Assembly: GCA_949293265.1 (NCBI GenBank)
Contig: CASFCK010000004.1
Span: 1-64,000 of the forward strand
Length of the DNA stretch: 64,000 nucleotides
Direction: 5' to 3'
DNA from: an uncultured bacterium
Lineage (GTDB): Bacteria; Bacillota_I; Bacilli_A; Acholeplasmatales; Anaeroplasmataceae
Shown here: positions 1 to 64,000 of the stretch, in pieces
Position numbering within the stretch: the first letter of the stretch is position 1
Layout of the letters: each line of letters starts with the position of its first letter
Program-made: the position numbers and the translations under genes
Notes under the pieces: model-generated
The model's database searches: none
Told to the model about the DNA's origin: nothing
What the model saw: only the letters and a program-made list of their open reading frames with translations

Positions 1-173
1 TACTATGATTTACTAACAATCATAATAATTAAGGACGTTTATTCATTTATTTTGATTATAAATATTTATATATATACTTAAATAAAGTTAAGCTCAACAG
101 TAAATCAATTATATCATTGAATGTTTTATGGGTTTGGCTCATATATAAAACAAAATATAGGAGGATTAATCAA

Positions 174-646
174 ATGGCAAATAAACCAAATGATGATAGT
201 AGTTTATCACACACAAGATGGAATTGTAAATATCACATTGTATTTATTCCGAAATATAGAAGAAAAGAAATATATGGGAAATTAAGAAGTGACATAGGAA
301 AGATATTAAGAACGTTGTGTGAATATAAGGAAGTAGAAATAATAGAAGCACATGCAATGAAGGACCATATTCATATGCTTGTGATGATACCGCCAAAGTT
401 AGCAGTATCAAGTTTTATGGGATATTTAAAAGGGAAAAGTAGCCTTATGATATTTGAGAGACATGCAAATTTAAAATATAAGTATGGCAATAGAAATTTT
501 GGGCCAAAGGATATTATGTTTCAACTGTAGGTTTAAAAGATGAAGTTGTACGGGAATACATAAAAAATCAAGAACTTGAAGATATGAAGGGAGATAATTT
601 AAGTAAGAAAGAATATGTTGACCCATTTAAAAAGGCCCAAAAATAA
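174..646 (+). pseudogene. tnpA: IS200/IS605 transposase TnpA, frameshifted
   Basis: TnpA is the Y1 single-strand transposase of IS200/IS605 elements. ATG 174 follows AGGAGG at 159-164. The N-terminal body is intact and includes the metal-binding HIH of the HUH motif (context KDHIHMLV). At about 498-503 the expected F-W-A-K-G-Y-Y run is broken: the T run reads TTTT where five Ts would restore the frame. The first frame therefore stops at 528-530. The next frame continues with a normal TnpA C-terminus (V-S-T-V-G-L-K-D-E, then Y-I-K-N-Q) to TAA 644-646. The truncated product lacks the C-terminal helix that carries the nucleophilic Tyr in this family, so it is probably inactive unless frameshifting occurs. 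Confidence 0.85.
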
Positions 647-756
647 AGGCCGCTAGTAAATAGCGGCTTGCCAGTGTTCAAACACGGTTGTCAGATTATT
701 CACATGCCCCTTGAGGGGCTTGTGAAGTTATAGGTCCTTATAGGGGAGCCTAAATA

Positions 757-775
757 CCACCCGTTGAACGGGTGG
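757..775 (+). repeat. Right-end hairpin of the IS200/IS605 element
   Basis: This 19-base imperfect palindrome has 7-bp arms (CCACCCG and CGGGTGG) and a TTGAA loop. Subterminal hairpins of this kind are what TnpA recognises in the family. It lies immediately before the sequence of the interrupted peptide gene. Confidence 0.7.
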
Positions 776-866
776 ATTGTTATTAGCGATTATATTATAT
801 ATAATAGTTTTACCTATTATAGTAATATTAGCTAATAAGCAATCTTCTAAAGAAAAAGAAGAATAG
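774..866 (+). pseudogene. Remnant of small hydrophobic toxin-like peptide, module A
   Basis: From the IS right end an open frame runs to TAG 864-866. It encodes a strongly hydrophobic Leu/Ile/Val stretch of about 20 residues, then a polar charged tail N-K-Q-S-S-K-E-K-E-E. The layout matches the 27-residue peptides of modules B (1267-1350) and C (1682-1765), and L-L-A-I-I is shared with module C. No start codon or ribosome site remains on this side of the IS, so the N-terminal part and 5' leader were displaced by the insertion. The downstream repeats, terminator and antisense promoter of the module are intact. Function is inferred from architecture only. Confidence 0.6.
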
Positions 867-868
867 CA

Positions 869-954
869 AACTTAACACGCCTCCAAAATAGTGAAAACCC
901 TAGGACAGCCATCCTAGGGTTTTCTTTTTTTAACTAATTAGCAACTTAACACGC
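869..954. repeat. 12-bp direct repeat pair of module A flanking its terminator
   Basis: The sequence AACTTAACACGC occurs at 869-880 and 943-954, on either side of the hairpin at 894-923. The first copy would lie in the toxin mRNA. The second would be transcribed the other way into the antisense RNA, giving complementary segments. The repeat differs in sequence from those of modules B and C. Confidence 0.7.
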
Positions 955-983
955 TAGAGACAAGCAATAATTGGGCTTTCTCT
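886..983 (-). ncRNA. Putative antisense antitoxin RNA, module A
   Basis: A predicted short RNA of about 95 nt starts a few bases downstream of the minus-strand promoter at 990-1016 and ends at the shared terminator 894-930. It contains the complement of direct repeat 943-954, so it can pair with the matching repeat at 869-880 in the peptide mRNA. Its target gene is interrupted by the IS element, so it may now be an orphan antitoxin. Transcription is inferred, not seen. Confidence 0.5.
894..930. terminator. Bidirectional terminator of module A
   Basis: A 12-bp perfect stem (894-905 with 912-923) has a short loop. It is followed by a T-rich tract on the plus strand and flanked by A residues that give Ts on the minus strand. 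It can end both the peptide mRNA and the convergent antisense RNA. Confidence 0.75.
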
Positions 984-1102
984 ACTTAAATTATACTTAA
1001 TTAAAAGGTTTGTCAATTGTTAAAATTTGGCTATTTTGTTTATTTACATTCTAAAAAGTTGATTTTTTAGCTTAGCTAAGGCATAATTTCAACTTAATAT
1101 TC
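958..1102. repeat. Inter-module repeat, copy 1
   Basis: This block of about 145 bp recurs at 1450-1573 and 1878-2022. It holds the antisense promoter, a T-rich stretch, and a perfect 10-bp palindrome CTTAGCTAAG set inside longer arms AAGTTGA and TCAACTT. Copies 1 and 2 are near identical through the palindrome, and copy 3 has several substitutions. It separates the toxin-like modules. Confidence 0.8.
990..1016 (-). promoter_or_regulatory. Antisense promoter, module A
   Basis: On the minus strand a perfect TTGACA (plus 1011-1016) and a perfect TATAAT (plus 990-995) are separated by 15 bases. The same block recurs in modules B and C. Confidence 0.7.
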
Positions 1103-1135
1103 AACGGCTAGCCCTATTATTATTTACTCAAAATG

Positions 1136-1185
1136 TTGTTTAATGTAGTTATTTGTTATATAATAAGTTGCTACTGATAAGTAGC
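1136..1185 (+). promoter_or_regulatory. Sense promoter and 5' stem-loop, module B
   Basis: TTGTTT (1136-1141), a 17-base spacer and TATAAT (1159-1164) form a good sigma-A-type promoter. A GCTACT/AGTAGC stem with a GATA loop follows at 1170-1185, at the predicted 5' end of the transcript. Stable 5' stems are common in type I toxin mRNAs. Confidence 0.6.
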
Positions 1186-1206
1186 TATATTTTGTGGAGG
1201 TCAACA

Positions 1207-1251
1207 ATGACAAAATTTTTACTTTTTAAGTGGAGGTTTTGTTGTTTGTAA
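1207..1251 (+). CDS. Putative 14-residue leader peptide upstream of toxin-like peptide B
   Basis: ATG 1207 follows TGGAGG (1195-1200) with good spacing. It encodes M-T-K-F-L-L-F-K-W-R-F-C-C-L and ends at TAA 1249-1251, just before the AGGAGG of the toxin-like gene. The leader overlaps the 5' segment (about 1230-1247) that can pair with the 3' repeat of the same mRNA. Ribosomes on the leader could therefore influence folding and toxin translation, as mok does for hok. In module C the equivalent leader is only two codons (ATG AAG TGA at 1622-1630). Translation is unproven. Confidence 0.35.
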   Translation: MTKFLLFKWRFCCL

Positions 1252-1266
1252 ATTAGGAGGTATTCA

Positions 1267-1350
1267 ATGGAATATCTTATTATTTTGGTAGTTATATTAT
1301 ATATAATATGGCTATCAGGTAATGATGATGACCATAACAATAAATCCTAA
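1267..1350 (+). CDS. Small hydrophobic toxin-like peptide, module B (27 aa)
   Basis: ATG 1267 lies 6 bases after a perfect AGGAGG (1255-1260). The 27-residue product has a short polar start, about 16 hydrophobic residues able to span a membrane, and a polar acidic tail G-N-D-D-D-H-N-N-K-S. Size, topology and context (convergent antisense promoter, shared terminator, tandem copies) resemble the Fst/Ldr group of type I toxins. Those peptides disturb the membrane when the antisense RNA is lost. It has exactly the same length as the module C peptide and a similar pattern. No recognised family sequence is identical, so the function is an inference from architecture. Confidence 0.6.
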   Translation: MEYLIILVVILYIIWLSGNDDDHNNKS

Positions 1351-1359
1351 ATTTTATTG

Positions 1360-1436
1360 TTAACAACAAGATCCCCACAAAATGAAGAAAAGGGAACATT
1401 GGTAGTGTTCCCTTTTCATTTTAATTAACAACAAGA
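1360..1436. repeat. 12-bp direct repeat pair of module B flanking its terminator
   Basis: TTAACAACAAGA occurs at 1360-1371 and 1425-1436 around the hairpin 1388-1416. The extended first copy (to CCCCAC at about 1378) is complementary to the mRNA leader near 1230-1246 (GTGG and TTGTTGTT). That would let the 3' end fold back on the 5' end. The antisense RNA carries nearly the same sequence as the leader. Confidence 0.7.
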
Positions 1437-1454
1437 CCTCCGAGATTTCTCTCT
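1384..1454 (-). ncRNA. Putative antisense antitoxin RNA, module B
   Basis: A predicted RNA of about 70 nt runs from the minus-strand promoter 1461-1488 to terminator 1388-1416. It carries the complement of repeat 1425-1436, which can pair with 1360-1371 in the toxin mRNA, plus the complement of the terminator stem-loop. Pairing at a 3' repeat and at the terminator loop is the inferred mode of control. Confidence 0.5.
1388..1422. terminator. Bidirectional terminator of module B
   Basis: The stem AAAAGGGAACA/TGTTCCCTTTT (1388-1398 with 1406-1416) has a 7-base loop. It is T-rich after the stem on both strands. Confidence 0.75.
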
Positions 1455-1573
1455 ACTTAAATTATACTTAATTTAAAAGGTTTGTCAATTGTTAAAATTT
1501 GGCTATTTTGTTTATTTACATTCTAAAAAGTTGATTTTTTAGCTTAGCTAAGGCATAATTTCAACTTAATATA
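1450..1573. repeat. Inter-module repeat, copy 2
   Basis: This is near identical to copy 1 from the antisense promoter through the CTTAGCTAAG palindrome and the TCAACTT arm. The shared TTTACTCAAAATGTTG segment of the following sense promoter comes next. Confidence 0.8.
1461..1488 (-). promoter_or_regulatory. Antisense promoter, module B
   Basis: On the minus strand TTGACA (plus 1483-1488) and TATAAT (plus 1461-1466) are both perfect, with a 16-base spacer. Confidence 0.7.
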
Positions 1574-1576
1574 TTA

Positions 1577-1605
1577 TTTACTCAAAATGTTGTTTATAGT
1601 ATAAT
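1577..1605 (+). promoter_or_regulatory. Sense promoter, module C
   Basis: TTTACT (1577-1582), a 17-base spacer and TATAAT (1600-1605) precede the module C leader. The same TTTACTCAAAATGTTG stretch occurs upstream of module B. Confidence 0.55.
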
Positions 1606-1681
1606 TGTTGGCGGAGGTTTTATGAAGTGAAATCTTTTAAGAAACGGAGTAATTTACGAAGTTTCTAGAAAGGAGCTAGCA

Positions 1682-1765
1682 ATAGAAACGCTAGCATTAT
1701 TAGCTATTATATTTTTTATAATATATCTAGCTAGTAAGAGCAAAGATGATAACAATAAAAAATAG
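1682..1765 (+). CDS. Small hydrophobic toxin-like peptide, module C (27 codons, ATA at the start position)
   Basis: AAGGAG (1670-1675) is followed after 6 bases by ATA GAA at exactly the position where module B has ATG GAA. The frame then runs 27 codons to TAG 1763-1765, the same length as peptide B. It encodes about 15 hydrophobic residues (A-L-L-A-I-I-F-F-I-I-Y-L) and a polar tail S-K-S-K-D-D-N-N-K-K. Either the start codon has decayed from ATG to ATA, or the rare ATA initiation codon keeps expression very low. The ribosome site lies inside a segment (1654-1670) complementary to the 3' repeat 1780-1797, so it would be masked in the full-length mRNA. Confidence 0.5.
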   Translation: METLALLAIIFFIIYLASKSKDDNNKK

Positions 1766-1769
1766 TTAT

Positions 1770-1875
1770 CATTAACCTTTTTAAGTAAACTTCGTAAAAT
1801 CTCTAAAAAGCGAAAAGGTTAGGAATTGGAGCTCCTAACCTTTTCTTTTCATTAACCTTTTAAATAAAACTTCGT
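1770..1875. repeat. 26-bp direct repeat pair of module C flanking its terminator
   Basis: CATTAACCTTTT-N8-CTTCGT occurs at 1770-1795 and 1850-1875 and matches at 23 of 26 positions. The first copy contains AAACTTCGTAA (1787-1797), a perfect complement of 1654-1664 in the same mRNA's leader. The sequence is unrelated to the repeats of modules A and B. Confidence 0.7.
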
Positions 1876-1903
1876 GTGAGACAAGCAATAACGGGCTTTC
1901 TCT
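1807..1903 (-). ncRNA. Putative antisense antitoxin RNA, module C
   Basis: A predicted RNA of about 95 nt runs from the minus-strand promoter 1910-1937 to terminator 1813-1844. It contains the complement of repeat 1850-1875 and can pair with 1770-1795 in the peptide mRNA. Confidence 0.5.
1813..1849. terminator. Bidirectional terminator of module C
   Basis: A 12-bp stem (1813-1824 with 1833-1844) is followed by a T-rich tract. A-rich sequence before it supplies Ts on the other strand. Confidence 0.75.
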
Positions 1904-2022
1904 ACTTAGATTATACTTAATTTAAAAGTTTTGTCAATCGTTAAAAATTAGTTATTTTGTTTATTTACATTCTAAAAAGTTGATTTTTCGGCTTAGCTAA
2001 GGCGTAATTTCGACTTGATAAT
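1878..2022. repeat. Inter-module repeat, copy 3
   Basis: This is the diverged third copy of the block at 958-1102. The antisense promoter and CTTAGCTAAG palindrome are kept, with about ten substitutions elsewhere. It borders the integrase fragment instead of another toxin-like module. Confidence 0.8.
1910..1937 (-). promoter_or_regulatory. Antisense promoter, module C
   Basis: On the minus strand TTGACA (plus 1932-1937) and TATAAT (plus 1910-1915) are perfect, with a 16-base spacer. Confidence 0.7.
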
Positions 2023-2028
2023 TTCTAG

Positions 2029-2241
2029 CTAATCCTGCCTTTTTTTTAATTTCTTGATTGGATTACACTTTCTATTGATTTGTTCTAAATGTTTAGAATT
2101 AAAATCGATATATCTTTGAGTCATTTCAAAAGATGTATGACCAAATAATAAACATACAGTATTTAAATCTGCCCCATTTAAAAATAATGGGTAGTATATA
2201 TTAAAGTCAATATGAAAATATTCAATTGGGAGTGAAGACAA
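2029..2241 (-). pseudogene. Tyrosine recombinase C-terminal fragment
   Basis: The frame encodes about 70 residues resembling the end of a phage-type integrase. L-N-T-V-C-L-L-F-G-H-T-S-F-E-M-T-Q-R-Y matches the region with the second catalytic His and the nucleophilic Tyr. A full integrase is 300-400 residues. The catalytic core's first Arg and the N-terminal DNA-binding domain are missing, and sequence upstream (2242-2280) does not continue the family. It is probably the relic of an integrated element that also left the surrounding repeats. Confidence 0.6.
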
Positions 2242-2295
2242 AAACTTAGACTTAAAAGGTAGAAAACCACTTTAACTGTCGGCGTTTTTTTAAGA

Positions 2296-2325
2296 TCGGT
2301 TCATTTATTTACGTTCTAAAAAATT
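2296..2325. repeat. Relic fourth piece of the inter-module repeat
   Basis: TTTATTTACGTTCTAAAAAA matches the TTTATTTACATTCTAAAAAG segment of the three repeat copies. The palindrome and promoter are absent. The rest of 2242-2451 shows no gene. Confidence 0.4.
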
Positions 2326-2451
2326 TTTCTTGGATTTATTTAAATAAATGTTAATAATACCTTGCTAAAAAAGAATGTTGATTATAAAATGTTTTTGTTA
2401 TTATTTGGGGTTTTAGTAAGCAAGAATATAAGTTAAGCTTATGATGGGACA

Positions 2452-2883
2452 ATGAGTAAAGAATCAATTCAAATTAAACATGCTTTAGAAATAGCTACTA
2501 AGGCTTATAAAGGCCATCTTGATAAAGCTAGGAAAGATTATATTAATCATCCTTTGCGTGTAGCTAAAACTTTATCAAAAGAAGATGAAATCATAGTTGT
2601 ATTATTACATGATACAATTGAAGATACTAACGATACAACTAAATTTTTGTTGAATGAAGGATTTAGTGAAGAAATAGTTAATGCAGTTTTAGCTTTAACT
2701 AAAAATGAAAACGAGGCATATGAAGATTTTATTGTAAGATGTAAAAAAAATAAAATAACTAAAAATGTTAAAATTACTGATATATTAGATAATTTAAATT
2801 TATCAAGACTTAAAGAAATTACTGATGAAGATATAAAAAGAAATTTAAAATATTTAAAAGCATTAAAACATTTAATTTTATAA
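2452..2883 (+). CDS. Small HD-domain protein, SpoT/MESH1-like alarmone hydrolase
   Basis: This 143-residue single-domain protein has the RelA/SpoT hydrolase signature. A conserved H near residue 19 (Y-K-G-H) and N-H-P-L-R-V-A come first, then the metal-binding L-L-H-D-T-I-E-D-T at about 52-60 and a late K-I-T-D-I-L-D-N-L-N-L motif, where the family usually has K-x-A-D-x-x-x-N. There is no synthetase or regulatory domain, so it resembles small alarmone hydrolases that remove pyrophosphate from (p)ppGpp. Other nucleotide substrates are possible. It stands alone between the mobile zone and the LacI gene. Only a weak ribosome site precedes ATG 2452. Confidence 0.7.
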   Translation: MSKESIQIKHALEIATKAYKGHLDKARKDYINHPLRVAKTLSKEDEIIVVLLHDTIEDTNDTTKFLLNEGFSEEIVNAVLALTKNENEAYEDFIVRCKKNKITKNVKITDILDNLNLSRLKEITDEDIKRNLKYLKALKHLIL

Positions 2884-2958
2884 ACGAGTTTAAAAATTGC
2901 TGTAGTTAGTTTTATTCACATATAAACATTTATCTTTTAGTTAATATTAAAAAATAAA

Positions 2959-2987
2959 TTTATTTTATTAAAAAAATAAGATATAAT
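2959..2987 (+). promoter_or_regulatory. Promoter of the LacI-type regulator gene
   Basis: TTTATT, a 17-base spacer and TATAAT at 2982-2987, about 40 bases before the TTG start. Confidence 0.5.
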
Positions 2988-3026
2988 ATTTGTATCGCAT
3001 TATAGACATACTTAGGAGGCATAAAA

Positions 3027-4001
3027 TTGAACATTTACGATATAGCCAAAGAAGCTGGTGTTTCAATATCTACAGTATCTAAATACTTAAATAATAAAAA
3101 TATAAAGCCAGAATTACGTGAAAGAGTAGAGGCTGTTGTAAAAAAATACAATTTTAAGCCTAGTGCGCTAGGTAGAGGATTGGCAATAAAGTCTATGAAA
3201 ACTATTGCAGTTTTAGTACTTGATATTAGAGATCCTTATTATTCTGATACAGCTTTTGAAATTGACCGGGTTTTATCTCCTAAAGGTTATCGCGTTATTA
3301 TATGTAATACACTTGGTAGTGCTAAATCTAGCACTACGTATATAGATTCATTACTAAACATAAATGTTGATGGAATGGTGTTTGTAGGCTCTGTTTTTAA
3401 TTTTTTAAATGATTATCCTGATGTTTTAAAGAAAATTGGCGATACACCAGTAGTATGTTCAAATGGCAAATTAAATGTCAAAAGATGTAGTGAAGTTTAT
3501 GTAGATGACTTTAAAGGTGTCTATGATATGACTAAATATGTTTTAAGCAAAACAAGTGGTAAAATAGCATATATAAAATATTTTAACACGCAAAGTGCGA
3601 ATAGGAAAACAAATGGTTATTTAAAAGCCATTGAAGAAGCTAATAAAACTCCATATGTTTATTGTATAGACAATATTAATGATGGAGCTATTCCTACAGA
3701 AACTATAATAAAAGATCATGCTGATATTAAGGCTATAATTTGTGGTGAGGATTTAGTAGCTTTAAGTGCTATTAATCGTTTGATTAAAGCCGGTTATAAA
3801 ATTGGTGAGGATGTTTTAGTTACCGGTTACAATGCTAGTAAATATTGTGATTTATCTAGTGTTCACATTACTAGTGTAGATAATAAGGTCCAAGAAATAA
3901 GTAATATTTGTGCTGTTACATTAGAACAAATGATCGATAATAAAGATTATTCTACTAAGGTTGTTTTAGAGCCAAGTATTAGTATAAAAGAATCAGCTTA
4001 A
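3027..4001 (+). CDS. LacI-family transcriptional regulator
   Basis: This 324-residue protein has a LacI layout. An N-terminal helix-turn-helix (N-I-Y-D-I-A-K-E-A-G-V-S-I-S-T-V-S-K-Y-L) and hinge helix fill residues 1-60, followed by a periplasmic-binding-protein-like sugar sensor (about 60-324). The start is TTG 3027, preceded by AGGAGG (about 3013-3018). It sits directly upstream of the fructuronate reductase gene, whose promoter carries two AAAGCGCTTT palindromes, the kind of site LacI proteins bind. It probably represses the local glucuronate or glycoside genes. The inducer is unknown. Confidence 0.85.
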   Translation: MNIYDIAKEAGVSISTVSKYLNNKNIKPELRERVEAVVKKYNFKPSALGRGLAIKSMKTIAVLVLDIRDPYYSDTAFEIDRVLSPKGYRVIICNTLGSAKSSTTYIDSLLNINVDGMVFVGSVFNFLNDYPDVLKKIGDTPVVCSNGKLNVKRCSEVYVDDFKGVYDMTKYVLSKTSGKIAYIKYFNTQSANRKTNGYLKAIEEANKTPYVYCIDNINDGAIPTETIIKDHADIKAIICGEDLVALSAINRLIKAGYKIGEDVLVTGYNASKYCDLSSVHITSVDNKVQEISNICAVTLEQMIDNKDYSTKVVLEPSISIKESA

Positions 4002-4084
4002 CAAAAAATGTATTGTTTTTTAGGCTGAAAATGAAGTGAAAACGACAAAATTAAAAAAGAATCATAAAAAAAATAATTTTTTAC

Positions 4085-4113
4085 TTGTAATATTATAAAA
4101 AGCGCTTTATAAT
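4085..4113 (+). promoter_or_regulatory. Promoter of uxuB
   Basis: TTGTAA (4085-4090), a 17-base spacer and TATAAT (4108-4113). The first palindromic operator fills the spacer, so binding would block RNA polymerase. Confidence 0.6.
4099..4108. promoter_or_regulatory. LacI-type operator O1
   Basis: A perfect palindrome AAAGCGCTTT lies between the -35 and -10 of the uxuB promoter. Confidence 0.65.
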
Positions 4114-4127
4114 ACCATTGTATTAAA

Positions 4128-4143
4128 CAAAAAGCGCTTTTTG
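4128..4143. promoter_or_regulatory. LacI-type operator O2
   Basis: A 16-bp perfect palindrome CAAAAAGCGCTTTTTG is centred 32 bp (about three helical turns) downstream of O1. The spacing allows two dimers on the same DNA face. Confidence 0.65.
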
Positions 4144-4167
4144 TTTCGTTATTAGGAGGATTTTAAA

Positions 4168-5742
4168 ATGAAATTAACAAAAGAGTGTTTAAAAAATCAG
4201 GTTGTTGGGGTTAACTATCCTACATATGATGTTGAAAAAGTATGGAAAGAAACTAAAGAAAATCCAACATGGTTACATTTTGGAGCTGGTAATATCTTTA
4301 GAGGATTTATCGCAAGATTAGCTAATGATATGTTAAACAAGGGTCTATGTGATAAAGGTATTATTGCCAGTGAAACTTTTGATTATGAAATCATCACTGA
4401 TGTTTATGATAAGTGTGATAATCTAACTTTAATTGCTAGTTTAAGTGCTACAAAAGAACCAGAATATACTGTTTCAGCTAGTATTGTTGAAGGTGTAGTT
4501 GCTAGTAATTATGCTAGATTAAAAGAGATTTTTACTAATCCTAACTTACAATTTATATCTTTTACTATTACGGAAAAAGGATATAGTTTAAAAGATATTA
4601 ATGGCAATTATACAACATTAGTAGAAGAAGACTTCAATAATGGTCCTACTAAAGGTAAACACGCAATGAGCGTTGTTGCCTCATTACTTTATGAAAGATA
4701 TAAAGCAGGAGCTTTGCCTATTGCGGTTGTTAGTATGGATAATTGTTCACATAATGGTGAAAAATTACAAGCTAGTGTTTTAGATGTTGCTTCACATTGG
4801 GCAAAAAAAGATCTTGTAGAAAGTGGATTCTTAACTTATTTACAAGATGAAACTAAGGTTACATTCCCTTGGTCTATGATTGATAAGATAACTCCAAGAC
4901 CAGCAAAAGAAGTTTTAGAAGATTTAGAAAAAATAGGATTTACAGATATTGATCCTATTACAACATCAAGACATACCTATATTGCACCTTATGTAAATTG
5001 TGAAACAGCTGAATATTTAGTTATAGAAGATAAATTCCCTAATGGTAGACCAGCTTTAGAAAAAGTTGGTGTATATATGACAGATCGTGAAACAGTTAAT
5101 AAAGTTGAAACTATGAAGGTTACAACATGTCTTAACCCTTTACATACAGCTTTAGCAGTTTATGGTTGTTTATTAAATTATCCTAGTATAGCTTCAGAGA
5201 TGACTAATCCTTTATTAGTGAATTTAGTTAAAGGTATTGGTGCTGAAGGTATGAAGGTTGTTGTTGATCCTAAAATTATTAAACCGGAAGCTTTCTTAAA
5301 TGAAGTATTAGAAGAAAGATTACCTAATAAGGCTATCCCAGATACTCCATGGCGTATAGCTACAGATACTAGTCAAAAGATTCCTGTAAGATATGGTGAA
5401 ACAATTAAATCATATTTAAAAAATAAAGATTTAGATGTAGCTGACTTAAAATATATTCCTCTAGCTATAGCTGGTTGGTTAAGATATTTACTTGGTGTAA
5501 ATGATAAATTAGAAGTAATGGAATTAAGTAGTGATCCAATGCTTAATGTATTAAGAGAAAAACTAGCTAATGTTAAGATTGGAGATACTTCTGCAGATTT
5601 AGATGATATTTTAGCTAATAAAGAAATATTTGGAACTGATTTAACAAAAACAGCTATTAAAGATAAGGTATATGAATATTTCTTAAGTTTAATCAAAGGT
5701 GAAGACGCAGTTCTTCAAACCCTAACTTATTACGTTAAATAG
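4168..5742 (+). CDS. uxuB: Fructuronate reductase (D-mannonate oxidoreductase), mannitol dehydrogenase family
   Basis: This 524-residue NAD-dependent polyol dehydrogenase would interconvert fructuronate and mannonate in hexuronate catabolism. The N-terminal Rossmann domain has L-H-F-G-A-G-N-I-F-R-G near residue 36. The middle contains S-M-D-N-C-S-H-N-G, and the C-terminal helical domain starts around C-L-N-P-L-H-T-A-L-A-V-Y-G-C. ATG 4168 follows AGGAGG. It is slightly longer than Escherichia coli UxuB (about 486 residues). The beta-glucuronidase at 20595 would supply glucuronate, which makes fructuronate reductase more likely than mannitol dehydrogenase. The gene is monocistronic, between its operators and the terminator at 5791. 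The isomerase and dehydratase partners (UxaC, UxuA) are not in the window. Confidence 0.85.
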   Translation: MKLTKECLKNQVVGVNYPTYDVEKVWKETKENPTWLHFGAGNIFRGFIARLANDMLNKGLCDKGIIASETFDYEIITDVYDKCDNLTLIASLSATKEPEYTVSASIVEGVVASNYARLKEIFTNPNLQFISFTITEKGYSLKDINGNYTTLVEEDFNNGPTKGKHAMSVVASLLYERYKAGALPIAVVSMDNCSHNGEKLQASVLDVASHWAKKDLVESGFLTYLQDETKVTFPWSMIDKITPRPAKEVLEDLEKIGFTDIDPITTSRHTYIAPYVNCETAEYLVIEDKFPNGRPALEKVGVYMTDRETVNKVETMKVTTCLNPLHTALAVYGCLLNYPSIASEMTNPLLVNLVKGIGAEGMKVVVDPKIIKPEAFLNEVLEERLPNKAIPDTPWRIATDTSQKIPVRYGETIKSYLKNKDLDVADLKYIPLAIAGWLRYLLGVNDKLEVMELSSDPMLNVLREKLANVKIGDTSADLDDILANKEIFGTDLTKTAIKDKVYEYFLSLIKGEDAVLQTLTYYVK

Positions 5743-5790
5743 ATTTAAGCTTTTTCCTTCTTAAATCTTTTAAATATATGTTAATATCTA

Positions 5791-5830
5791 AAAAAGACAA
5801 TCGTCCCCTAGATTGTCTTTTTTTCTTTTT
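5791..5830 (+). terminator. Terminator after uxuB
   Basis: Hairpin AAAAAGACAATC/GATTGTCTTTTT (5791-5802 with 5811-5822) with an 8-base loop, then a T-rich tract. Confidence 0.85.
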
Positions 5831-5881
5831 TGTTAAAAAATATGTTGTTTTTTAAGATGTTTTTAAAATGAAAATTTTCTA

Positions 5882-5892
5882 AAAGCGTTTTA
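5882..5892. promoter_or_regulatory. Near-palindrome upstream of the first GH3 gene
   Basis: AAAAGCGTTTT resembles the AAAGCGCTTT operators of uxuB with one central change. It may be a weaker site for the same LacI protein. Nothing else stands out in the 276-base gap besides the terminator and AT-rich promoter-like sequence. Confidence 0.3.
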
Positions 5893-6018
5893 AAAAACAA
5901 AGAAATGTTTAAATTTTAATTTTTTGAAGTCTTTAGAAAAACCAATTTTATATAATTAAATTATAAAGTGTAAGAGTAACTAATTCTTACGCTTACTATT
6001 ATACGAGGACGGGATAAT

Positions 6019-7716
6019 ATGATAGACTTAAAAAACAAACCATTTTATTTAAAAGAAGAAGATATTAAATGGGTAAATGAAACATTAGCTGACTTAACAA
6101 TTGATGAAAAAATCAGTCAATTATTTTGTTTGATTGCGTACTCTGCTGAAGACAATTATTTAAAGTGGTTGGCTGAAGACTTGAAAATTGGTGGAATCAT
6201 GTGCAGAGTAATGCCTAAAGATGAAGTTTGTAAAACGGTAGAGGTGTTGCAACAAAATTGTAAAATACCACTTTTAATAGCGGCTAATCTAGAAACAGGT
6301 GGGGCAGGAGTATGTTTAGATGGAACGAAAATTGGTAGTGAAATGGGAATTGCGGCTACAAATGATAAAAACATGGCTAAAGCATTAGGGGAAGTTTGCG
6401 GGAAGGAAGGAAGTGTTTTAGGCGTAAATTGGTCATTTGCTCCAATTGTTGATATTGATTTAAACTTTAGAAATCCAATTACTAACACAAGAACTTTTGG
6501 TAATGACAAGAACATGGTTAGAGATTTTGGTGTCGCCTATATCGAAGAAATACAAAAAAATGGTATAGCAGCCTGTGCTAAACATTTTCCTGGCGACGGG
6601 GTAGATGAAAGAGATCAGCATTTAGTTACAAGTATTAATAGTTTATCTTGTGAAGAATGGTTAAGTAGTTTTGGTGAAGTTTATAAAGCGATGATTGATT
6701 GTGGCGTAAAAACTATTATGTGTGGTCACATTATGTTACCTAGTTTTGTTAAAAAATATAATCCTAATATTTTAGATGAAGATATTTTACCAGCTACTTT
6801 ATCTAGTGAAATAGTAACTAAATTATTAAAAGAAGAACTGGGGTTTAATGGTCTAGTAATAACTGATTCTACTACTATGGCTGGATTAAATATGGCATTA
6901 CCAAGAGAAAAAATAGTCCCTTTAACTATAGCGGCTGGTTGTGATATGTTTTTATTTACTAAAAATTTAGAAGAGGACTTTATGTATATGCGAAAAGGCT
7001 ATGATGAAGGTATAATTACAAATGATAGACTAAATGAAGCTGTTTCAAAGATATTGGCATTAAAAGCCTCTTTAGGATTACATAAGAATAATAATTTACC
7101 TAAATATGCTGAAATTGATCAAACACTAGAAGCTAAACGATTTTTAAATTTAGCTAAAGAAGTTGCTGATAAATCAATTACTTTAGTAAAAAATAAAGAA
7201 AACATTTTGCCTATAAGCCCTAATAAATATAAGAGGGTATTATTCTATAGTTTAGAGTCATCAGGTGGGAATATGGGATTTAGTGTGGCAGTAGGAGCTA
7301 ACTTAAGACTTATGGAAAAACTACAAAAAACAGGATTTGAAGTAACCTTATTTAAACCAAAACCAGGTTTTGAAGGAACTATGGGTTCAGCAAAAGAAAT
7401 AAAGAATAATTATGATTTAATAATTTATAGTGCTAATCTAGCAACTAAGTCTAATCAAACGGTTGTTAGAATAGAATGGTGTGAACCTATGGGTGCTAAT
7501 GTTCCTGTTTATATGACTAGTGTTCCAACTATTTTCATATCTTTAGAAAATCCATATCACTTATTAGATGCCCCAAGAGTAAAAACATATATTAACACGT
7601 ATGGTTCAACTGATATTATATTGGATAGTTTAGTAGATAAATTACTAGGTAAATCAGAATTTAAAGGTCATAGTCCGGTTGATGCTTTTTGTGGTAAATG
7701 GGATACGAGGTTATAA
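6019..7716 (+). CDS. Glycoside hydrolase family 3, NagZ-like (beta-N-acetylhexosaminidase type)
   Basis: This 565-residue cytoplasmic protein has no signal peptide. Its GH3 (alpha/beta)8 domain has the K-H-F-P-G-D-G motif at 188-194, then D199-Q-H201, corresponding to the Asp-His acid/base dyad of NagZ enzymes. The catalytic nucleophile Asp283 lies in G-L-V-I-T-D-S. A second alpha/beta domain follows from about 375, as in two-domain Gram-positive NagZ. NagZ normally has G-H-G where this has G-D-G, so the sugar specificity may differ. A paralogue lies at 18051-19787. The beta-phosphoglucomutase gene starts 2 bases after its stop. It probably trims non-reducing sugars from imported oligosaccharides. 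Confidence 0.8.
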   Translation: MIDLKNKPFYLKEEDIKWVNETLADLTIDEKISQLFCLIAYSAEDNYLKWLAEDLKIGGIMCRVMPKDEVCKTVEVLQQNCKIPLLIAANLETGGAGVCLDGTKIGSEMGIAATNDKNMAKALGEVCGKEGSVLGVNWSFAPIVDIDLNFRNPITNTRTFGNDKNMVRDFGVAYIEEIQKNGIAACAKHFPGDGVDERDQHLVTSINSLSCEEWLSSFGEVYKAMIDCGVKTIMCGHIMLPSFVKKYNPNILDEDILPATLSSEIVTKLLKEELGFNGLVITDSTTMAGLNMALPREKIVPLTIAAGCDMFLFTKNLEEDFMYMRKGYDEGIITNDRLNEAVSKILALKASLGLHKNNNLPKYAEIDQTLEAKRFLNLAKEVADKSITLVKNKENILPISPNKYKRVLFYSLESSGGNMGFSVAVGANLRLMEKLQKTGFEVTLFKPKPGFEGTMGSAKEIKNNYDLIIYSANLATKSNQTVVRIEWCEPMGANVPVYMTSVPTIFISLENPYHLLDAPRVKTYINTYGSTDIILDSLVDKLLGKSEFKGHSPVDAFCGKWDTRL

Positions 7717-7718
7717 CT

Positions 7719-8363
7719 ATGATTAAAGGTATTATTTTTGATTTAGATGGAGTTATCGTGTCTACTGATCAATATCATTACGAAGCTTGGAAAGCTTTAG
7801 CTGATAGAGAAGGTATATATTTTAATAAAAATATAAATAATCGTTTAAGAGGAGTATCTAGAAGGGAATCTTTAATGATTATTTTAGAAAAAAGTCAAAG
7901 GAAATATAACGAGCTTGAAATAGAAGAAATGTTAAATTATAAAAATGAAATTTATCGCAATAGTTTAAATAAATTAACTAAAATAGATATTATGTCTGGT
8001 GTAGTAGAACTATTAGAATATTTAGAAAGCCAAAATATAAAAAAAGCCATTGGCTCATCAAGTAAAAATACAATGTTAATATTAGATAAGATAGGTTTAA
8101 AAGCTAAATTTGATTACATAGTAGATGGTATAATGATAACTAATACTAAACCAGATCCAGAAGTATTTATTAAAGCTAGATTAGGCTTAGGACTACAAGA
8201 AGATGAATGTCTGGTAGTCGAAGATGCTGTAGCTGGTGTTATGGCTAGTCATTATGCGAATATAAAAGCTATTGCTGTAGGTGATGCAGCCAAAAATAAA
8301 AAAGGTGATTACAATTTAGATAATATTTTAGATTTAATTAAAATATTAAAAAAGGGATTATAA
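7719..8363 (+). CDS. pgmB: Beta-phosphoglucomutase, HAD superfamily
   Basis: This 214-residue HAD phosphatase-fold protein would convert beta-glucose 1-phosphate to glucose 6-phosphate. It has the F-D-L-D-G-V nucleophile motif at the N-terminus, H-Y-E-A-W-K in the cap, G-S-S-S-K-N (motif II), K-P-D-P-E-V-F (motif III Lys) and V-V-E-D-A-V-A-G (motif IV). ATG 7719 was chosen because the earlier in-frame start lies inside the GH3 gene. The 2-base gap from GH3 shows an operon. Other HAD sugar-phosphate phosphatases look similar, but the E-D-A-x-A-G signature favours the mutase. Confidence 0.8.
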   Translation: MIKGIIFDLDGVIVSTDQYHYEAWKALADREGIYFNKNINNRLRGVSRRESLMIILEKSQRKYNELEIEEMLNYKNEIYRNSLNKLTKIDIMSGVVELLEYLESQNIKKAIGSSSKNTMLILDKIGLKAKFDYIVDGIMITNTKPDPEVFIKARLGLGLQEDECLVVEDAVAGVMASHYANIKAIAVGDAAKNKKGDYNLDNILDLIKILKKGL

Positions 8364-8369
8364 AAAATT

Positions 8370-8396
8370 AAGGTGTTGATTTCTCAACACCTTTAA
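8370..8396. terminator. Terminator between convergent genes
   Basis: Hairpin AAGGTGTTGA/TCAACACCTT with a TTTC loop, ending with a short T/A tract. Confidence 0.75.
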
Positions 8397-8414
8397 AATT
8401 GATAAATTGCATAA

Positions 8415-8864
8415 TTATAAGAAAAAATAATAATTATTATTATCGAAATAAGCAATCTTAATTTCTCTATTAGGAGTAATTTTATATTGGTCTAGGTCTT
8501 CTTTTTCTAACCATTCAGAAGTTAAAATTATATTTTTTTCAGCGATTTTTGTTTCAACATAAAATTCATAAACTTTTTCCTTTAAACTTTTAGCTACATA
8601 AGAATTAACAGTAGACACCCTAACAATACGACCAAGATAGAATTTTTCTTTAGCAATTAATTCTTTTAATTTTTTAAAATGTTGGTATCTTTTAAGATTT
8701 TTATATATAGCTATACCTATAAAAAATAAGCCAAAAATTAATAAGAGTAATAATATTCCGATATTCTTTTTTAATAGTCCATAAATTAAACCGATGACAA
8801 TTAAAATCAAACCGAGTATAAAAATAAAAGTATAGTTTTTTTCTTTTCTTGTTAACATAAACAC
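8415..8864 (-). CDS. Hypothetical membrane protein with two N-terminal membrane segments
   Basis: This 149-residue protein has a short basic start, two hydrophobic helices (about 13-32 and 34-52), and a soluble C-terminal half rich in Lys/Glu with several Tyr. I do not recognise a family. It lies 2 bases downstream of the AraC-GH39 regulator on the same strand and is probably co-transcribed with it. A role in signalling with that regulator is possible but unsupported by any motif. Confidence 0.6.
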   Translation of the reverse strand: MFMLTRKEKNYTFIFILGLILIVIGLIYGLLKKNIGILLLLLIFGLFFIGIAIYKNLKRYQHFKKLKELIAKEKFYLGRIVRVSTVNSYVAKSLKEKVYEFYVETKIAEKNIILTSEWLEKEDLDQYKITPNREIKIAYFDNNNYYFFL

Positions 8865-8866
8865 CT

Positions 8867-11332
8867 CTATTTTTGTAATTTTATTTCTATTAATTTAACT
8901 TCTAAAGAATCAAGCAAAGTTTCAATATTTAATACACCTTGATTAATATTTACCTCTTGATATTTATAATCAGGGAAAGAAGCAATTTTAATATTATTAA
9001 ATATGGTATCCTCTAAACTGTTGTAAGTGTCAATTGGAGGCTTACCACAATCTAGCCAACGATCATAAGGGCTACCATGCTTTCTATTAATTGTATACAT
9101 TTGGATTTTGGCCATTGTATAGTCGGTTTTATAAGAAAACAATATTCTTTTTTTACTTTTGTTAACAAACGGTGAATAACGATCTAAGATAGGGACACTA
9201 TATAAATCTTCAGAAATTAAATCATCATTAGGATGCTCATAATTATGGAGTATTAATATGATGTGGGTGTTATTATCATTACTAGATAATATGTGATTTT
9301 CACCGCGAGAAATTATATTTTTTTCTAATCTAGATAAAAATTCTAGGGCGTGCAAGTTTGGTTTAGGCATACCGTTTTTATAATATAATCCTGTTCCACC
9401 AGAAAAATAGTTCATATCCGATAATGTTTCCTCGAAATCGGAAATGCGATAATAGGTAAAAAGTTGACTTTTTTCAATGTTATCAATGATGTTTTTAACG
9501 ATAAAATCAGCCATAAAAATCGTATCATGCAACACATTATAATGACTTATTGTGAAATTATATTGGGCAATAATAATTGGAATTCGCGTATTATTAAAAT
9601 TTAAAATATTTCTAACTTGTTGAAGAAATTTTTGTAATTTATTTTCGTCACTAGTAGGTTTATTATAAGGAATTCTTTGAAAACTTTTGCCTCTTATTGT
9701 ATAAGATTCTAAAGTTTCCCAATCTTCTTCCATATAAAATTCAAGACAAACATAGTTTGGTAAACAAAAGTTTTCTTTTGCCCAAGTGAAGAAGTCTTTA
9801 AACCATTCAATTTTTTTGTTTGTGAGTGGCATAAGTTCGGGAGAAGTTACAATAAAGTCAGAACAAATATCTTTAATTGTTTTCCAAGTTGCATAATAAA
9901 ACTCAAAAAATTCAGTTTTAGTAGAAAAACCCATATAATTATAATCAGTATCTGGTTGACGCCAAGGAATGAAATACCATTTTTTTACTACATCAAGCCC
10001 GTAGCGCTCAATTACATGGCCTAGGAAAGTTTTTAATAATAATTCCCATTCTTCAATTTTATTTGGCGCAGAAGTGTTATATTCATCTGCAAAAACCGTT
10101 TTATTTTTATCGCGAGCTAAAGTTTTAGGCATAAATGTTAATGATAATAACGGGATTAAATCATTAGAAACTAAAAAATCTAAAATTTCATTAATTAAGT
10201 TAAATCTAAAATATAGTTTCCCACTTTTGTTGCGTGAACAAAAATAAAGACTATCAGAAAAAATACCACAAAAATAGACAAATTTAACACCTATTTTTTT
10301 CTTTGCTGTTAATAGTACTTTTCTAATGCTTTCATAAGCTATGTTTCTAGCATTGTTTACAGATACACATAATGTGGCTGGGTTTTCTTTAATGATGAAT
10401 AGAGGCTTTTGACCAGCATAATTATTGATAATAATTTCTTTGTAGAAGCTGCTATTGATATTTTTTTCATTTTCTAGTTTTAAGTCTTTTATTAATTCAT
10501 CTATACCTTTATCTTCCTTAGCGCTTATGTTATCATTGTTTTCGGAATCTTTTTTGTTTTTTCGAGAATCAGATGGTAACTCATTATATTTTTGTTTATA
10601 TGCTCTTAAAAAGGCGTGATTTGAAGCAAAACCGTTTTTTAAAGCTATATCAATAATAGGCAAATTAGTTTCTAATAAATCTTTTAAGCTATGTTTTAAG
10701 CGAACTTCATCATAATAATCAATAAAATTCATATTGAGGTTCTTTTTAAATAAGTTTGATAAGTAGGGGATTGAAAAATTAAATTGAGTAGCTATTTCAT
10801 TTAAAGTAAGATTGTCAGAATAGTTTTCTTCAATATAATCTAATATTTCATCCATTTTTGTTTTTTGACTCACATTAGTTATTTTTGTGGTTGGAAATGA
10901 TGAATTTAATTCATTCATTATAGTATAAGCATAAGCAAAGGCTTTAATTATTGTAAAATTAGGCTTTGCATAATCGTCAACTAATGAAGTGATGATTTTC
11001 TGAAGGTTAAAAAAAACAGATTTGTCTTTGTATTCACAAGAATTACAATAATAAGCTGTTTGATTCAGTTCTTTATCTAGCTCTAAGCGGGATATTTTAA
11101 CTGTTATACAAGCAATTATTCCATTTGAATGTATGATTTGGTAATTTTCTATGTAATTAATTAAAACAATATCGTTTTGATTAAACTGATATTGTTTTGT
11201 TCCGATAATTAAATGTGCACTTCCTTTTAGGTTAAATAGAATTTCTAAATCATTATGTTTGTTATTTATAAATGTTTCATTTTGTAGAATTTTAACTACG
11301 GTTGGATAATTATATTTTTCGATGTTTTCCAT
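8867..11332 (-). CDS. AraC-family regulator fused to a catalytically dead GH39-like domain
   Basis: This 821-residue protein starts with a cupin-like sensor (about 15-100). An AraC DNA-binding domain with two helix-turn-helix units follows (about 158-258, ending K-N-G-F-A-S-N-H-A-F-L-R-A-Y-K). The C-terminal half, from about 300, aligns along its length with the GH39 enzyme encoded at 16502. The enzyme's acid/base motif W-N-E-P-D is here W-R-Q-P-D (Gln459), and the nucleophile motif I-S-E-W-N is I-A-Q-Y-N (Gln590). Both catalytic carboxylates are replaced, so hydrolysis is unlikely. The domain probably binds the sugar that GH39 cleaves. It is transcribed divergently from the transporter-hydrolase operon, which it probably controls. 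AraC-GH39 fusions occur in Firmicutes; the substrate is unknown. Confidence 0.85.
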   Translation of the reverse strand: MENIEKYNYPTVVKILQNETFINNKHNDLEILFNLKGSAHLIIGTKQYQFNQNDIVLINYIENYQIIHSNGIIACITVKISRLELDKELNQTAYYCNSCEYKDKSVFFNLQKIITSLVDDYAKPNFTIIKAFAYAYTIMNELNSSFPTTKITNVSQKTKMDEILDYIEENYSDNLTLNEIATQFNFSIPYLSNLFKKNLNMNFIDYYDEVRLKHSLKDLLETNLPIIDIALKNGFASNHAFLRAYKQKYNELPSDSRKNKKDSENNDNISAKEDKGIDELIKDLKLENEKNINSSFYKEIIINNYAGQKPLFIIKENPATLCVSVNNARNIAYESIRKVLLTAKKKIGVKFVYFCGIFSDSLYFCSRNKSGKLYFRFNLINEILDFLVSNDLIPLLSLTFMPKTLARDKNKTVFADEYNTSAPNKIEEWELLLKTFLGHVIERYGLDVVKKWYFIPWRQPDTDYNYMGFSTKTEFFEFYYATWKTIKDICSDFIVTSPELMPLTNKKIEWFKDFFTWAKENFCLPNYVCLEFYMEEDWETLESYTIRGKSFQRIPYNKPTSDENKLQKFLQQVRNILNFNNTRIPIIIAQYNFTISHYNVLHDTIFMADFIVKNIIDNIEKSQLFTYYRISDFEETLSDMNYFSGGTGLYYKNGMPKPNLHALEFLSRLEKNIISRGENHILSSNDNNTHIILILHNYEHPNDDLISEDLYSVPILDRYSPFVNKSKKRILFSYKTDYTMAKIQMYTINRKHGSPYDRWLDCGKPPIDTYNSLEDTIFNNIKIASFPDYKYQEVNINQGVLNIETLLDSLEVKLIEIKLQK

Positions 11333-11462
11333 GGCTAAATTTTAACATAGATAAATAATTTATGCAATTTGTTTATTTTTTATTTTTGTAATGTGCCGTT
11401 TTTTAAGCTATAACACATAAACATGTTTGTTTTTTAATATAAGAGCCCTTTCACTCGTTTTA

Positions 11463-11475
11463 TGAAAACGTTTCA
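11463..11475. promoter_or_regulatory. Operator-like palindrome in the divergent promoter region
   Basis: TGAAAACGTTTCA has a perfect AAACGTTT core. It lies in the 236-base gap between the divergent AraC-GH39 regulator and the ABC transporter operon. It resembles LacI-family sites but is one base short of a cre consensus. It could bind the LacI protein at 3027 or CcpA. Confidence 0.4.
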
Positions 11476-11568
11476 CTTAAAAATATAGCAAAGAATAAAA
11501 ATAAATAAAATTGTTGAAAAAAGATTTATATATTAAAATTTTTATATAAGTAGGAAAGGAGAAAAAGT

Positions 11569-13074
11569 ATGGCTAATGAAGCAGGGGAATTAATTTTTGA
11601 AGCTCAACACATGCACAAAGAATTTGGACCCACCATTGCTTTAAAGGATGTTGATTTTCGATTGCATCGAGGTGAAATTAGAGGCTTAATAGGTGAAAAT
11701 GGTTCTGGCAAATCTACCATTATGTCAATTGCTGCAGGTATGCAAGAAGCCACTTCAGGTAATATGATTTACAAAGGCCGAAAATGGCATCCGAAATCAA
11801 TGCTTGAAGGTCAAAATGCTGGTTTTGCGATGATTTTGCAAGAATCTAATACTATTCCCGGAGTTACTGTTGCAGAAAATTTATATGCTGGTAGAGAAAA
11901 AGAGTTTTCTAAATTTGGTGTTATAAATATGCAAAAGATGTATGCAGCAGCTAATAAAGTTTTAGATAAATTTGGTGTAACTAATATTAGAGGAAACACT
12001 AAAATTAATACTTTAACTTTTGAAGCAAGAAAGTTAGTAGAAATTATTAGAGCGATGGAAAAAGATCCGGAAATTTTAGTAGTTGATGAAACAACAACCG
12101 CCTTATCTTTTGATGGGCGTGAATTGTTGTATAAAATTATTCACGAAATGGCTGAAAAGAATAACAAAGCAGTTGTTTTTATATCTCATGATTTAGATGA
12201 AATAATGAAACATTGTACAGACGTTACTGTTTTACGGGATGGAGATATTGTAGCTACACTTAAAAAGGAAGAATATGACGCTAAAAGAATTAGGACTTTG
12301 ATGGTTGGTAGAGATATTGGCGATGCATATTATCGTGAAGATTTTATTCCATCTGCAGAAACTGAAATTGGGCTTGAGTTTAAAGACGTTAATTTTCACT
12401 CTATTAAAGATTTTAACTTACAAATTCACAAAGGTGAAATTGTCGGAATAGGTGGTTTATCAGATTGTGGTATGCATACAATTGGACATTTAGGCTTTGG
12501 TGCGATTAAGCCACAAAGTGGTAAAGTATTACGTTTAGGTAAAATGGTTAAAAATCCTTCTAAAGCAATTGATATGGGTATTGGTTATATAAGTAAAGAT
12601 AGAGATAAAGAAGCTTTAGTTTTAGAGGCTTCTGTTAAGGAAAATATTTGTTTACCATCTTTAGATAAATTATCACATTTTACTTTTATAAATCCTATTG
12701 AAGAAAATAAAATCACAGATGAACAAATTAAAAATCTAAGTATTAAATGCTATAACCGCGATACTTATGTATCAAAGTTATCAGGTGGTAATAAACAGAA
12801 AGTATCGTTTGGCAAATGGCTAGCTAATGGGTCAGATGTTATTATTATGGATTGTCCAACTCGTGGTGTCGATGTAGCTGTAAAACAAGCTATGTATAAA
12901 ATTATTGAAGAGTTAAAAGAAGCCGGTAAAGCAATACTTTTAATCTCTGAAGAATTAGCGGAATTAATTGGTATGGCAGACAGAATAATTATTATGAAAG
13001 ACTTCAAAGTAACTAAAGAATTTAAAAGATCAGCAAATTTAAAAGAAGTCGATATTATTGATTATATGTTATAG
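11569..13074 (+). CDS. Sugar ABC transporter ATP-binding protein (RbsA/MglA type)
   Basis: This 501-residue protein carries two fused nucleotide-binding domains, as in monosaccharide importers. Domain 1 has Walker A G-E-N-G-S-G-K-S-T near residue 43 and Walker B I-L-V-V-D-E. Domain 2 (from about 265) has a degenerate P-loop (G-G-L-S-D-C-G) but a good signature L-S-G-G-N-K-Q-K. That asymmetry is normal for the family. ATG 11569 follows AAAGGAG. It powers uptake with the permeases at 13086 and 15371 and the lipoprotein at 14102, and is first in the operon running to the beta-glucuronidase. Confidence 0.9.
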   Translation: MANEAGELIFEAQHMHKEFGPTIALKDVDFRLHRGEIRGLIGENGSGKSTIMSIAAGMQEATSGNMIYKGRKWHPKSMLEGQNAGFAMILQESNTIPGVTVAENLYAGREKEFSKFGVINMQKMYAAANKVLDKFGVTNIRGNTKINTLTFEARKLVEIIRAMEKDPEILVVDETTTALSFDGRELLYKIIHEMAEKNNKAVVFISHDLDEIMKHCTDVTVLRDGDIVATLKKEEYDAKRIRTLMVGRDIGDAYYREDFIPSAETEIGLEFKDVNFHSIKDFNLQIHKGEIVGIGGLSDCGMHTIGHLGFGAIKPQSGKVLRLGKMVKNPSKAIDMGIGYISKDRDKEALVLEASVKENICLPSLDKLSHFTFINPIEENKITDEQIKNLSIKCYNRDTYVSKLSGGNKQKVSFGKWLANGSDVIIMDCPTRGVDVAVKQAMYKIIEELKEAGKAILLISEELAELIGMADRIIIMKDFKVTKEFKRSANLKEVDIIDYML

Positions 13075-13085
13075 GAGGATCTTTG

Positions 13086-14075
13086 ATGTCAAGTTTAGTA
13101 GAAAAAATTAAAACTTTTGATTTTAAGAAATATTTTAAAGATCACGCATATTCATTAGTAGCATATACAGGATTAATTCTATGTGTCATCGTGTTTAGTA
13201 TTTTACCGCCAATAATTAATGGTGTTAGCATGTGGACATCAATTGGAATTAGAAATACTATTCAACAAGCTACAGTGTACATGATTTTAGCTTTAGGTGC
13301 TACAATGATTTATGCGATGGGATGTATGGATATATCAGTTGGTTATCAAGTCGCGGTTTTTGCCACACTGTTTGTTATTATTAGTAATGCAGCAGGTATG
13401 ATTGTGGGTTTATTAACCATTTTAGTTTTAGGTATAATTTGTGCTGTATTTAATGCGGTAGTTGGAACGTACATTAAATTACCTACAGTTATGTCATCTG
13501 TTGTTTTGATGCAACTATTTAGAGGCATAAATCAAACATTTTATACAGATGCATCAATAACATCATATGTTTTAGATGTTGATTTATCGATTGTATCATC
13601 CACATGGTTTAGGTTAATATCAATGATTATTTTAGCCATAATAGCTTGTTATATTTTAAACTATACTAAAGTAGGTAAAAGATCAAAGGCTATTGGTGCT
13701 AATAAAGTGGCTGCAGCTCAAGCAGGCTCAAAAATGTTAATTACACGTATTGGAGCCTATTCAGTTTTCTCAGTATTTTTAGTTATAGCTTCAATATTCT
13801 TAATTTCAAGAACAAATAGCATCGGTGAATCATATAGCGCAAGTTTCCAAATGGATGTTATGATGATGTTATTAATGGGTGGTATGCCATTATCTGGTGG
13901 TATGAAAACAAAAATAAGTTGTGCGGTATGTGGTTGTTTAACTTATGTTTTATTAGACAGAGGATTAACTTTATGTTCAGTTGATATATCAGTTATATCA
14001 ATTATCAAATCAATAATATTCTTAGCAATAGTTATTGTAACATGTCGTAAATCAGGGGTTACATTACCTCGTTAA
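13086..14075 (+). CDS. Sugar ABC transporter permease 1 (RbsC family)
   Basis: This polytopic protein of about 329 residues has 8-10 hydrophobic segments and the BPD_transp_2 look of ribose/galactose permeases, including the cytoplasmic loop with G-K-R-S-K-A-I-G-A-N-K-V-A-A. ATG 13086 was preferred over the TTG just before it because it gives 7-base spacing from GGAGG (13074-13078), which overlaps the stop of the ATPase gene. With the permease at 15371 it probably forms a heterodimer, as in YtfT/YjfF-type systems. Confidence 0.85.
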   Translation: MSSLVEKIKTFDFKKYFKDHAYSLVAYTGLILCVIVFSILPPIINGVSMWTSIGIRNTIQQATVYMILALGATMIYAMGCMDISVGYQVAVFATLFVIISNAAGMIVGLLTILVLGIICAVFNAVVGTYIKLPTVMSSVVLMQLFRGINQTFYTDASITSYVLDVDLSIVSSTWFRLISMIILAIIACYILNYTKVGKRSKAIGANKVAAAQAGSKMLITRIGAYSVFSVFLVIASIFLISRTNSIGESYSASFQMDVMMMLLMGGMPLSGGMKTKISCAVCGCLTYVLLDRGLTLCSVDISVISIIKSIIFLAIVIVTCRKSGVTLPR

Positions 14076-14101
14076 AAAATAAATAAGGAAGGAATAGAAA
14101 A

Positions 14102-15349
14102 ATGAAAAAATTAATTAAAACTTTAGGAATTGTTGGTATGGCAGGTGTTGCAGGTTTATCTCTTGCATCATGTGATAATAATAAAAATGATGAAAAAGTA
14201 AAAGTAAGTATCGGTTCATATTTAGGCTATGGTAACACATTATCAGCCTTAGAAGGTTATTTAGATAGCATTAAAGATGATTTGAATTTTGAATATACTT
14301 TAACGCAAATTTCTCAAACTGATGCTAATAGCAACCTATCTAAATTCCAAAATGATTTAGAAACAGGAACAGACTTAATCATCACAATGATGGATAATGA
14401 TGCTCAAAACACTAAAGCTATTTTAGAAGCATGTGAAGAATATGGAGCTTATTTAGCTGGTTGGCAAACAGATTTCAATAACACTAGAGCAAGTGATGTT
14501 GCTGATGAAGTATTAAATAGTGACCATTTCTTAGGTGCCGCAACTGATGGTGAAATGGATGGTAAAATATTAGGACAATATTTATGGGATGCAGTTAGTG
14601 CTTCTGAAAATAGAGTAATAGCTTTAGCTCGTACTCCTTACTATGCATACCCTAGTGGTCATGTTGCTTCAGTAGAAATAGCTAGATTAGCTGAAGAATG
14701 GAATAAGGCAAATCCAGATGATCAATTCACAATTGTTGATTCATCAGAAGGTACTAACGATTTAGGCGGTGTTGCTGATGCTGATGCTGACTTAGCTTTA
14801 AATATGGGTTTTGGTGGTAACTTAGCTGAAACACAATTAGATAAATGGGTTGATGAAGGAGTAGAAGCAATCGTAGCTGTTAATAGTTTAGCCCAAAGAA
14901 TATATTCAACTTTAGTAAGTGAAAATCAAGATAAAAACATTGATTTATATACAGTAGGTTGGGATGATGCTTTATATGGCTCTGATGTATTTGGCTCAAA
15001 AGGAACTATTAAATCATTAGGTCAATCAGTTGTTGAAACTATAATTTATCCACTAATTATGGGAATTAATGCAGTTAGAGGTTATCAATTTAGTGATGCT
15101 CCAACTACAGGTTTAGATAAATTTGTTGAAGGCAAGAGAATAATGTTAACTTCAGATGAAGATATGGAAGCAGGACATAAAAATTGTATGATTTATGCAG
15201 GTGTTGATAAATATGGCGATCCTTCAAGAGCTTTAATTCAAGGTGAAGATTTAGTTAATTATTTAGGTAATGCTGAAGGTGCAAGTTTTGCTAAATTAAA
15301 AGATTTAATTAATTCTTGGGATAAGGACTACGTATTATATCGTAAATAA
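14102..15349 (+). CDS. Sugar ABC transporter substrate-binding lipoprotein
   Basis: The 415-residue product has a lipoprotein signal (K-K-L-I-K-T then a hydrophobic stretch, lipobox L-A-S-C at about residues 22-25). A type I periplasmic-binding fold of the ribose/galactose class follows, so it is anchored outside the membrane and hands sugar to the permeases. The gene lies between the two permease genes, an uncommon order. A YtfQ-like size and the accompanying hydrolases suggest a sugar or short oligosaccharide ligand. The ligand cannot be read from sequence. Confidence 0.85.
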   Translation: MKKLIKTLGIVGMAGVAGLSLASCDNNKNDEKVKVSIGSYLGYGNTLSALEGYLDSIKDDLNFEYTLTQISQTDANSNLSKFQNDLETGTDLIITMMDNDAQNTKAILEACEEYGAYLAGWQTDFNNTRASDVADEVLNSDHFLGAATDGEMDGKILGQYLWDAVSASENRVIALARTPYYAYPSGHVASVEIARLAEEWNKANPDDQFTIVDSSEGTNDLGGVADADADLALNMGFGGNLAETQLDKWVDEGVEAIVAVNSLAQRIYSTLVSENQDKNIDLYTVGWDDALYGSDVFGSKGTIKSLGQSVVETIIYPLIMGINAVRGYQFSDAPTTGLDKFVEGKRIMLTSDEDMEAGHKNCMIYAGVDKYGDPSRALIQGEDLVNYLGNAEGASFAKLKDLINSWDKDYVLYRK

Positions 15350-15370
15350 TTAATCACAAGGAGAAATATT

Positions 15371-16444
15371 ATGAAAGGACAAACAAATTCTTTTAGTACA
15401 AAAGTAAAAGATTACTTTACTCCTAATAGACTTAAAAGTGCAGGTACAAAAGTTTTTGCCACTATCATTTTTCCTTTATTAATTTATATATTAATGGCTA
15501 TTGTTTGTGCTAGCAATGGTATAACATACAACTTATTCACTTCGACTAGTATAAGACGTATATTAAGTGATACAGGTTATATGGCAGTTGTTGCTCTAGG
15601 TATTGCCTTCCAATTAAAGTATGGTCGTTATGACTTTACTGGTGGGGCAATCCTAGTGGTTGCTGCTACAGTTGGTTCAATGTTTGTATTTAGATTAGGC
15701 TTAAACATGTGGGTAATGTTATTGATATGTATTGCAATGGGAATAGCTTTATCTGTTTTAAATAGTTTAGTTTATGTAACTTTTAGAGTCCCAATTTTAG
15801 TTTGTTCATTAGCAATGGGCTATGTAATAGAGTCATTGGGTGCTTTAATATCAGGTGGAGAATCATTTAATATCTTAGCTAATCCAGCAGCTCAAATAGG
15901 TTCATTCCCTTGGATTTTATTACCATTAGCATTAGCTTTATTGTTAAACTATGCTTATGCTCATTTTACAACAGCTGGTCGTCAATCTATGCTATTACAA
16001 CAAAATCAACTAGCCGCAGTTAATATAGGTATTAATGAAAAGAAAAATGTTATTATTTGCTATATAGTTTCAGGTGCTATGTTTGGTATGGCTGGGGCTA
16101 TTTATGCATCACAAAATATAGTTGCTCCTAATAGTGTGCCACTAGCTACAGTAACAACATTATTTGCTAATATTGTTCCATCTTTAGTTGGATTATTCCT
16201 ATCTAGATTTATCGATGATGGACTAGGAACATTTATAGGTGCATTAACAATTTCAATTTTGTACTATGGCCTAACACTATTAGGACATCAAAATGATGGA
16301 ATTAGAGTTATTTGTTTTGCAACATTCTTATTGATATTTGTCTTCTTTAGTGGTTTCTACGATGAAATATGCAAACTAGTTAAATATCTAATTCATAAGA
16401 TTAAGAAAAGAAAACAAACTAACTTACCGGCAACGGAAACATAA
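15371..16444 (+). CDS. Sugar ABC transporter permease 2 (RbsC family)
   Basis: This 357-residue polytopic permease has 8-9 membrane segments and a basic C-terminal tail. It belongs to the family of the permease at 13086 but is clearly diverged from it. The loop S-M-L-L-Q-Q-N-Q-L-A-A-V-N-I-G-I matches the position of the typical G-x-N-x-x-A-A-x-x-x-G-I loop. AAGGAG precedes ATG 15371. Two different permeases with one fused ATPase fit a heterodimeric channel. A hairpin follows its stop, before the hydrolase genes. Confidence 0.85.
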   Translation: MKGQTNSFSTKVKDYFTPNRLKSAGTKVFATIIFPLLIYILMAIVCASNGITYNLFTSTSIRRILSDTGYMAVVALGIAFQLKYGRYDFTGGAILVVAATVGSMFVFRLGLNMWVMLLICIAMGIALSVLNSLVYVTFRVPILVCSLAMGYVIESLGALISGGESFNILANPAAQIGSFPWILLPLALALLLNYAYAHFTTAGRQSMLLQQNQLAAVNIGINEKKNVIICYIVSGAMFGMAGAIYASQNIVAPNSVPLATVTTLFANIVPSLVGLFLSRFIDDGLGTFIGALTISILYYGLTLLGHQNDGIRVICFATFLLIFVFFSGFYDEICKLVKYLIHKIKKRKQTNLPATET

Positions 16445-16450
16445 CTATAA

Positions 16451-16486
16451 GGCAAGTTGCTAGTCAACTTGTCTTTTTAAAAAGAC
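16451..16486 (+). terminator. Intercistronic hairpin, possible partial terminator
   Basis: The stem GGCAAGTTG/CAACTTGTC (16451-16459 with 16465-16473) is followed by T5. It overlaps a second palindrome GTCTTTTTAAAAAGAC (16471-16486) that ends just before the ribosome site of the GH39 gene. It may lower expression of the hydrolases relative to the transporter, or protect the upstream mRNA. Confidence 0.55.
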
Positions 16487-16501
16487 AAGGAGAATAAAGA
16501 T

Positions 16502-18061
16502 ATGGAATTATACGTTGACATATTTAAAGAAACATATCCATATAGTAAAACTTGGCAATTTGGCATAGGTAATGATCACGCCTATACATTGACAAGAAAA
16601 GATGTATGTGAATATTTAAAGTTTGTTAAAAAAGAATTAGGATTTAAATTTTTACGCTTTCATGGCATATTTGACGATGATATGCATATATATCAAAGAT
16701 TATCAGATTTTCCATTATTTAGTAAAATGGCTAAAGCTAATAAGATAGTAGAAATAAATTTTAAACAAGTTGGTGTTGTTTTAGATAATATTCTAAACGC
16801 CGGATTTAAACCATATATTGAATTATCATTTATGCCTAGTGCTTTAGCTAGTAAGAATGTTTTAGGATTTCATTATAAAAACAATATAACCCCACCTAAA
16901 TCTTATAAAAAATGGGCAGATTTTATTAAACAATTTATAATTTTTTTAATAGAGCGATATGGTTTAACAGAAATTAAAAAATGGTATTTTGAAGTTTGGA
17001 ATGAACCAGACATTCAGGTAATCTTTTTTAGAGGAACAAAAGACGAATATTTTAAGCTTTATAAAGCTACAGTAAACGCAATTAAAAGTATATCTAAAGA
17101 TATTAAAGTTGGTGGGCCTTCAACTTCTGGTTGTGTATGGATTGAAGATTTTATTAAGTTCTGCGAAGAAGAGAACCTACCATATGATTTTATTTCTACT
17201 CATCATTATCCTGGTGATGGTTTTGGTAATAATTTTGGCCCTGAAAGATTTAAAGAAATAAAAGAAAAAATAAATTATATGGCTAAAAACGGTGGAAGAA
17301 TAAGTACCGCTATGCGTGATTTCTTTTTCCATCCAACTGAATATGTTAAATATCCAAAAGATATATTAACAGAAAAGGATAAAAAATTAAGAGCATTAGT
17401 TCCTAATAAGCCTATTTATATTTCTGAATGGAATGTTTTAGCAGTATATGCTGCTCCAATTCAAGATGAAAAAATGGCAGCAAGCTTTATTATTAAAACT
17501 GCCCTTGATACGAAAAATATTTTAGATGGCCATATGTTTTGGTGTTTATCAGATTATTTTGAAGAACAATTTTTGATTAATAAGCCATTCCATGGTGGCT
17601 TTGGTATTTTAAATAATAATGGTATACCTAAGCCAAATTTCTATGCATTTAAAATATTGAGCATGTTATATAAAAACCGTTTTGATGTTAATTGTGATAA
17701 AATTAAATGCTCATGTTTTAAAAAAGAAAATAAATTACAAATCTTATTATATGAATTCGACTTTGATTATTATAAAAATGAAACTAACGATATAAACATA
17801 AGAATAAATAATAAAATAAACAAAGCATGTGTTAGTTACATTAATGATGTCTATTGTAATCCGAAAAAATATTGGGAGGAATTAGGCTCACCAGAAGTAT
17901 TAAGTAATGCTCAAGTTGAAAAAATTAAAAATGAAACTAAATTAACTAAATTACCACTAGATTATTCTACAAATAATAACGAAACCATTTTAAATGTGAA
18001 GCTAAGTACTAATGATGTAATATTAATAGAAGTAGAATTGGGTGATGAAAATGAACTATAA
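16502..18061 (+). CDS. Glycoside hydrolase family 39 (beta-xylosidase / alpha-L-iduronidase type)
   Basis: This 519-residue cytoplasmic enzyme has a TIM barrel with the GH39 start L-R-F-H-G-I-F. The acid/base is Glu168 in E-V-W-N-E-P-D and the nucleophile Glu309 in Y-I-S-E-W-N. A beta-sandwich-like C-terminus follows from about 400. Family activities include beta-xylosidase and alpha-L-iduronidase, and the sequence alone does not choose between them. The neighbouring beta-glucuronidase makes a uronic-acid-containing substrate attractive. It overlaps the next GH3 gene by 11 bases. The AraC regulator at 8867 carries a dead version of this fold. Confidence 0.85.
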   Translation: MELYVDIFKETYPYSKTWQFGIGNDHAYTLTRKDVCEYLKFVKKELGFKFLRFHGIFDDDMHIYQRLSDFPLFSKMAKANKIVEINFKQVGVVLDNILNAGFKPYIELSFMPSALASKNVLGFHYKNNITPPKSYKKWADFIKQFIIFLIERYGLTEIKKWYFEVWNEPDIQVIFFRGTKDEYFKLYKATVNAIKSISKDIKVGGPSTSGCVWIEDFIKFCEEENLPYDFISTHHYPGDGFGNNFGPERFKEIKEKINYMAKNGGRISTAMRDFFFHPTEYVKYPKDILTEKDKKLRALVPNKPIYISEWNVLAVYAAPIQDEKMAASFIIKTALDTKNILDGHMFWCLSDYFEEQFLINKPFHGGFGILNNNGIPKPNFYAFKILSMLYKNRFDVNCDKIKCSCFKKENKLQILLYEFDFDYYKNETNDINIRINNKINKACVSYINDVYCNPKKYWEELGSPEVLSNAQVEKIKNETKLTKLPLDYSTNNNETILNVKLSTNDVILIEVELGDENEL

Positions 18062-19787
18062 TAAACCGTTTAATCTTGATTCTACAGCTATAGCTTTTAT
18101 TGAAAAAACATTAGAAAACATGTCATTAGATGAAAAAATAAAACAACTTTTTATAGATATGGCAGCCCCAGTTAGAGAAGAAATAGTTGAAAAAATAGTT
18201 AAAACCGAACAAATGGGCGGTCTTCGCTATATGAATCAAGAGCCTAGCAAGGTGAAAGAATTACTAAATTTATATAAGAAATATAGCAAGATTCCCCTTA
18301 TTGTAGCCGCAAACACTGAGGCTGGTGGCAATGGTGCGTGTGTTGGTGGGACTGAAATAGGTCAAGAACTTAAAATTGCAGCCACAAATGATAAAAAATA
18401 CGCTTATCAATTAGGTTATGTTTCAGCATTAGAAGCTAAAGCGGTTGGTTGTAATACAGTTTTTGCTCCAATTGTTGACATTCATTATAATTGGCATAAT
18501 CCGATTATTGCCACTAGAACATTTGGCAATGACGCAAATAAAGTTGCAGAATATTCTTTAGAATATTTAAAAGCTTGTCATGAACTTAATATAGCATCGG
18601 TTTGTAAACATTTCCCTGGTGATGGCAGAGACGAAAGAGATCAACATCTAGCTAATTCAATTAATGATTGTAGTATAGAAGAATGGGATAAAACATATGG
18701 TTATGTTTATAAAACATTAATAGATGCAGGCGTTGAAGGTATTATGGTTGGTCATATTTGTATACCTAGTTATGAGAAATACTATAATCCTAATATCAAA
18801 GACGATGCATATATGCCAGCTACCTTAAGTGAAACGATAATACAAAAATTATTAAGAGGAAAACTGGGCTTCAATGGTCTAGTTATAACCGATGCTAGTC
18901 ATATGGTTGGGCTTACTAGTAGAATGGCTAGAAAAGATATTGTTCCTACGGCAATAAAAGTAGGATGTGATATGTTTTTATTTTATAATGATTTTGAAGA
19001 AGACTTTAATTATGTAAAGGATGCTATCAATAGTGGTTATTTAACAATAGAAAGAATAGATGAAGCAGTTAGAAGAATTTTAGCTTTTAAAGCTCATTTA
19101 GGTCTTTATGAAAAGTATGATGATATTTCTTTGAATAATATAGGTTTAGAAGAAAGTAAAAATATGGCTATAGAAATAGCACATAAGGCCATTACTTTAG
19201 TAAAGAATAAAGAAAAAGACATTTTACCTTTAAATAAAGATAAATATCATAAAATACTACTATTACACCATGATATTTCTAATCCTTTTAATTCATATAT
19301 TACAAATAAAAATAGTAAAAAATATTATGAGATAGTAGCCGATGAATTAAAAAAAGAAGGTTTTGAAGTAGAAATATATACACCTGTATTAGAACAACTA
19401 AAAAAAGCTAGCGATGAAGAGGTTAGAAACATAATGAACAAATTATATACCTCTAAATCAGCTATTAAGCAAATGAAAGATAAATATGATCTAATAATTC
19501 ATTTAGCTAATGTTCCTGGTAATGGTGTTGTTCAAAGAATTGATTTTGCATTAACAAAAGGCGCTATTGATATACCATGGTATGTGTATGAATTACCAGT
19601 AATATTTGTTTCTGTAAACTATCCGTTTCACTTATTTGATGTTCCTCAAGTTAAAACATATATTAATTGCTATGATGCAAAAGAATATACAATGAAAGCT
19701 TTAGTAACAAAATTATTAGGTAAAGAAAGTTTTTGTGGTATTTCTCCTGTTGATGCATTTTGCGGTTGTGAGGATACAAAATGGTAA
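18051..19787 (+). CDS. Glycoside hydrolase family 3, NagZ-like, second copy
   Basis: This protein of about 578 residues is paralogous to the one at 6019. K-H-F-P-G-D-G starts at Lys186, followed by D-E-R-D-Q-H, with the nucleophile Asp281 in V-I-T-D-A-S. There is no signal peptide. ATG 18051 was chosen because it aligns with the paralogue's N-terminus and sits 6 bases after GGTG. In-frame GTG 18042 and ATG 18045 are alternatives. It overlaps the GH39 gene and the HAD gene (7 bases), so translation is probably coupled. The conserved Asp-His dyad fits a retaining beta-hexosaminidase type, but G-D-G in place of G-H-G leaves specificity open. Confidence 0.8.
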   Translation: MNYNKPFNLDSTAIAFIEKTLENMSLDEKIKQLFIDMAAPVREEIVEKIVKTEQMGGLRYMNQEPSKVKELLNLYKKYSKIPLIVAANTEAGGNGACVGGTEIGQELKIAATNDKKYAYQLGYVSALEAKAVGCNTVFAPIVDIHYNWHNPIIATRTFGNDANKVAEYSLEYLKACHELNIASVCKHFPGDGRDERDQHLANSINDCSIEEWDKTYGYVYKTLIDAGVEGIMVGHICIPSYEKYYNPNIKDDAYMPATLSETIIQKLLRGKLGFNGLVITDASHMVGLTSRMARKDIVPTAIKVGCDMFLFYNDFEEDFNYVKDAINSGYLTIERIDEAVRRILAFKAHLGLYEKYDDISLNNIGLEESKNMAIEIAHKAITLVKNKEKDILPLNKDKYHKILLLHHDISNPFNSYITNKNSKKYYEIVADELKKEGFEVEIYTPVLEQLKKASDEEVRNIMNKLYTSKSAIKQMKDKYDLIIHLANVPGNGVVQRIDFALTKGAIDIPWYVYELPVIFVSVNYPFHLFDVPQVKTYINCYDAKEYTMKALVTKLLGKESFCGISPVDAFCGCEDTKW

Positions 19788-20593
19788 AAAAGAAAATTAT
19801 ATTCATCGATTCTGATGGAACAGTAATGGATTCGATGACATTTAAACACTTAAATTGTTTTGGACCGGCTGTTATTAAAACATTTCATTTAGAAAAATAT
19901 GCCAAACCCATTCTTGAAAAATGGAATATTATCAATTTATATTCTTTAACTAGAGGGATAAACAGATTTGATGGAATTGGTATGCTTTTAGAATATGTCA
20001 ATGATAACTTTATTAGAATTAACATATTAGAAGATTACAAAAAATGGCTAAATATAGCTAAAACAAAGTCGAATAAATCTTTAGAAGAATATATAATGAA
20101 TGGACAGATAAATCTAAAACCTATTCTAGATTGGTCTAATTTAACTAATCAATTAATTGATAAATATAAAGATGAAATTAAGCCTTTTAGAAATGCTGGT
20201 GAAGCGATTAGTACTTTAGCTCAAGAATTTAAAATCATAATTATATCTTCAGCTAATAATAACGCAGTTATGCATGAATGGAAAAAATTTAATTTATTAG
20301 CCTATGTAGATAAAGTTTGTACTCAAGAACTAGGAACAAAAGAAGACTGCATAAAACAAGAAATGCTAAATCTAAATTATGACGATGCGATTATGTTAGG
20401 TGATGCTGTTGGTGATCTGGAAGCCGCTAAACACAATAATATTAGTTTTTATCCAATAATGCCAAAAGAAGAAGATAAATCTTGGATTGATTTTAGCAAC
20501 GTTTATAGTAAAATGTTTTATAATAATACATATAACCAAGTGGAAGAAACTGTAATTTCTAGGTTTTTAAATAAACTAGGAAAGGAGAAATAA
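19781..20593 (+). CDS. HAD-superfamily hydrolase
   Basis: This 270-residue HAD phosphatase has motif I F-I-D-S-D-G-T-V-M-D-S at about 8-18, motif II I-I-S-S-A-N, a Lys-bearing loop, and motif IV M-L-G-D-A-V-G-D. A long helical cap (about 40-130) sits between motifs I and II. The ATG overlaps the end of the GH3 gene, so it belongs to the operon. It probably removes or moves phosphate on a sugar phosphate from glycoside breakdown, but the substrate is not predictable. Confidence 0.7.
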   Translation: MVKKKIIFIDSDGTVMDSMTFKHLNCFGPAVIKTFHLEKYAKPILEKWNIINLYSLTRGINRFDGIGMLLEYVNDNFIRINILEDYKKWLNIAKTKSNKSLEEYIMNGQINLKPILDWSNLTNQLIDKYKDEIKPFRNAGEAISTLAQEFKIIIISSANNNAVMHEWKKFNLLAYVDKVCTQELGTKEDCIKQEMLNLNYDDAIMLGDAVGDLEAAKHNNISFYPIMPKEEDKSWIDFSNVYSKMFYNNTYNQVEETVISRFLNKLGKEK

Positions 20594-20594
20594 A

Positions 20595-22418
20595 ATGGCA
20601 AATAAAATGTTATATCCTCAAAACACCTTAACTAGACAAGTTGTTGACTTAAGTGGAATGTGGAAATTTAGTTTTGATTTTGAAGATAAAGGTGAAGAAA
20701 GAGGCTATCAAAATGGCTTAAAAGATTATATTGATATGCCGGTTCCATCTAGTTTTAATGATTTTTTTACCGATAAAAAAAGCAAAGAATATTTAGGCGA
20801 TGTTTGGTATGAACAAACATTTTACGCTGATAAATCATGGAAAAATAAAGATGTAGATATTCGTTTTTTTGGGTGTCTTATTAAAGCTACAGTTTGGGTT
20901 AATGGTATAAAGCTTCATTATCATAATAATGGATTTATTCCTTTTTCTGTTAATATTAATGATGTAATTAATTATGATAAGATAAACACTATAGTAGTTA
21001 AATTAAATAATATTTTAGATAATACCACTTTACCATGTGGAGAATATAAAGTGCTAAAAGATGGTAGAAAAATCTGTACACCATATTTTGACTTTTTTAA
21101 TTATGGTGGTCTCATTAGACCAGTTAAACTTGTGATTACCCCTAAAGATTCAATTATTGATATAACTTTAAATCACGAACTAACTAAGCAAGGTAGTATT
21201 ACGCATTATGATGTTTCACATATAGGTCGTGGCCAAGTGTATGCTGAAGTTTATGATCAACAAGGCAACAAGGTGGCATTTTCTAATGGAACTAGTGGTG
21301 AATTAGAAATATTAAACACTAAATTATGGGAAGTTAGAAATGCCTATTTATATCATTTTGTCTTCAAAGTTATAGAAGGTAATAATGTTTTAGATGAATA
21401 TTATTTAGATTGTGGAATAAGAACGGTTAACGTTGAAGGGAATAGAATTTTAATTAATAATAAAGCTGTTTATTTTAAAGGCTTTGGTAAACATGAAGAT
21501 GCAGACTTTACCGGACGTGGTTACAATTTAGCTGTGGCCAAACGTGATTTTGAATTGATGAAATGGTGTGGAGCAAATAGTTTTAGGACAAGCCATTATC
21601 CTTATAGTGAAGAAATATTACAATTAGCCGAAAAAGAAGGTTTTTTAGTAATAGATGAATTAGCCGCTGTTGGAATGTTAAAATCAACAAGAAATGCGGT
21701 TGATGCCGCTAATAAAAACTTAAAAGTAGAATCATTCTTTGAACAAGATATAGTAAAAAATATAACTATCAATAATCATTTAGAAGCAGTTAGAGAATTA
21801 GTTCAAAGAGATAAGAATTATGCTTGTGTTGTAATGTGGAGTTTATTTAATGAACCAGATGCTGCAAGCAGCGATGATTGTATACCTTATTTTGAAAAAG
21901 TATTTAATTTATGCAAAGAATTAGACGTTCAAAAAAGACCACGCTCTTTTGCCCATATAATTGCCTCTAATCCAAAACACTCAAAAGTTAGTTATTTATG
22001 TGATGTTATAATGCTAAATAGATATTACGGTTGGTATCTAATGGGTGGTGCAGAATTAGAAGATGCGATGATAGCATTAGATGCAGAGCTTTCGGAATGG
22101 GATAAAATTGGAAAACCAGTTATGTTTACTGAATATGGAACAGACAATTATTTAGGTTTAACTAAAATACCCGCTGTTATGTGGACAGAAAATTATCAAG
22201 TTGAATATTTAGAAAAATACCATGAAGTTTTTGATCGCCACGATTCAATTATGGGTGAACAAGTTTGGAACTTTGCTGATTTTCAAACAACAGAAGGAAT
22301 AATAAGAGCAGATGGTAATAAAAAGGGTATTTTCACTCGTGATAGAAGGCCTAAAATGGCTGCATTTGAATTAAGAAGAAGATGGCTTAGCTTGCCAAAT
22401 GATTATAAAAGAAAATAA
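20595..22418 (+). CDS. uidA: Beta-glucuronidase, glycoside hydrolase family 2
   Basis: This 607-residue protein resembles Escherichia coli UidA over its full length. It has the N-terminal jelly roll with V-P-S-S-F-N-D, an immunoglobulin-like middle domain, and a TIM barrel with acid/base Glu420 (F-N-E-P-D) and nucleophile Glu513 (F-T-E-Y-G-T). The N-x-K pair N575/K577 in G-N-K-K-G-I-F-T-R-D reads the glucuronate carboxylate and distinguishes glucuronidases from galactosidases. There is no signal peptide, so it works in the cytoplasm on imported glucuronides. AAAGGAG precedes ATG 20595. It is the last gene of the operon and would feed glucuronate to UxuB. Confidence 0.93.
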   Translation: MANKMLYPQNTLTRQVVDLSGMWKFSFDFEDKGEERGYQNGLKDYIDMPVPSSFNDFFTDKKSKEYLGDVWYEQTFYADKSWKNKDVDIRFFGCLIKATVWVNGIKLHYHNNGFIPFSVNINDVINYDKINTIVVKLNNILDNTTLPCGEYKVLKDGRKICTPYFDFFNYGGLIRPVKLVITPKDSIIDITLNHELTKQGSITHYDVSHIGRGQVYAEVYDQQGNKVAFSNGTSGELEILNTKLWEVRNAYLYHFVFKVIEGNNVLDEYYLDCGIRTVNVEGNRILINNKAVYFKGFGKHEDADFTGRGYNLAVAKRDFELMKWCGANSFRTSHYPYSEEILQLAEKEGFLVIDELAAVGMLKSTRNAVDAANKNLKVESFFEQDIVKNITINNHLEAVRELVQRDKNYACVVMWSLFNEPDAASSDDCIPYFEKVFNLCKELDVQKRPRSFAHIIASNPKHSKVSYLCDVIMLNRYYGWYLMGGAELEDAMIALDAELSEWDKIGKPVMFTEYGTDNYLGLTKIPAVMWTENYQVEYLEKYHEVFDRHDSIMGEQVWNFADFQTTEGIIRADGNKKGIFTRDRRPKMAAFELRRRWLSLPNDYKRK

Positions 22419-22446
22419 AAAAATCGCAAAATTGCGATTTTTTTTT
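22417..22446. terminator. Bidirectional terminator between uidA and hsp20
   Basis: Hairpin AAATCGCA/TGCGATTT flanked by long A and T runs. It serves both converging genes. Confidence 0.85.
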
Positions 22447-22447
22447 A

Positions 22448-22849
22448 CTATTCAATCATTATAGTTTTACCCTTTGGTGTTTCAATGCTAGCTTTAGGTA
22501 AACTAATAGTTAACACACCATCATTTAATTTAGCATTAACCTTAGATTTATCAATCTCACCAACATAATAACTACGTTCAAGAGAAGAATATGTTCTTTC
22601 TTGGTGAATGTATTTACCATGTTTCTTTTGATCATTATTAGTTTCGTGTTTAGCAGAAACTGTAATGTAACCATCGTTATAATCAACGACAACTTCGTTT
22701 TTGTTGAAACCAGGAACTTCGACATCTATCTCATAACCATTTTCAACTTCACGAACATCTGATTTCATATCATATTTAATAGGTTTGAAGAAATCATCAA
22801 ATAAGTTATCCATTTCATCGAAAATACTTAAAGCATTATTTTTTTTCAT
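22448..22849 (-). CDS. Small heat-shock protein Hsp20 (second gene)
   Basis: This 133-residue alpha-crystallin-type holdase chaperone has F-D-E-M-D-N-L-F-D-D-F-F at the N-terminus and Y-E-I-D-V-E-V-P-G-F opening the crystallin domain. The C-terminal G-V-L-T-I-S-L-P-K is followed by a short tail. The start was placed at the ATG behind AAGGAG, which leaves a normal intergenic gap from the upstream Hsp20 gene. It is co-transcribed with that gene from the promoter at 23294-23321. It binds unfolding proteins during stress. Confidence 0.9.
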   Translation of the reverse strand: MKKNNALSIFDEMDNLFDDFFKPIKYDMKSDVREVENGYEIDVEVPGFNKNEVVVDYNDGYITVSAKHETNNDQKKHGKYIHQERTYSSLERSYYVGEIDKSKVNAKLNDGVLTISLPKASIETPKGKTIMIE

Positions 22850-22872
22850 AAATATCAGCTCCTTATTATTCA

Positions 22873-23241
22873 TTATTCAATGCTTATTGTACTAATCTTT
22901 TTATCTTCAGGTTTTTTTAAATAAATAGATACAATTAAAACGCCATCAACAAATTTAGCATTAATATGATCCTCATTTAAATCACCGAAGTAAATTGAAC
23001 GTTTCTTGCTTCTTGAAGAGCGTTCTTTAACAATATAATTAAGGTGTTCTTTATTTTCGTTTTTATGTTTTGCGGAAATGTTTAAATAACCACCTTCAAA
23101 GTTAAGGCTTATTTCATCTTTACTAAAACCAGGTAAATTTGCATAAACCTCATATAAATCATCTTTAGCCACCACATCGATAGGGAAGCTTTCTCTATTG
23201 TCTACATTATTAAATAAATTATACCATAAATCATTATACAT
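22873..23241 (-). CDS. Small heat-shock protein Hsp20 (first gene)
   Basis: This 122-residue Hsp20 family protein is a diverged paralogue of its neighbour. The crystallin domain has Y-E-V-Y-A-N-L-P-G-F, and the end has G-V-L-I-V-S-I-Y. ATG 23241 follows AAGGAGG. Two different Hsp20 subunits in one operon may co-assemble. Two CIRCE-like inverted repeats overlap the promoter and leader. Confidence 0.88.
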   Translation of the reverse strand: MYNDLWYNLFNNVDNRESFPIDVVAKDDLYEVYANLPGFSKDEISLNFEGGYLNISAKHKNENKEHLNYIVKERSSRSKKRSIYFGDLNEDHINAKFVDGVLIVSIYLKKPEDKKISTISIE

Positions 23242-23256
23242 ATTATTTCCTCCTTT

Positions 23257-23283
23257 TTGGCACTCGTTATATCTCTCTGCCAA
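23257..23283. promoter_or_regulatory. CIRCE-like operator 1 for hsp20
   Basis: TTGGCA-N15-TGCCAA spans 27 bp, the length of CIRCE. The left arm TTGGCACTC differs from the CIRCE half-site TTAGCACTC at one base. It lies in the leader and overlaps the region of the ribosome site. It is a probable HrcA target. Confidence 0.6.
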
Positions 23284-23293
23284 TTACAAGTAT

Positions 23294-23321
23294 AGTATAC
23301 TCTTTATTTTGGCAATGTCAA
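23294..23321 (-). promoter_or_regulatory. hsp20 promoter
   Basis: On the minus strand TTGACA (plus 23316-23321) and TATACT (plus 23294-23299) have a 16-base spacer. Both are covered or flanked by the CIRCE-like sites. Confidence 0.7.
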
Positions 23322-23335
23322 TAGGTGAGTGCCAA
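23309..23335. promoter_or_regulatory. CIRCE-like operator 2 for hsp20
   Basis: A second TTGGCA-N15-TGCCAA of 27 bp has right arm GAGTGCCAA, one base off the CIRCE half-site GAGTGCTAA. It overlaps the -35. Operator centres are 52 bp apart, about five helical turns. Confidence 0.6.
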
Positions 23336-23342
23336 AAAATGT

Positions 23343-23384
23343 AAAAAAATAAAATAAGTTAGGAATTACCCATCCTTATTTTAT
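23343..23384 (-). terminator. Terminator after ptsI
   Basis: On the minus strand ATAAAATAAGGA pairs with a downstream TAACTTATTTTAT arm, then a T7 run. The hairpin begins inside the last codons of ptsI. Confidence 0.65.
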
Positions 23385-24860
23385 GTTTTCTAAATATTTG
23401 CATACACTTTCATTTAAATCTTTAAAAGCAGAAGGACTAACAGAAAAGTTTTTAAGCCCGATTTGCATAAACAATTTTGTAGCTTCTGGTATAGCGGCAA
23501 GTTCGCCACACATGCTTAGCTCTTTATCAGTTTTGTTACAGTAGTTAATTACGTCAACTAATTTGTTTTTTAAATCGATAATATATTTTGTAGGTATTTT
23601 TTTAGCCTTTTCTCGATTTAAATGATATAACTGCATTGTTAAATCATTAGTTCCGATTGAAAAGAAATCAGCCTCATTAAAATCATAAATATTTTCTAAT
23701 GCAGATTTAGTTTCTAACATCATTCCTATTTTTAAAGGCACATCATTGTTCAATTCTTTTTTAATTTTTAAGACCCAAGATTTTAAATAGTTAAATTCTT
23801 CCTTTGTTTCAATCATCGGAAACATGATTTTCATTTTGCCGTATAAATTAGAATTAATAAAAGCTTTAATTTGGTCTTCAAACATTTCTTTATTATTAAC
23901 ATAATTTAAAAAACCTTTTTTATGGGTTTTGATATAAGGTATTTGCTTATCATCACCAATATCAAATGTTCTAAAACAAAAGCTTAAAGGCCCTAATTTA
24001 GTTACAGCATCAGTATAAATATTTAATTGTTCATCATAAGTTAATGGACGATTATTATGCATAAACACAAACTCTGTTCGATAAAGTCCGATTCCATCGA
24101 AACCATATTTTTTAACCTTTGCAATTTCTTCATTACCAAAAACATTAGCTAATAATTGAAAACCAACATGTGGTCCTAAGGAAACATTTTCGTTATTCGT
24201 CACTTTTAATTCCTTAATTTCTTTATTACTTGGATTAATTATTAAATGTTTTAAGCGAGTATCTATAATAACAAATGTATCATTAGGAATTGTCATATTA
24301 GTTGTGATAAAGGGGATTTCTAATGTTCTAGCTAAAATAGCGCCATGAGATAAATAGCCGGCCTTTTTAGTTATGATTCCCTTAATATTATTTAAATGTT
24401 CAAGTAAAATTGAAGGTAAAAGCTCATCTACGACTAGAATAAAATCAGTAGTTGGGAATTTGATTTTGGCGTCTACTAAAATATTTAATAGTCTTTGACA
24501 CATATCTTCAAGATCGTAAACTCTTTCTTGAAGGTAGGTGCTTTGAGATTTTAGCATTTCGTTTTTAAAATTTTTGATGGCCTGAATCAAACTAGCTTCA
24601 GCAGATATTTTTTTATTTATGATTAAGTCAGTGACTGTTGTTTTTAACAAATTGTCGTTCAAAATCATTTTTTGAATGACAAAATAAGAAGATGTTTCAT
24701 TTTCTAAATCTTGATTTGCTTGTAAAATTGCTTGATTAAATCTTGTTATTTCAAGATTTGGATCACTACAAGTAATATTGTAGTTAACAAAATCAGATAT
24801 TTTATATGTTTTAGCAAAACAATATCCTTCAGATATTATTTTAATGTCATTTATAATCAT
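23376..24860 (-). CDS. ptsI: PTS enzyme I-like phosphoenolpyruvate-protein phosphotransferase
   Basis: This 494-residue enzyme I family protein would pass phosphate from PEP to HPr. A helical N-terminal region comes first. The phospho-His segment reads A-G-Y-L-S-H-G-A-I-L-A-R, with His near residue 170. The PEP-binding barrel has D-G-I-G-L-Y-R-T-E-F, R-T-F-D-I-G-D-D-K, G-T-N-D-L and the Cys motif M-C-G-E-L-A. It is about 80 residues shorter than typical EI (about 575). The G-G-R-T-S-H form of the active-site loop is altered. No HPr or EII gene lies in the window, so its partner is elsewhere or it is a paralogue with another acceptor. Confidence 0.8.
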   Translation of the reverse strand: MIINDIKIISEGYCFAKTYKISDFVNYNITCSDPNLEITRFNQAILQANQDLENETSSYFVIQKMILNDNLLKTTVTDLIINKKISAEASLIQAIKNFKNEMLKSQSTYLQERVYDLEDMCQRLLNILVDAKIKFPTTDFILVVDELLPSILLEHLNNIKGIITKKAGYLSHGAILARTLEIPFITTNMTIPNDTFVIIDTRLKHLIINPSNKEIKELKVTNNENVSLGPHVGFQLLANVFGNEEIAKVKKYGFDGIGLYRTEFVFMHNNRPLTYDEQLNIYTDAVTKLGPLSFCFRTFDIGDDKQIPYIKTHKKGFLNYVNNKEMFEDQIKAFINSNLYGKMKIMFPMIETKEEFNYLKSWVLKIKKELNNDVPLKIGMMLETKSALENIYDFNEADFFSIGTNDLTMQLYHLNREKAKKIPTKYIIDLKNKLVDVINYCNKTDKELSMCGELAAIPEATKLFMQIGLKNFSVSPSAFKDLNESVCKYLENIK

Positions 24861-24899
24861 ATTTTTCCTCTTTTAAAAATAAGTCTTCAAGGGGAAGAC

Positions 24900-25841
24900 T
24901 TATTTTTCAATAATTTTTAAGATATTAAAATTATCATCAGCTAAAATAGTTTTTAAATGATATCTTTCAAAATTAGTCATTAAATTTAAAAAGTTTTCAT
25001 TTGTATTATTAACTCTAGTTAATTTAATTTCTTTTAGGGTATTTTCATCAATTTTATCTACTTTTATGCCTTTTACGATATATTTTTTAGTAGGAGTATT
25101 GATACTACCAAAATCAGTTAAAACATAGATGTTTAATATATCACCAAGATAATAGTTGATTGTATAATCTTGATCTATTAAACCTTCAAAATAATATTTG
25201 TGACTACCAAGATGTAAAATAAACATTAGATAAACATCAACTTTAGTCTTATTAACAACAGTAGCATTAATCACATTACTATTAGTAGAAGTAGTATCAA
25301 GATTTTTAACTTTTGTAAAGTTAATAAAGAAGATATAGAATGCAACGCCAAAGAAGGCTAAGGCCATACCATAGGCTCCAAAGGCAGCAAGTAATAATTC
25401 CATAGTAAAGTTTATAGATACAAAAATACCATAAATTAAGCAACCTACACCTAATAACGCTAAAATTACTATTGCTAAAACAGTAGGCCATACTTTTTTA
25501 TTAGAAACGGCATTAGCGTATTGTTGTTGACGGCGTGATTTGAATAATTTTTTACCATCTAATAATAAAACTATTGTAGCAATATAGGCGATGATATTAG
25601 CTATTAAATTACCAGCACTTATAATTAAATTGCTAGTATATTCCGCTAATTGATTAGATTGTACTAGCAAAACATAAACTTCCCAAATAGCAATAGAATT
25701 ATAAATTATTGATAAAATGTTTATAAGTGAAATAACTATTGCAGATACAAGTTTATGATTTCTAAAGTGAAATAAACTTATGATCCAGATAACCAAATAA
25801 TTTATTAAAAATGTAGACACAAAAGAATATAAGAAATTCAT
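24900..25841 (-). CDS. Hypothetical multi-pass membrane protein
   Basis: This 313-residue protein has five or six hydrophobic segments: about 5-25 and 33-50, then 80-95, then 115-140 and 145-175. A soluble C-terminal domain of about 135 residues follows, with beta-like alternation. I do not recognise the family. It overlaps the rqcP gene by 4 bases on the same strand, so it belongs to the tilS-hpt-ftsH-rqcP transcript. The soluble domain has no Cys or His cluster and no nucleotide-binding motif. Confidence 0.6.
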   Translation of the reverse strand: MNFLYSFVSTFLINYLVIWIISLFHFRNHKLVSAIVISLINILSIIYNSIAIWEVYVLLVQSNQLAEYTSNLIISAGNLIANIIAYIATIVLLLDGKKLFKSRRQQQYANAVSNKKVWPTVLAIVILALLGVGCLIYGIFVSINFTMELLLAAFGAYGMALAFFGVAFYIFFINFTKVKNLDTTSTNSNVINATVVNKTKVDVYLMFILHLGSHKYYFEGLIDQDYTINYYLGDILNIYVLTDFGSINTPTKKYIVKGIKVDKIDENTLKEIKLTRVNNTNENFLNLMTNFERYHLKTILADDNFNILKIIEK

Positions 25842-26104
25842 AGGCCCTCCTCATTATTTTTTTCACTAACAAACTCGTAAAGATTAGTAGCATCTTCTTT
25901 TTTAATGCTAGGTTCTAATGACTTTACCATAACAGTTATTGTTTTAGTTCCGTAAATAATAGATATTAAATCCCCTATTTTAAGTTGATAGGAAGGTTTA
26001 ACAACCTTCCCATTAACTAATATTCTTTCATTTTCAGTAACATCTTTAGCAAGTGTTCGCCGTTTAATTAAACGAGAAACTTTAAGATATTTATCAATTC
26101 TCAC
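25838..26104 (-). CDS. rqcP: RqcP, S4-domain RNA-binding ribosome quality-control factor
   Basis: This 88-residue S4-domain protein is similar along its length to Bacillus subtilis YabO/RqcP. It starts [19 protein letters not shown] and ends with a K-K-E-D-A-T-N-L-Y segment that matches K-K-E-E-A-A-N-M-Y. RqcP works with RqcH on stalled 50S subunits to add alanine tails. The start is GTG 26104, inside the end of ftsH (11-base overlap). No rqcH is in the window. Confidence 0.9.
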   Translation of the reverse strand: MRIDKYLKVSRLIKRRTLAKDVTENERILVNGKVVKPSYQLKIGDLISIIYGTKTITVMVKSLEPSIKKEDATNLYEFVSEKNNEEGL

Positions 26105-28073
26105 TACTTACATCTCCGGAATTGTCATCAGGATTTGAATTTTCATTATTTGGCGTAGTTTGAGGATTTTCACTTAAAAAATCATCAGGCAATTCAGTTA
26201 ACATTGAACTATCGTTTGTTTGGTCAGCTCTTTTTAAATGACCAGTTTCACATATCTCATCGATATCAGGTTTAGTTAAAGTTTCAACTTTTAATAAATA
26301 GTTAGCAATATTGTTCAATAAGGCACTATTTGCTAGAAGAATCTCTTTAGCTTTAGCGTAACATTCTTCGATTATTTTTCTAGTTTCTTTATCAATTTCT
26401 AAAGCGATTTGATCAGAGAAATTCTTTTCTTTTAAATAATCACGTCCAAGGAAGATACTACCTTGAGGTTGTTCATATTGAACAGGCCCTAAAGAAGACA
26501 TACCAAACTCAGTTACCATAGCTCTAGCTATTCTAGTAGCTTGTTGGAAGTCGTTTTGAGCCCCAGTAGTAATATCATTGAAGTTGATTTCTTCAGAAAC
26601 TCTACCACCTAAATAACCAGTTATTTTAGCAGTTAAAGATTTTTTAGATTCTAAATAATGTTCTTCAGCAGGAATCATTAGATTATAACCACCAGCTTGA
26701 CCACGAGGAATAATTGTAACTTTTTGAACTACTGAAGCATCTTCAAGTTTCAAACCGATAACAGCATGACCGGCTTCATGGAAGGCCACAATTTTACGCT
26801 CTGTATCACTCATTTTACGAGTCTTTTTAGCAGGACCCATCATAACTCTATCGATAGCCTCATCGATATCATAAACAGAAATAACTTTCTTATTTTCTCT
26901 AGCGGCAAGTAAAGCAGCTTCATTTAATAAGTTTTCAATATCAGCACCACTAAATCCAGGAATGCGGTGAGCAATATCTTTAAAGTTTACAGTACTATCA
27001 AAATGTTTATTACGAGCATGAACACGTAAAATAGCTTCACGACCAACAACATCAGGTAAATTAATAGTAATTTGTCTATCGAAACGACCTGGTCTTAATA
27101 AAGCTGGGTCTAAAACATCAGGTCTATTTGTTGCTGCCATAACAATTATACCGATATTACCATTAAAACCATCCATTTCTACTAATAATTGGTTAAGTGT
27201 TTGTTCACGTTCATCATGTCCACCACCCATACCAGCTCCACGTTGTCTACCAACAGCATCAATTTCATCGATAAAAATTATACAAGGAGCATTTTCCTTA
27301 GCAGTTTTAAACATATCTCTAACTCTTGAAGCACCAACACCAACAAACATTTCCACAAAATCAGAACCTGAAATTGAGAAGAAAGGAACATTAGCTTCAC
27401 CGGCTACTGCTTTAGCTAATAAAGTTTTACCAGTTCCAGGAGGCCCAGCAAGTAGAACACCCTTAGGTATTCTAGCTCCAACTTCGACATATTTACGAGG
27501 ATTTCTTAAGAAATCGATTATTTCTACTAATTCCTCTTTTTCTTCATCACAACCTGCAACATCTTTAAAAGTAACAGTTTTTTCTCTTGTTAATCTAGCG
27601 GTAGATTTAGCAAAGTCAAACGCTTTACCATTACCCTGACTTTTAAAGATTATGACAAAGAAGATGATCATAATAAGTAAAGGCAAGAAGTTTACTAAAA
27701 GGGATAATAAGATACTTTCACTTATTGGTACAATCTCGATAGCGAAATTTAGTCCATCCGCTGCCGTTAAAGTATTTAGTTGATCACTAGTAACGACAAC
27801 ATAATATCTTTCATCACCATTATTACCTTTATATACACCAGTTATTTCGTATAAATCATAATTTTCTCCACCAGCCGGACTAGCTTCAGCTGATAAGACA
27901 TCTTTGTTTTCTACTAAAGTATAATAATCAGTGTAAGTTAGTGTTTTAACTTGGCTACTTGTTAAGTTATTAATGAAGAAAATAACTGCAATTACCATAA
28001 CTATTAGAATAACAATGAAAAGCCAATCAACTTTTTTGCGTCTTGGTTGGTTATTATTTTCATTTTGTTGCAT
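26094..28073 (-). CDS. ftsH: FtsH, membrane-anchored ATP-dependent zinc metalloprotease
   Basis: This 659-residue protein has two membrane segments (about 17-35 and 125-145) around an extracytoplasmic domain. The AAA module has Walker A G-P-P-G-T-G-K-T at 210-217, Walker B I-I-F-I-D-E-I-D, and the second region of homology with R-P-G-R-F-D-R. The protease domain has zinc motif H-E-A-G-H at 432-436. The acidic, Asn-rich C-terminal tail is poorly conserved. It degrades membrane and regulatory proteins. The gene lies between hpt and rqcP, the usual Firmicute neighbourhood, and AGGAGG precedes the ATG. Confidence 0.97.
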
Positions 28074-28084
28074 AAAAGACCTCC

Positions 28085-28618
28085 TTAATTATATATTTTT
28101 CTTTTTAAAACCCCAATGAAAGGTAAATTACGATATAATTCATTATAATCTAGTCCATACCCAACTACAAATTCGTTTGGAATAGTAGAACCAATATATT
28201 TAACATTTACTTCAACAACCCTACCTTCTGGTTTGTTTAACATACAACAAAGTGTTACGCTTTTAGCATCTCTTTGTTCAAATAAATGTTTAATTAAAGA
28301 AGTAGTTCTACCGGTATCAACTATGTCATCAACGATAATTACATCACGATCTTTAACATTAGTTGTTATATCATTTATAATTGTTATGCTACCTTTAGAT
28401 TCAGTTCCAACATAAGAAGAAACTTTCATATAATCCACTTCACAAGGAATAGTTACATTTTTCAACAAATCACTTAAGAAAGGATTACAACCTTTAAGTA
28501 AACCGATAAAAACAGGAGTTTTATCGGCAAAATCACGAGAAATTTCAGCCCCTAGATTGCGGGTTATATTCTCTAAGTCTTCTTTAGATAACAAAACTTT
28601 ATCAATATCATTAATCAT
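28085..28618 (-). CDS. hpt: Hypoxanthine phosphoribosyltransferase
   Basis: This 177-residue type I phosphoribosyltransferase salvages hypoxanthine or guanine with PRPP. The PRPP motif is V-I-I-V-D-D-I-V-D-T-G-R-T, and F-I-G-L-L-K-G-C-N-P-F and V-V-G-Y-G-L-D-Y-N-E-L-Y-R are typical of Hpt. It overlaps the end of tilS by 8 bases and precedes ftsH, as in Bacillus. Confidence 0.95.
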   Translation of the reverse strand: MINDIDKVLLSKEDLENITRNLGAEISRDFADKTPVFIGLLKGCNPFLSDLLKNVTIPCEVDYMKVSSYVGTESKGSITIINDITTNVKDRDVIIVDDIVDTGRTTSLIKHLFEQRDAKSVTLCCMLNKPEGRVVEVNVKYIGSTIPNEFVVGYGLDYNELYRNLPFIGVLKRKIYN

Positions 28619-29888
28619 GTTTTACCTCACATATTAAATAACAATATTTATTACCCTTACTAAGATTAATTAAATCATAAATAGCTATGATTTTATTTTC
28701 GATAGTTGTAATAATAGGACAAGCATCACGCTTTTCTTTAGTTAATTTTAAATCAATAAAATAATCTTTAATTTTCTTTTTACCATAATTAAACTCTAAA
28801 TAATCACCTGGTAACCTAGTCCTTATTATTAAAGGTAAATCTATGTCATTATACCATATTTTGATAGCTTTTGCATTAATATCACTTATATTTTTTGTTA
28901 AAGTGAATTTGTAGTTCAAAAACTCTTTACTATCACCAAGTTTAAGGGTTATAGATTTATTTGTTATAGGTTGTTTTAAGCTAATATAGGCCTTATCATA
29001 ACGTTTAAGAAAGAAGTAATTATTATTTAAACTATAGTCTAATTGAGGACGTTTATTATTAATCAATTTTAATAAATCATTTATTAAATTAGAACTTATA
29101 TTTAATTTATGTTGTTCTAGCAAATAATTTAATATATCTTTTTGTAAAGCGATATTTAGCTTTTTAAAAGACGGAATATCGATACTTAATTCGCTATTTA
29201 AATAAGCTATAGTATTACTTCTAATATAGGCAAAACTTTCCTTTAAAATAGTAGAGTAGTTAATGATTTCTTGTAAAAAATTAGGATTTTCTTTTTTAAA
29301 TAAAGGTAAAATATTATGTCTTATCCTATTTCTTAAATAGTCATTTTCTTCATTTGATTCATCTTCGAAATATAATACTTTATTTTTAATGACATAATCA
29401 TTAATTTCTCCTCTACTAATATAAAGTAGAGGGCGATAAATATAGATATCTTTAAATGGTGTTTGTAAAGATATACCACCATATCCATATAAATTTGACC
29501 CGCTTATTAATCTTAATAATATTGTTTCTGCTAAGTCATCAGCATGATGAGCGGTTAAAATGTAATTAGCTTTATATTGTTTAGCTACTTGATAGAAAAA
29601 ATTATAGCGAAATTCTCTAGCTAAAGATTGAAAATTATCTTTACCATCATAATAGTAATGACTAATTTCACAAGGAAGATTATTTTTTTTAGCATATTCA
29701 CTAATATATTTTTCTTCTTGTTCAGATTGAGCTCTTTTATGATGATTAACATGAGCTATTATGACATTATATTTGTCTTTTATTAATAAATCTAAAAGAA
29801 CCATTGAATCTCTGCCACCAGATAAAGCTAAAACAACAGTATCTTCTTTATTAAATGGTAAATCATCAAGTAATAATTTTTTTATCAT
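28611..29888 (-). CDS. tilS: tRNA(Ile)-lysidine synthetase
   Basis: This protein of about 425 residues converts C34 of the CAU-anticodon tRNA(Ile) to lysidine so that it reads AUA. It has the PP-loop S-G-G-R-D-S near the N-terminus, H-H-A-D-D-L-A-E-T and R-N-x-I-R-H. The C-terminal TilS domain has R-x-P-G-D-Y. ATG 29888 is favoured because GGTGA precedes it at good spacing; TTG and GTG codons just upstream are less likely. It is the first gene of the minus-strand cluster. AUA codons are very frequent here, so the enzyme should be essential. Confidence 0.93.
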   Translation of the reverse strand: MIKKLLLDDLPFNKEDTVVLALSGGRDSMVLLDLLIKDKYNVIIAHVNHHKRAQSEQEEKYISEYAKKNNLPCEISHYYYDGKDNFQSLAREFRYNFFYQVAKQYKANYILTAHHADDLAETILLRLISGSNLYGYGGISLQTPFKDIYIYRPLLYISRGEINDYVIKNKVLYFEDESNEENDYLRNRIRHNILPLFKKENPNFLQEIINYSTILKESFAYIRSNTIAYLNSELSIDIPSFKKLNIALQKDILNYLLEQHKLNISSNLINDLLKLINNKRPQLDYSLNNNYFFLKRYDKAYISLKQPITNKSITLKLGDSKEFLNYKFTLTKNISDINAKAIKIWYNDIDLPLIIRTRLPGDYLEFNYGKKKIKDYFIDLKLTKEKRDACPIITTIENKIIAIYDLINLSKGNKYCYLICEVKHD

Positions 29889-30004
29889 CTTTTTCACCAA
29901 CTCATATCATATCATACTACTTTTTATTAGTAAATTGTTAAAAAAAGCTCATTTTACATAATTTCACATTTTATTTACTATTTTTTATTACTTTTTATTT
30001 TTTA

Positions 30005-30033
30005 TTAACATATTGTTATAAAAATGCTATAAT
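30005..30033 (+). promoter_or_regulatory. Promoter of maf-dusB
   Basis: TTAACA, a 17-base spacer and TATAAT, with the TTG start of maf 24 bases after the -10. Confidence 0.7.
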
Positions 30034-30056
30034 AAGCGAAGTTTGGAGGTCTTATT

Positions 30057-30611
30057 TTGCGATTAGTTTTAGCTTCTTCTAGCCCAAGAAGAAAAGAATT
30101 ATTAACAAAAATGGGTTATATATATATTATTGATGCTGCTAATATAGATGAATCTATAAATATAGAATTAGATCCTTTAGAAAATGTTAAACAAATAGGC
30201 TTGAAAAAAGCCCTAGCAGTAGCTAGTTTATATCAAGATGATGTTGTTTTAGGTTGTGATACTATCGTTGTTTTAGATAATGAAATATATGGAAAGCCTA
30301 AAGATAGTGAAGATGCATTTAAAATGTTAAAAAAGCTAAATAATAAGACCCATTTAGTTATTAGTGGGGTTGGGATTGTAACTAAAGATAAAAAATATAA
30401 CTTTGCGGTTACATCAAGAGTTACATTTAAAAATTTAACTGAACAAGAAATTAGAGAATATATTGCTACTGGTGAATGTTTTGGTAAAGCTGGTAGTTAT
30501 GCGATTCAGGGTTTAGGTAAATGTTTAATAGCTAGTTATGAAGGTGAATTAGATAATATAATTGGTTTACCTACAAAAGAAGTAAAAGAAATATTGGACG
30601 GTATATTATGA
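30057..30611 (+). CDS. maf: Maf-like nucleoside triphosphate pyrophosphatase
   Basis: This 184-residue Maf family protein hydrolyses non-canonical or dTTP/UTP-type nucleotides. The N-terminal motif is L-A-S-S-S-P-R-R-K-E-L-L, followed by V-L-G-C-D-T-I-V-V and G-K-P-K-D, with G-x-A-G-S-Y-A-I-Q-G near the end. The start is TTG 30057 behind GGAGG (30045-30049). The ATG of dusB overlaps its stop by 4 bases. Confidence 0.92.
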   Translation: MRLVLASSSPRRKELLTKMGYIYIIDAANIDESINIELDPLENVKQIGLKKALAVASLYQDDVVLGCDTIVVLDNEIYGKPKDSEDAFKMLKKLNNKTHLVISGVGIVTKDKKYNFAVTSRVTFKNLTEQEIREYIATGECFGKAGSYAIQGLGKCLIASYEGELDNIIGLPTKEVKEILDGIL

Positions 30612-31591
30612 AATTTAAAATAGGTGATATAGAAATACCTAATCGTTTCGTTTTAGCTCCTATGGCTGGCGTTTGTAATGAGGCCTTTAGATTGATATGT
30701 AAAGAAAATGGGGCCGGCTTATTAATGGCTGAAATGGTTAGCGATAAAGCTATTATGTATAATAATAAAAAGACACTTAAAATGACAGAAGTTAATGAAT
30801 TAGAACATCCTATTTCTATGCAAATTTTTGGTAGTAGTGTAGATTCGATGGTTGAAGCTGCTAAATATGTTGATAAATATACTAATTGTGACATTATAGA
30901 TATTAATATGGGATGTCCAGTTAATAAAGTGGCTAAAAAAAGTGGTGCAGGAGCAAACCTACTTAGAGATCCTGATTTGGTTTATGCAATAACTAAAGCG
31001 GTTGTTGACAACGTAGGTAAACCGGTAACTGTAAAAATAAGAACCGGTTGGGATGAACAAAATATTAATGCTGTTACTAATGCAAAATTAATTGAAAAGG
31101 CTGGCGCTAAAGCTATTACGATTCATGGTAGAACTAGAAGTCAATTTTATAGTGGTAAAGCCAATTATAATATTATTAAAGACGTTGTTGAGGCAGTAAA
31201 TATCCCGGTTATTGGCAATGGTGATGTTATAGATATAAAATCAGCTGAAGAAATGTTTAAAACAGGTTGTCAAGCAATTGCTATTGGGCGGGGCTGTTTA
31301 GGTAACCCTTTTATTTTTAGAGAACTAGTTAGTTATTTTGATAAAGGAATTGTTTTAGATAAACCTAGCCAAAAAGAGATTTATGATACTATAATTAAAC
31401 AGCATAATTTGTTATTAAAATTAAAAGGTGAAAGATTAGCTAATTTAGAAATGCGCAGTCATATTGCATGGTATATTAAAGGTATGCCTAATTCTAGTAA
31501 AATGAAGAATTTAATTTTTCAACAAGATAATTTCGCTGAGGTAGACAATATTATTAAAAATTATTTATTAGGTGAAGATAATGGAATATGA
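30608..31591 (+). CDS. dusB: tRNA-dihydrouridine synthase (DusB type)
   Basis: This 327-residue FMN-dependent enzyme reduces uridine in tRNA D-loops. The TIM barrel opens with V-L-A-P-M-A-G-V-C-N-E-A-F. It has the catalytic Cys in N-M-G-C-P-V-N-K-V and the FMN-phosphate site G-N-G-D and A-I-G-R-G. The helical C-terminal domain contains M-R-S-H-I-A-W-Y-I-K-G. It ends with TGA, evidence for the standard code. It is coupled to maf by a 4-base overlap. Confidence 0.93.
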   Translation: MKFKIGDIEIPNRFVLAPMAGVCNEAFRLICKENGAGLLMAEMVSDKAIMYNNKKTLKMTEVNELEHPISMQIFGSSVDSMVEAAKYVDKYTNCDIIDINMGCPVNKVAKKSGAGANLLRDPDLVYAITKAVVDNVGKPVTVKIRTGWDEQNINAVTNAKLIEKAGAKAITIHGRTRSQFYSGKANYNIIKDVVEAVNIPVIGNGDVIDIKSAEEMFKTGCQAIAIGRGCLGNPFIFRELVSYFDKGIVLDKPSQKEIYDTIIKQHNLLLKLKGERLANLEMRSHIAWYIKGMPNSSKMKNLIFQQDNFAEVDNIIKNYLLGEDNGI

Positions 31592-32009
31592 AAAGTTTGA
31601 TTCAGATATTGTTTTAAGAATAGATAAAGGTGAAGAAATAGTAAAGACAATCTTAGAAGTAGCTGATAAAGAAGACATAAAATGTGCAAGCATTAGTGGT
31701 ATTGGAGCTGTACATAAGTTTGAAGTCGGGGTTTTAAATTTAGAGATAAAGAAATTCTTATCTCAAACCTATGAAGGTGATTATGAGATTGTTAGTTTAA
31801 ATGGTAATTTAAGTAGAAAGGATGATAAAGCATACCTTCACTTACATGCTAGTTTTGCTTCTAGTAATAATATTGTTGGTGGGCATTTAACAAACGCTTT
31901 TGTTAGTGCTACTGCTGAAATTAATATTCATATTATTAATGGCGAAGTAAAGAGAAAATATAATAAAAAAACAGGCTTAAATTTATATAAATTTAATTAT
32001 CTAAATTAA
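31581..32009 (+). CDS. PCC/DUF296-domain protein
   Basis: This protein of about 142 residues has the plants-and-prokaryotes conserved domain: I-S-G-I-G-A-V-H near residue 40, a central H-L-H-A-S-F-A motif with metal-binding-like histidines, and G-G-H-L beyond it. ATG 31581 has AGGTGA 7 bases upstream and overlaps the end of dusB. Bacterial PCC proteins are trimeric and their role is not settled; some are annotated as DNA-binding. Confidence 0.8.
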   Translation: MEYEKFDSDIVLRIDKGEEIVKTILEVADKEDIKCASISGIGAVHKFEVGVLNLEIKKFLSQTYEGDYEIVSLNGNLSRKDDKAYLHLHASFASSNNIVGGHLTNAFVSATAEINIHIINGEVKRKYNKKTGLNLYKFNYLN

Positions 32010-32028
32010 GTAAAAACATTTATTTTAC

Positions 32029-32068
32029 AACATTATTTCTAACAATATGGGAAATAATGTTTTTTTTT
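32029..32068 (+). terminator. Terminator after the maf-dusB-PCC operon
   Basis: Hairpin AACATTATTTC/GAAATAATGTT with an 11-base loop and a T9 run. Confidence 0.85.
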
Positions 32069-32140
32069 GAAAAAATATTTAAAAAGCAAAAAAATAGGAG
32101 TAAAATATAAAACATATTTGGCAAATTGGAGTGTGGTAAA

Positions 32141-34834
32141 ATGCTAAGATTAAATAATGTTAAAAAAACATATGTAACCGGAGATTTAAAAGTTGAAGCC
32201 TTGAAGGGTATCAATTTATCATTTAGAGCTAATGAATTTGTAGCTATCTTAGGGCCATCTGGTTGTGGTAAAACCACATTACTTAATATTATTGGTGGAT
32301 TAGATCAATACACATCTGGTGATTTAATTATAGCTGGAAAAAGCACGAAAGAATTTAAAGCTAGAGATTGGGATATTTATCGTAATCATCGAATAGGTTT
32401 TGTATTTCAAAGTTATAATTTAATACCACATCAAACAATTTTACAAAATGTTGAATTAGCTTTAACTATTGCAGGTATTAGTAAAGAAGAAAGACAAAAG
32501 AAGGCAAAACAAGCATTAGATAAAGTTGGTTTAAAAGGCTTATATAAAAAGAAACCTGGTCAATTATCAGGAGGTCAATGTCAAAGAGTAGCAATAGCTA
32601 GATCATTAGTGAATGAACCAGAAATATTATTAGCTGACGAACCTACAGGAGCGTTAGATACAGAAACATCTATTCAAATTATGGATTTGATGAAAGAAGT
32701 AGCTAAAGATAAGTTAGTTATTATGGTTACTCATAACCCCGATTTAGCTTTAAAATATGCGACTAGGATTGTTAGATTATTAGATGGTAATGTCATAGAA
32801 GATAGTAGACCATTTAATAGTGAAGATGAAATTAAAGAAGTAAAAGAAATTAATGCTAAAAAAGAAAACCAAAAAGCAGAAAAAGCTAAAATGAGTTGGT
32901 GGACAGCTTTTAAATTATCGGCCAATAATTTATTATCAAAATCAAAAAGAACAATTTTAACTTGTATTGCTGGTAGTATTGGTATAGTTGGTGTATCAGC
33001 AGTTTTAGCTGTTTCTTCGGGTGTACAAGGTTACATTGATTCGATGCAAGATGATATGTTATCTGGTAATCCGATCACCATTGAAGAAACAACACTAGAT
33101 TTAGCATCTTTAATGGTTAATTTATCTATGGGTGAAAAACAAGAAATAATAGAAAATGCCGTTAATGTAGATTCATTATTGGAGTATATTTCTAAAAACT
33201 TAGTTGGTGACAATGCTTCAATCATTCAAAATGATATTGATAAAAATTATATAGACTATCTAAAGTCAATGCCTAGCGAATATTATAATGCAATGCAATT
33301 TGATTATGGTATTAATATTAATAATAATATCTATACCGATTTTAAAATTGGTGGCACAGTAGAAGAACCTGAATACCCATCTTTGACGACAATCAAGTCA
33401 ATGTATACATCACTACTTAATAGTCAACCTGACTTTCAACAATTCTCAAGTTTGATTATGTCACTTGGTAGTAGTATGAGTCAAGTTTTACCAAATGAAG
33501 AATATATAATGTCGCAATATGATTTAGAATATGGACATTTCCCAACTAAAGAAAACGAATTGTTGTTAGTTCTTAGTGATGATCAAAGCCTTACTGACTT
33601 AACTTTGGCTCAACTAGGCTATTATTCACAAGAAGAGTTTTTAGATTTAGCTTTGAACCCTGATGAAAACAACAAGCTACAATTTAGTTATGATGAAATA
33701 CTAAACAAGAAATTTTATTATTATAGTAATGATCAAATATATGAGCCTAATTTTACTAATCAAACTGACGCTATTGCTCATATAGAAAAGCCATTTAACT
33801 ATATTCCTTATAGTAATGAAATAGTAAACGGAGCACCTATAGAATTAGAAATAGTAGGTATAATTAAGCCAAAAGATAATTTATATTATGGCTCATTAAA
33901 AAGCGGTTTTTACTATACAGAAGCTTTAACACAAAAAGTTTTAAATGATTCAAAAAATTCACTAATTATGTTATTTGCTGAATTTATGATGGGTTATTTA
34001 AAATCAGATGATTTCTATTTTGGCTTTGAAGCAAAAGTTGCTGATAAAATTATGAAGGTTGGATATATCGGTTTTGATTACCATTTCTATGACATTAATT
34101 ATACGAAAACGTCTGTTGACGGAAGCACTTTACCAAGTGGTATTTCAAGTGGTATGCTATCTATGATGGGAAATGTATCAAATTTAGGACCTTCTATTCG
34201 GGAGTTAGGAGGTAAAGATATACCAAATTCAATCTATATTTATCCACTATCTTTTGAAGAAAAAAATTTAGTTACAGATTATTTAGATGCTTGGAATAAT
34301 AAGGGAACTGTTACTTTTACTAATTCAAATGGAGATGTGGTATCTTTAGATAAAGATGAAAGATTAAACGAAATCACATATACTGATACAATGGAAATTA
34401 TTATTACTATAATTAATGGCCTAATAGACATTGTTACAGTTGCATTAATTTGTTTCACTGCACTATCACTTGTTGTGTCATGTGTTATGATCGCAATAAT
34501 AACTTATGTTTCTGTAATGGAAAGAGTTAAAGAAATTGGTGTTATTAGAGCTCTTGGTGGTAGAAAGAAAGATGTATCTAATTTATTTAATGCTGAAACA
34601 ATGATTATTGGAGCGGCTTCTGGATTATTTGGTTTAGCTGTAACATATATTTTATCAATAATATTAAATTTGATAATTGATGCTAAATTTAATATTTATC
34701 CAATAGCTAATTTACCATGGTGGCAAGCTTTAATAATGCTATTAATAAGCGTTTTATTAACTGCTATATCAGGATTTATCCCAGCTAGATCAGCAGCTAA
34801 AAAAGATCCAGCTGTAGCGCTAAGAACTGAATAA
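32141..34834 (+). CDS. MacB-type ABC transporter, fused ATPase and FtsX-like permease
   Basis: This protein of about 897 residues has an N-terminal ATPase: Walker A G-P-S-G-C-G-K-T-T, signature L-S-G-G-Q-C-Q-R, Walker B I-L-L-A-D-E-P. A membrane segment follows near 265-290 after the K-S-K-R-T motif, then a large extracytoplasmic domain (about 295-750) and three C-terminal membrane segments with E-R-V-K-E-I-G-V-I-R-A-L-G-G. MacB-type machines move lipoproteins, peptides or antimicrobials by mechanotransmission. ATG 32141 was chosen over a TTG five codons earlier because GGAG is well spaced. The extracytoplasmic domain is large for the family. The gene has its own terminator and no partner adaptor. 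Confidence 0.88.
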   Translation: MLRLNNVKKTYVTGDLKVEALKGINLSFRANEFVAILGPSGCGKTTLLNIIGGLDQYTSGDLIIAGKSTKEFKARDWDIYRNHRIGFVFQSYNLIPHQTILQNVELALTIAGISKEERQKKAKQALDKVGLKGLYKKKPGQLSGGQCQRVAIARSLVNEPEILLADEPTGALDTETSIQIMDLMKEVAKDKLVIMVTHNPDLALKYATRIVRLLDGNVIEDSRPFNSEDEIKEVKEINAKKENQKAEKAKMSWWTAFKLSANNLLSKSKRTILTCIAGSIGIVGVSAVLAVSSGVQGYIDSMQDDMLSGNPITIEETTLDLASLMVNLSMGEKQEIIENAVNVDSLLEYISKNLVGDNASIIQNDIDKNYIDYLKSMPSEYYNAMQFDYGININNNIYTDFKIGGTVEEPEYPSLTTIKSMYTSLLNSQPDFQQFSSLIMSLGSSMSQVLPNEEYIMSQYDLEYGHFPTKENELLLVLSDDQSLTDLTLAQLGYYSQEEFLDLALNPDENNKLQFSYDEILNKKFYYYSNDQIYEPNFTNQTDAIAHIEKPFNYIPYSNEIVNGAPIELEIVGIIKPKDNLYYGSLKSGFYYTEALTQKVLNDSKNSLIMLFAEFMMGYLKSDDFYFGFEAKVADKIMKVGYIGFDYHFYDINYTKTSVDGSTLPSGISSGMLSMMGNVSNLGPSIRELGGKDIPNSIYIYPLSFEEKNLVTDYLDAWNNKGTVTFTNSNGDVVSLDKDERLNEITYTDTMEIIITIINGLIDIVTVALICFTALSLVVSCVMIAIITYVSVMERVKEIGVIRALGGRKKDVSNLFNAETMIIGAASGLFGLAVTYILSIILNLIIDAKFNIYPIANLPWWQALIMLLISVLLTAISGFIPARSAAKKDPAVALRTE

Positions 34835-34851
34835 TCATTATTTTAAATGTT

Positions 34852-34882
34852 AAAAAATGAACTGTTTTTAGTTCATTTTTTT
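34852..34882 (+). terminator. Terminator after the MacB-type gene
   Basis: Hairpin AAAAAATGAACT/AGTTCATTTTTT with a T-rich 3' side. Confidence 0.85.
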
Positions 34883-34992
34883 GTCTTTAATATAAAATAA
34901 AGTTTGCATATATATATATATGTTAAAATGAAGGTACAAGAAACCAGTTTCAAATGGGGTAAAAGTTTTGTTGTTAAAGAAAGAAGGGATTA

Positions 34993-35760
34993 ATGATGAA
35001 GAAAAAAATAACAAAAGTTTTGTTTTTATTAATACCATTAATTTTAATATTTTTAATTAGTTGTAGTGATAAACAAACTAAAAATGTAACAGAACAAGAT
35101 AAACAATTGAGCCAAAAAATAGCTAGTAAAGAATATAATTCTACCCCTAACCCAGGTGATAATTGGTATTTTGCTGATGTTATGTCTTTAAGTGATGATA
35201 CATATCATACTACTTTAATAGAAATAAAATTAGATAAAGTTGTTAATGTTTATTGTACTTTAGCTGAATATGATGTTCAAAACACTTACGACTTTATCAG
35301 CAATAATATCGACAATATCTATTATGAAGTAAGTAATGATGTTGATCAAAACGCAATAGATCAATTTTATTTATATGATATTTTTTATTTATATGATTAT
35401 GAGGCTAATAAAGAATTAAATGAACAAACTAAATTTCTTTATTGTGCTAAAATAGTTGATATTAAACCGGGTAAATATATTATAGGTAGAGATATAACTA
35501 AAACAAATGATTACTATGACGATCTAGAATACTATGATTTTGTTTATATTTTATATAATAGTTTAGATTATTATGATGGTTATGTTTTATTATTCGATGA
35601 TAGAAATAGTATGACTTATACATATTCTAAAAGCTTTTATGAACAATATTCTAGTATTATTTATGAAAAATATTTAACGAAAGAATATTATTTTGAAGAT
35701 AATAATCAAAAAAGATATAAGGTTAATTTTGAAAGCTTATTAAGAGATATCAATTCATAA
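34993..35760 (+). CDS. Hypothetical lipoprotein
   Basis: This 255-residue protein has a basic start (M-M-K-K-K-I-T-K), a hydrophobic stretch and a lipobox L-I-S-C at about 21-24, so it is membrane-anchored outside the cell. The mature part is rich in Asp, Tyr and Asn and has no recognised domain. It stands alone after the MacB terminator. AAGGG precedes ATG 34993; the adjacent ATG would serve equally. Confidence 0.65.
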   Translation: MMKKKITKVLFLLIPLILIFLISCSDKQTKNVTEQDKQLSQKIASKEYNSTPNPGDNWYFADVMSLSDDTYHTTLIEIKLDKVVNVYCTLAEYDVQNTYDFISNNIDNIYYEVSNDVDQNAIDQFYLYDIFYLYDYEANKELNEQTKFLYCAKIVDIKPGKYIIGRDITKTNDYYDDLEYYDFVYILYNSLDYYDGYVLLFDDRNSMTYTYSKSFYEQYSSIIYEKYLTKEYYFEDNNQKRYKVNFESLLRDINS

Positions 35761-35950
35761 ACAATTTAACCGTAATTTACCATAATTTTATAGTAATTTT
35801 CCATGACAAATAAATAATTTAACGAATGTTATTAGTTATAATATAGCCACAACAAAGGAAAGGTGGATAGTTATATTATTTGTTGTCTAATATACTTTTA
35901 TAAAATTTACTCTCCCTATTTATAATTATAATAAGATAAACAAATTTATG

Positions 35951-35978
35951 AGAAGCAGTCTTTTTACTGCTTCTTTTT
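35951..35978 (+). terminator. Terminator upstream of xpt
   Basis: Hairpin AGAAGCAGT/ACTGCTTCT followed by a T5 run. It lies between a TATAAT at 35837-35842 and xpt, in a 259-base gap with no convincing gene, so it could end a short RNA or attenuate xpt. The sequence lacks the conserved core of the purine riboswitch. Confidence 0.7.
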
Positions 35979-36019
35979 GTCTTTTAATTAGTATATAATA
36001 TAGGCGATGTGAGGTTTAT

Positions 36020-36595
36020 ATGAAGAAATTAGAAGAATATATTAAAGCTAATGGTCAAATTATAAGTGACGATATTTTAAAAGTTGATAATTTTTTAAAT
36101 CAATTAGTAGATGTTAATTTACTATCTGAGATGGCTCATACTTGGTATGAAGAGTTTAAAAATCAAGGAGTTAATAAAATATTAACTATTGAAGCTTCAG
36201 GTATAGCTATAGCTACAATGGTTGCTAGTGTATTTAAAGTTCCTTTATTATTTGCTAAAAAGAGTAAAACAACTAATATGTCAAACAACCTATATCAAGC
36301 TAAAGTTTTTTCTTTCACACATCAAAAAGAAAATGTGATCGCAGTTGACAAATCATATTTAACAAAAGATGACAAAGTTTTAATAATTGATGATTTTTTA
36401 GCCAATGGACAAGCTGTCCTAGGGTTAATGGAATTAGCTCGACAAGCAGGTGCTAATGTTATTGGGGTTGGAATAGCGATTGAAAAAGGTTTTCAAAAGG
36501 CTGGCGATATGTTAAGAAGTAAAGGTTTTAACATTAAAAGTTTAGCAATTATAGATAAAATGGATCCTAGCAGTAAGGAAATAATTTTTAGGTAA
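36020..36595 (+). CDS. xpt: Xanthine phosphoribosyltransferase
   Basis: This 191-residue type I phosphoribosyltransferase converts xanthine to XMP. It starts K-K-L-E-E-Y-I and has I-E-A-S-G-I-A-I-A, F-A-K-K-S-K-T and the PRPP motif V-L-I-I-D-D-F-L-A-N-G-Q-A, all characteristic of Xpt. An AT-rich -10 (TATAAT, about 35994-35999) lies 20 bases before the ATG. A purine permease follows at 38092 on the other strand, so the two functions are neighbours but not an operon. Confidence 0.92.
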   Translation: MKKLEEYIKANGQIISDDILKVDNFLNQLVDVNLLSEMAHTWYEEFKNQGVNKILTIEASGIAIATMVASVFKVPLLFAKKSKTTNMSNNLYQAKVFSFTHQKENVIAVDKSYLTKDDKVLIIDDFLANGQAVLGLMELARQAGANVIGVGIAIEKGFQKAGDMLRSKGFNIKSLAIIDKMDPSSKEIIFR

Positions 36596-36688
36596 ATGAA
36601 TAATAAAATAAGGAGGAAGCTAGTAAACTGGTTCAAAAGTCAAGGACAAAAAAGTTGACAGTAGTAAAAAGTAAATATTTAACAAGTT

Positions 36689-36716
36689 AAGGAGGAAGTT
36701 ATCTTCCTCCTTATTG
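36689..36716 (+). terminator. Hairpin after xpt
   Basis: The stem AAGGAGGAAG/CTTCCTCCTT is followed by an imperfect T-rich stretch. The AAGGAGGAAG arm also occurs once nearby at about 36610-36619. Confidence 0.5.
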
Positions 36717-36761
36717 TTTTGGTTTTTGTCAAAAAGTCGCTATAAAAAGTGTGGTATTATT

Positions 36762-38100
36762 ATGTATAAAAGAAAAATAGAAGATATATTAATTAAACAA
36801 GCTCCTATATTAAAAAAAGCTAAGGAAGCTATTGTTATTAAAGGCCCAAGACAAGTTGGTAAAACGACGATTGCCTTAAAATATGCTAGAAGAAATTAAA
36901 AAAATGTTATTTATGTTAATTTTATGGATAAACCACAAATCAAATCGGTTTTTAACGGAGAATTAAATGTGGAAACTATTATTAGAGGGTTATCAGCATA
37001 CATACCTAATTCTAAGTTTGAACCATTTAAAACAATAATTGTTTTAGATGAGGTACAAGAGTGTGCTAATGCTAGGTATTCAATTAAACCATTCATGGAA
37101 GACGGAAGATATGATGTAATAGCTACTGGTTCATTATTAGGAATTAAAGGCTATAGTAAAATGGAAGGTATAAAGATTCCGGTTGGGTATGAATCAACTT
37201 TTTATATGTCTTCTTTATATTTTGAAGAATATATAATGGCTAAAGGAATAGATTTAAGCGTTATTGCATATTTAAAAGATGCATTAGTGAAATTTAAAAA
37301 AATTGATGATGCTATACACAAAAAAATGTTAGATTTATTTAATGAATACATCATTGTAGGTGGTATGCCTAGGGTGGTTTCAATATTTTTAGAAAATAAT
37401 GATCTAAATTTAACACGCAAAATAAAGCGTGACATTTTAGAAACATATAAAGATGATTTTGGTAAACATTTGAATGAACTTGAAAAAACAATAATTAAAC
37501 AAACAGAGCTGAATAGAATATTAGACGTTTATAAAACTCTACCTTTTCAATTAGCTAAAGAAAATAAAAAATTTCAATATAGTGGTATAAAAAAAGGTGC
37601 TAGAAGTAGTGAATATTATGAAGCTATATCATGCTAGAAGAAGCAGGATTAGTAAATGTTGCAAGAAACTTAACTAGTATAGTTCTTCCTTTTAATGCAT
37701 ATGCAAATGAATTTAAACTATATTTTTTTGATAGTGGATTATTTATCTCTATGTTAGATGATGAAGCTGCTAAAGATATATTAAATGGTAATTTAGGAAT
37801 ATATAAAGGGGCTATCTTTGAAAATGCGGTAGCTGATTGTTTAGGAAAAAAACAGCTACCGCTCTATTATTATAGTAAAAATAGTGGTTTAGAATTAGAT
37901 TTTTTAGTTAGATATAAAAATGATATTATTCCCCTTGAAGTTAAAGCTAAGGACGGGAATGCTAAAAGTCAAAAACAGTATTAAATGATGATAAATACAA
38001 TTTAAAATATGGAATTAAATTAAGTAAAAACAATTTAGGAATAAGTAATAAAATTATTACAATACCTTATTATTTAGTTTCATTTTTGGAATTAAATTAA
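36762..38100 (+). pseudogene. DUF4143/AAA-14-type ATPase, disrupted in three places
   Basis: The reassembled gene encodes an ATPase with a C-terminal DUF4143/nuclease-like domain, a family common in gut bacteria and of unknown function. Visible parts are Walker A G-P-R-Q-V-G-K-T, Walker B I-I-V-L-D-E-V-Q, A-T-G-S-L-L-G, and near the end L-E-L-D-F-L-V and I-P-L-E-V-K-A. An in-frame TAA at 36897-36899 breaks it after the Walker A. One-base losses near 37628 and in an A run near 37974 each shift the frame. Restoring them gives a continuous protein ending at TAA 38098-38100. A second broken member is at 55888. Confidence 0.85.
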
Positions 38101-39420
38101 CATTAAAACATAATATATAATAAAGAATATACTTAATATTAAAAGTAATGGATGAATATTTTCTTTAAATTTCCTTGTTTTATCATAGGTTAATAAATTA
38201 ATTATTGTAATTGTAATAGTAGCAAAAGCTATACCATTGATAATAGAATAAGTAAGAGGCATAAATAGGATGGCAAAAAAACTAGGTATAGCAACTTTAA
38301 TATCTGTAAAATCTATTTCCTTTAAATCTACTAATGATGAAACACCAATCATAATCAGTATACTTGAAGTTATTTCTACACCAATTAAGCTTAGAAGTGG
38401 TGATAAGAATAAAGCTAAAACTAATAAAATTAAGGTTATAACATTAGCTAAGCCAGTTCTTGCGCCTTCTTTTACGCCTGTTGAAGTTTCAGCAAGAATA
38501 CAAGCAGGACTAGTTCCGCAGAAACTAGAAACAAAAAAGCCTAAGCTATCAGCTAGCATAACTTTGTTCATTTCTTTTCGATCAGATAGATTTAGGTCAT
38601 TTGTTGTTATTATTATACTACCTAAAGATGAAAATAAAGCTAGGAAGGTTATTGAAAATAAAGCGATTATAATATTAGTAAAATCAGAGCCTTCAAATGT
38701 AGTGAATCCTTTAATAAAACCGCTAAAGTAAGGCATTTCTGGTAATGATACTATACCTTGATAATTAAGATCTTCTTTAAAAATAACCTTTAGGATAATC
38801 GATATAATTAAAGTTGAAATTAAAGTTATTATTATACTACCTTTAATTTTTAATACTGTTAGAATAATGATTATGATTAAACTAAATAAAGCAGTTAAAG
38901 TAATAGGATTTGAAAAATCACCTAAGGCAACTATAGTAGAATTATCAGATACGACCAAACCACTGTTTTTAAGACCAATCATACAAATAAATAAGCCAAT
39001 ACCAATACTTATAGATTTAACTAAAAAGCTTGGCATAGCGTTTAATATTTTTATTCTTAGATTTGTAATTGTTAAAATAAAGAAAATAATAGCTGATAAT
39101 AGGGTTAATGCTAAGCCTTCTGAATAAGTAAAGCCTAAATTATTACAAACTGTAATAGCTAAAACAGAGTTTAATCCCATCGCAGGTGCCATAGCTAAAG
39201 GTTTATTAGCGATAATAGTCATAATAAGAGTGGCGATAATCGCGCATAATACAGTACCTGTATATAATGCCTGTTGGCTAGCTTCTTCATTAGCAATTAT
39301 TTCGGGATTTAAAAACAAAACATAACAGATGGAAAAGAAAGTTATTATTCCTCCTAGTATTTCTCTAGTTAAGGTTGTGTTATATTTATCAAGCTTAAAT
39401 ATTTTATTTAAAAAAGTCAT
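38092..39420 (-). CDS. NCS2-family purine permease (guanine/hypoxanthine, PbuG/AzgA type)
   Basis: This protein of about 442 residues has 12-14 membrane segments. It starts L-T-R-E-I-L-G-G-I-I-T-F-F and has M-A-P-A-M-G-L-N-S, matching the AzgA/PbuG subgroup of proton-coupled purine importers. The segment G-T-S-P-A-C-I-L-A-E-T-S-T-G-V-K-E-G-A-R-T-G-L is also typical of the subgroup. ATG 39420 was chosen since AGGTGA precedes it. Its 3' end overlaps the convergent pseudogene by 9 bases. It probably supplies bases to Hpt and Xpt. Confidence 0.9.
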   Translation of the reverse strand: MTFLNKIFKLDKYNTTLTREILGGIITFFSICYVLFLNPEIIANEEASQQALYTGTVLCAIIATLIMTIIANKPLAMAPAMGLNSVLAITVCNNLGFTYSEGLALTLLSAIIFFILTITNLRIKILNAMPSFLVKSISIGIGLFICMIGLKNSGLVVSDNSTIVALGDFSNPITLTALFSLIIIIILTVLKIKGSIIITLISTLIISIILKVIFKEDLNYQGIVSLPEMPYFSGFIKGFTTFEGSDFTNIIIALFSITFLALFSSLGSIIITTNDLNLSDRKEMNKVMLADSLGFFVSSFCGTSPACILAETSTGVKEGARTGLANVITLILLVLALFLSPLLSLIGVEITSSILIMIGVSSLVDLKEIDFTDIKVAIPSFFAILFMPLTYSIINGIAFATITITIINLLTYDKTRKFKENIHPLLLILSIFFIIYYVLMLI

Positions 39421-39518
39421 TGTATCACCTAGCTTCATTATAACAAATCTATTAAATAAGACAATAAAAACTTGTAAAAGAATAAGCTATATTTTATAAT
39501 GACAAAAGGTGATTATTT

Positions 39519-41225
39519 ATGTTTAAATCTTTTATATCTTATTATAAACCATATAAATTAATATTTAGTTTAGATATGATAGCTTCATTTTTCGTTTCAG
39601 CTATAGCTATGGTATATCCAATTTTAACCCAATATATGTTAGAAGATTTTATACCAAATCAAAAAATTAATTTAGTTATTATATTTGGATTGACACTACT
39701 TTTCTTATATTTAATAAGAATGTATTTAAAATATTTCGTGCAATATTATGGACATTGTATGGGCGTTAGTATGCAAGCCGATATGCGTAGAGATATGTTT
39801 AAAAAACTCGAAAAAATGCCATTTTCTTTTTATGATGAACATGAAAGTGGAAAGATCATGTCACGAATGGTTAATGATTTACAAGTGGTTTCTGAACTTG
39901 CTCATCATGGACCTGAAAATATTTTCATTTGTGGTTTTATGATTATAGGTTCGTTTATTTACTTAGCTATTTTAAATTGGGCTTTAACATTAATTATTTT
40001 TGCTTGTGTACCGGTTTTGGCTTTTATATCTTTATTTATGCGCAAAAGAATGGATGATGCATTTACTAAAACCAGAATAGAAACAGCAGTTATTAATGCT
40101 AATTTAGAATCATCTATTGCGGGAATAAGAGTTACTAAAGCTTACAATAATGAAAATTTTGAAGAAGAAAAATTTCAAAAAGGCAATAAGAGTTTTGTTA
40201 GTGCTAGATCTAAAGCCTATAAAAGAATGGGGCAATTTGGAGCTAGTACAGGTTTTATTACGGATGTTTTTAATGTTATTGTTTTATTAGCTGGTGGCAT
40301 ATTCTTATATTATGATCAAATCAATTTTGCTGAATATAGTGCCTTTATAGTATCTGTTAATTTATTTATTACACCATTAACTACTTTTATTAACTTTGTA
40401 GAAACATATCAAGATGGTGTAACTGGTTTTAGAAGATTTTATGAAATTATGCAATTAGATGAAGAAAAAGATACTAATGTCATTAAAAATATTAAATTAA
40501 GTGGGAATATTGAATTTAAAAATGTGACATTTAAATATGACTCTAGCAATGACATTTTAACTGATTTTAGTCTAAATATTAAGCAAGGTCAAAAAGTTGC
40601 CTTAGTAGGTCCTTCAGGTGGCGGTAAAACAACAATTTGTCATTTATTACCTCATTTTTATGATATTACTAATGGTGATATTTTATTTGATAATGAATCA
40701 ATTAATAATATTTCTAATTATGATTTAAGGCAAAATATCGGTATTGTTCAACAAGATGTGTTTTTGTTTAATGATACAATTAAAGAAAACATAAGATATG
40801 GTAAATTAGATGCTAGTGATGAAGAAGTATATAAAGCTGCTAAACTAGCGAGAATAGATGAAGACATTTTAAAAATGCCAAATGGTTACGATACTGTAAT
40901 TGGTGAAAGAGGAGTCAAATTATCAGGTGGTCAAAAACAAAGACTAAGTATAGCCCGAGTTTTCTTAAAAGATCCTAGTATTTTAATCTTAGATGAAGCT
41001 ACAAGTGCTCTTGATAACGCTACTGAACTACAAATAGAAAAAGCCTTAGATGATCTAGCTAAAAATAGAACAACATTAGTTGTAGCACATAGATTATCAA
41101 CTATTTTTAATTCCGATTTAATATGCGTAATAGAAGATGGTAAGTTAATTGAAAAAGGAAATCATGATGAATTATTAAAACAAGAAGGGGTTTATAAAAA
41201 ATTATATGAAACGACAATTAAATAA
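39519..41225 (+). CDS. Exporter-type ABC transporter, fused membrane and ATPase domains
   Basis: This 568-residue half-transporter has six membrane helices in residues 15-310. Its ATPase has Walker A G-P-S-G-G-G-K-T-T, Q-loop Q-Q-D-V-F-L-F, signature L-S-G-G-Q-K-Q-R and Walker B I-L-I-L-D-E-A. This is the MsbA/LmrA-like multidrug or lipid exporter layout, able to act as a homodimer or with the protein at 42616. The next gene starts inside its last codons, a 20-base overlap. The substrate is not predictable. Confidence 0.88.
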   Translation: MFKSFISYYKPYKLIFSLDMIASFFVSAIAMVYPILTQYMLEDFIPNQKINLVIIFGLTLLFLYLIRMYLKYFVQYYGHCMGVSMQADMRRDMFKKLEKMPFSFYDEHESGKIMSRMVNDLQVVSELAHHGPENIFICGFMIIGSFIYLAILNWALTLIIFACVPVLAFISLFMRKRMDDAFTKTRIETAVINANLESSIAGIRVTKAYNNENFEEEKFQKGNKSFVSARSKAYKRMGQFGASTGFITDVFNVIVLLAGGIFLYYDQINFAEYSAFIVSVNLFITPLTTFINFVETYQDGVTGFRRFYEIMQLDEEKDTNVIKNIKLSGNIEFKNVTFKYDSSNDILTDFSLNIKQGQKVALVGPSGGGKTTICHLLPHFYDITNGDILFDNESINNISNYDLRQNIGIVQQDVFLFNDTIKENIRYGKLDASDEEVYKAAKLARIDEDILKMPNGYDTVIGERGVKLSGGQKQRLSIARVFLKDPSILILDEATSALDNATELQIEKALDDLAKNRTTLVVAHRLSTIFNSDLICVIEDGKLIEKGNHDELLKQEGVYKKLYETTIK

Positions 41226-42438
41226 AATATTGGTACTTGTTTATTTATTGAGTTCTATTTTTGTTTCTTTTATACCTAATACAATGGAAGCATTTATGTA
41301 TTATAAACCATCTTTTTTAGTGGCTAATATTTTACAAATAATATCATTCACTAATTTTTTATGGTTAATCTTAGCCTTACTATATGATAGTAAAATGGCT
41401 AAATGTAACGCTTTTTATATTGCTTTACCTTCAACTATATTTAAATTTATCTTCATTAAAGATTATTTATCTTTTTATGAAGTTAATTATTTTCATTTAT
41501 TTGCGTTATTATTTAATTTAATTTTAGAAATAATATTATCCATCTATTTATATTTTAAATTAGAAGATAAAAAATATAATTTTAAATATTTATTATACCA
41601 ACTAATAATTTTAATATTATTTATTCCCCAAAATGCATTTAATCCATTAGCAATAAAATTAGCTAAAAATAGTTTTTTTAACTTTACTAATTTTAGTTTA
41701 TGGCATTTTATGTTTTTGTTTTTATTTATCTTATCAGCTATAATCCTATATTTATTTTTAAAAAACAAAAATAAGAGACAAATTCAAATTGTTTTACTTT
41801 CCTTATCTTTAATAATTTTATTCAATTTATTAAATAGATTTTCTTATACAGCTTTATATAATTATCAAGAAACAACAGGCATTTATGGCGCTATACCTTT
41901 ATATATTTGTAGTTTTGGTTCAGTTCTATTACCAATAGCTATCTATTCTAACAATAAAAAATTTATGAGTATTTTATTTTTAATTAATTGTCCAGGAGCC
42001 ATAATTGTCCTTGTAAACCCTACTACAGGCATAGTAGATATATTTACATATAATGTTTTACACTTTTTCTATATTCATATTTTATTATTTATTACAACTT
42101 TAATGTTACCGATCTATTTAGATGCTAAACCTAGTAAAGGTACAGTTTTGAATGCTGGGATAGCTTTATTAATTTATTTTATTATTGTGTCATTAATTAA
42201 TGCGGTTGTTTATTGTTATACTAATTATGATGCTAATTTTTCTTTTGTTACGACAAGCCCAATAAAGGTAGGAATAGAGAAATATTTACAATTTCATTTA
42301 TTTGGATTAACTTATTCTATATTATATTTATTAATATTATGGTTAGTTCAATATGGGCTTGCGACCATTACATATTATATTTATAAAATAATTTATAAAA
42401 TCAAATTCAAAAATATAGTTTTAACTAAAGACCAATAA
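41206..42438 (+). CDS. YwaF/TMEM164-like integral membrane protein
   Basis: This 410-residue protein is almost entirely membrane helices, about ten segments. The later half has I-P-L-Y-I-C-S-F-G-S, N-C-P-G-A-I-I and F-Y-I-H-I-L-L-F, which resemble the conserved polar and His residues of the YwaF/TMEM164 family. Members are proposed to act on lipid acyl chains. ATG 41206 overlaps the exporter gene, so the two are translated together, perhaps in envelope lipid handling. Family assignment is by motif only. Confidence 0.5.
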   Translation: MKRQLNKILVLVYLLSSIFVSFIPNTMEAFMYYKPSFLVANILQIISFTNFLWLILALLYDSKMAKCNAFYIALPSTIFKFIFIKDYLSFYEVNYFHLFALLFNLILEIILSIYLYFKLEDKKYNFKYLLYQLIILILFIPQNAFNPLAIKLAKNSFFNFTNFSLWHFMFLFLFILSAIILYLFLKNKNKRQIQIVLLSLSLIILFNLLNRFSYTALYNYQETTGIYGAIPLYICSFGSVLLPIAIYSNNKKFMSILFLINCPGAIIVLVNPTTGIVDIFTYNVLHFFYIHILLFITTLMLPIYLDAKPSKGTVLNAGIALLIYFIIVSLINAVVYCYTNYDANFSFVTTSPIKVGIEKYLQFHLFGLTYSILYLLILWLVQYGLATITYYIYKIIYKIKFKNIVLTKDQ

Positions 42439-42615
42439 TTATATAATACTTATTTTTAATATAATTTAACACGAAGTTAGATTTCTATATATAAAAGATT
42501 TGGTTAGTTTTTAAAACAATAATTTTGATATATATATACATTGCTTCTTTATTAAATGACAAATTCTTATCGTGTAAATATTATAAATTAATTTGATGAA
42601 AGGCAGGTTATAGTT

Positions 42616-44259
42616 ATGTTAAAAGAATATAAAATTAAAAAATTTATGATATTTTCAAGTATAATTTATATCATAATATCAGCAATTAGTTTAATTTCAC
42701 CATATGTTATGGGGATAATATTAGATGATTTTATACCTAATAGAAATTTAAATGGATTAATTATTGGTATAATATTATTCATAACACTTCCATTTATTAG
42801 CGTTGGTTTAAATTTGTTCTATAATTATATAATGATTAAATTAGTTAGGAATAAAGGTAATGATTTAAGCATTGATGTTATGAGTAAATTAATTTATCAA
42901 GATTATACATATTTTGATAAAGAGAATTCTTTAGAACTGTTGTCATATGTATCTAAAGAAATAGTTGGTTATTTAAATTTTTATGTTATCTCCTTACCAA
43001 GGTATTATATAGATATTTTAATGAGTATTGTTACATTAATTTTAATGATAACTATTAATCCGATATTAGGATGTGTTCAAATATTATATTTACCTTTAAT
43101 CTTATTACCAATGAAAAAAATAATGAAAAGTACAGAAAATGAGATTAATATAGTCGTAGAAAACAACGCTAAGATGACCCAAGTAAAAGGAGACATTTTT
43201 AAAGCTATAGAATTTATTAAAACAGCGCGTTTAGAAGAAAAGAAATTAACAGAAATTAAACAAGCTAATACTAAAATAAATCAAGTTTGGGGTAAAGTTG
43301 CAGCTTTAGATACACTTACAGGGATTTGGTCAAGTGGATTTATGACATTGTTGTTTACAGGGGTTACTTTTGGCTTAGGTGCATATTTTATTTTTGATGA
43401 TTTATTTGCGTTTACGTTAGGTTCATTAGTTACAATAATGAGTTATGTTAGTACATATTATGCAAAAGTTAATGTTGTTTTAAATACGAAGGTTAATAAG
43501 AAAAAAGAAGATGCTAATTTTAAAGAGGTTATGTCTTACTTAAAATTAAAAGATGAAAGAGAAGATAATAATAATCTTTCTGATTTTGAATTTAAAGATA
43601 ATATTATATTTAATAATTTAACATTTAGTTATGATAATGAGAAAATTATATTAGACAATTTAAATTTAGAGATTAAATATAATAAATGGACTAGTATTAT
43701 AGGTGAAACTGGTAGTGGTAAATCTACATTGTTTGACTTAATATTAAAATTGTATTTAGTAAAAGAAAATGAAATATTAGTAGATGGAAAAGATATATTA
43801 AAAATAAATGCCTTTAGTATTAGAGAAAAGATAACTAAAGTCAGTCAAAACATTTATTTATTTCCAGGAACTATTTTAGATAATATGAAGTTAATTAAAT
43901 CAGAATTAACAGATGATGAAATTAATGATGTATTAGAAATTGCTTGTTTACGAGACTTTATTGATAGTTTACCTAATGGTTTAAACACCGATATTGGTGA
44001 AATGGGAAAATTAATGAGTGGTGGTGAAAAGCAAAGATTAAGTTTAGCTATGGGACTTTTAAGGGATTGTAAAGTTTTATTGTTAGATGAAGTCACATCT
44101 AATCTAGATAGTCAAACCACATTAAAGTTAGAAGCAAATTTAAAACAATTAATAGCTAAGGGTTATACTATAGTTTCAATAAGTCATAATAAAGAATTTT
44201 TAAATGATAGTGATGTGATTTATGAAATAAAAGCTAAACAAGCAGTTAAAATAGCATAA
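42616..44259 (+). CDS. Exporter-type ABC transporter, second copy
   Basis: This 547-residue half-transporter has six membrane helices up to about residue 290. The ATPase has Walker A G-E-T-G-S-G-K-S-T, Q-loop S-Q-N-I-Y-L-F, signature M-S-G-G-E-K-Q-R and Walker B V-L-L-L-D-E-V-T. It diverges strongly from the protein at 39519; here the catalytic Glu is followed by Val-Thr-Ser. The gap before it (42439-42615) is AT-rich with promoter-like sequence, so it has its own transcription unit. AAAGGCAGG precedes ATG 42616. Confidence 0.85.
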   Translation: MLKEYKIKKFMIFSSIIYIIISAISLISPYVMGIILDDFIPNRNLNGLIIGIILFITLPFISVGLNLFYNYIMIKLVRNKGNDLSIDVMSKLIYQDYTYFDKENSLELLSYVSKEIVGYLNFYVISLPRYYIDILMSIVTLILMITINPILGCVQILYLPLILLPMKKIMKSTENEINIVVENNAKMTQVKGDIFKAIEFIKTARLEEKKLTEIKQANTKINQVWGKVAALDTLTGIWSSGFMTLLFTGVTFGLGAYFIFDDLFAFTLGSLVTIMSYVSTYYAKVNVVLNTKVNKKKEDANFKEVMSYLKLKDEREDNNNLSDFEFKDNIIFNNLTFSYDNEKIILDNLNLEIKYNKWTSIIGETGSGKSTLFDLILKLYLVKENEILVDGKDILKINAFSIREKITKVSQNIYLFPGTILDNMKLIKSELTDDEINDVLEIACLRDFIDSLPNGLNTDIGEMGKLMSGGEKQRLSLAMGLLRDCKVLLLDEVTSNLDSQTTLKLEANLKQLIAKGYTIVSISHNKEFLNDSDVIYEIKAKQAVKIA

Positions 44260-44286
44260 TTATTTAATTGTAAATATAAAGTAAAG

Positions 44287-44337
44287 AGGCTTTCTTAGAG
44301 ATTTAGATTATATTTCTTAAGAAAGCCTTAATATTTT
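44287..44337 (+). terminator. Terminator after the second exporter gene
   Basis: The stem AGGCTTTCTTA/TAAGAAAGCCT (44287-44297 with 44318-44328) encloses about 20 bases and is followed by a T-rich tract. Confidence 0.75.
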
Positions 44338-44358
44338 TACATTTTTATTTTAAAATCA

Positions 44359-44387
44359 TTAATTTTTTAAAATAAAAATGTTATAAT
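44359..44387 (+). promoter_or_regulatory. Promoter of the Rnf operon
   Basis: TTAATT, a 17-base spacer and TATAAT (44382-44387), about 31 bases before the ANTAR gene start. No twin hexaloop hairpin follows it, so the ANTAR protein does not obviously control its own leader. Confidence 0.5.
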
Positions 44388-44418
44388 ATAACGACTATGA
44401 GCTTTAGAGGTGTAGTAT

Positions 44419-44979
44419 TTGCATAAAATATTAGTATTGGTTAATAATAAAAGTGATTTCAAGTTTAAACAAGCATGTAATTTAAAAGATTATCAAGTTA
44501 CATTTTTAGATCTAGATAGTAATCTTTTAAAGAATAATTTAGCTAAAATTAGAACTGATATATTAATTTTAAATAAAGAGTATTTAGGTAATATGACTAA
44601 TTTATTAGCTTTACTTGTTGCTAATAAAAATATGCTGGTCGTTTATGTTTCTAAATCTTTAGAATACGGTCAATTATATAATATTATTAACGAGTCTAAT
44701 TTTATTTTATTAGAAGAAAAAAATATATCTGGATTAGACGATGTTTTACGTTATGCGATTAAAACATATAATTGTTTAATTAACTTAGAGAAAAAAGTAA
44801 TGCGATTAGAAGAAGAAATTAAAACAAATGATTTAGTAAGACAAGCTAAATTAAAACTAATGCATGAAAAAAAATTAACTGAAGATGAAGCTTATAAATA
44901 TATAATAAATTTAGCAATGCAAAAAAGAATGAAAAAAAGCGAATTAGCCAAGTTGATTATAGGAGGACTGATTTTATGA
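44419..44979 (+). CDS. ANTAR-domain antitermination-type regulator
   Basis: This 186-residue protein has a receiver-like N-terminal half (about 1-110) in which the usual phosphoacceptor Asp pattern is poor. A coiled-coil helix follows (about 118-140), then an ANTAR RNA-binding domain at 137-182 with A-K-L-K-L-M, E-D-E-A-Y and A-M-Q-K-R-M. ANTAR proteins bind paired hexaloop hairpins in leader RNAs and prevent termination. TTG 44419 follows AGAGGTG. The rnfC ATG overlaps its TGA stop, so it is part of the rnf operon. That is unusual: rnf operons seldom carry a dedicated RNA-binding regulator. Confidence 0.8.
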   Translation: MHKILVLVNNKSDFKFKQACNLKDYQVTFLDLDSNLLKNNLAKIRTDILILNKEYLGNMTNLLALLVANKNMLVVYVSKSLEYGQLYNIINESNFILLEEKNISGLDDVLRYAIKTYNCLINLEKKVMRLEEEIKTNDLVRQAKLKLMHEKKLTEDEAYKYIINLAMQKRMKKSELAKLIIGGLIL

Positions 44980-46274
44980 TTGCTAAAACAAGGGCAATAA
45001 ATGATGTATTAAATATGACTACATCTTTGCCAACAATTCATTTTACTAATCCAAAACGGGTTTATGTATCTATTACTAATGCGCGTTGTAAAACGGCAGA
45101 GGTTTATGTAAAACCGGGAGATAAGGTAAAGATTGGAACAATAATCGGTAAAAGAAATGGTGGATTTTTTGAACAAAATATGCACTCTACAGTTAGTGGT
45201 ACAGTTTTGGGGACTGTTAAAAAATGGCACCGTACCGGTAAAATGATTGATTTCATTGAAATCGAAAATGATTTTAAAGATGAATATGAAACAGGAGTTA
45301 ATGTTGAAAGAACTGATGAAGAGGTAAATTCTTTTACTAGAGAAGATATAATTGAATGTGTTAAACAAAATTCAGTTATTGGTTTAGGTGGTTCAACTTT
45401 CCCGAGTTATGTTAAATTAGAGTCATGTAAAGAAGTAGATACTCTAATTATTAATGGGGTAGAATGTGAGCCATATTTAACAACAGACCATAGAATATTA
45501 CTAGAATACCCTAATAAAGTAATGGAAGGAATTGGCTATTTACTTAAGGCAACAGGAGCTAAAAAAGCTTATTTATGTTTTAAGAAAAAATATGATGATT
45601 TATTCCAGGTTTTAACTGCAGTTAGAAAAAGACATATGGATTTACCTATTGAGATTAAAAAAGTTGAAAACTTTTACCCTCAAGGTTGGGAAGTGGCTTT
45701 AATTAAAACTGTTACTGGAAAAACTATTCCACATGGCGAGTTACCAAGTAATCATGGTGTTATAGTGTTTAATGCTTCAACTGCACTTGGTATTTATAGA
45801 GCAGTTAGACTTAATATGCCGGTTATAGAACGTAACTTTACGTTAACAGGGGATGGAATTAATTATCCTTCTAATATTAGAATGCGTATTGGTACTCCAC
45901 TTCAAGATCTATTAGAAATTTGTGGTGGTTATGTTGATGATAAAGATAAAGTTATCATTATGGGTGGACCAATGATGGGAGCATGTTTATTAAGAGATGA
46001 TGCAGTATGCAGTATGTCTTGTACATCAGCTATAGTTTTACAAGCCAAAGAATATAAAGAAGAGCCTTGTATACGTTGTGCATCTTGTGTATATTCATGT
46101 CCATGTGGTTTACAGCCGGTTTTAATTATGAAAGCTTATAAAACTAAAGATGTTGATGCATTAAAGAAATTAAATGTTAAAACTTGTATAGAATGTGGTA
46201 TGTGTGGTTATACATGTACTTCAAAAATTAATTTAACTGAATATATGCGTCAAGCAAAAAGACTTGTGAAGTAG
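44976..46274 (+). CDS. rnfC: Rnf complex subunit RnfC
   Basis: RnfC is the peripheral NADH/FMN-binding subunit of the Rnf ferredoxin:NAD oxidoreductase. It is 432 residues here. The N-terminal biotin-lipoyl-like region is followed by G-G-S-T-F-P-S-Y and N-G-V-E-C-E-P-Y, then two [4Fe-4S] motifs near the C-terminus (C-I-R-C-A-S-C-V-Y-S-C and C-I-E-C-G-M-C-G-Y-T-C). A G-G-P-M-M-G site is also typical. It is translationally coupled to the ANTAR gene and starts the C-D-G-E-A-B order. Confidence 0.95.
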   Translation: MIAKTRAINDVLNMTTSLPTIHFTNPKRVYVSITNARCKTAEVYVKPGDKVKIGTIIGKRNGGFFEQNMHSTVSGTVLGTVKKWHRTGKMIDFIEIENDFKDEYETGVNVERTDEEVNSFTREDIIECVKQNSVIGLGGSTFPSYVKLESCKEVDTLIINGVECEPYLTTDHRILLEYPNKVMEGIGYLLKATGAKKAYLCFKKKYDDLFQVLTAVRKRHMDLPIEIKKVENFYPQGWEVALIKTVTGKTIPHGELPSNHGVIVFNASTALGIYRAVRLNMPVIERNFTLTGDGINYPSNIRMRIGTPLQDLLEICGGYVDDKDKVIIMGGPMMGACLLRDDAVCSMSCTSAIVLQAKEYKEEPCIRCASCVYSCPCGLQPVLIMKAYKTKDVDALKKLNVKTCIECGMCGYTCTSKINLTEYMRQAKRLVK

Positions 46275-46285
46275 GGTGAATAAAA

Positions 46286-47464
46286 ATGATATTTAAAAGA
46301 GAAACTAGTCCTTTTATTAGAAAGCAAGTTTCTGTCAAAAGAATGATGTTAGATGTTATTATAGCTCTAATACCTATTACATTATTTGCGATGATTCAAA
46401 ACGGATGGAATGGTGTATATGTTATATTAACAGCTATTATCACAATGCTTTTAACAGAATTTGTAGGTGTAGCTTTAATTAAATGGCCTGATGGTATGCC
46501 AAGAAAAGAGCTATTTACAAAAGTTGGATTTAAGAAAATAGTAGAACAATTTAATATTAATAATATTTATTGTCCTTTAATTTCAGCTTTAATCTTTTCT
46601 TTATTATTACCTGCTGCTACACCAGTGTATGTAGTAATAGTAGGCGCAATAGTTGGTATTTTATTTGGTAAACTAGTATATGGACCTTATGGCAGTAATA
46701 TTTTTAATCCGGCTGCTTTAGGTTTTGTCTTTGTTTTACTATGTTTTAGTAATCAATTAGATGCAGCTAGAGATGTTGCTGCTAGTACAGTTAGACCAGA
46801 TGTAGTAGTTGATGGTGTTATTGCTGGTGGTACTCCGTTAACACAAATTAGTGGTAATTTGGCTAATTTTGGTAATGCATTACAAACATATAGTTTATTT
46901 GATCTTTTTGTTGGTAATGTTCCTGGTGCTATGGGTGAAGTTTGTTCAGTTTTATTAATTGTAGCATTTATCTATTTAACTATTAGAAGAGCTATTGATG
47001 TAAGAGCTACATTAGGTATGCTTTTAGGGTTTGGTTTAGTAGCTTTAAGTGTTGGTATTACGCTTTATTGTATAAATGGAACTAATGTAGGTGAGTTCTT
47101 ATTATATCAATTACTTGCTGGCGGATTATTATTTGGGGCAGTATTTATGATAACTGATCCTGTTACTAGTCCTGTTACAAAATTTGGTAGATTATTTTAT
47201 GGTGTATTTGCTGGTTTAATGGTAGCTTTAATTAGATATATTGGAGCTTATCCTGAAGGTACAGCTTTTGCTATATTATTAGCTAATATTATAGCTTCAG
47301 CTTTAGATTATTTTATGCAAGGCAAGAAAAACACTTATTCTTGGATTCAACTTACTGTTACTTTTTTAGTAATAGTTTGTGTATGTTTAATAATTTGTTT
47401 CACGGTAGCAGGTAGAACACCACTTCCTGAAACAAATATGATTTTAGGAGGTTTCCTAAAATGA
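46286..47464 (+). CDS. rnfD: Rnf complex subunit RnfD
   Basis: This 392-residue membrane subunit has about ten helices and carries a covalent FMN outside. The flavin attachment Thr is T183 in A-G-G-T-P-L, where most RnfD proteins have S-G-A-T-P-L. T-D-P-V-T-S-P-V-T-K and G-P-Y-G-S-N-I-F-N-P-A are family hallmarks. AGGGTG precedes ATG 46286. It overlaps rnfG by 4 bases. Confidence 0.95.
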   Translation: MIFKRETSPFIRKQVSVKRMMLDVIIALIPITLFAMIQNGWNGVYVILTAIITMLLTEFVGVALIKWPDGMPRKELFTKVGFKKIVEQFNINNIYCPLISALIFSLLLPAATPVYVVIVGAIVGILFGKLVYGPYGSNIFNPAALGFVFVLLCFSNQLDAARDVAASTVRPDVVVDGVIAGGTPLTQISGNLANFGNALQTYSLFDLFVGNVPGAMGEVCSVLLIVAFIYLTIRRAIDVRATLGMLLGFGLVALSVGITLYCINGTNVGEFLLYQLLAGGLLFGAVFMITDPVTSPVTKFGRLFYGVFAGLMVALIRYIGAYPEGTAFAILLANIIASALDYFMQGKKNTYSWIQLTVTFLVIVCVCLIICFTVAGRTPLPETNMILGGFLK

Positions 47465-50400
47465 AAAAATATTTAAAAATTACATTAGTCTTATTTTCAA
47501 TTTGTTTAGTCTGTGCCTTAGCTACAGCTGGAGTTAACTTATTTACAGCTCCTAAAATAGCTGAATATCAAGAAGAACAAAAGATGGCAGCCTATATGGA
47601 ATTATTTGAAGGTATGTCAGCTAGTAATTCAGAATTTATAAATGAAGGATTTACATCAAGTTATGTAAAAGAAAAAGTAATAGTAAAAGATGAAGCTGGT
47701 AATGACTTGGGTTATGGTATGCAAGTTTCAGGCAAAAATTCTTATGGCACTATTACTTTAGTAGTTGCCTTAGATAACGAAGGTAATTTAAAAAGTATTA
47801 AATGTACTGAAAATGGTCAAACTGGTGGCCGAAACACAATGATTAACGAGTATTTAACTCAATTTAGTTCAGGTATGACAGCAACGGATGTAGCAAACCA
47901 ACCAGTTTATTCAGGTGCTACATATGGTTCTAATTTAGTGAAAAGTTTACTTGCTGCAGCGTTTAGTGAAGCAGGTATTATGTCTCCAATCCAAGAAAAA
48001 TTAGTAGGTATCTTTGGTGATAGTGTAGATATGGGTAACACGATAGAAGACACATCATTCATTTATGCTCAACAAATCACACTTGGTTATGAAGTAAAAG
48101 ATGGTAATAATAATGTTTTAGGTTATTATTATGAAGTTAATGTTACTAATAGATTTGGTAATATAAATGTTGGGGTAGCTTTAAATAAAGATTATACATT
48201 AAAGCAAATTAATCAAATTGAAGTTGTTCAAAAGCCTTATGGTGAAAATGATACAACTACAATTGCTAAAGATTTCTTAAACGGTATGCAAGCTGGTTCT
48301 AATTATGATGCTATTAATGGTCTTGCTACAACTGCAGGTGCTACAATTTCTACAACTAGTGCTAAAGTTGCAGTACTTGTGGCTATGAAAGAAGCTCAAA
48401 ATCAATTTGATGAAGACTTAGCTTCAAGAATTATGTTCTATAATTACACTACAAAAGTAGATGCTGAAGGTAAACTTGATAATGTTGATAAATACCAAAC
48501 TGTTAAGAATGGTGAAAATAATCTTGGTAGTGTTGTATGTGTTAAAGATTCTAACAAATATGGTGAAATTGGTTTATATGTAGGTATTACAAGTAGTAAT
48601 ACATTAGCTGGCATATTTATTACATCTAATGGCCAAACTGCTGGTAGAGCTGATAGTTTATCTGATTATATGAATAATTTTACAAGCGGTATGACTGGTG
48701 AAGAAGTTATTAGTGAAGATAATTATACAGGCGCAACATTTGCTTCTAACACTGTTAAAGATTTATTAGCTACAGCCTTTGAACAAGTAACAGGTGAACG
48801 TCCTCAACTTGGTTATGATTCTTATTATGAAAAAGCATTTACTGGCGTTGATTTATCTAAGAGTCAAGCAATAGAAGAATTTAAATCAGAAAATATTTCT
48901 GAAGGTAAGATTTTATATGATGCTTCAGGTAATGTTCTTGGTAATGCCTATGTAATTAGTGGCACTAATGAATTAGATGGTACCTTAACATTGATGGTAG
49001 CTGTAAAAACTGATGGTAAATTACAAGGTGTTCAAGATATTTCTAATGTTCAAACTGGTACAGCTTCAGGTTTACTTGATGATTATCATAATAACTTTAC
49101 TGCAGGTATGTCACAAAGTGATGTTGAAGGTGTAGGCACAGTAAGTGGTGCTACAGTTGGTTCTATACATTATAAATCATTAGTAATTGAATGTATGGCT
49201 GAAGTTGAATCATATAATTCATATTATGAAACTTTATTTGGTGAAGTTACATTTGAAGTGATTAAAGACGTTAATAGAACAAATATAATTCAAGCAGTAA
49301 CTGCTAAAAATGGCGAAACAGTATTAGGTTATGCCTATATTATTAGATTAGAAAATGCATATGGCTATAATGTTATGTGTGTAGCATTAAATAGTGATGG
49401 TACTTATAAGAAGTTAATTGATGTTGAAAATAATCATGCTGATTTAACAGAAATTTCTACAGTCTTTGAAGATGGTAGTGACATGACAGAGATTATAGCT
49501 CAAGGAAATTCTGATCAAGCTATTGAAATTGGTGCTTCTTATACTTCAGAAATTGCTACTTTAGGTATTAAAATAGCTATGGATGCCTATAGTAATACTT
49601 TAACTGAAAGTATTTCTGATGAGCTTTATATTAAACAATTGTTCAATAATGCAGTTATGAGAAAAACAAATAAAATAACTATAACAAATACAGCTATATC
49701 TAAAGCTTATCAAGTAGTTGGTTCAGCTAATTTTTTAGATGATCAAGTTTTAGGTTATGTATATTTCTTAACTGTTGAAAATGAAGATGTATTAATGAGT
49801 TTAATTGTAGGTGTTAGTGCTGAAGGTAATTATATTGGTTCAATAATGACAAAATATGAAACAAAAGGTCAAACTAATATAAGTGGTTCATTTGCAGATA
49901 CACTACAAGGTAGAGTTGAAACTTATTTAAATGATTTAATAGGTTGCAATGATAGTGACATTAGAGTTGCTCCATATTTTGAAGCTGGTTCTTATGCATC
50001 ACAACTTGTAAAATATGCATTAAGATTATGTATAGCTGAAAGCAAAAACAAAGTATATGCTAAACCTGATTTATATAGCGACAATCAAATTTATATTGAT
50101 GCTTTAGGCGATGTAGATTTAACTAGTGCTACTAGACTTCCTGAAGGAGAAAATGAATTCTTATATCCTGAAACAATATCTGGTATTAAATTAGCAGATG
50201 AAAGTCATGCATACATTGTTAAAGGCATGGATGTATATTCACGTAATTATATTTTAGTTCATATAGCTAAGGATGGCTCATTAATCAGCATCTATGATGT
50301 TGAAAACAATCATGGTTCTATATCTGGTGTTTTAGATTTCTTTGATACGGGTATGACAGAAGAAGATGTTAATAAAATTGATTATAATCCTACAAATGAT

Positions 50401-51735
50401 GCAGAAGCTCACTCATCTTACACTGTAGAAATGACTAGACTTGCTATTTTAATAGCTATGCAAGAATTTAGAGCAATATCTTCTAATATAGTTGATTATG
50501 AATTAGCAGTTAAAGATTTATTCCCGTTTGCAATTTATACTAGAGGTGTAAATTTATTAGAAAAAGTAGAAGATAAAACAATAAGCTTTGCTATGGAAGT
50601 TAAAGGCGTTTCTAATTATGTAGCTGGTCAAACTTTAGGATATGCGTTTGCAAGAAATAATGTTATGATTGCTATGAGTACTTATGGTCTATATCAAGGA
50701 TATGTAGCTTTAGGTGAATTATCTAGTGAAGAAAAAGCATTCTATGATAGTATTAAAGCAAATATGACAAAACAAGAAATTTTACAATTAACTGGTTCTG
50801 AAGAAGCTAAAAATAATGTAGTTGCTATTATAAATGAAACATTTAATTTTGCTAAATTAACAGATTATGATGAATCTATTTCTAAGGCTTTCTCTAATTA
50901 TTCAAAAGCTGATTCAATAGTATTAGATATAATTAATTCTAATGATGTATTAGCTTCAGTACAAGTTAGAGATAACGCTAGTAAAGATTTAGGTTATGCA
51001 TATATAGTTTATTTAACAAATATTTATGGTCCTGGTGATGGTAGTTTTGGATACAATAGAATATTAGTTAGTCTTAATGCCGATGGCACATTTAATAAAG
51101 TATTTGATCTTGGTAACAATCATTCTAATGTTGATGAATGGACAAATACTAATCCAAATGTGTTTGTATCAGGCATGACAGCTGAACAAATTACAAATAT
51201 TAAATTTGATGCAGTATCTGGTGCATCATATACAATAGAAACTATTAAATTAGCAATAATGATTGCGATGAACGAACATGGCCAAACAAATAATAGCACA
51301 TATGAAGCTGCAGCAAGAAAAGTATTCCCTGGTATGGTTGCAGGTAGATCTGAAATATTAACAAATTTACCTGAAGGTATAGATTTTGGTTATCGTATTG
51401 TAGGTGCTACAGGTCCATTTGATAAAAATTCTACAAGTGAATTAGGTTATTTCTTCGTTGTAAGTGGAAAACACAAACGTGGGGATTTAACACTTGGTAT
51501 TGGTATTGATAATGAAGGTAAATTGGTAGGTATTGACATTATCAAGAATGGACAAACAGCAAGTTGGCCACAAAAAATTGCTGATTATGTGGCAAGTTTC
51601 ACTGCAGGCATGACGGCTGTTGAAGTGGCTGAAACTGCTACTGTATCTGGTGCTACTCTTGGCACACAACTTGTTAAAGATTTATTAGCAAAAGCATTTA
51701 ATGCTTATGAAACTCTAAAAGGAGGTAATAACTAA
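47461..51735 (+). CDS. rnfG: Giant RnfG with ten FMN-binding-type repeats (multiflavin Rnf subunit)
   Basis: Normal RnfG has about 200 residues, one membrane anchor and one covalently bound FMN. This one has 1424 residues. After an N-terminal membrane segment (about 5-28), ten FMN-binding-type repeats of about 130-150 residues follow outside the membrane. Flavinylation-type sites are S-G-A-T 151-154, A-G-A-T 292-295, T-G-A-T 423-426, S-G-A-T 562-565, I-G-A-S 690-693, E-A-G-S 841-844, A-H-S-S 983-986, T-G-S-E 1111-1114, S-G-A-S 1253-1256 and S-G-A-T 1396-1399. Five keep Thr, two more have a canonical G-A-S, two keep only Ser, and one is lost. ApbE, which attaches the FMN, is encoded nearby. 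The protein probably extends a chain of flavins away from the Rnf core for extracytoplasmic electron transfer. There is no LPXTG anchor. Confidence 0.93.
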   Translation: MKKYLKITLVLFSICLVCALATAGVNLFTAPKIAEYQEEQKMAAYMELFEGMSASNSEFINEGFTSSYVKEKVIVKDEAGNDLGYGMQVSGKNSYGTITLVVALDNEGNLKSIKCTENGQTGGRNTMINEYLTQFSSGMTATDVANQPVYSGATYGSNLVKSLLAAAFSEAGIMSPIQEKLVGIFGDSVDMGNTIEDTSFIYAQQITLGYEVKDGNNNVLGYYYEVNVTNRFGNINVGVALNKDYTLKQINQIEVVQKPYGENDTTTIAKDFLNGMQAGSNYDAINGLATTAGATISTTSAKVAVLVAMKEAQNQFDEDLASRIMFYNYTTKVDAEGKLDNVDKYQTVKNGENNLGSVVCVKDSNKYGEIGLYVGITSSNTLAGIFITSNGQTAGRADSLSDYMNNFTSGMTGEEVISEDNYTGATFASNTVKDLLATAFEQVTGERPQLGYDSYYEKAFTGVDLSKSQAIEEFKSENISEGKILYDASGNVLGNAYVISGTNELDGTLTLMVAVKTDGKLQGVQDISNVQTGTASGLLDDYHNNFTAGMSQSDVEGVGTVSGATVGSIHYKSLVIECMAEVESYNSYYETLFGEVTFEVIKDVNRTNIIQAVTAKNGETVLGYAYIIRLENAYGYNVMCVALNSDGTYKKLIDVENNHADLTEISTVFEDGSDMTEIIAQGNSDQAIEIGASYTSEIATLGIKIAMDAYSNTLTESISDELYIKQLFNNAVMRKTNKITITNTAISKAYQVVGSANFLDDQVLGYVYFLTVENEDVLMSLIVGVSAEGNYIGSIMTKYETKGQTNISGSFADTLQGRVETYLNDLIGCNDSDIRVAPYFEAGSYASQLVKYALRLCIAESKNKVYAKPDLYSDNQIYIDALGDVDLTSATRLPEGENEFLYPETISGIKLADESHAYIVKGMDVYSRNYILVHIAKDGSLISIYDVENNHGSISGVLDFFDTGMTEEDVNKIDYNPTNDAEAHSSYTVEMTRLAILIAMQEFRAISSNIVDYELAVKDLFPFAIYTRGVNLLEKVEDKTISFAMEVKGVSNYVAGQTLGYAFARNNVMIAMSTYGLYQGYVALGELSSEEKAFYDSIKANMTKQEILQLTGSEEAKNNVVAIINETFNFAKLTDYDESISKAFSNYSKADSIVLDIINSNDVLASVQVRDNASKDLGYAYIVYLTNIYGPGDGSFGYNRILVSLNADGTFNKVFDLGNNHSNVDEWTNTNPNVFVSGMTAEQITNIKFDAVSGASYTIETIKLAIMIAMNEHGQTNNSTYEAAARKVFPGMVAGRSEILTNLPEGIDFGYRIVGATGPFDKNSTSELGYFFVVSGKHKRGDLTLGIGIDNEGKLVGIDIIKNGQTASWPQKIADYVASFTAGMTAVEVAETATVSGATLGTQLVKDLLAKAFNAYETLKGGNN

Positions 51736-52475
51736 TGGAAAAAGTTAATCAAAAGAAGAACTTTTTAAAAGGCATAATAGTTGAAAACCCAGTCCTTGTT
51801 GGTTTACTTGGTTGTTGTCCTACACTTGCTACTACAACATCAATTGAATCAGCAATAGGTATGGCAATATTATTCCTATTTGTTTTAATTGGTTCTAACG
51901 TATTAATTTCTTTACTTAGAAAAGTAATTCCTGCAGAAGTTAAAATACCTGCTTATATAGTTATTATTGCTACATTTGTTACAATAGTTAAAATGCTTTG
52001 CGAAGCATTCTTACCAGAATTATATTCAACACTTGGAGTATTTATCTCTTTAATCGTTGTTAACTGTATTATTCTTGGTCGTGCAGAAGCATATGCAAGC
52101 AAAAACGGTCCGTTATCTAGTTTAGTAGATGCACTTGGAATGTCTGTTGGTTTTGCTTTAGCATTATTAATTATGGCATTTATTAGAGAATTCTTAGGAA
52201 CAGGTGGATTTACTTTTGGTAAAATATTTACATTTATACCACTAGTAGAATGGACTCCACTTAAAACTTATGCTATTCCAATGCTTATTCAATCTCCAGG
52301 TGGTTTCTTAACCTTAGCTTGTATTTTAGCAGTTATTCAATATCATAAAAATCATAAAACGGAAAAAGAAATTAGAGCTGAAAAGGCTAGAATCGAAGAA
52401 TTAAAAAAAGCTAAATTAGCAAAAATGGCTGAAGCAGCTAAAACAGAAACAAAAACTGTAAAGGAGGCGGCATAA
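51735..52475 (+). CDS. rnfE: Rnf complex subunit RnfE
   Basis: This 246-residue integral membrane subunit of the RnfA/RnfE pair has six helices and conserved Cys-bearing segments (G-C-C-P-T-L and V-N-C-I-I-L-G-R-A-E-A-Y). In the complex these ligate a membrane-embedded [2Fe-2S] cluster. The C-terminal 45 residues are a charged Ala/Lys/Glu helix not needed in other RnfE proteins. Its ATG overlaps the rnfG stop by one base. Confidence 0.93.
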   Translation: MEKVNQKKNFLKGIIVENPVLVGLLGCCPTLATTTSIESAIGMAILFLFVLIGSNVLISLLRKVIPAEVKIPAYIVIIATFVTIVKMLCEAFLPELYSTLGVFISLIVVNCIILGRAEAYASKNGPLSSLVDALGMSVGFALALLIMAFIREFLGTGGFTFGKIFTFIPLVEWTPLKTYAIPMLIQSPGGFLTLACILAVIQYHKNHKTEKEIRAEKARIEELKKAKLAKMAEAAKTETKTVKEAA

Positions 52476-52476
52476 T

Positions 52477-53058
52477 ATGTTTTTAGCATTTATCTTAGGT
52501 ATTGTTAATGCAATGCTAATTAACAATGTTACCTTATCACGTTTCTATGGTATTTGCCCATTCCTTGGTGTTTCTAAAAAACCTTCATCTGCAATAGGTA
52601 TGGGTGCTGCAGTAGTATTCGTTATAGTTATAGCAGCGGCAGTATGTTGGCCTATTTATAACTTTATATTAGTTCCTGCTAATATTGCCTTTATGGATAC
52701 TTTAGTTTATATTTTAGTAATCGCTTCATTAGTACAACTTGTTGAAATGATTATTAAAAAATATAGTCCTGGTTTATATAGTGCCCTTGGTGTTTATTTA
52801 CCATTAATTACTACAAACTGTGCTGTACTTGGTGTAGCTACAGAAAATAGTAGTATGGGTTATAATTTCCTTGATTCAATGGGTAATGCTCTTGGTACAT
52901 CTATTGGTTTTGCTTTAGTAATATTCTTATTCTCTACAATTAGAATAAGAATGGAATCTTCAAATATTCCTAAAGCATTTAAAGGAATCCCAATTGCTTT
53001 AATTACAGCTTTCATAATGGCCCTTGCATTTATGGGCATTAGTGGAATGATTCAATAA
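52477..53058 (+). CDS. rnfA: Rnf complex subunit RnfA
   Basis: This 193-residue membrane subunit has six helices. It is homologous to RnfE in inverted topology, with G-I-C-P-F-L-G-V and T-N-C-A-V-L-G-V as cluster-binding Cys motifs. GGAGG lies in the end of rnfE, one base separates the genes, and the stop overlaps the next ATG. Confidence 0.95.
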   Translation: MFLAFILGIVNAMLINNVTLSRFYGICPFLGVSKKPSSAIGMGAAVVFVIVIAAAVCWPIYNFILVPANIAFMDTLVYILVIASLVQLVEMIIKKYSPGLYSALGVYLPLITTNCAVLGVATENSSMGYNFLDSMGNALGTSIGFALVIFLFSTIRIRMESSNIPKAFKGIPIALITAFIMALAFMGISGMIQ

Positions 53059-53255
53059 TGTGGCCTTTAATATTAGGTATAGGAGTTATAGTTTTATTAA
53101 TAGCAATTTTCTTTATTAGTTATGTTATTAATAAAAAAACTCCCGTACCACCCGAATGTAAGGATATATCTGATAGTTTAAAATGTGAATCATGTACAGA
53201 AATAACATGTGCTTTAAATAAAATACATGATGAAGTAAAAAAGGAAGGTAAATAA
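53058..53255 (+). CDS. Small Cys-rich membrane protein within the rnf operon
   Basis: This 65-residue protein has one membrane helix (about 3-25) and a short tail with four cysteines in the pattern P-P-E-C-x9-C-x2-C-x4-C. It sits between rnfA and rnfB, overlapping the rnfA stop by one base and ending one base before the rnfB start. The size and anchor-plus-Cys tail recall NqrM, a maturation factor for the related Na+-NQR, and FeoB-associated Cys-rich proteins. The Cys spacing does not clearly match either. It may assist iron-sulfur insertion into RnfA/RnfE or supplement the shortened RnfB. That role is inference from position. Confidence 0.55.
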   Translation: MWPLILGIGVIVLLIAIFFISYVINKKTPVPPECKDISDSLKCESCTEITCALNKIHDEVKKEGK

Positions 53256-53256
53256 T

Positions 53257-53571
53257 ATGGATGCATTAACAATATTATGGGCTGTTCTAATATTAGCTGG
53301 CCTTGGAGCTTTATTCGGCTTTGGCTTAGCTGTAGCTGCTAAAATATTCTATGTTAAAGAAGATACAAGAGTAACCGATATCACAGCCATTTTACCTAAC
53401 GCAAACTGTGGTGCTTGTGGTTATCCTGGTTGTAATGGTTATGCAACTGCTATAGTTAAGGGTGAAGCATCTAGTATAGAATTATGTAAACCAGGTGCTA
53501 AAGCCGGAGTGGCAGCTAAAATTAAAGCTTATTTAGCTGAACACCCTGCAGATAATGATAAAAAATATTAA
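53257..53571 (+). CDS. rnfB: Short RnfB lacking ferredoxin domains
   Basis: RnfB normally (about 260-330 residues) takes electrons from ferredoxin through two or more ferredoxin-like clusters after a first Fe-S domain. This version is 104 residues. It has a membrane anchor (about 5-28) and the first [4Fe-4S] domain with Cys51, 54, 59 and 77 (N-C-G-A-C-G-Y-P-G-C, then E-L-C-K-P-G), then a short tail and a stop. A terminator follows at once, and no ferredoxin-domain sequence continues in any frame. The shortening therefore looks genuine, and electron entry must use another protein. Confidence 0.85.
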   Translation: MDALTILWAVLILAGLGALFGFGLAVAAKIFYVKEDTRVTDITAILPNANCGACGYPGCNGYATAIVKGEASSIELCKPGAKAGVAAKIKAYLAEHPADNDKKY

Positions 53572-53576
53572 AAATT

Positions 53577-53612
53577 AAACGTCTATTTGACAAAACGAAT
53601 AGGCGTTTTATA
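53577..53612 (+). terminator. Hairpin after rnfB
   Basis: A 13-bp stem with G-T pairs (53577-53589 with 53596-53608) but only a short T run. It may be a partial terminator before apbE. Confidence 0.6.
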
Positions 53613-53666
53613 TTGCATGCTTAAAGGATTATTGATATAATAAACGAGCTATAAGGAGTTGATAAA

Positions 53667-54908
53667 TTGAAAAAAATATATTCATTTATATTAATGTTAT
53701 TTATAACACTCTTTTTAGCTGGTTGTATGTATGATTTTAATAATAACAACAATATAAATAATGATGAATATAAACTTTATAGTGGTTATTTTGCTAGTAT
53801 GGGTACGGCGATCAATTTACAAGTATATGAAAAATCACAAGCTAAGGCTAATGAAATATATGAAAATGTAAAAGCTATTTATGAAAAATATGATAATATT
53901 TCAGATGATGGTTATGATTCAATTTATGGTCAAAATAATGAAAGTGAATTGGCTATTTTAAATCAAAATAGATCAATGCAAGTCTCTAAAGAGTTATATG
54001 ACCTACTTAAGTTTGCTCAAGAAATGCAAGAAGAAACAAATGGATACTTTAATCCATTTATGGGTGAATTAAATCATTTATGGAAAGATTATATTAATTA
54101 TGTTGGCAGTATGCCAAGTTTAGGTGAAAAAACATTTTATACTAGTGTGGCTAGAAATACATATTTAGAATTTGGTGAAAATAATCTAGTTACTATTTGT
54201 AATGACGTGACTGAAAACAGTGCTTTAATAGATTTAGGTGGAATAGCTAAAGGTTATGCAACTAACGAAGCATACAAATATTTAAAAAATAACTGTAAAT
54301 ATTATTTATTAAATGCAGGGTCTTCTAATTTACTTATGAGTGAACAACCAACGCAAAATTATTATAATGTAATATTATCATATGTTTTTGGTTATCCTAA
54401 CTCAAACCCTAAGATTGAAATTATTGATGGTTATTGGCATATAGATGGTAGAAACATTGAACTAAAAGCTAAGGCTGGAGCAAAAGCATATTATGGTTCT
54501 GAATCAGCAGACAAGGTAAAAGATGCTAAAGATGGAGATCTTTATTTTTTAATTAATAGTCAAAATACAATTGTTTATATTAGGGAAAATGGTAATTGGC
54601 GTAATAAATTAAATTTAGGAATAACAAACATCAAAGGCTCAAATGAAGCTATAGTTACCTCAAGTCCATCTCAACAAAACAGAGATAAAATATACCATCA
54701 TTTAATTTCACCACTTACAGGAGAACCAGTTAACTATATTGATAGTGTAACTGTAATAGGTGAAGATTCAGGCTATTTAGATGCAATGTCAACAGCGCTA
54801 TATGTAATGCCAGATGAAGAAAGAAATGAATTTATATTAGAAAAAGACTTGCAGGTTATAATTACTAAAAACGGTGAAATATATTATGCGTCAGAAGGTG
54901 TATTATGA
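53667..54908 (+). CDS. apbE: ApbE, FAD:protein FMN transferase lipoprotein
   Basis: ApbE cuts FAD and attaches FMN to Thr/Ser of RnfD and RnfG outside the membrane. This 413-residue form has a lipoprotein signal with lipobox L-A-G-C (about 19-22), S-M-G-T-A-I-N-L at the fold start, D-L-G-G-I-A-K-G-Y-A in the nucleotide site and H-H-L-I-S-P-L-T-G-E-P near the end. It is 60-80 residues longer than usual. The extra part lies at about 250-315 and looks like a surface-protein module (D-G-Y-W-H-I-D-G and G-D-L-Y-F-L-I-N). TTG 53667 follows AAGGAG. It overlaps the NusG-II gene by 4 bases. Its substrate load is unusual, because RnfG alone offers up to nine possible sites. Confidence 0.92.
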   Translation: MKKIYSFILMLFITLFLAGCMYDFNNNNNINNDEYKLYSGYFASMGTAINLQVYEKSQAKANEIYENVKAIYEKYDNISDDGYDSIYGQNNESELAILNQNRSMQVSKELYDLLKFAQEMQEETNGYFNPFMGELNHLWKDYINYVGSMPSLGEKTFYTSVARNTYLEFGENNLVTICNDVTENSALIDLGGIAKGYATNEAYKYLKNNCKYYLLNAGSSNLLMSEQPTQNYYNVILSYVFGYPNSNPKIEIIDGYWHIDGRNIELKAKAGAKAYYGSESADKVKDAKDGDLYFLINSQNTIVYIRENGNWRNKLNLGITNIKGSNEAIVTSSPSQQNRDKIYHHLISPLTGEPVNYIDSVTVIGEDSGYLDAMSTALYVMPDEERNEFILEKDLQVIITKNGEIYYASEGVL

Positions 54909-55261
54909 AATTTCATTGGTATGACGCAGCAATTATTATTGCTATATTTATTGTGACAATTATATTAGGCGCTTTTATTTATTTAGCCCCTGATAAAGGC
55001 GAACAAAAATATATGGTTATTAAAAAAAATGATGTAGAAATATATCGTTTAAATTTAACAACAATAGTAGATGAAGTAGAAATAAAAATAGATGGTGCAA
55101 GCACAACAATGATTATAGGTGCAGATAAAGACGGATGCTGGGTAATAAGTTCAGGTTGTCCAGATCAAATTTGTTATAACCGGGGTAAAATTATTGATAG
55201 TGGGGATATTCCAATAATTTGTGTACCAAATTCTATAGAGATAGGAATAATTTATGAATAA
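54905..55261 (+). CDS. NusG domain II-containing membrane protein
   Basis: This 118-residue protein has one N-terminal membrane helix (about 8-30) and an extracytoplasmic NusG domain II fold with S-G-C-P-D-Q-I-C-Y-N-R-G and I-I-C-V-P-N. The family is routinely encoded beside ApbE/Rnf genes and probably helps flavoprotein maturation or redox; the three Cys may be functional. The start codon overlaps the apbE stop. Confidence 0.85.
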   Translation: MKFHWYDAAIIIAIFIVTIILGAFIYLAPDKGEQKYMVIKKNDVEIYRLNLTTIVDEVEIKIDGASTTMIIGADKDGCWVISSGCPDQICYNRGKIIDSGDIPIICVPNSIEIGIIYE

Positions 55262-55784
55262 TAAAAAATTAAGAAATTGTATTATCCTATCTTTATTATT
55301 AGCTATAGAAATAGTTATTTCTTATGTTGAAACATTTATCCCCATTCCAATACCAGGAGTTAAACTAGGTTTAGCTAATGTTATTACTTTATTTATTTTA
55401 TATGAAAACAAATGGTATAATGCTTTTGTAATATTAATAGCTAGAATTCTTTTAGTAGCAATAATCAGAGGCACATTATTAAACGTTGTTTTCTTCATGT
55501 CCTTGTTTGGTGGAATTTTAAGCTTTATAATTATGTTTATCTTTTCACGATTTAAGTTTTTATCAACAATAACAGTATCTGTATTTGGTAGTGTATGCCA
55601 TGTTTTAGGTCAAATATTTACAGCAATAATTATAACTAAAACAATGGGGATAATTTATTATTTACCAATAATACTTTTACTTAGTATTATTACAGGTATT
55701 ATAAGTGGTATTATATGTATTTTTATGCGCAAAAGAGCAAGTGATTTATTACCTAAATATGGATCTAAATTAAATAATAATTAA
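55254..55784 (+). CDS. Gx transporter family protein (heptaprenyl diphosphate synthase component I-like)
   Basis: This 176-residue protein has five or six membrane helices. P-I-P-I-P-G-V-K-L-G-L-A-N near residue 30 and I-R-G-T-L-L-N are typical of the Gx transporter/HepS-I family. Members resemble ECF-transporter substrate-binding components and are often next to Rnf and ApbE genes, suggesting a flavin or quinone precursor role. It overlaps the NusG-II gene by 8 bases and is last in the operon. Confidence 0.8.
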   Translation: MNNKKLRNCIILSLLLAIEIVISYVETFIPIPIPGVKLGLANVITLFILYENKWYNAFVILIARILLVAIIRGTLLNVVFFMSLFGGILSFIIMFIFSRFKFLSTITVSVFGSVCHVLGQIFTAIIITKTMGIIYYLPIILLLSIITGIISGIICIFMRKRASDLLPKYGSKLNNN

Positions 55785-55787
55785 ATT

Positions 55788-55813
55788 AGTTAAGCGGCTG
55801 CTTAACTTTTTTT
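55788..55813 (+). terminator. Terminator of the Rnf-apbE operon
   Basis: A perfect 8-bp stem AGTTAAGC/GCTTAACT with a GGCT loop and a T8 tract. Confidence 0.9.
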
Positions 55814-55816
55814 CAT

Positions 55817-55873
55817 GCAAAAAGGTGCAACATATGATAAAATCAAACTTGCAAAAAGGTGTAACATATGATA
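55817..55873. repeat. 23-bp direct repeat before the broken ATPase
   Basis: GCAAAAAGGTG(C/T)AACATATGATA occurs at 55817-55839 and 55851-55873, start-to-start spacing 34 bp, with one mismatch. It immediately precedes the ATPase pseudogene and could be its old operator or the trace of a duplication. Confidence 0.7.
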
Positions 55874-55887
55874 GAGGATGGTGCGAA

Positions 55888-57242
55888 ATGGAAAGAAAAT
55901 ATTTAAATGATCTATTGAAACGGAAGGATGATGAGGATAGGAGCCCCTTTTAGTTTTAGGGGCTAGACAAGTTGGAAAAACCTATCTCATAGAAGAATTA
56001 TTCGCAAAAGAATATTATAAAAATAATTATTTAAAAATTGATTGTTCTAATGAACTTGATTTTGTAGAATATGTTTTCAAAAATGATAACTTGACCAAAG
56101 TTCTAGAATATATTCAAATACGTTACGATTTTATACCAGACAAAAATCATCTTTTATTTTTTGATGAGGCACAAGAATGCTTACCAATAATTAAAATGAT
56201 GAAGCATTTTTGTGAACTAAAAAGAGAAATACCAGTAATAGTTTCCGATTCACTAGTTAGAATTAAAATAAATAGGTATGCACATAAAAGAGGAGGATAT
56301 GCAAATAAGAGCTTTTTATTTCCAGTAGGTAAGATTAATAGATTGATTATTTATCCTTTGACTTTTGATGAATTTGTGTATAACTATAAGAAAAATATTT
56401 ATGACTACATAAAAAAAACATTTATAAATAAAACATACATCAATGAAGAAATACATAAAGATTTGATGGACGTTTTTAACGACTATTTATTTGTAGGTGG
56501 AATGCCAGAAGCCGTAAATACATTTATTAAATATAAAGATAATAAGGCTAATGCATATTTGAAAGTTTCTAATAAACTTGCAGAAATTTATTCGGATTAT
56601 TTAAATGATATGGAACTATATCAAGCAAGCACCGAGTCAATCATGAAAAGTAGGCTGATATTTAGAAATATTTATTCACAATTAAATAAGAAAAATAAGA
56701 ACTTTAAACCGACTCAAATTAATGAAAATTATAAAAACAGGGATATTTTTACACCAATAGAATGGTTAATAGCAGCTAATATTATTAACAAATCTTACTT
56801 ATTAAAAGAATATGTAACAACACCGCTAATAGAAAGCAGTGATTCAATGTATCGTTTATATTTAGCAGATATGGGGCTATTTACATATCAAAGTGGTTTA
56901 AATGCTAAAACCTTTGTATTAAATAAATATAATGCGCTTTCTGGAATTTATTATGAAAACTATATATCTATTGAATTGGTTGCTAGAAATTATAATTTGT
57001 TTTATTGGAAAGGTAAACGAAATAGTGAATTAGAATTTTTGATCGATTTAGGTGGTGTTGTAATTCCAATAGATTGTAAAAAAAATAAAGGTTCATTAAA
57101 TTCGATAGCAGAATATAGAATGCATAACAAAAAAAGCATGGTTCTTAAAGTGTCAAATAATCATTATGGTTATGATGAAAATAATGATATATTAACAATT
57201 CCTTATTATTATTTAGCATTTTATTTAAATTCATTAAATTAA
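55888..57242 (+). pseudogene. DUF4143/AAA-14-type ATPase, frameshifted near the start
   Basis: ATG 55888 opens a frame that closes at TAG 55951-55953, at a C/T run. One base more would join it to the rest of the protein, which carries Walker A G-A-R-Q-V-G-K-T (coded from about 55959), Walker B L-L-F-F-D-E-A-Q-E-C and G-G-M-P-E-A-V. Near the C-terminus come F-Y-W-K-G-K-R-N-S-E-L-E-F-L-I and V-I-P-I-D-C-K. The usual A-T-G-S-L-L segment is V-S-D-S-L-V, so it may already have been degenerate. It is the same family as the pseudogene at 36762, but not a recent copy. Confidence 0.8.
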
Positions 57243-57294
57243 AAAATAATAATTTAATTCTATTTATGATATAATCATAATAGAAGGTGTTATT

Positions 57295-58626
57295 ATGGTT
57301 ATTAAAATTCCGCAATATGTTAAAGAGATTTTAGCTATTTTAAATAATTATGGTGAGGCTTATATCGTTGGTGGTTGTGTTAGAGATAGTTTATTAAATT
57401 TAACACCTAATGATTGGGATATTACTACCGATAGAACCCCAGAAGAAATAAAAGAAATATTTAAAGATTATAAAATAATTAATAAAAATGGTGAAAAACA
57501 TGGTACTATAACAATCTTTTTTAAAAAAAGGCAAATAGAAATAACCACATATCGGGAAGATAAAAATTATTTAGATGGCCGTCATCCTAGTGAAGTTACC
57601 TTCACTAGAACTTTAAAAAATGACTTAGCTAGAAGAGATTTTACAATTAATGCTATGGCATATAATGAAAAAATTGGCTTAGTAGATTTATTTGGTGGTA
57701 TAACTGATTTAAAAAATAAATTAATTAAAACAGTAGGAGATCCATATAAAAGATTTAGTGAAGATTATCTTAGAATAATAAGAGGATTGAGATTTGTTTC
57801 TAAGCTTGGTTTTAATATGGAAGAATACACCTTAAAAGCTAGCCTAGATTTGGCTCCTGAAATATTAAAATATATATCAGGAGAAAGAATTAGAGAAGAA
57901 TTAAAAGGAATTTTATTAGGTTATAATGCATTTAATACATTAATAAACTATAAAGACATAATAGCAAACTTTATACCGGAACTTAAACCTTGTTTCGATT
58001 TTAATCAAAACAATCCTTATCATGCTCATGATGTTTATAGTCATATTTGCTATGTCGTAAGTTATACTAAACCTAACTTCATTAGTCGTTTAGCTGCATT
58101 ACTACACGATATAGGTAAACCCCAAGCTTATAGTGAAGAAATTAAAGATGGGAGAATAAGAGGACATTTTTATAATCATGCTGATATTTCATTATCTATT
58201 AGTAAAATTATAGCTAATAGATTAAAGCTTTCAAATGAAGAAAAAAGTAAATTATATTATTTAGTTAAAGAACATGATTGTTTAATTGATGCTAATAAAC
58301 GATTAATAAAAAGGCTTATTATTAGAACTCCTAACGAAAGTAAAGATTTATTATTCCAATTATTAGATTTAAAACAAGCAGATCAAAGAGACCATTTAAA
58401 TGTTAAACCATTAAAAATTAAAGAAATAGTAGAAATAATAAATGAAATATATGAAGATAATGAAGTTTTAAAAATTTCTGACTTAAAAATTAATGGTAAC
58501 GATTTGATAAAGCTTGGTTATCAAGGAAAAGAAATAGGACAAAATTTAAAAAAGTTATTTACGGCAGTCTTAAATGAAGAAGTAGTAAATGATTATGATG
58601 AATTAGTTAATTATTTAAGGAGTTGA
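57295..58626 (+). CDS. cca: CCA tRNA nucleotidyltransferase with HD domain
   Basis: This 443-residue class II nucleotidyltransferase adds or repairs the CCA end of tRNA. It has G-G-C-V-R-D near residue 23, the metal-binding D-W-D in N-D-W-D-I-T-T, R-R-D-F-T-I-N-A-M-A, the RNA-binding R-F-x-x-D-x-L-R segment, and an HD domain (L-L-H-D-I-G-K-P) about residue 265. The HD domain may give phosphatase or phosphodiesterase activity. AAGGTG precedes ATG 57295. It ends with TGA and overlaps the ribosome site of the next gene. Confidence 0.93.
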   Translation: MVIKIPQYVKEILAILNNYGEAYIVGGCVRDSLLNLTPNDWDITTDRTPEEIKEIFKDYKIINKNGEKHGTITIFFKKRQIEITTYREDKNYLDGRHPSEVTFTRTLKNDLARRDFTINAMAYNEKIGLVDLFGGITDLKNKLIKTVGDPYKRFSEDYLRIIRGLRFVSKLGFNMEEYTLKASLDLAPEILKYISGERIREELKGILLGYNAFNTLINYKDIIANFIPELKPCFDFNQNNPYHAHDVYSHICYVVSYTKPNFISRLAALLHDIGKPQAYSEEIKDGRIRGHFYNHADISLSISKIIANRLKLSNEEKSKLYYLVKEHDCLIDANKRLIKRLIIRTPNESKDLLFQLLDLKQADQRDHLNVKPLKIKEIVEIINEIYEDNEVLKISDLKINGNDLIKLGYQGKEIGQNLKKLFTAVLNEEVVNDYDELVNYLRS

Positions 58627-58631
58627 AGAAA

Positions 58632-59471
58632 ATGAAAAAATTATGGTTATTACTTTCTTTATTTTTAATTTTATTTATAACACCATTAGTTTCAGCTGAT
58701 ACAGGCCCTAAACCATTTATTAGTCTTCAATTTAGTGATGATACATCAAACCTATATATTACATTATTAGGTGAGGATGAATATAATGGGCCTTGGATAA
58801 GTTTTGAAAAATATAGTTCTGATGAATTAAGTTATGCTGAAAATCTGGATAATTTTTATGAGGCGACTAGTTATAATACGCCATTTTATATATTTATTAA
58901 GTTTTTAAATTATCAAGATGATTATTATTTTTATGGTTTACCATATTCCGTTAATGAAAATAATGAATACAGATGGTATTATTATCCACCTGATGATTTT
59001 AAAGTGTTAATTTATAACATAGATACAGATTCATTTTCAATTAGTCAAGTTTATTCTTGTTATGCCTTTAGTAGTTATTATGAAGTAAGTTTAAGTGATG
59101 GCAATATTAAACTTACGAATAATTATAATTACACTAAAGAAATATTATTTTTAGTTTTAAGAATAGTTATTACTATTGCGGTTGAGTTATTAGTTGCTCT
59201 AATTTTTATTAAATGGTTTAAAAAACGTGAATTTTTAATTATTTTATTTACTAATATCGTGACGCAAATTATCTTAAATGTTTTAGTAAATCTAGTTACA
59301 TATTTTACAGGCTTAGGAGTTATAATTTTAATATTAGGTGAAATTATTGTTTTAATTTTAGAATTAATAACTTATTTATTAACATTTAAAAAAGGTACTA
59401 AAGGTTTTGCCGTTACTTATGTATTTTTAGCTAATATATTAAGTTTTATATTAGGAATTTTATTATTATGA
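58632..59471 (+). CDS. Hypothetical membrane protein with signal sequence
   Basis: This protein of about 279 residues has an N-terminal signal-like helix ending near S-A-D-T, an extracytoplasmic Tyr/Asp/Asn-rich domain of about 135 residues, then three C-terminal membrane helices with K-W-F-K-K-R in a loop. I do not recognise the family. ATG 58632 is preferred to TTG 58623 because AAGGAG (58617-58622) is then correctly spaced. The stop overlaps the start of the glycosidase-like gene, so they share a transcript with cca. Confidence 0.6.
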   Translation: MKKLWLLLSLFLILFITPLVSADTGPKPFISLQFSDDTSNLYITLLGEDEYNGPWISFEKYSSDELSYAENLDNFYEATSYNTPFYIFIKFLNYQDDYYFYGLPYSVNENNEYRWYYYPPDDFKVLIYNIDTDSFSISQVYSCYAFSSYYEVSLSDGNIKLTNNYNYTKEILFLVLRIVITIAVELLVALIFIKWFKKREFLIILFTNIVTQIILNVLVNLVTYFTGLGVIILILGEIIVLILELITYLLTFKKGTKGFAVTYVFLANILSFILGILLL

Positions 59472-61285
59472 ATCTAGATTTAATAAAAAAATATAATGTT
59501 ATTAATAAAGAAATAGATGTATTAAATCCTTTATCAGTCGGTAATGGTAGTTTTGTTTTTACGGCAGATGTAACAGGATTGCAAACTTTAGTTAATGAAT
59601 ATAAAGTTTTTCCTTTACTTAGTATGGAAGAAAAATTTGCTTATAAAGAGGCCAAAAAAGAAATTAAATTAAAAAGTTATCAAGCTTATAATAGAATTGT
59701 AAATTATATGACGGATAGTACTAATCAGGAAGAAGCTTTTAATGATTTAAGAACTAATTATTTTAAATATAACATGTTTAATTTAGCTTTTTATTATAAT
59801 GATAAATTAATTAATAAAGATGATATATCAAATATAGACCAAGAATTAGATCTAATTCATGGCACATTATATTCAAACTTCAAATATAATAATCAAAATA
59901 TTCAAGTTATTACTAGAGTTTGTCATGATAAAGACAAATTAATTATTGAAGTAAAATCTAAATTATTAAATACAGGTCTAATTGTAAAATTTAGGTCTTT
60001 TAAAGCGGATTACAATAAATATGGTTGTTTAAATGAGTTAGTTAATAAATTAGAAATAAATAATAACTTAATAAAAATAGAGGATGATTACCGTAAAGAT
60101 ATAATTAAATATGAAACTAATGGTTTAGTTATCGTAAAAGATAAAGAAATTGGTTTTAGTAATAATGATTATTTACAGTTAAGTTTAGATATTAACAACA
60201 ATGAAAATAATTTATGTTCTTTAGAAGAATATTTCTTAAAATTAAATAATTATTTATCTAATAATGAGGAAATAAATAGAAGAATTATTTTATCGCTTTA
60301 TTTAATAAGAATAAATTCATGTGGTAAATTTCCACCAGCAGAAACCGGATTAACGTGTAATAGTTGGTATGGTAAATTTCATTTAGAGATGCATCTATGG
60401 CATCATTTAGGATTAATTTATTATGGGGCTTATGAAGAAGTTATTAATAGTCTAGATTATTATTTTTCTATTTATGAAGAAGCTAAAAAAAGAGCTAAAA
60501 CAAACGGTTTTAATGGTTGTAGATGGCCAAAAATAACTGATCCTTCAGGCCTTGATTCTCCTTCAAGCATTGGGCCTTTGTTAATGTGGCAACAACCACA
60601 TTTAGTGTTTATGTTATTAGAGATAAAAAGATTAAATCAAGATTTTAATTTATCGAAATATGATATCTTAATTAAAGAAACATTAGCTTGTTTAACCTCT
60701 TTCTTTTATAAAAAAGATGATACCTATTATTTAGATTATCCTTTAATCCCTGCTTGTGAATGTTATGATCCACTAACAACATTTAGTCCAATTTTAGAAG
60801 TAGAATATTTTTGTTATGTGTTAGATTTAGCTAATAGTTATGGTTATGGTACTGCTGTTTCTAGAGATATAGTTAATAAGGCAGTTAAGCCTAAAGTAAT
60901 TGCTTCATGTTATGAAGGGCATATTAATACAAATGAAACTTATATTAAATTTAATAAAGACCACCCACTGCCAATTATGGCTTATAGTTTCTTTAAGAGT
61001 AAAAGATTAGATAGAAATGTTGTATTAAATTCTTTAAATAAAATAAATGAAACTTGGAATTTTAATTCATTATGGGGATGGGATTTTCCTTCGCTTGCGT
61101 TAGCATATTATAATCTTGGTTATAAAGATAAAGCTATTAAGATGTTATTAGCTGATTATTCTAAAAATACATATTTAAAAAATGGTCATAATATGCAAAA
61201 ACCAGAAGAAGAAATATTGCCTTTGTATTTACCTGGTAATGGAGCTTTTTTAATAGCATGTTACCACTTATTTAAGTCACATTAA
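59468..61285 (+). CDS. Six-hairpin glycosidase-like protein (GH65/GH95-type fold)
   Basis: This 605-residue cytoplasmic protein has a beta-rich N-terminal domain (about 1-250). An (alpha/alpha)6-type barrel region follows, with C-N-S-W-Y-G-K-F-H-L-E-M-H-L-W-H near 300, then G-C-R-W-P-K-I-T-D-P-S-G and W-Q-Q-P-H. The barrel motifs match uncharacterised glycoside hydrolases of the six-hairpin superfamily, in which the Glu/Asp of such segments serves catalysis. It is shorter than true GH65 phosphorylases (about 750). The substrate is unknown. It starts inside the last codons of the membrane protein gene and ends at a strong terminator. Confidence 0.6.
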   Translation: MNLDLIKKYNVINKEIDVLNPLSVGNGSFVFTADVTGLQTLVNEYKVFPLLSMEEKFAYKEAKKEIKLKSYQAYNRIVNYMTDSTNQEEAFNDLRTNYFKYNMFNLAFYYNDKLINKDDISNIDQELDLIHGTLYSNFKYNNQNIQVITRVCHDKDKLIIEVKSKLLNTGLIVKFRSFKADYNKYGCLNELVNKLEINNNLIKIEDDYRKDIIKYETNGLVIVKDKEIGFSNNDYLQLSLDINNNENNLCSLEEYFLKLNNYLSNNEEINRRIILSLYLIRINSCGKFPPAETGLTCNSWYGKFHLEMHLWHHLGLIYYGAYEEVINSLDYYFSIYEEAKKRAKTNGFNGCRWPKITDPSGLDSPSSIGPLLMWQQPHLVFMLLEIKRLNQDFNLSKYDILIKETLACLTSFFYKKDDTYYLDYPLIPACECYDPLTTFSPILEVEYFCYVLDLANSYGYGTAVSRDIVNKAVKPKVIASCYEGHINTNETYIKFNKDHPLPIMAYSFFKSKRLDRNVVLNSLNKINETWNFNSLWGWDFPSLALAYYNLGYKDKAIKMLLADYSKNTYLKNGHNMQKPEEEILPLYLPGNGAFLIACYHLFKSH

Positions 61286-61299
61286 TTGTGACTTTTTTT
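61274..61299 (+). terminator. Terminator before the ATP synthase operon
   Basis: Hairpin AAGTCACA/TGTGACTT with a short loop and a T7 run. The left arm lies in the last codons of the preceding gene. Confidence 0.85.
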
Positions 61300-61385
61300 G
61301 TTGAAAGCGTTTAATATGTTTGCTAAAAGTAATATAAAGTGATATCATTTAGCAATGAGATACCTAAAGAAGGTGATTAGATAAA

Positions 61386-62219
61386 ATGAGTAAAAAAAGA
61401 AAGAAAATAAGTTTAATTATTTATGCTAGTTTAATAATTATATTATTAATAGCTGCGTTATTAGTTCCTGGTCATCAAAAAGGGGAAACGATTCAAGAAG
61501 CTATGTCTGATGCTGTTTTGCATGAGCGAAATAAAGTCTCTTTGTTTGGTTTAATTGATGTAAATCCAGGCTTAATTTCTAGTTATTTTGTTACTTTTGG
61601 ATTATTGATTGTTGCATTAATAATTAGAATATTTGTTATACCAAGATTTAAATATCAACCGGGTAAATTTCAAATGGTTTTAGAAGAAGCAGTATCATTT
61701 TTTGATAATATGGCTAAATCAAATAGTCCCCATCACAATAGGTTTTTAGGAGCTTATATTTTTGGGGCTGGTGTTTACATATTTTTTGGGACTTTATTTG
61801 AATTAGTTGGAATTGAAATTATGTGTATTACGGGTGAACCGATGTCTTTACCTGCACCTTTATCCGATATAAATGGGGCTATAATGATTGGTTGTTTAAG
61901 TTATTTGGTTATAATGTTTGGTGGTATTAAAGCTAACAAAGCTAAGGGTGTAGTTTTAACATTAAAAGAGTTTTCGCTACCAATATCTATGAGTTTTAGA
62001 TTGTTTGGTGCCTTGCTTAGTGGATTGTTAGTAACAGAATTAGTTTATTACTATGTCGCGTTAAGTTTTGTATTACCTGTAGTTGTAGGAGTGTTATTTA
62101 CTTTGATTCACGCTTTAGTTCAAACATATGTTTTAACATTATTAACAGCTTTGTTCTATGGCGAAGTATCAGAAGTGAAAATTAAGAAGAAAAAAAGAGT
62201 TAAAGAAGTTGTAGCATAG
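61386..62219 (+). CDS. atpB: ATP synthase Fo subunit a
   Basis: This 277-residue membrane subunit forms the ion half-channels against the c-ring. The essential Arg is R205 in M-S-F-R-L-F-G-A-L-L-S-G. The last helices contain L-I-H-A-L-V-Q-T-Y-V-L-T-L-L, typical of the ion path. It starts the operon atpB-E-F, then the delta-alpha fusion. TTGCTA-N17-TATCAT about 45 bases upstream may be its promoter, and AAGGTG precedes the ATG. Confidence 0.93.
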   Translation: MSKKRKKISLIIYASLIIILLIAALLVPGHQKGETIQEAMSDAVLHERNKVSLFGLIDVNPGLISSYFVTFGLLIVALIIRIFVIPRFKYQPGKFQMVLEEAVSFFDNMAKSNSPHHNRFLGAYIFGAGVYIFFGTLFELVGIEIMCITGEPMSLPAPLSDINGAIMIGCLSYLVIMFGGIKANKAKGVVLTLKEFSLPISMSFRLFGALLSGLLVTELVYYYVALSFVLPVVVGVLFTLIHALVQTYVLTLLTALFYGEVSEVKIKKKKRVKEVVA

Positions 62220-62228
62220 GAGGAAATC

Positions 62229-62624
62229 ATGAAAAATTTTAAAAAAATAAGTTATGCTTTATTATTTGGTATTGGTGTTTTAGTTTGTGTAATGGTGCTT
62301 TTATTTGTGTTTAAAGGTAATGATACAAGTAATCTAAATTATTTAACAAGTAACCTTGTTGCTAGTAATTTAGCTGAAGAAGTTGTTGTATCTGATAACA
62401 CAGATGGATTTAAGGCTTTAGCGGCAGGTTTAGCTATCGGTATGGCGGCTTTAGGTGGTACTATAGCTATGGGTTTAGCAGTAGCTAAAGCAAGTGATTC
62501 TATTAGTCGTCAACCTGAGGCAGAAGGAAAAATTAGATCTGCCTTTATGTTAGGGCTAGTTTTTATTGAAACTGTTGTTATTTATGCTTTAATTGTAGGT
62601 ATTTTAATTATATTTGTATTATAA
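62229..62624 (+). CDS. atpE: ATP synthase Fo subunit c with long N-terminal extension
   Basis: The c subunit forms the rotating ring and usually has 70-90 residues; this has 131. The C-terminal 75 residues are the normal hairpin: helix 1 (G-L-A-I-G-M-A-A-L-G-G), loop R-Q-P-E, and helix 2 with the ion-binding Glu114 in F-I-E-T-V-V-I-Y. The N-terminal 58 residues add a signal-like hydrophobic helix (8-29) and a polar linker, probably a cleaved signal or an extra membrane segment. The Gln typical of Na+ rings in helix 1 is not visible at the aligned position (Met instead), so the coupling ion is uncertain. Confidence 0.9.
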   Translation: MKNFKKISYALLFGIGVLVCVMVLLFVFKGNDTSNLNYLTSNLVASNLAEEVVVSDNTDGFKALAAGLAIGMAALGGTIAMGLAVAKASDSISRQPEAEGKIRSAFMLGLVFIETVVIYALIVGILIIFVL

Positions 62625-62639
62625 AGATAGGTGAATTTT

Positions 62640-63146
62640 ATGTTTCTTGCAGATATTCCGCTAAATATAGATTGGCAACAAATTCTCCTTCATTTACTTA
62701 ATTTTGTTATTTTAGTTGGTGGGCTATATTTTTTGTTATATGGACCAGTTAAAAAATTTATGGAAAAAAGAAAAGCACATTATGATGAATTAGAAAATAA
62801 AGCTAAAACTAATTTAGATAATGCTAAAATTAAGGAAGAAGAAGTTACAGAAAAACTTAATAATTTAGCTAATGAGATTGCAAATAAAAGAGCTTTAGCT
62901 GATCAAGAATTAGCTGCTTATAGAGAAGAACAAAAAGAATTGGCATTAAAAGAAGCTGATGATATTTTGAAAAAAGCTACTATTAATGCTAATAGAGAAA
63001 AAGACAAGATATTAGATAGTGCTAATAAGGAAATTAAGAATTTAGTTACTGAAGCTACTAGAAAAGTAGCAAGTAGTAATACGAGTGAAATATTTGAACA
63101 ATTTTTAGAAGCTGCTAAGGATAGTGAAGATGATGAAAACAATTAA
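62640..63146 (+). CDS. atpF: ATP synthase Fo subunit b
   Basis: This protein of about 168 residues has one N-terminal membrane helix (about 12-30) and a long charged coiled-coil peripheral stalk, the standard b layout. ATG 62640 was chosen because AGGTGA (62629-62634) precedes it; a GTG three codons earlier overlaps that site. The next gene's start lies inside its last codons. There is no separate full atpH after it. Confidence 0.92.
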   Translation: MFLADIPLNIDWQQILLHLLNFVILVGGLYFLLYGPVKKFMEKRKAHYDELENKAKTNLDNAKIKEEEVTEKLNNLANEIANKRALADQELAAYREEQKELALKEADDILKKATINANREKDKILDSANKEIKNLVTEATRKVASSNTSEIFEQFLEAAKDSEDDENN

Positions 63147-64000
63147 TGCTGTTTTATACTCTAATATCTGTCCTAGTGAAGAACAAGAAGCAAAAATATT
63201 AGAATTTCTTGAGCATAAATATGGTGATGTTAACTTATCTTTTATCAAAGATACTAATATTAAAGCTGGTTTTATTTTAGAAGTTGGCTCTGATATTTAT
63301 GATTGGACTACTAAAGGTAGACTTGAACAATTAATAAAAGAAATTGCAGCTATTGATAAAAACAAAAACATTATTCCTATTATTAAAGAAACAGTTGAAA
63401 ACTTTAAACCAAAAATTGATCCTAGACAAATGGGAAGTGTAGTCAGCGTAATTGATGGCGTTGTTACAATCAAAGGCCTTGACTTAGTAAAATATGGCGA
63501 AATAGTCATCTTTTACAGTGGTGTTAAGGGTATGATTATGTCAATTGACGAATATACAACTTCAGCTATTTTATTTGGTAATAATGAAGATGTATCAGAA
63601 GGAATGGCTGTTTATCGTACAAATAAAACGGCAGGAATTGGCGTTGGTGATGCTTATTTAGGTAGAGTAATAGATGCCCTTGGCAATCCGATAGATGGTA
63701 AGGGTGAAATAGAAACTAATACATATTTACCAATTGAGCAGCCTGCCCCGACTATTATTGATAGAATGCCTGTTAATAGACCATTAGAAACGGGAATTTT
63801 AACAATTGATGCGATGTTCCCAATTGGTAAAGGCCAAAGAGAGTTAATAATAGGTGATAGACAAACCGGTAAAACTAGTATAGCTTTAGATACAATTTTA
63901 AATCAAAAGGGTAAAGATGTAATTTGTATTTATGTTGCGATTGGCCAAAAAGCTTCTAGTGTAGCTCGCCTTGTTGAAACATTAAGACAACATGATGCAA
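63130..64000 (+). CDS. atpA: Fusion of ATP synthase delta C-terminal domain and alpha subunit (partial)
   Basis: The frame from ATG 63130 (AAGGA 8 bases upstream; ATG 63133 also possible) is open to the window end, at least 290 residues. Residues 1-77 match the C-terminal domain of subunit delta: S-E-E-Q near the start, K-D-T-N-I-K-A-G-F-I-L-E-V-G, then I-Y-D-W-T-T-K-G-R-L-E-Q-L. Residues from about 80 are subunit alpha: D-P-R-Q-M-G-S-V-V-S-V-I-D-G-V, G-I-G-V-G-D-A-Y-L-G-R-V-I-D-A-L-G, E-T-G-I-L-T-I-D-A-M and Walker A G-D-R-Q-T-G-K-T at 242-249. The delta N-terminal helical bundle, which normally grips the alpha N-terminus, is absent. The fusion ties the peripheral stalk directly to alpha and implies three delta domains per F1. 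Confidence 0.88.
   Translation, partial: MMKTINAVLYSNICPSEEQEAKILEFLEHKYGDVNLSFIKDTNIKAGFILEVGSDIYDWTTKGRLEQLIKEIAAIDKNKNIIPIIKETVENFKPKIDPRQMGSVVSVIDGVVTIKGLDLVKYGEIVIFYSGVKGMIMSIDEYTTSAILFGNNEDVSEGMAVYRTNKTAGIGVGDAYLGRVIDALGNPIDGKGEIETNTYLPIEQPAPTIIDRMPVNRPLETGILTIDAMFPIGKGQRELIIGDRQTGKTSIALDTILNQKGKDVICIYVAIGQKASSVARLVETLRQHDA

Follow-up and report, generated by a model that had tools for sequence, protein, structure and literature searches.

An AraC-type regulator with a GH39-fold domain that carries glutamine at both catalytic positions, a candidate non-hydrolyzing sugar sensor

What use is a glycosidase domain to a transcriptional regulator when glutamine stands at both of its catalytic glutamate positions? 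The question is raised by a gene in a 64,000-nucleotide stretch of DNA from an uncultured member of the Anaeroplasmataceae (contig CASFCK010000004.1; hereafter, the window), which encodes an AraC-type protein with a C-terminal GH39 fold (Table 1). We lean toward the answer that this protein is an AraC-family regulator whose GH39 domain serves as a non-hydrolyzing sensor for a glycoside or sugar imported by the divergently encoded ABC transporter.

We performed domain and fold analyses of the predicted protein, whose reading frame opens with ATG. Pfam places HTH_18 at residues 180-258 (66.2 bits) and also matches HTH_AraC (40.3 bits), giving the double helix-turn-helix of about 100 residues typical of AraC/XylS proteins. 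Glyco_hydro_39 follows at residues 323-772 (153.3 bits against a cut-off of 26), so that an AraC HTH and a C-terminal GH39 domain share a single chain, as in AxyR-type proteins. An AlphaFold model built from an input alignment of 33 fusions (mean pLDDT, 83; pTM, 0.69) begins with a beta domain, continues with a helical HTH region, and ends in a barrel with a C-terminal beta domain. The GH39 part of the model aligns with 1w91 at a VIA-align Z of 42.7 (rmsd, 2.4 A over 467 residues), and residues 299-821 match 2bs9 in Foldseek with an E value of 2.5e-40. Residues 299-821 have the fold in common with the GH39 beta-xylosidases XynB1 of G. stearothermophilus, XynB of T. saccharolyticum, and XacXynB (Z, 38.7-42.7), from which the protein differs in that both catalytic glutamates and several catalytic-interface residues are replaced. 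The sequence-only reading had described an AraC regulator fused to a GH39 domain, and both the Pfam domains and the fold match confirm it. Based on the model, the N-terminal beta-rich domain is another candidate for the sensor; the relatives L001, L019, L087, and L092 match Pfam AraC_binding, and the window protein does not.

Table 1. Features of the regulator gene and the divergent operon in the window
Feature	Coordinates	Strand	Basis or remark
147-aa ORF directly downstream of the regulator	8415..8858	-	
AraC-type regulator with C-terminal GH39-fold pseudo-glycosidase domain (window protein)	8867..11332	-	821 aa
GH39 fold, residues 299-821 (barrel and C-terminal beta domain)	8870..10438	-	VIA-align, Foldseek
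Tyr628, replacing subsite Trp (XacXynB Trp317)	9449..9451	-	alignment
Gln590 (CAA), nucleophile position	9563..9565	-	phmmer, MAFFT alignments
Glu531, replacing subsite His (XacXynB His228)	9740..9742	-	alignment
Gln459 (CAA), acid/base position	9956..9958	-	phmmer, MAFFT alignments
Arg458, replacing conserved Asn just before Gln459	9959..9961	-	alignment
AraC double helix-turn-helix, residues 160-262	10547..10855	-	Pfam HTH_18/HTH_AraC
N-terminal beta-rich (cupin-like) domain, residues 1-150	10883..11332	-	model secondary structure
Conserved 24-bp block in divergent promoter, candidate operator of the regulator	11428..11451	+	4 orthologous intergenic regions aligned
Perfect 13-bp palindrome TGAAAACGTTTCA, cre-like, in divergent promoter	11463..11475	+	conserved in orthologues
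Sugar ABC transporter ATPase (RbsA/AraG/XylG-like)	11569..13074	+	NCBIfam, below equivalog cut-offs
ABC permease	13083..14075	+	NCBIfam
Putative lipoprotein, probable substrate-binding protein	14102..15349	+	by position; no Pfam or NCBIfam match
ABC permease	15371..16444	+	NCBIfam
GH39 beta-xylosidase-type enzyme, both Glu intact (E168, E309)	16502..18061	+	
GH3 glycosidase	18042..19787	+	Pfam
HAD phosphatase	19781..20593	+	
Beta-glucuronidase	20595..22418	+	NCBIfam, 687.9 bits vs cut-off 544

The catalytic positions were located by two routes. A phmmer comparison with solved structures sets wrqp of the window protein opposite wnep of XynB1 (1w91/2bs9), with Gln459 facing the acid/base Glu160, and iaqyn, with Gln590, opposite iteyn; the roles of the two XynB1 glutamates are described in the excerpts available from PMC7242879. 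When 87 GH39 ORFs were aligned separately with MAFFT, Q459 fell at E168, and Q590 at E309, of the enzyme encoded in the divergent operon. Thus, the acid/base glutamate of the WNEP motif after strand 4 is missing, with WRQP in its place, as is the strand 7 nucleophile, and the earlier assignment of Gln459 and Gln590 was exact to the residue number. In the double-Gln clade, the residues two and three places after the tryptophan (W+2 and W+3) are both non-acidic, and the nucleophile position is Gln. Catalysis by this domain is almost certainly lost, judging from the aligned residues.

The double substitution has been retained. Gln459 and Gln590 are present in 4/4 same-locus orthologues, the window protein included, and all four use CAA for both residues and have full-length open frames. 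Identity to the window protein is 75% in G031, 74% in G034, and 58% in G033, and since G031 and G034 are near-copies at this locus, the four orthologues amount to about three independent lineages. By domain, identity is highest for the HTH (86.4, 85.4, and 80.6% in G031, G034, and G033, respectively), followed by the barrel (77.7, 77.4, and 60.1%) and then the N-terminal domain (72.9, 71.6, and 56.1%). Barrel dN/dS by NG86 is 0.060 (window-G034), 0.112 (window-G033), and 0.118 (G034-G033), about as strict a constraint as on the HTH, with values that are rough because dS is saturated. Invariant positions make up 16 of 19 in the pocket (taken from the published list and motif neighbors) and 177 of 331 in the remainder of the barrel (Fisher p 0.009). 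The loss of both glutamates at all four loci under such constraint agrees with the prediction of a non-catalytic GH39 domain.

We then compared the rest of the pocket with XacXynB, for which the accessible sections of PMC7242879 list 13 key active-site residues. Twelve could be mapped to the alignment by motif, with Tyr284 left unmapped. The usual enzyme residue is replaced at 7 of the 12 mapped positions (XacXynB numbering, window residue in parentheses): H61C (Cys355), N161R (Arg458), E162Q (Gln459), F168M (Met467), H228E (Glu531), E279Q (Gln590), and W317Y (Tyr628). Phe414, Tyr533, Phe633, Glu635, and Phe643 are retained. The four double-Gln orthologues are identical at 11 of the 12 positions, the exception being 355 (Cys, Cys, Cys, Met), and Asn161, Glu162, His228, Tyr230, and Glu279 are invariant across 21 stand-alone enzymes. 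The sequence-only reading held that Gln at both sites preserved the shape of the sugar pocket; this was not borne out, as the changes go well past the Glu-to-Gln pair. The alignment instead indicates a pocket that was rewired and then held constant in the double-Gln clade, beyond simple neutralization.

The ORF layout upholds the claim that the regulator is divergent to the operon with the intact GH39 enzyme. Among eight genus members searched at E 1e-40, the double-Gln regulator and the GH39 enzyme co-occur in G000, G031, G033, and G034, and neither was found in G032, G035, G036, or G037; G032 has a 182-aa frame matching the C-terminal end of the profile. In each of the four genomes with both genes, the order of regulator, divergent ABC operon, and GH39 enzyme is kept, and the GH3, HAD, and beta-glucuronidase genes come next in G034 and G033 where the stretch read reaches that far. 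In G030, from another genus of the same family, the fusion L019 has lost both glutamates (Leu/Thr) and faces a related ABC/GH3/HAD/GH39 cluster in divergent orientation. Of the remaining fusions, those of G000, G037, G035, and G030 (L013) read in context are divergent from ABC transporter genes related to those of the window, and L018 of G033 faces GH3 and HAD genes instead. The ORF directly downstream of the regulator is 40-45% conserved in 3/3 orthologous loci, with a sub-threshold match to DUF4131 only.

The divergent promoter holds two conserved elements. The 24-bp block was found in 3/3 double-Gln promoters scanned (in G034 it is known from the alignment only), in 0/7 scanned promoters of other fusions when up to 6 mismatches were allowed, and in 0/100 shuffles. 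The palindrome beside it is cre-like, and we take its role to be catabolite control.

To place the double-Gln protein among its relatives, we surveyed AraC-GH39 fusions in two sets, counting related sequences rather than independent events. The first comprised 65 ORFs with an AraC HTH and GH39, plus 22 GH39 ORFs lacking an HTH, one of which (L014, Thr/Glu) is a probable fusion fragment and was counted apart. The nucleophile Glu is kept in 54 of these 65 fusions and the acid/base Glu in 16 (both in 15, neither in 10), and both are intact in 21/21 stand-alone enzymes. The second, from another and partly overlapping genome draw with duplicates removed, gave 17 fusions (nucleophile, 15; acid/base, 7; both, 7; neither, 2) and 26/26 intact enzymes; three of its seven acid/base calls may be misaligned (IGLEG twice and VGMEG). 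Pooled, the nucleophile is present in 69/82 fusions and the acid/base in 23/82 (nucleophile only, 47; acid/base only, 1; both, 22; neither, 12), against 47/47 enzymes with both. The survey covers part of the matches: frames of about 700-1000 aa were taken, and shorter or much longer ones, such as G909:C636 (650 aa) and G834:C147 (657 aa), were left out; 5 matches were taken from 397 plasmid records; and about 2 candidates per genome were scored in the class- and phylum-wide regulator searches.

Double Gln occurs in 4/82 fusions, all from one orthologous group, and we rejected it as a general mark of AraC-GH39 proteins; the survey had been proposed to look for this double change. Both glutamates are missing in 12 fusions: the window protein and its three orthologues, L019, L071, three staphylococcal AryK proteins, L120, L173, and L175. 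The last two (L173:2052-4085 and L175:1185-3608) come from one genome, G684, and have Pro/Ser at the two positions. The sole reverse case in 82, L087:541-3024, keeps the acid/base Glu and has Gln as nucleophile. In the first set, Asp stands at the acid/base position in 13/65 fusions and an acid lies one residue on (W+3) in 5/65; a retained or displaced acid is possible in these because of that residue, and the double-Gln clade has none. Acid/base alignment is uncertain in divergent fusions, as the Trp two residues before is missing in 18/65. Some genomes hold many fusions, with nine in G585 (L084, L100, L102, L110, and L112-L115) and seven in G554 (L096, L103, L105, L108, and L117). The window's genome has two more, L001:520-3006, with both glutamates intact, and L003:1090-3534, with a natural Ala at the acid/base position (WNAP).

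We inferred a quick, unrooted tree from 81 of the 87 aligned rows (six were dropped) with the catalytic columns left out. A single branch, with SH-aLRT 98, has 62 fusions on one side and 19 enzymes on the other, and the GH39 part of the window protein groups with the fusions. The double-Gln clade, on a long stem of 1.2 changes per column, nests within a group of 17 fusions, some of them intact and from the same genus (SH-aLRT 98). Local duplication of the partner enzyme is rejected, the log-likelihood being 112.7 lower when the clade is held with the partner enzymes (AU p 5e-6). Of the proposed enzyme-sensor pair derived from one fold, the shared fold therefore stands, and descent of the sensor from its partner does not, since the two are not sisters. 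Within the fusions, the tree requires at least 26 residue changes in the acid/base column and 6 in the nucleophile column; Asp321 requires 3, and other subsite positions 11 to 24.

The AraC plus GH39 architecture is already known from AxyR (Lmo2820) of Listeria monocytogenes, and the double-Gln protein is an unusual member of that kind. In the available portion of PMC3534079, AxyR is a bimodular protein with HTH_AraC and a beta-D-xylosidase (XynB) domain, and is hypothesized to control InlJ. The Listeria fusion L071 (L071:5527-7902) is probably AxyR because it adjoins inlJ. Like the window protein, it is GH39 by Pfam (34.9 bits against a cut-off of 26) and lacks both glutamates, but it has Pro/Asn rather than Gln/Gln, belongs to a distant clade, and neighbors M20 peptidase and MFS genes instead of a sugar ABC/GH39 operon. 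The best NCBIfam match of the window protein is staphylococcal AryK (E 1.5e-38, residues 18-409), which is homologous to its N-terminal half, at 132.6 bits, far below the cut-off of 850 for the equivalog NF047455. S. xylosus L033 (L033:9518-11800) is AryK itself (1184.2 bits), and L071 aligns with almost the whole AryK model (475.2 bits). Pfam does not recognize GH39 in AryK; because L071 matches nearly all of this model and carries GH39, a degenerate GH39 domain probably makes up the C-terminal half of staphylococcal AryK. AryK has been studied as a virulence regulator, according to the part of PMC3922988 at hand. A Klebsiella-like "AraC/GH39" protein was set aside, as its length is given as 192 in the excerpts of PMC4730625 and PMC5457731. 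The available sections of PMC2914790, PMC3818352, and PMC9675976 hold nothing on AraC-GH39 fusions, and in our search of the open-access literature we found no description of such proteins losing their catalytic site.

In the mechanism we favor, sugar sensing by the GH39 domain is likely. The ABC transporter would import a glycoside or sugar, which would bind in the rewired -1 subsite without being cut; because Gln replaces both glutamates, the inducer would not be consumable. Binding would change how the N-terminal and HTH parts are arranged, and the protein, probably an activator, would then turn on the transporter/GH39/GH3/glucuronidase operon from the candidate operator, with the cre-like site adding catabolite control. 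The Asn-to-Arg, His-to-Glu, and Trp-to-Tyr changes suggest that the protein does not simply bind what the partner beta-xylosidase cuts. One possibility is an acidic sugar, for which Arg458 and the beta-glucuronidase in the operon are the two grounds.

Other readings differ in where they place the sensor or in what the pocket does. In AraC itself, the sensor is the N-terminal cupin-like domain. If the same held here, the GH39 fold would be a dimerization or scaffolding module with an incidental pocket, which we consider rather unlikely. The N-terminal beta domain in the model and the AraC_binding/cupin matches in relatives fit this arrangement, as does the oligomerization of GH39 enzymes through their C-terminal part reported in the accessible text of PMC7242879. 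However, if the domain were a scaffold, its pocket would not need to be better conserved than the other barrel positions, nor would most fusions need to keep the nucleophile, and conservation is lower in the N-terminal domain than in the barrel. With the nucleophile lost, although 54/61 other first-set fusions keep it, and the subsite Asn, His, and Trp changed, the pocket of the double-Gln clade may no longer bind sugar. Its own side chains (Arg458 with Glu531, Gln459, and Gln590) could occupy it, leaving the domain for protein-protein or allosteric contact. N161R and H228E put opposite charges at two subsite residues in 4/4 orthologues, and a tag Arg side chain occupies the -1 subsite of an XacXynB crystal (PMC7242879, in part), but the locus is a sugar operon, and we regard a self-filled pocket as improbable.

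The two remaining explanations have very little credence with us. Residual hydrolysis through displaced carboxylates could point to Glu635 and Asp632, which remain in the window protein, and to the W+3 acids of some fusions; yet the window clade is non-acidic at W+2 and W+3, and a retaining enzyme whose nucleophile Glu becomes Gln is expected to lose all turnover. If the domain were unused and decaying neutrally, the long stem branch would fit, but the intact frames, low barrel dN/dS, and invariant pocket would not, and retention of the double Gln in all four same-locus orthologues speaks against decay.

Sensing by a non-hydrolyzing GH39 domain, the reading we prefer for the window protein, may extend to the family. 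The AraC-GH39 fusions are enzyme-derived regulators that often no longer cut but keep the fold, probably to sense sugar, and the pattern looks like repeated enzyme-to-sensor conversion. A more detailed version, which we offer tentatively and with more doubt than belief, is that the acid/base is recurrently dropped while the nucleophile, Trp, and pocket floor are kept for a glycoside, and that the double-Gln clade was recharged (Arg458, Glu531) for a different, possibly acidic, sugar reporting operon cargo. An engineered parallel is XynB1 E160A (PDB 2bfg; mutant identity from the excerpts of PMC7242879), which lacks the acid/base but retains the nucleophile, whereas the window protein lacks both; L003 carries the same type of change naturally. 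The 2bfg entry title names bound dinitrophenyl-xyloside and a covalent xyloside in the crystal, and by analogy some fusions perhaps hold their glycoside as a slow or trapped covalent adduct.

The greatest interest of the double-Gln case is the family-wide asymmetry between acid/base and nucleophile to which it led. If the sensing interpretation is true, many regulators would read sugars with retired glycosidase pockets, in the Acholeplasmatales, a Clostridia family (probably Lachnospiraceae), Paenibacillus, Niallia, Enterococcus, Listeria, and Staphylococcus. From its pocket, each regulator's ligand class could then be predicted, and the orphan regulators AxyR and AryK would acquire a hypothesis that can be tested. 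For biochemistry, the window's genome offers a natural series in its three regulators with intact, acid/base-less, and double-Gln sites.

Follow-up and report, generated by a model that had tools for sequence, protein, structure and literature searches.

A ten-domain RnfG conserved across an apparently wall-less bacterial genus: a possible flavin relay tethered to the Rnf complex

Introduction

In known Rnf complexes, the flavin of RnfG takes electrons from the RnfA/RnfE cluster and swings to RnfD, and the couples between which the complex works are ferredoxin (-420 mV) and NAD (-320 mV) (PMC12174285). An ordinary RnfG, such as the chains 7zc6_G (C. tetanomorphum) and 9eri_G (A. woodii), consists of an N-terminal helix and one FMN-bind domain in about 190-207 aa. 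Larger flavin assemblies have also been described. A survey of flavinylation describes multi-flavin proteins that carry as many as 13 predicted sites; it already reports multi-flavinylated RnfG proteins within RNF clusters and proposes that they open a second route by which electrons reach other extracytosolic acceptors (Meheust et al., 2021, eLife, PMC8238504). In the multi-flavin proteins SaFMN3 and CbFMN4, which are not RnfG, three to four tandem FMN-bind domains, more than 80% identical and joined by flexible linkers, follow one N-terminal membrane segment and are flavinylated by ApbE; a single domain measures 26 x 26 x 44 Å, and the one multi-flavin protein measured has a potential of -184 mV (PMC10339131). 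The FMN-bind2 proteins form even-number arrays of domains of about 160 residues with insertions, which pair through their beta-sheets, FMN-bind1 domains being shorter (about 120 residues) (Huang et al., 2024, PMC10979944), and the multi-haem/multi-flavin RnfG of the Christensenellales carries CxxCH motifs.

Here we analyse a 1424-aa RnfG encoded in a 64,000-nt stretch of DNA (the window) from a bacterium related to Acholeplasma. It shares with the multi-flavinylated RnfG proteins of Meheust et al. the possession of more than one FMN-bind domain within an RNF cluster and invites the same proposal of an outward path, so that neither idea is new, and the lineage of the genus may already be listed in the supplement of that survey (PMC8238504). 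It differs from them, as they are described there, in having 10-11 domains fixed in one apparently wall-less genus, two classes of flavin pocket, a dead eighth domain and no haem motif. What the present analysis adds is the size of the array, its fixation in such a genus, the two pocket classes together with a constantly dead domain, growth by a two-domain unit with exchange of modules, and the comparison between flavin domains in cis and in trans to RnfG.

The rnf operon

The genes of the operon, which lie in the window on the forward strand, are the following.

44976-46274, forward: rnfC (TIGR01945, 366.8 bits)
46286-47464, forward: rnfD (TIGR01946, PF03116)
47461-51735, forward: rnfG, 1424 aa, an open frame with a single hydrophobic stretch (PF04205; TIGR01947 on residues 9-145)
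51735-52475, forward: rnfE (TIGR01948, above cut-off)
52477-53058, forward: rnfA (TIGR01943, above cut-off)
53058-53255, forward: a gene between rnfA and rnfB for a single-pass membrane protein (65 aa, four cysteines)
53257-53571, forward: rnfB, 104 aa, with just a membrane helix and a single Fe-S domain (TIGR01944, PF04060)
53667-54908, forward: apbE, an FMN transferase with a lipoprotein-like N-terminus (PF02424, 140 bits)

A gene for an ANTAR protein precedes rnfC, and genes for a NusG_II protein and an Hpre_diP_synt_I protein follow apbE. The order of the rnf genes is identical in all loci of the genus, apbE follows rnfB in most of them, and the adjoining ApbE is the likely loader of the RnfG array. 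RnfG is the only FMN-bind protein found in the genome. The preliminary description, made from the sequence alone, had spoken of a complete rnfCDGEAB operon with apbE; by gene names it is complete, but the short RnfB is without ferredoxin domains and the 65-aa gene is an addition. An identification of the 65-aa protein as NqrM lacks Pfam support, the match to PF12669 being weak. Rfam and tRNA scans of the 64,000-nt window returned no matches.

Ten FMN-bind domains behind one membrane helix

The frame of rnfG runs through 1424 codons without an internal stop, and its only hydrophobic stretch is an N-terminal membrane helix at about residues 2-31. The curated PF04205 profile alone matches six stretches of the protein (83 bits, E 1.8e-23). 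When the ten repeats themselves were made into a profile, which was then iterated over 27 proteins, it resolved exactly ten FMN-bind domains, each at E <= 2.1e-14, although these values are too favourable because the query was partly in the training set. When compared with each other, the ten repeats are 11-39% identical. The RnfG with ten FMN-binding-type repeats and one membrane anchor of the preliminary description is thus borne out. Applied to the orthologues, the same profile counts ten domains in six proteins, that of G002 having two partial ones, and 11 in the protein of G004 (1555 aa); in the RnfG of two sister genera (g5, g6) it finds a single domain.

Membership in the RnfG family is indicated by the N-terminal membrane helix and by an FMN-bind domain that fits RnfG models, both of which are present. 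The TIGR01947 (rnfG) match is confined to residues 9-145 (E 6e-11) and its 42.7 bits fall under the 102-bit cut-off, as happens with almost every relative from the class among the matches listed. Since the match ends there, the first domain (R1) is RnfG proper and R2-R10 have been added to it. Several FMN-bind domains on one extracytosolic chain are a mark of multi-flavinylated proteins, and the 1424-aa protein shares it. The likeness to an ordinary RnfG is limited to the N-terminal helix and the first domain, ten domains standing here in the place of one.

AlphaFold2 models of R1-R4 and R7-R10, computed on non-overlapping four-domain segments from seven genomes, reached a mean pLDDT of 87-88 and a pTM of 0.71-0.74, and both show the same pattern of four strand-plus-helix domains in series with short joints. 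Comparison of these models with the PDB placed RnfG chains at the top and also matched NqrC and domain 2 of SaFMN3; the E-values are modest (0.006-0.3) because a four-domain query was set against single-domain targets. By sequence and by fold alike, the best chains are 7zc6_G and 9eri_G. The protein resembles SaFMN3 and CbFMN4 in its tandem domains after one N-terminal membrane segment, and is unlike them in the divergence of its domains and in the short turns, modelled at high local confidence, that connect them. Its domains, at about 115-140 residues, are nearer in size to FMN-bind1 and too short for FMN-bind2. A haem fusion of the kind found in the Christensenellales RnfG can be rejected, no CxxCH motif being present in the 1424-aa protein.

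Attachment sites and flavin pockets

The ten repeats, all on the forward strand, were delimited with the repeat profile and an alignment of the sites, to which TIGR01947 adds support for R1 and the domain tree for the types given to R5-R10.

47587-47970, forward: R1, RnfG domain proper, T154 in SGAT, pocket ENGQT
47998-48393, forward: R2, T295 in AGAT
48427-48786, forward: R3, T426 in the full ApbE motif DNYTGAT
48817-49203, forward: R4, T565 in SGAT (G005 and G006 have an altered site)
49219-49584, forward: R5, A-type (His...Ser), S693 in IGAS
49624-50040, forward: R6, B-type, S844 in EAGS, without the pocket Gln, doubtful
50086-50466, forward: R7, A-type, S986 in AHSS, pocket ENNH
50503-50847, forward: R8, B-type, E1114, pocket loop deleted, covalent flavin not expected
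50872-51276, forward: R9, A-type, S1256 in the full motif DAVSGAS
51307-51702, forward: R10, B-type, T1399 in SGAT, pocket KNGQT

These residues, their spacing of 128-151 residues and the tally of motifs (five G-A-T, two G-A-S, two altered as E-A-G-S and A-H-S-S, one Glu) are as first described. The view that the first and last repeats are the most canonical is only partly true, as the complete ApbE motif D-x-x-[ST]-G-A-[ST] occurs at two of ten sites, in R3 and R9; G-A-[ST] is present at seven and Thr or Ser at nine. Of 81 domains from eight genomes of the genus, 79 have a residue in the attachment column, and in 71 it is Thr or Ser (71/72 without R8); T154 of R1 is kept in all eight genomes. 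The eight exceptions comprise seven copies of R8 (Glu or Lys) and the R6 of G001 (Tyr). In all seven genomes with an R8 alignable by position, the site is without Thr or Ser; the pocket residue is lost as well, and four of these seven copies have the pocket loop deleted. Flavin on all ten sites is therefore rejected.

A position 86 alignment columns upstream, whose location within the FMN-bind domain makes it a probable part of the flavin pocket, holds Gln with an attachment Thr (36 domains), His with Ser (25) or, in R6, Thr with Ser (6). The Gln...Thr class comprises R1-R4 and R10 and the His...Ser class R5, R7 and R9. As this pairing tracks two clades of repeats, it represents two conserved classes and not repeated independent covariation. 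Judged by these residues, about eight flavins would be expected (R1-R5, R7, R9 and R10), with R6 doubtful and R8 carrying none.

This estimate depends on how strictly ApbE reads its motif. The Asp at -6 is absent at seven of the ten sites (R1, R2, R4, R5, R6, R8 and R10) and has been called essential (PMC10722498); if ApbE demands it, only R3 and R9, and perhaps R1 and R10, would be loaded, the other domains would be spacers and the protein would hold two to four flavins. The confinement of the strict motif to R3 and R9 speaks for such a sparsely loaded protein. We nevertheless think it distinctly unlikely, for in one test an Asp-to-Ala change made little difference (PMC12052999), R1 itself lacks the Asp in seven of the eight genomes while its flavinylation is expected for Rnf function, and Thr or Ser is conserved with or without the Asp.

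Distribution in the genus, order and class

Every one of the seven other genomes sampled from the genus has the same fusion, the eight proteins measuring 1353-1555 aa. That the frame arose from misassembly, a possibility raised at the outset, or from fused genes is extremely improbable: tandem repeats are prone to misassembly and the arrays of G002 and G004 are arranged differently, but the frame here lies on a 92-kb contig, eight independent genomes agree in length, the repeats are too diverged for collapse and most of them group by position between genomes.

Sister genera have a one-domain RnfG of the ordinary type. With the first domain as query, every other RnfG found in 160 genomes of the order is at most 611 aa long; through TIGR01947, one further RnfG-like frame of the order, 856 aa long (G069), is among the matches listed. 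Also in the order, six of seven sampled f3 and f5 relatives encode a separate membrane-anchored protein with two to three FMN-bind domains after rnfG. In wider samples of the class, family f11 has full rnf operons with apbE and an RnfG of about 1000 aa with 6-7 weaker domains, an array independent of that of the genus. The separate subunit and the long RnfG of f11 together make extra flavin domains at RnfG a recurrent theme, of which the 1424-aa type is the largest array among the genomes sampled here. The array comes with ready comparisons, namely the one-domain RnfG of the sister genera, the separate flavin subunit of other families and the independent array of f11.

Growth and evolution of the array

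In a domain tree of 116 domains, which is rough owing to its few columns, R2, R3, R4, R6, R7 and R8 each cluster by position between genomes, R5, R7 and R9 fall into a single clade (100/99), and a second clade unites R6, R8 and R10 (87/98), R6 joining R8 (99/89). The two clades make R5-R10 most simply three copies of a two-domain A-B unit, a likeness by tree to the paired domains of FMN-bind2 proteins, and A and B units have been lost or gained in G002 and G004. Modules of the array also seem to have been swapped between species. Between G000 and G006, dS is 0.90 in R3 and 0.78 in R4 against 0.16-0.57 in the other repeats and 0.09-0.20 in the other rnf genes; between G003 and G007 it is 0.35 in R1 and 0-0.18 in the other repeats; and the R4 of G006 clusters with that of G005 and G001. 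RnfG modules change faster than the rest of the operon (dN/dS between G000 and G006 of 0.28 for the whole RnfG and 0.00-0.07 for the other Rnf subunits), while single repeats mostly have values of 0.04-0.6, which indicates purifying selection on nearly every repeat.

The raised dN/dS, the replacement of whole modules such as R3-R4 between species and the dead R8 could also be read to mean that only R1 serves electron transfer and that the rest is a fast-changing surface protein made of retained FMN-bind modules, used in adhesion, in shielding from phages or predators, or in antigenic variation. Such a role appears unlikely, since attachment and pocket residues, needless in a purely structural protein, are kept almost everywhere except in R6 and R8.

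Absence of a cell wall

The Acholeplasmatales are wall-less. None of the eight genomes of the genus gave a match to PF00905 (penicillin-binding transpeptidase), whereas 10 of 14 control genomes have matches, and the only Mur_ligase_M match is a 406-aa frame right after a valyl-tRNA synthetase gene that reads as folylpolyglutamate synthase (FolC). Taken together, these markers suggest that the genus is very probably without a cell wall. The missing wall-synthesis markers rule out the array as a conduit across a cell wall, so that its length is not explained by wall-spanning, while an outward tether stays plausible. As the role usually suggested for multi-flavin proteins, spanning the wall, would not apply in apparently wall-less cells, the lineage can serve to separate wall-bridging from the storage or export of electrons.

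A possible outward route for electrons

The reading that we favour, and to which we give a little less than an even chance, is that of an Rnf complex with a tethered extracytoplasmic flavin array unloading electrons to an outside acceptor. R1 would keep the task of RnfG, passing electrons from the RnfA/RnfE [2Fe-2S] cluster to RnfD as its homologues do, and R2-R10 would be nine extra domains outside the membrane, about seven of them capable of holding FMN added by the neighbouring ApbE, as attachment residues, pocket residues and operon position suggest. The array would draw electrons from R1 and hand them outward through contacts between moving domains, and the tail would act as a side exit through which Rnf sheds reducing power onto a presumed acceptor outside the wall-less cell. 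If the potential of the tail is similar to the -184 mV of the protein measured, which is well above those of ferredoxin and NAD, flow into it would be downhill.

The preliminary description had imagined a flavin wire leading outward from Rnf. A real, conserved, RnfG-anchored array with most of its attachment residues kept agrees with that picture, but R8 and R6 interrupt the chain. With R8 dead and R6 weak, live sites in R5-R9 lie about two domains apart, and given the dimensions of a single domain, electron hops would need domain movement, contact or favourable packing. A tethered relay or antenna is thus a better fit than a static wire, which is unlikely. The relay is favoured by the presence of the array in all eight genomes, the conserved Thr or Ser, the paired pocket classes, purifying selection and the published precedent, as well as by apbE after rnfB, by RnfG being the sole FMN-bind protein of the genome and by the recurrence of extra flavin domains at RnfG. 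Against it stand the Asp missing at most sites, the state of R8 and R6, the two broken R4 sites and the fact that no acceptor gene for the electrons was identified.

The last point would suit a flavin store, in which about eight FMN buffer electrons at Rnf, smooth the redox swings of fermentation and return their electrons to RnfD and not to the outside. Many tethered flavins need no strict order, and a store is in keeping with the dead R8 and the swapped modules; yet about 16 electrons per complex are few against fermentation flux, and a position facing outward is unnecessary for storage, and we consider this use of the array improbable. If the array instead relays, it would serve as a model of how an ion pump can export electrons without haem. 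The fuller proposition, that a wall-less bacterium has made its Rnf pump an outward electron outlet in which some seven flavin domains fused onto RnfG, with pockets of two types, send electrons bound for NAD+ to outside acceptors with neither haem nor a wall to cross, is more doubtful than the relay itself, though it may still prove correct. The genome (1.59 Mb in 55 contigs) encodes two [FeFe]-hydrogenase-type proteins, which fits a ferredoxin-using fermenter.

Probable module exchange and additional FMN-bind domains

Between otherwise close genomes, synonymous divergence in the gene for the ten-domain RnfG differs sharply from one whole FMN-bind module to another (window 47461-51735 vs. locus L057; loci L056/L060), the modules that stand out being R3-R4, the third and fourth domains, in genomes G000/G006 and R1, the first, in G003/G007. 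Because the divergence differs so sharply among modules of close genomes, the coding sequences point to an exchange of FMN-bind repeat modules between species.

Additional FMN-bind domains are also found in other families. In two families of the order, f3 and f5 (loci L050-L055), the second gene after rnfG, lying between rnfG and rnfE, encodes a separate membrane-anchored FMN-bind protein of two to three domains, most of them with good ApbE motifs. In f11, a family of the class, RnfG itself reaches about 1000 aa with six to seven FMN-bind domains (L076 3156-6170; L077 3614-6661) within a complete rnf operon that also includes the small Cys gene, a short RnfB and apbE, and this long RnfG is independent of the array in the window genus. 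A further member of the order, G069, carries an Rnf-like cluster in the order D-G-E-A (L078 2312-6991), in which a protein of 847 aa takes the G position. Neither rnfC nor rnfB lies beside this cluster, which is possibly a one-way Rnf-like system.

Genes accompanying the long RnfG

Four further genes of the window cluster are considered here:
44419-44979, +, ANTAR-domain protein gene (PF03861), immediately 5' of rnfC
53058-53255, +, gene of a 65-aa protein, without annotation, flanked by rnfA and rnfB (alignment A6; loci L068-L075)
53257-53571, +, rnfB, 104 aa, a membrane helix and one PF04060 Fe-S domain
53667-54908, +, apbE, family match in two stretches

The ANTAR gene keeps its place 5' of rnfC across the genus and in sister genus g5. 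Its domain is of the RNA-binding antiterminator type, and the protein is a possible regulator of the rnf operon.

Whereas RnfB of characterised Rnf has a C-terminal electron-accepting ferredoxin domain, the window protein is without it; RnfB is similarly short (98-127 aa) in all relatives examined within the order, and a longer RnfB was not found in the eight genomes of the genus.

The 65-aa protein has a single membrane helix, next the motif NKKTPVP and after it four cysteines spaced C-x8-C-x2-C-x4-C, and had no good match in a Pfam search. Its gene is present in 147 of 296 class genomes and, by hand count among the matches listed, lies 1.3-2.2 kb 3' of rnfG on the same strand in at least 34. 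NqrM, which serves NQR as a small Fe-S maturation protein (PMC12174285), is of similar build, so by analogy the 65-aa protein may be an Rnf counterpart of NqrM or an additional cluster carrier.

In the window ApbE, some 100 residues following residue 234 lie unmatched between the two family-match stretches and have the look of an insert, and the orthologue in G001, a genome of the same genus, is about twice as long (807 aa; L036 1591-4014).
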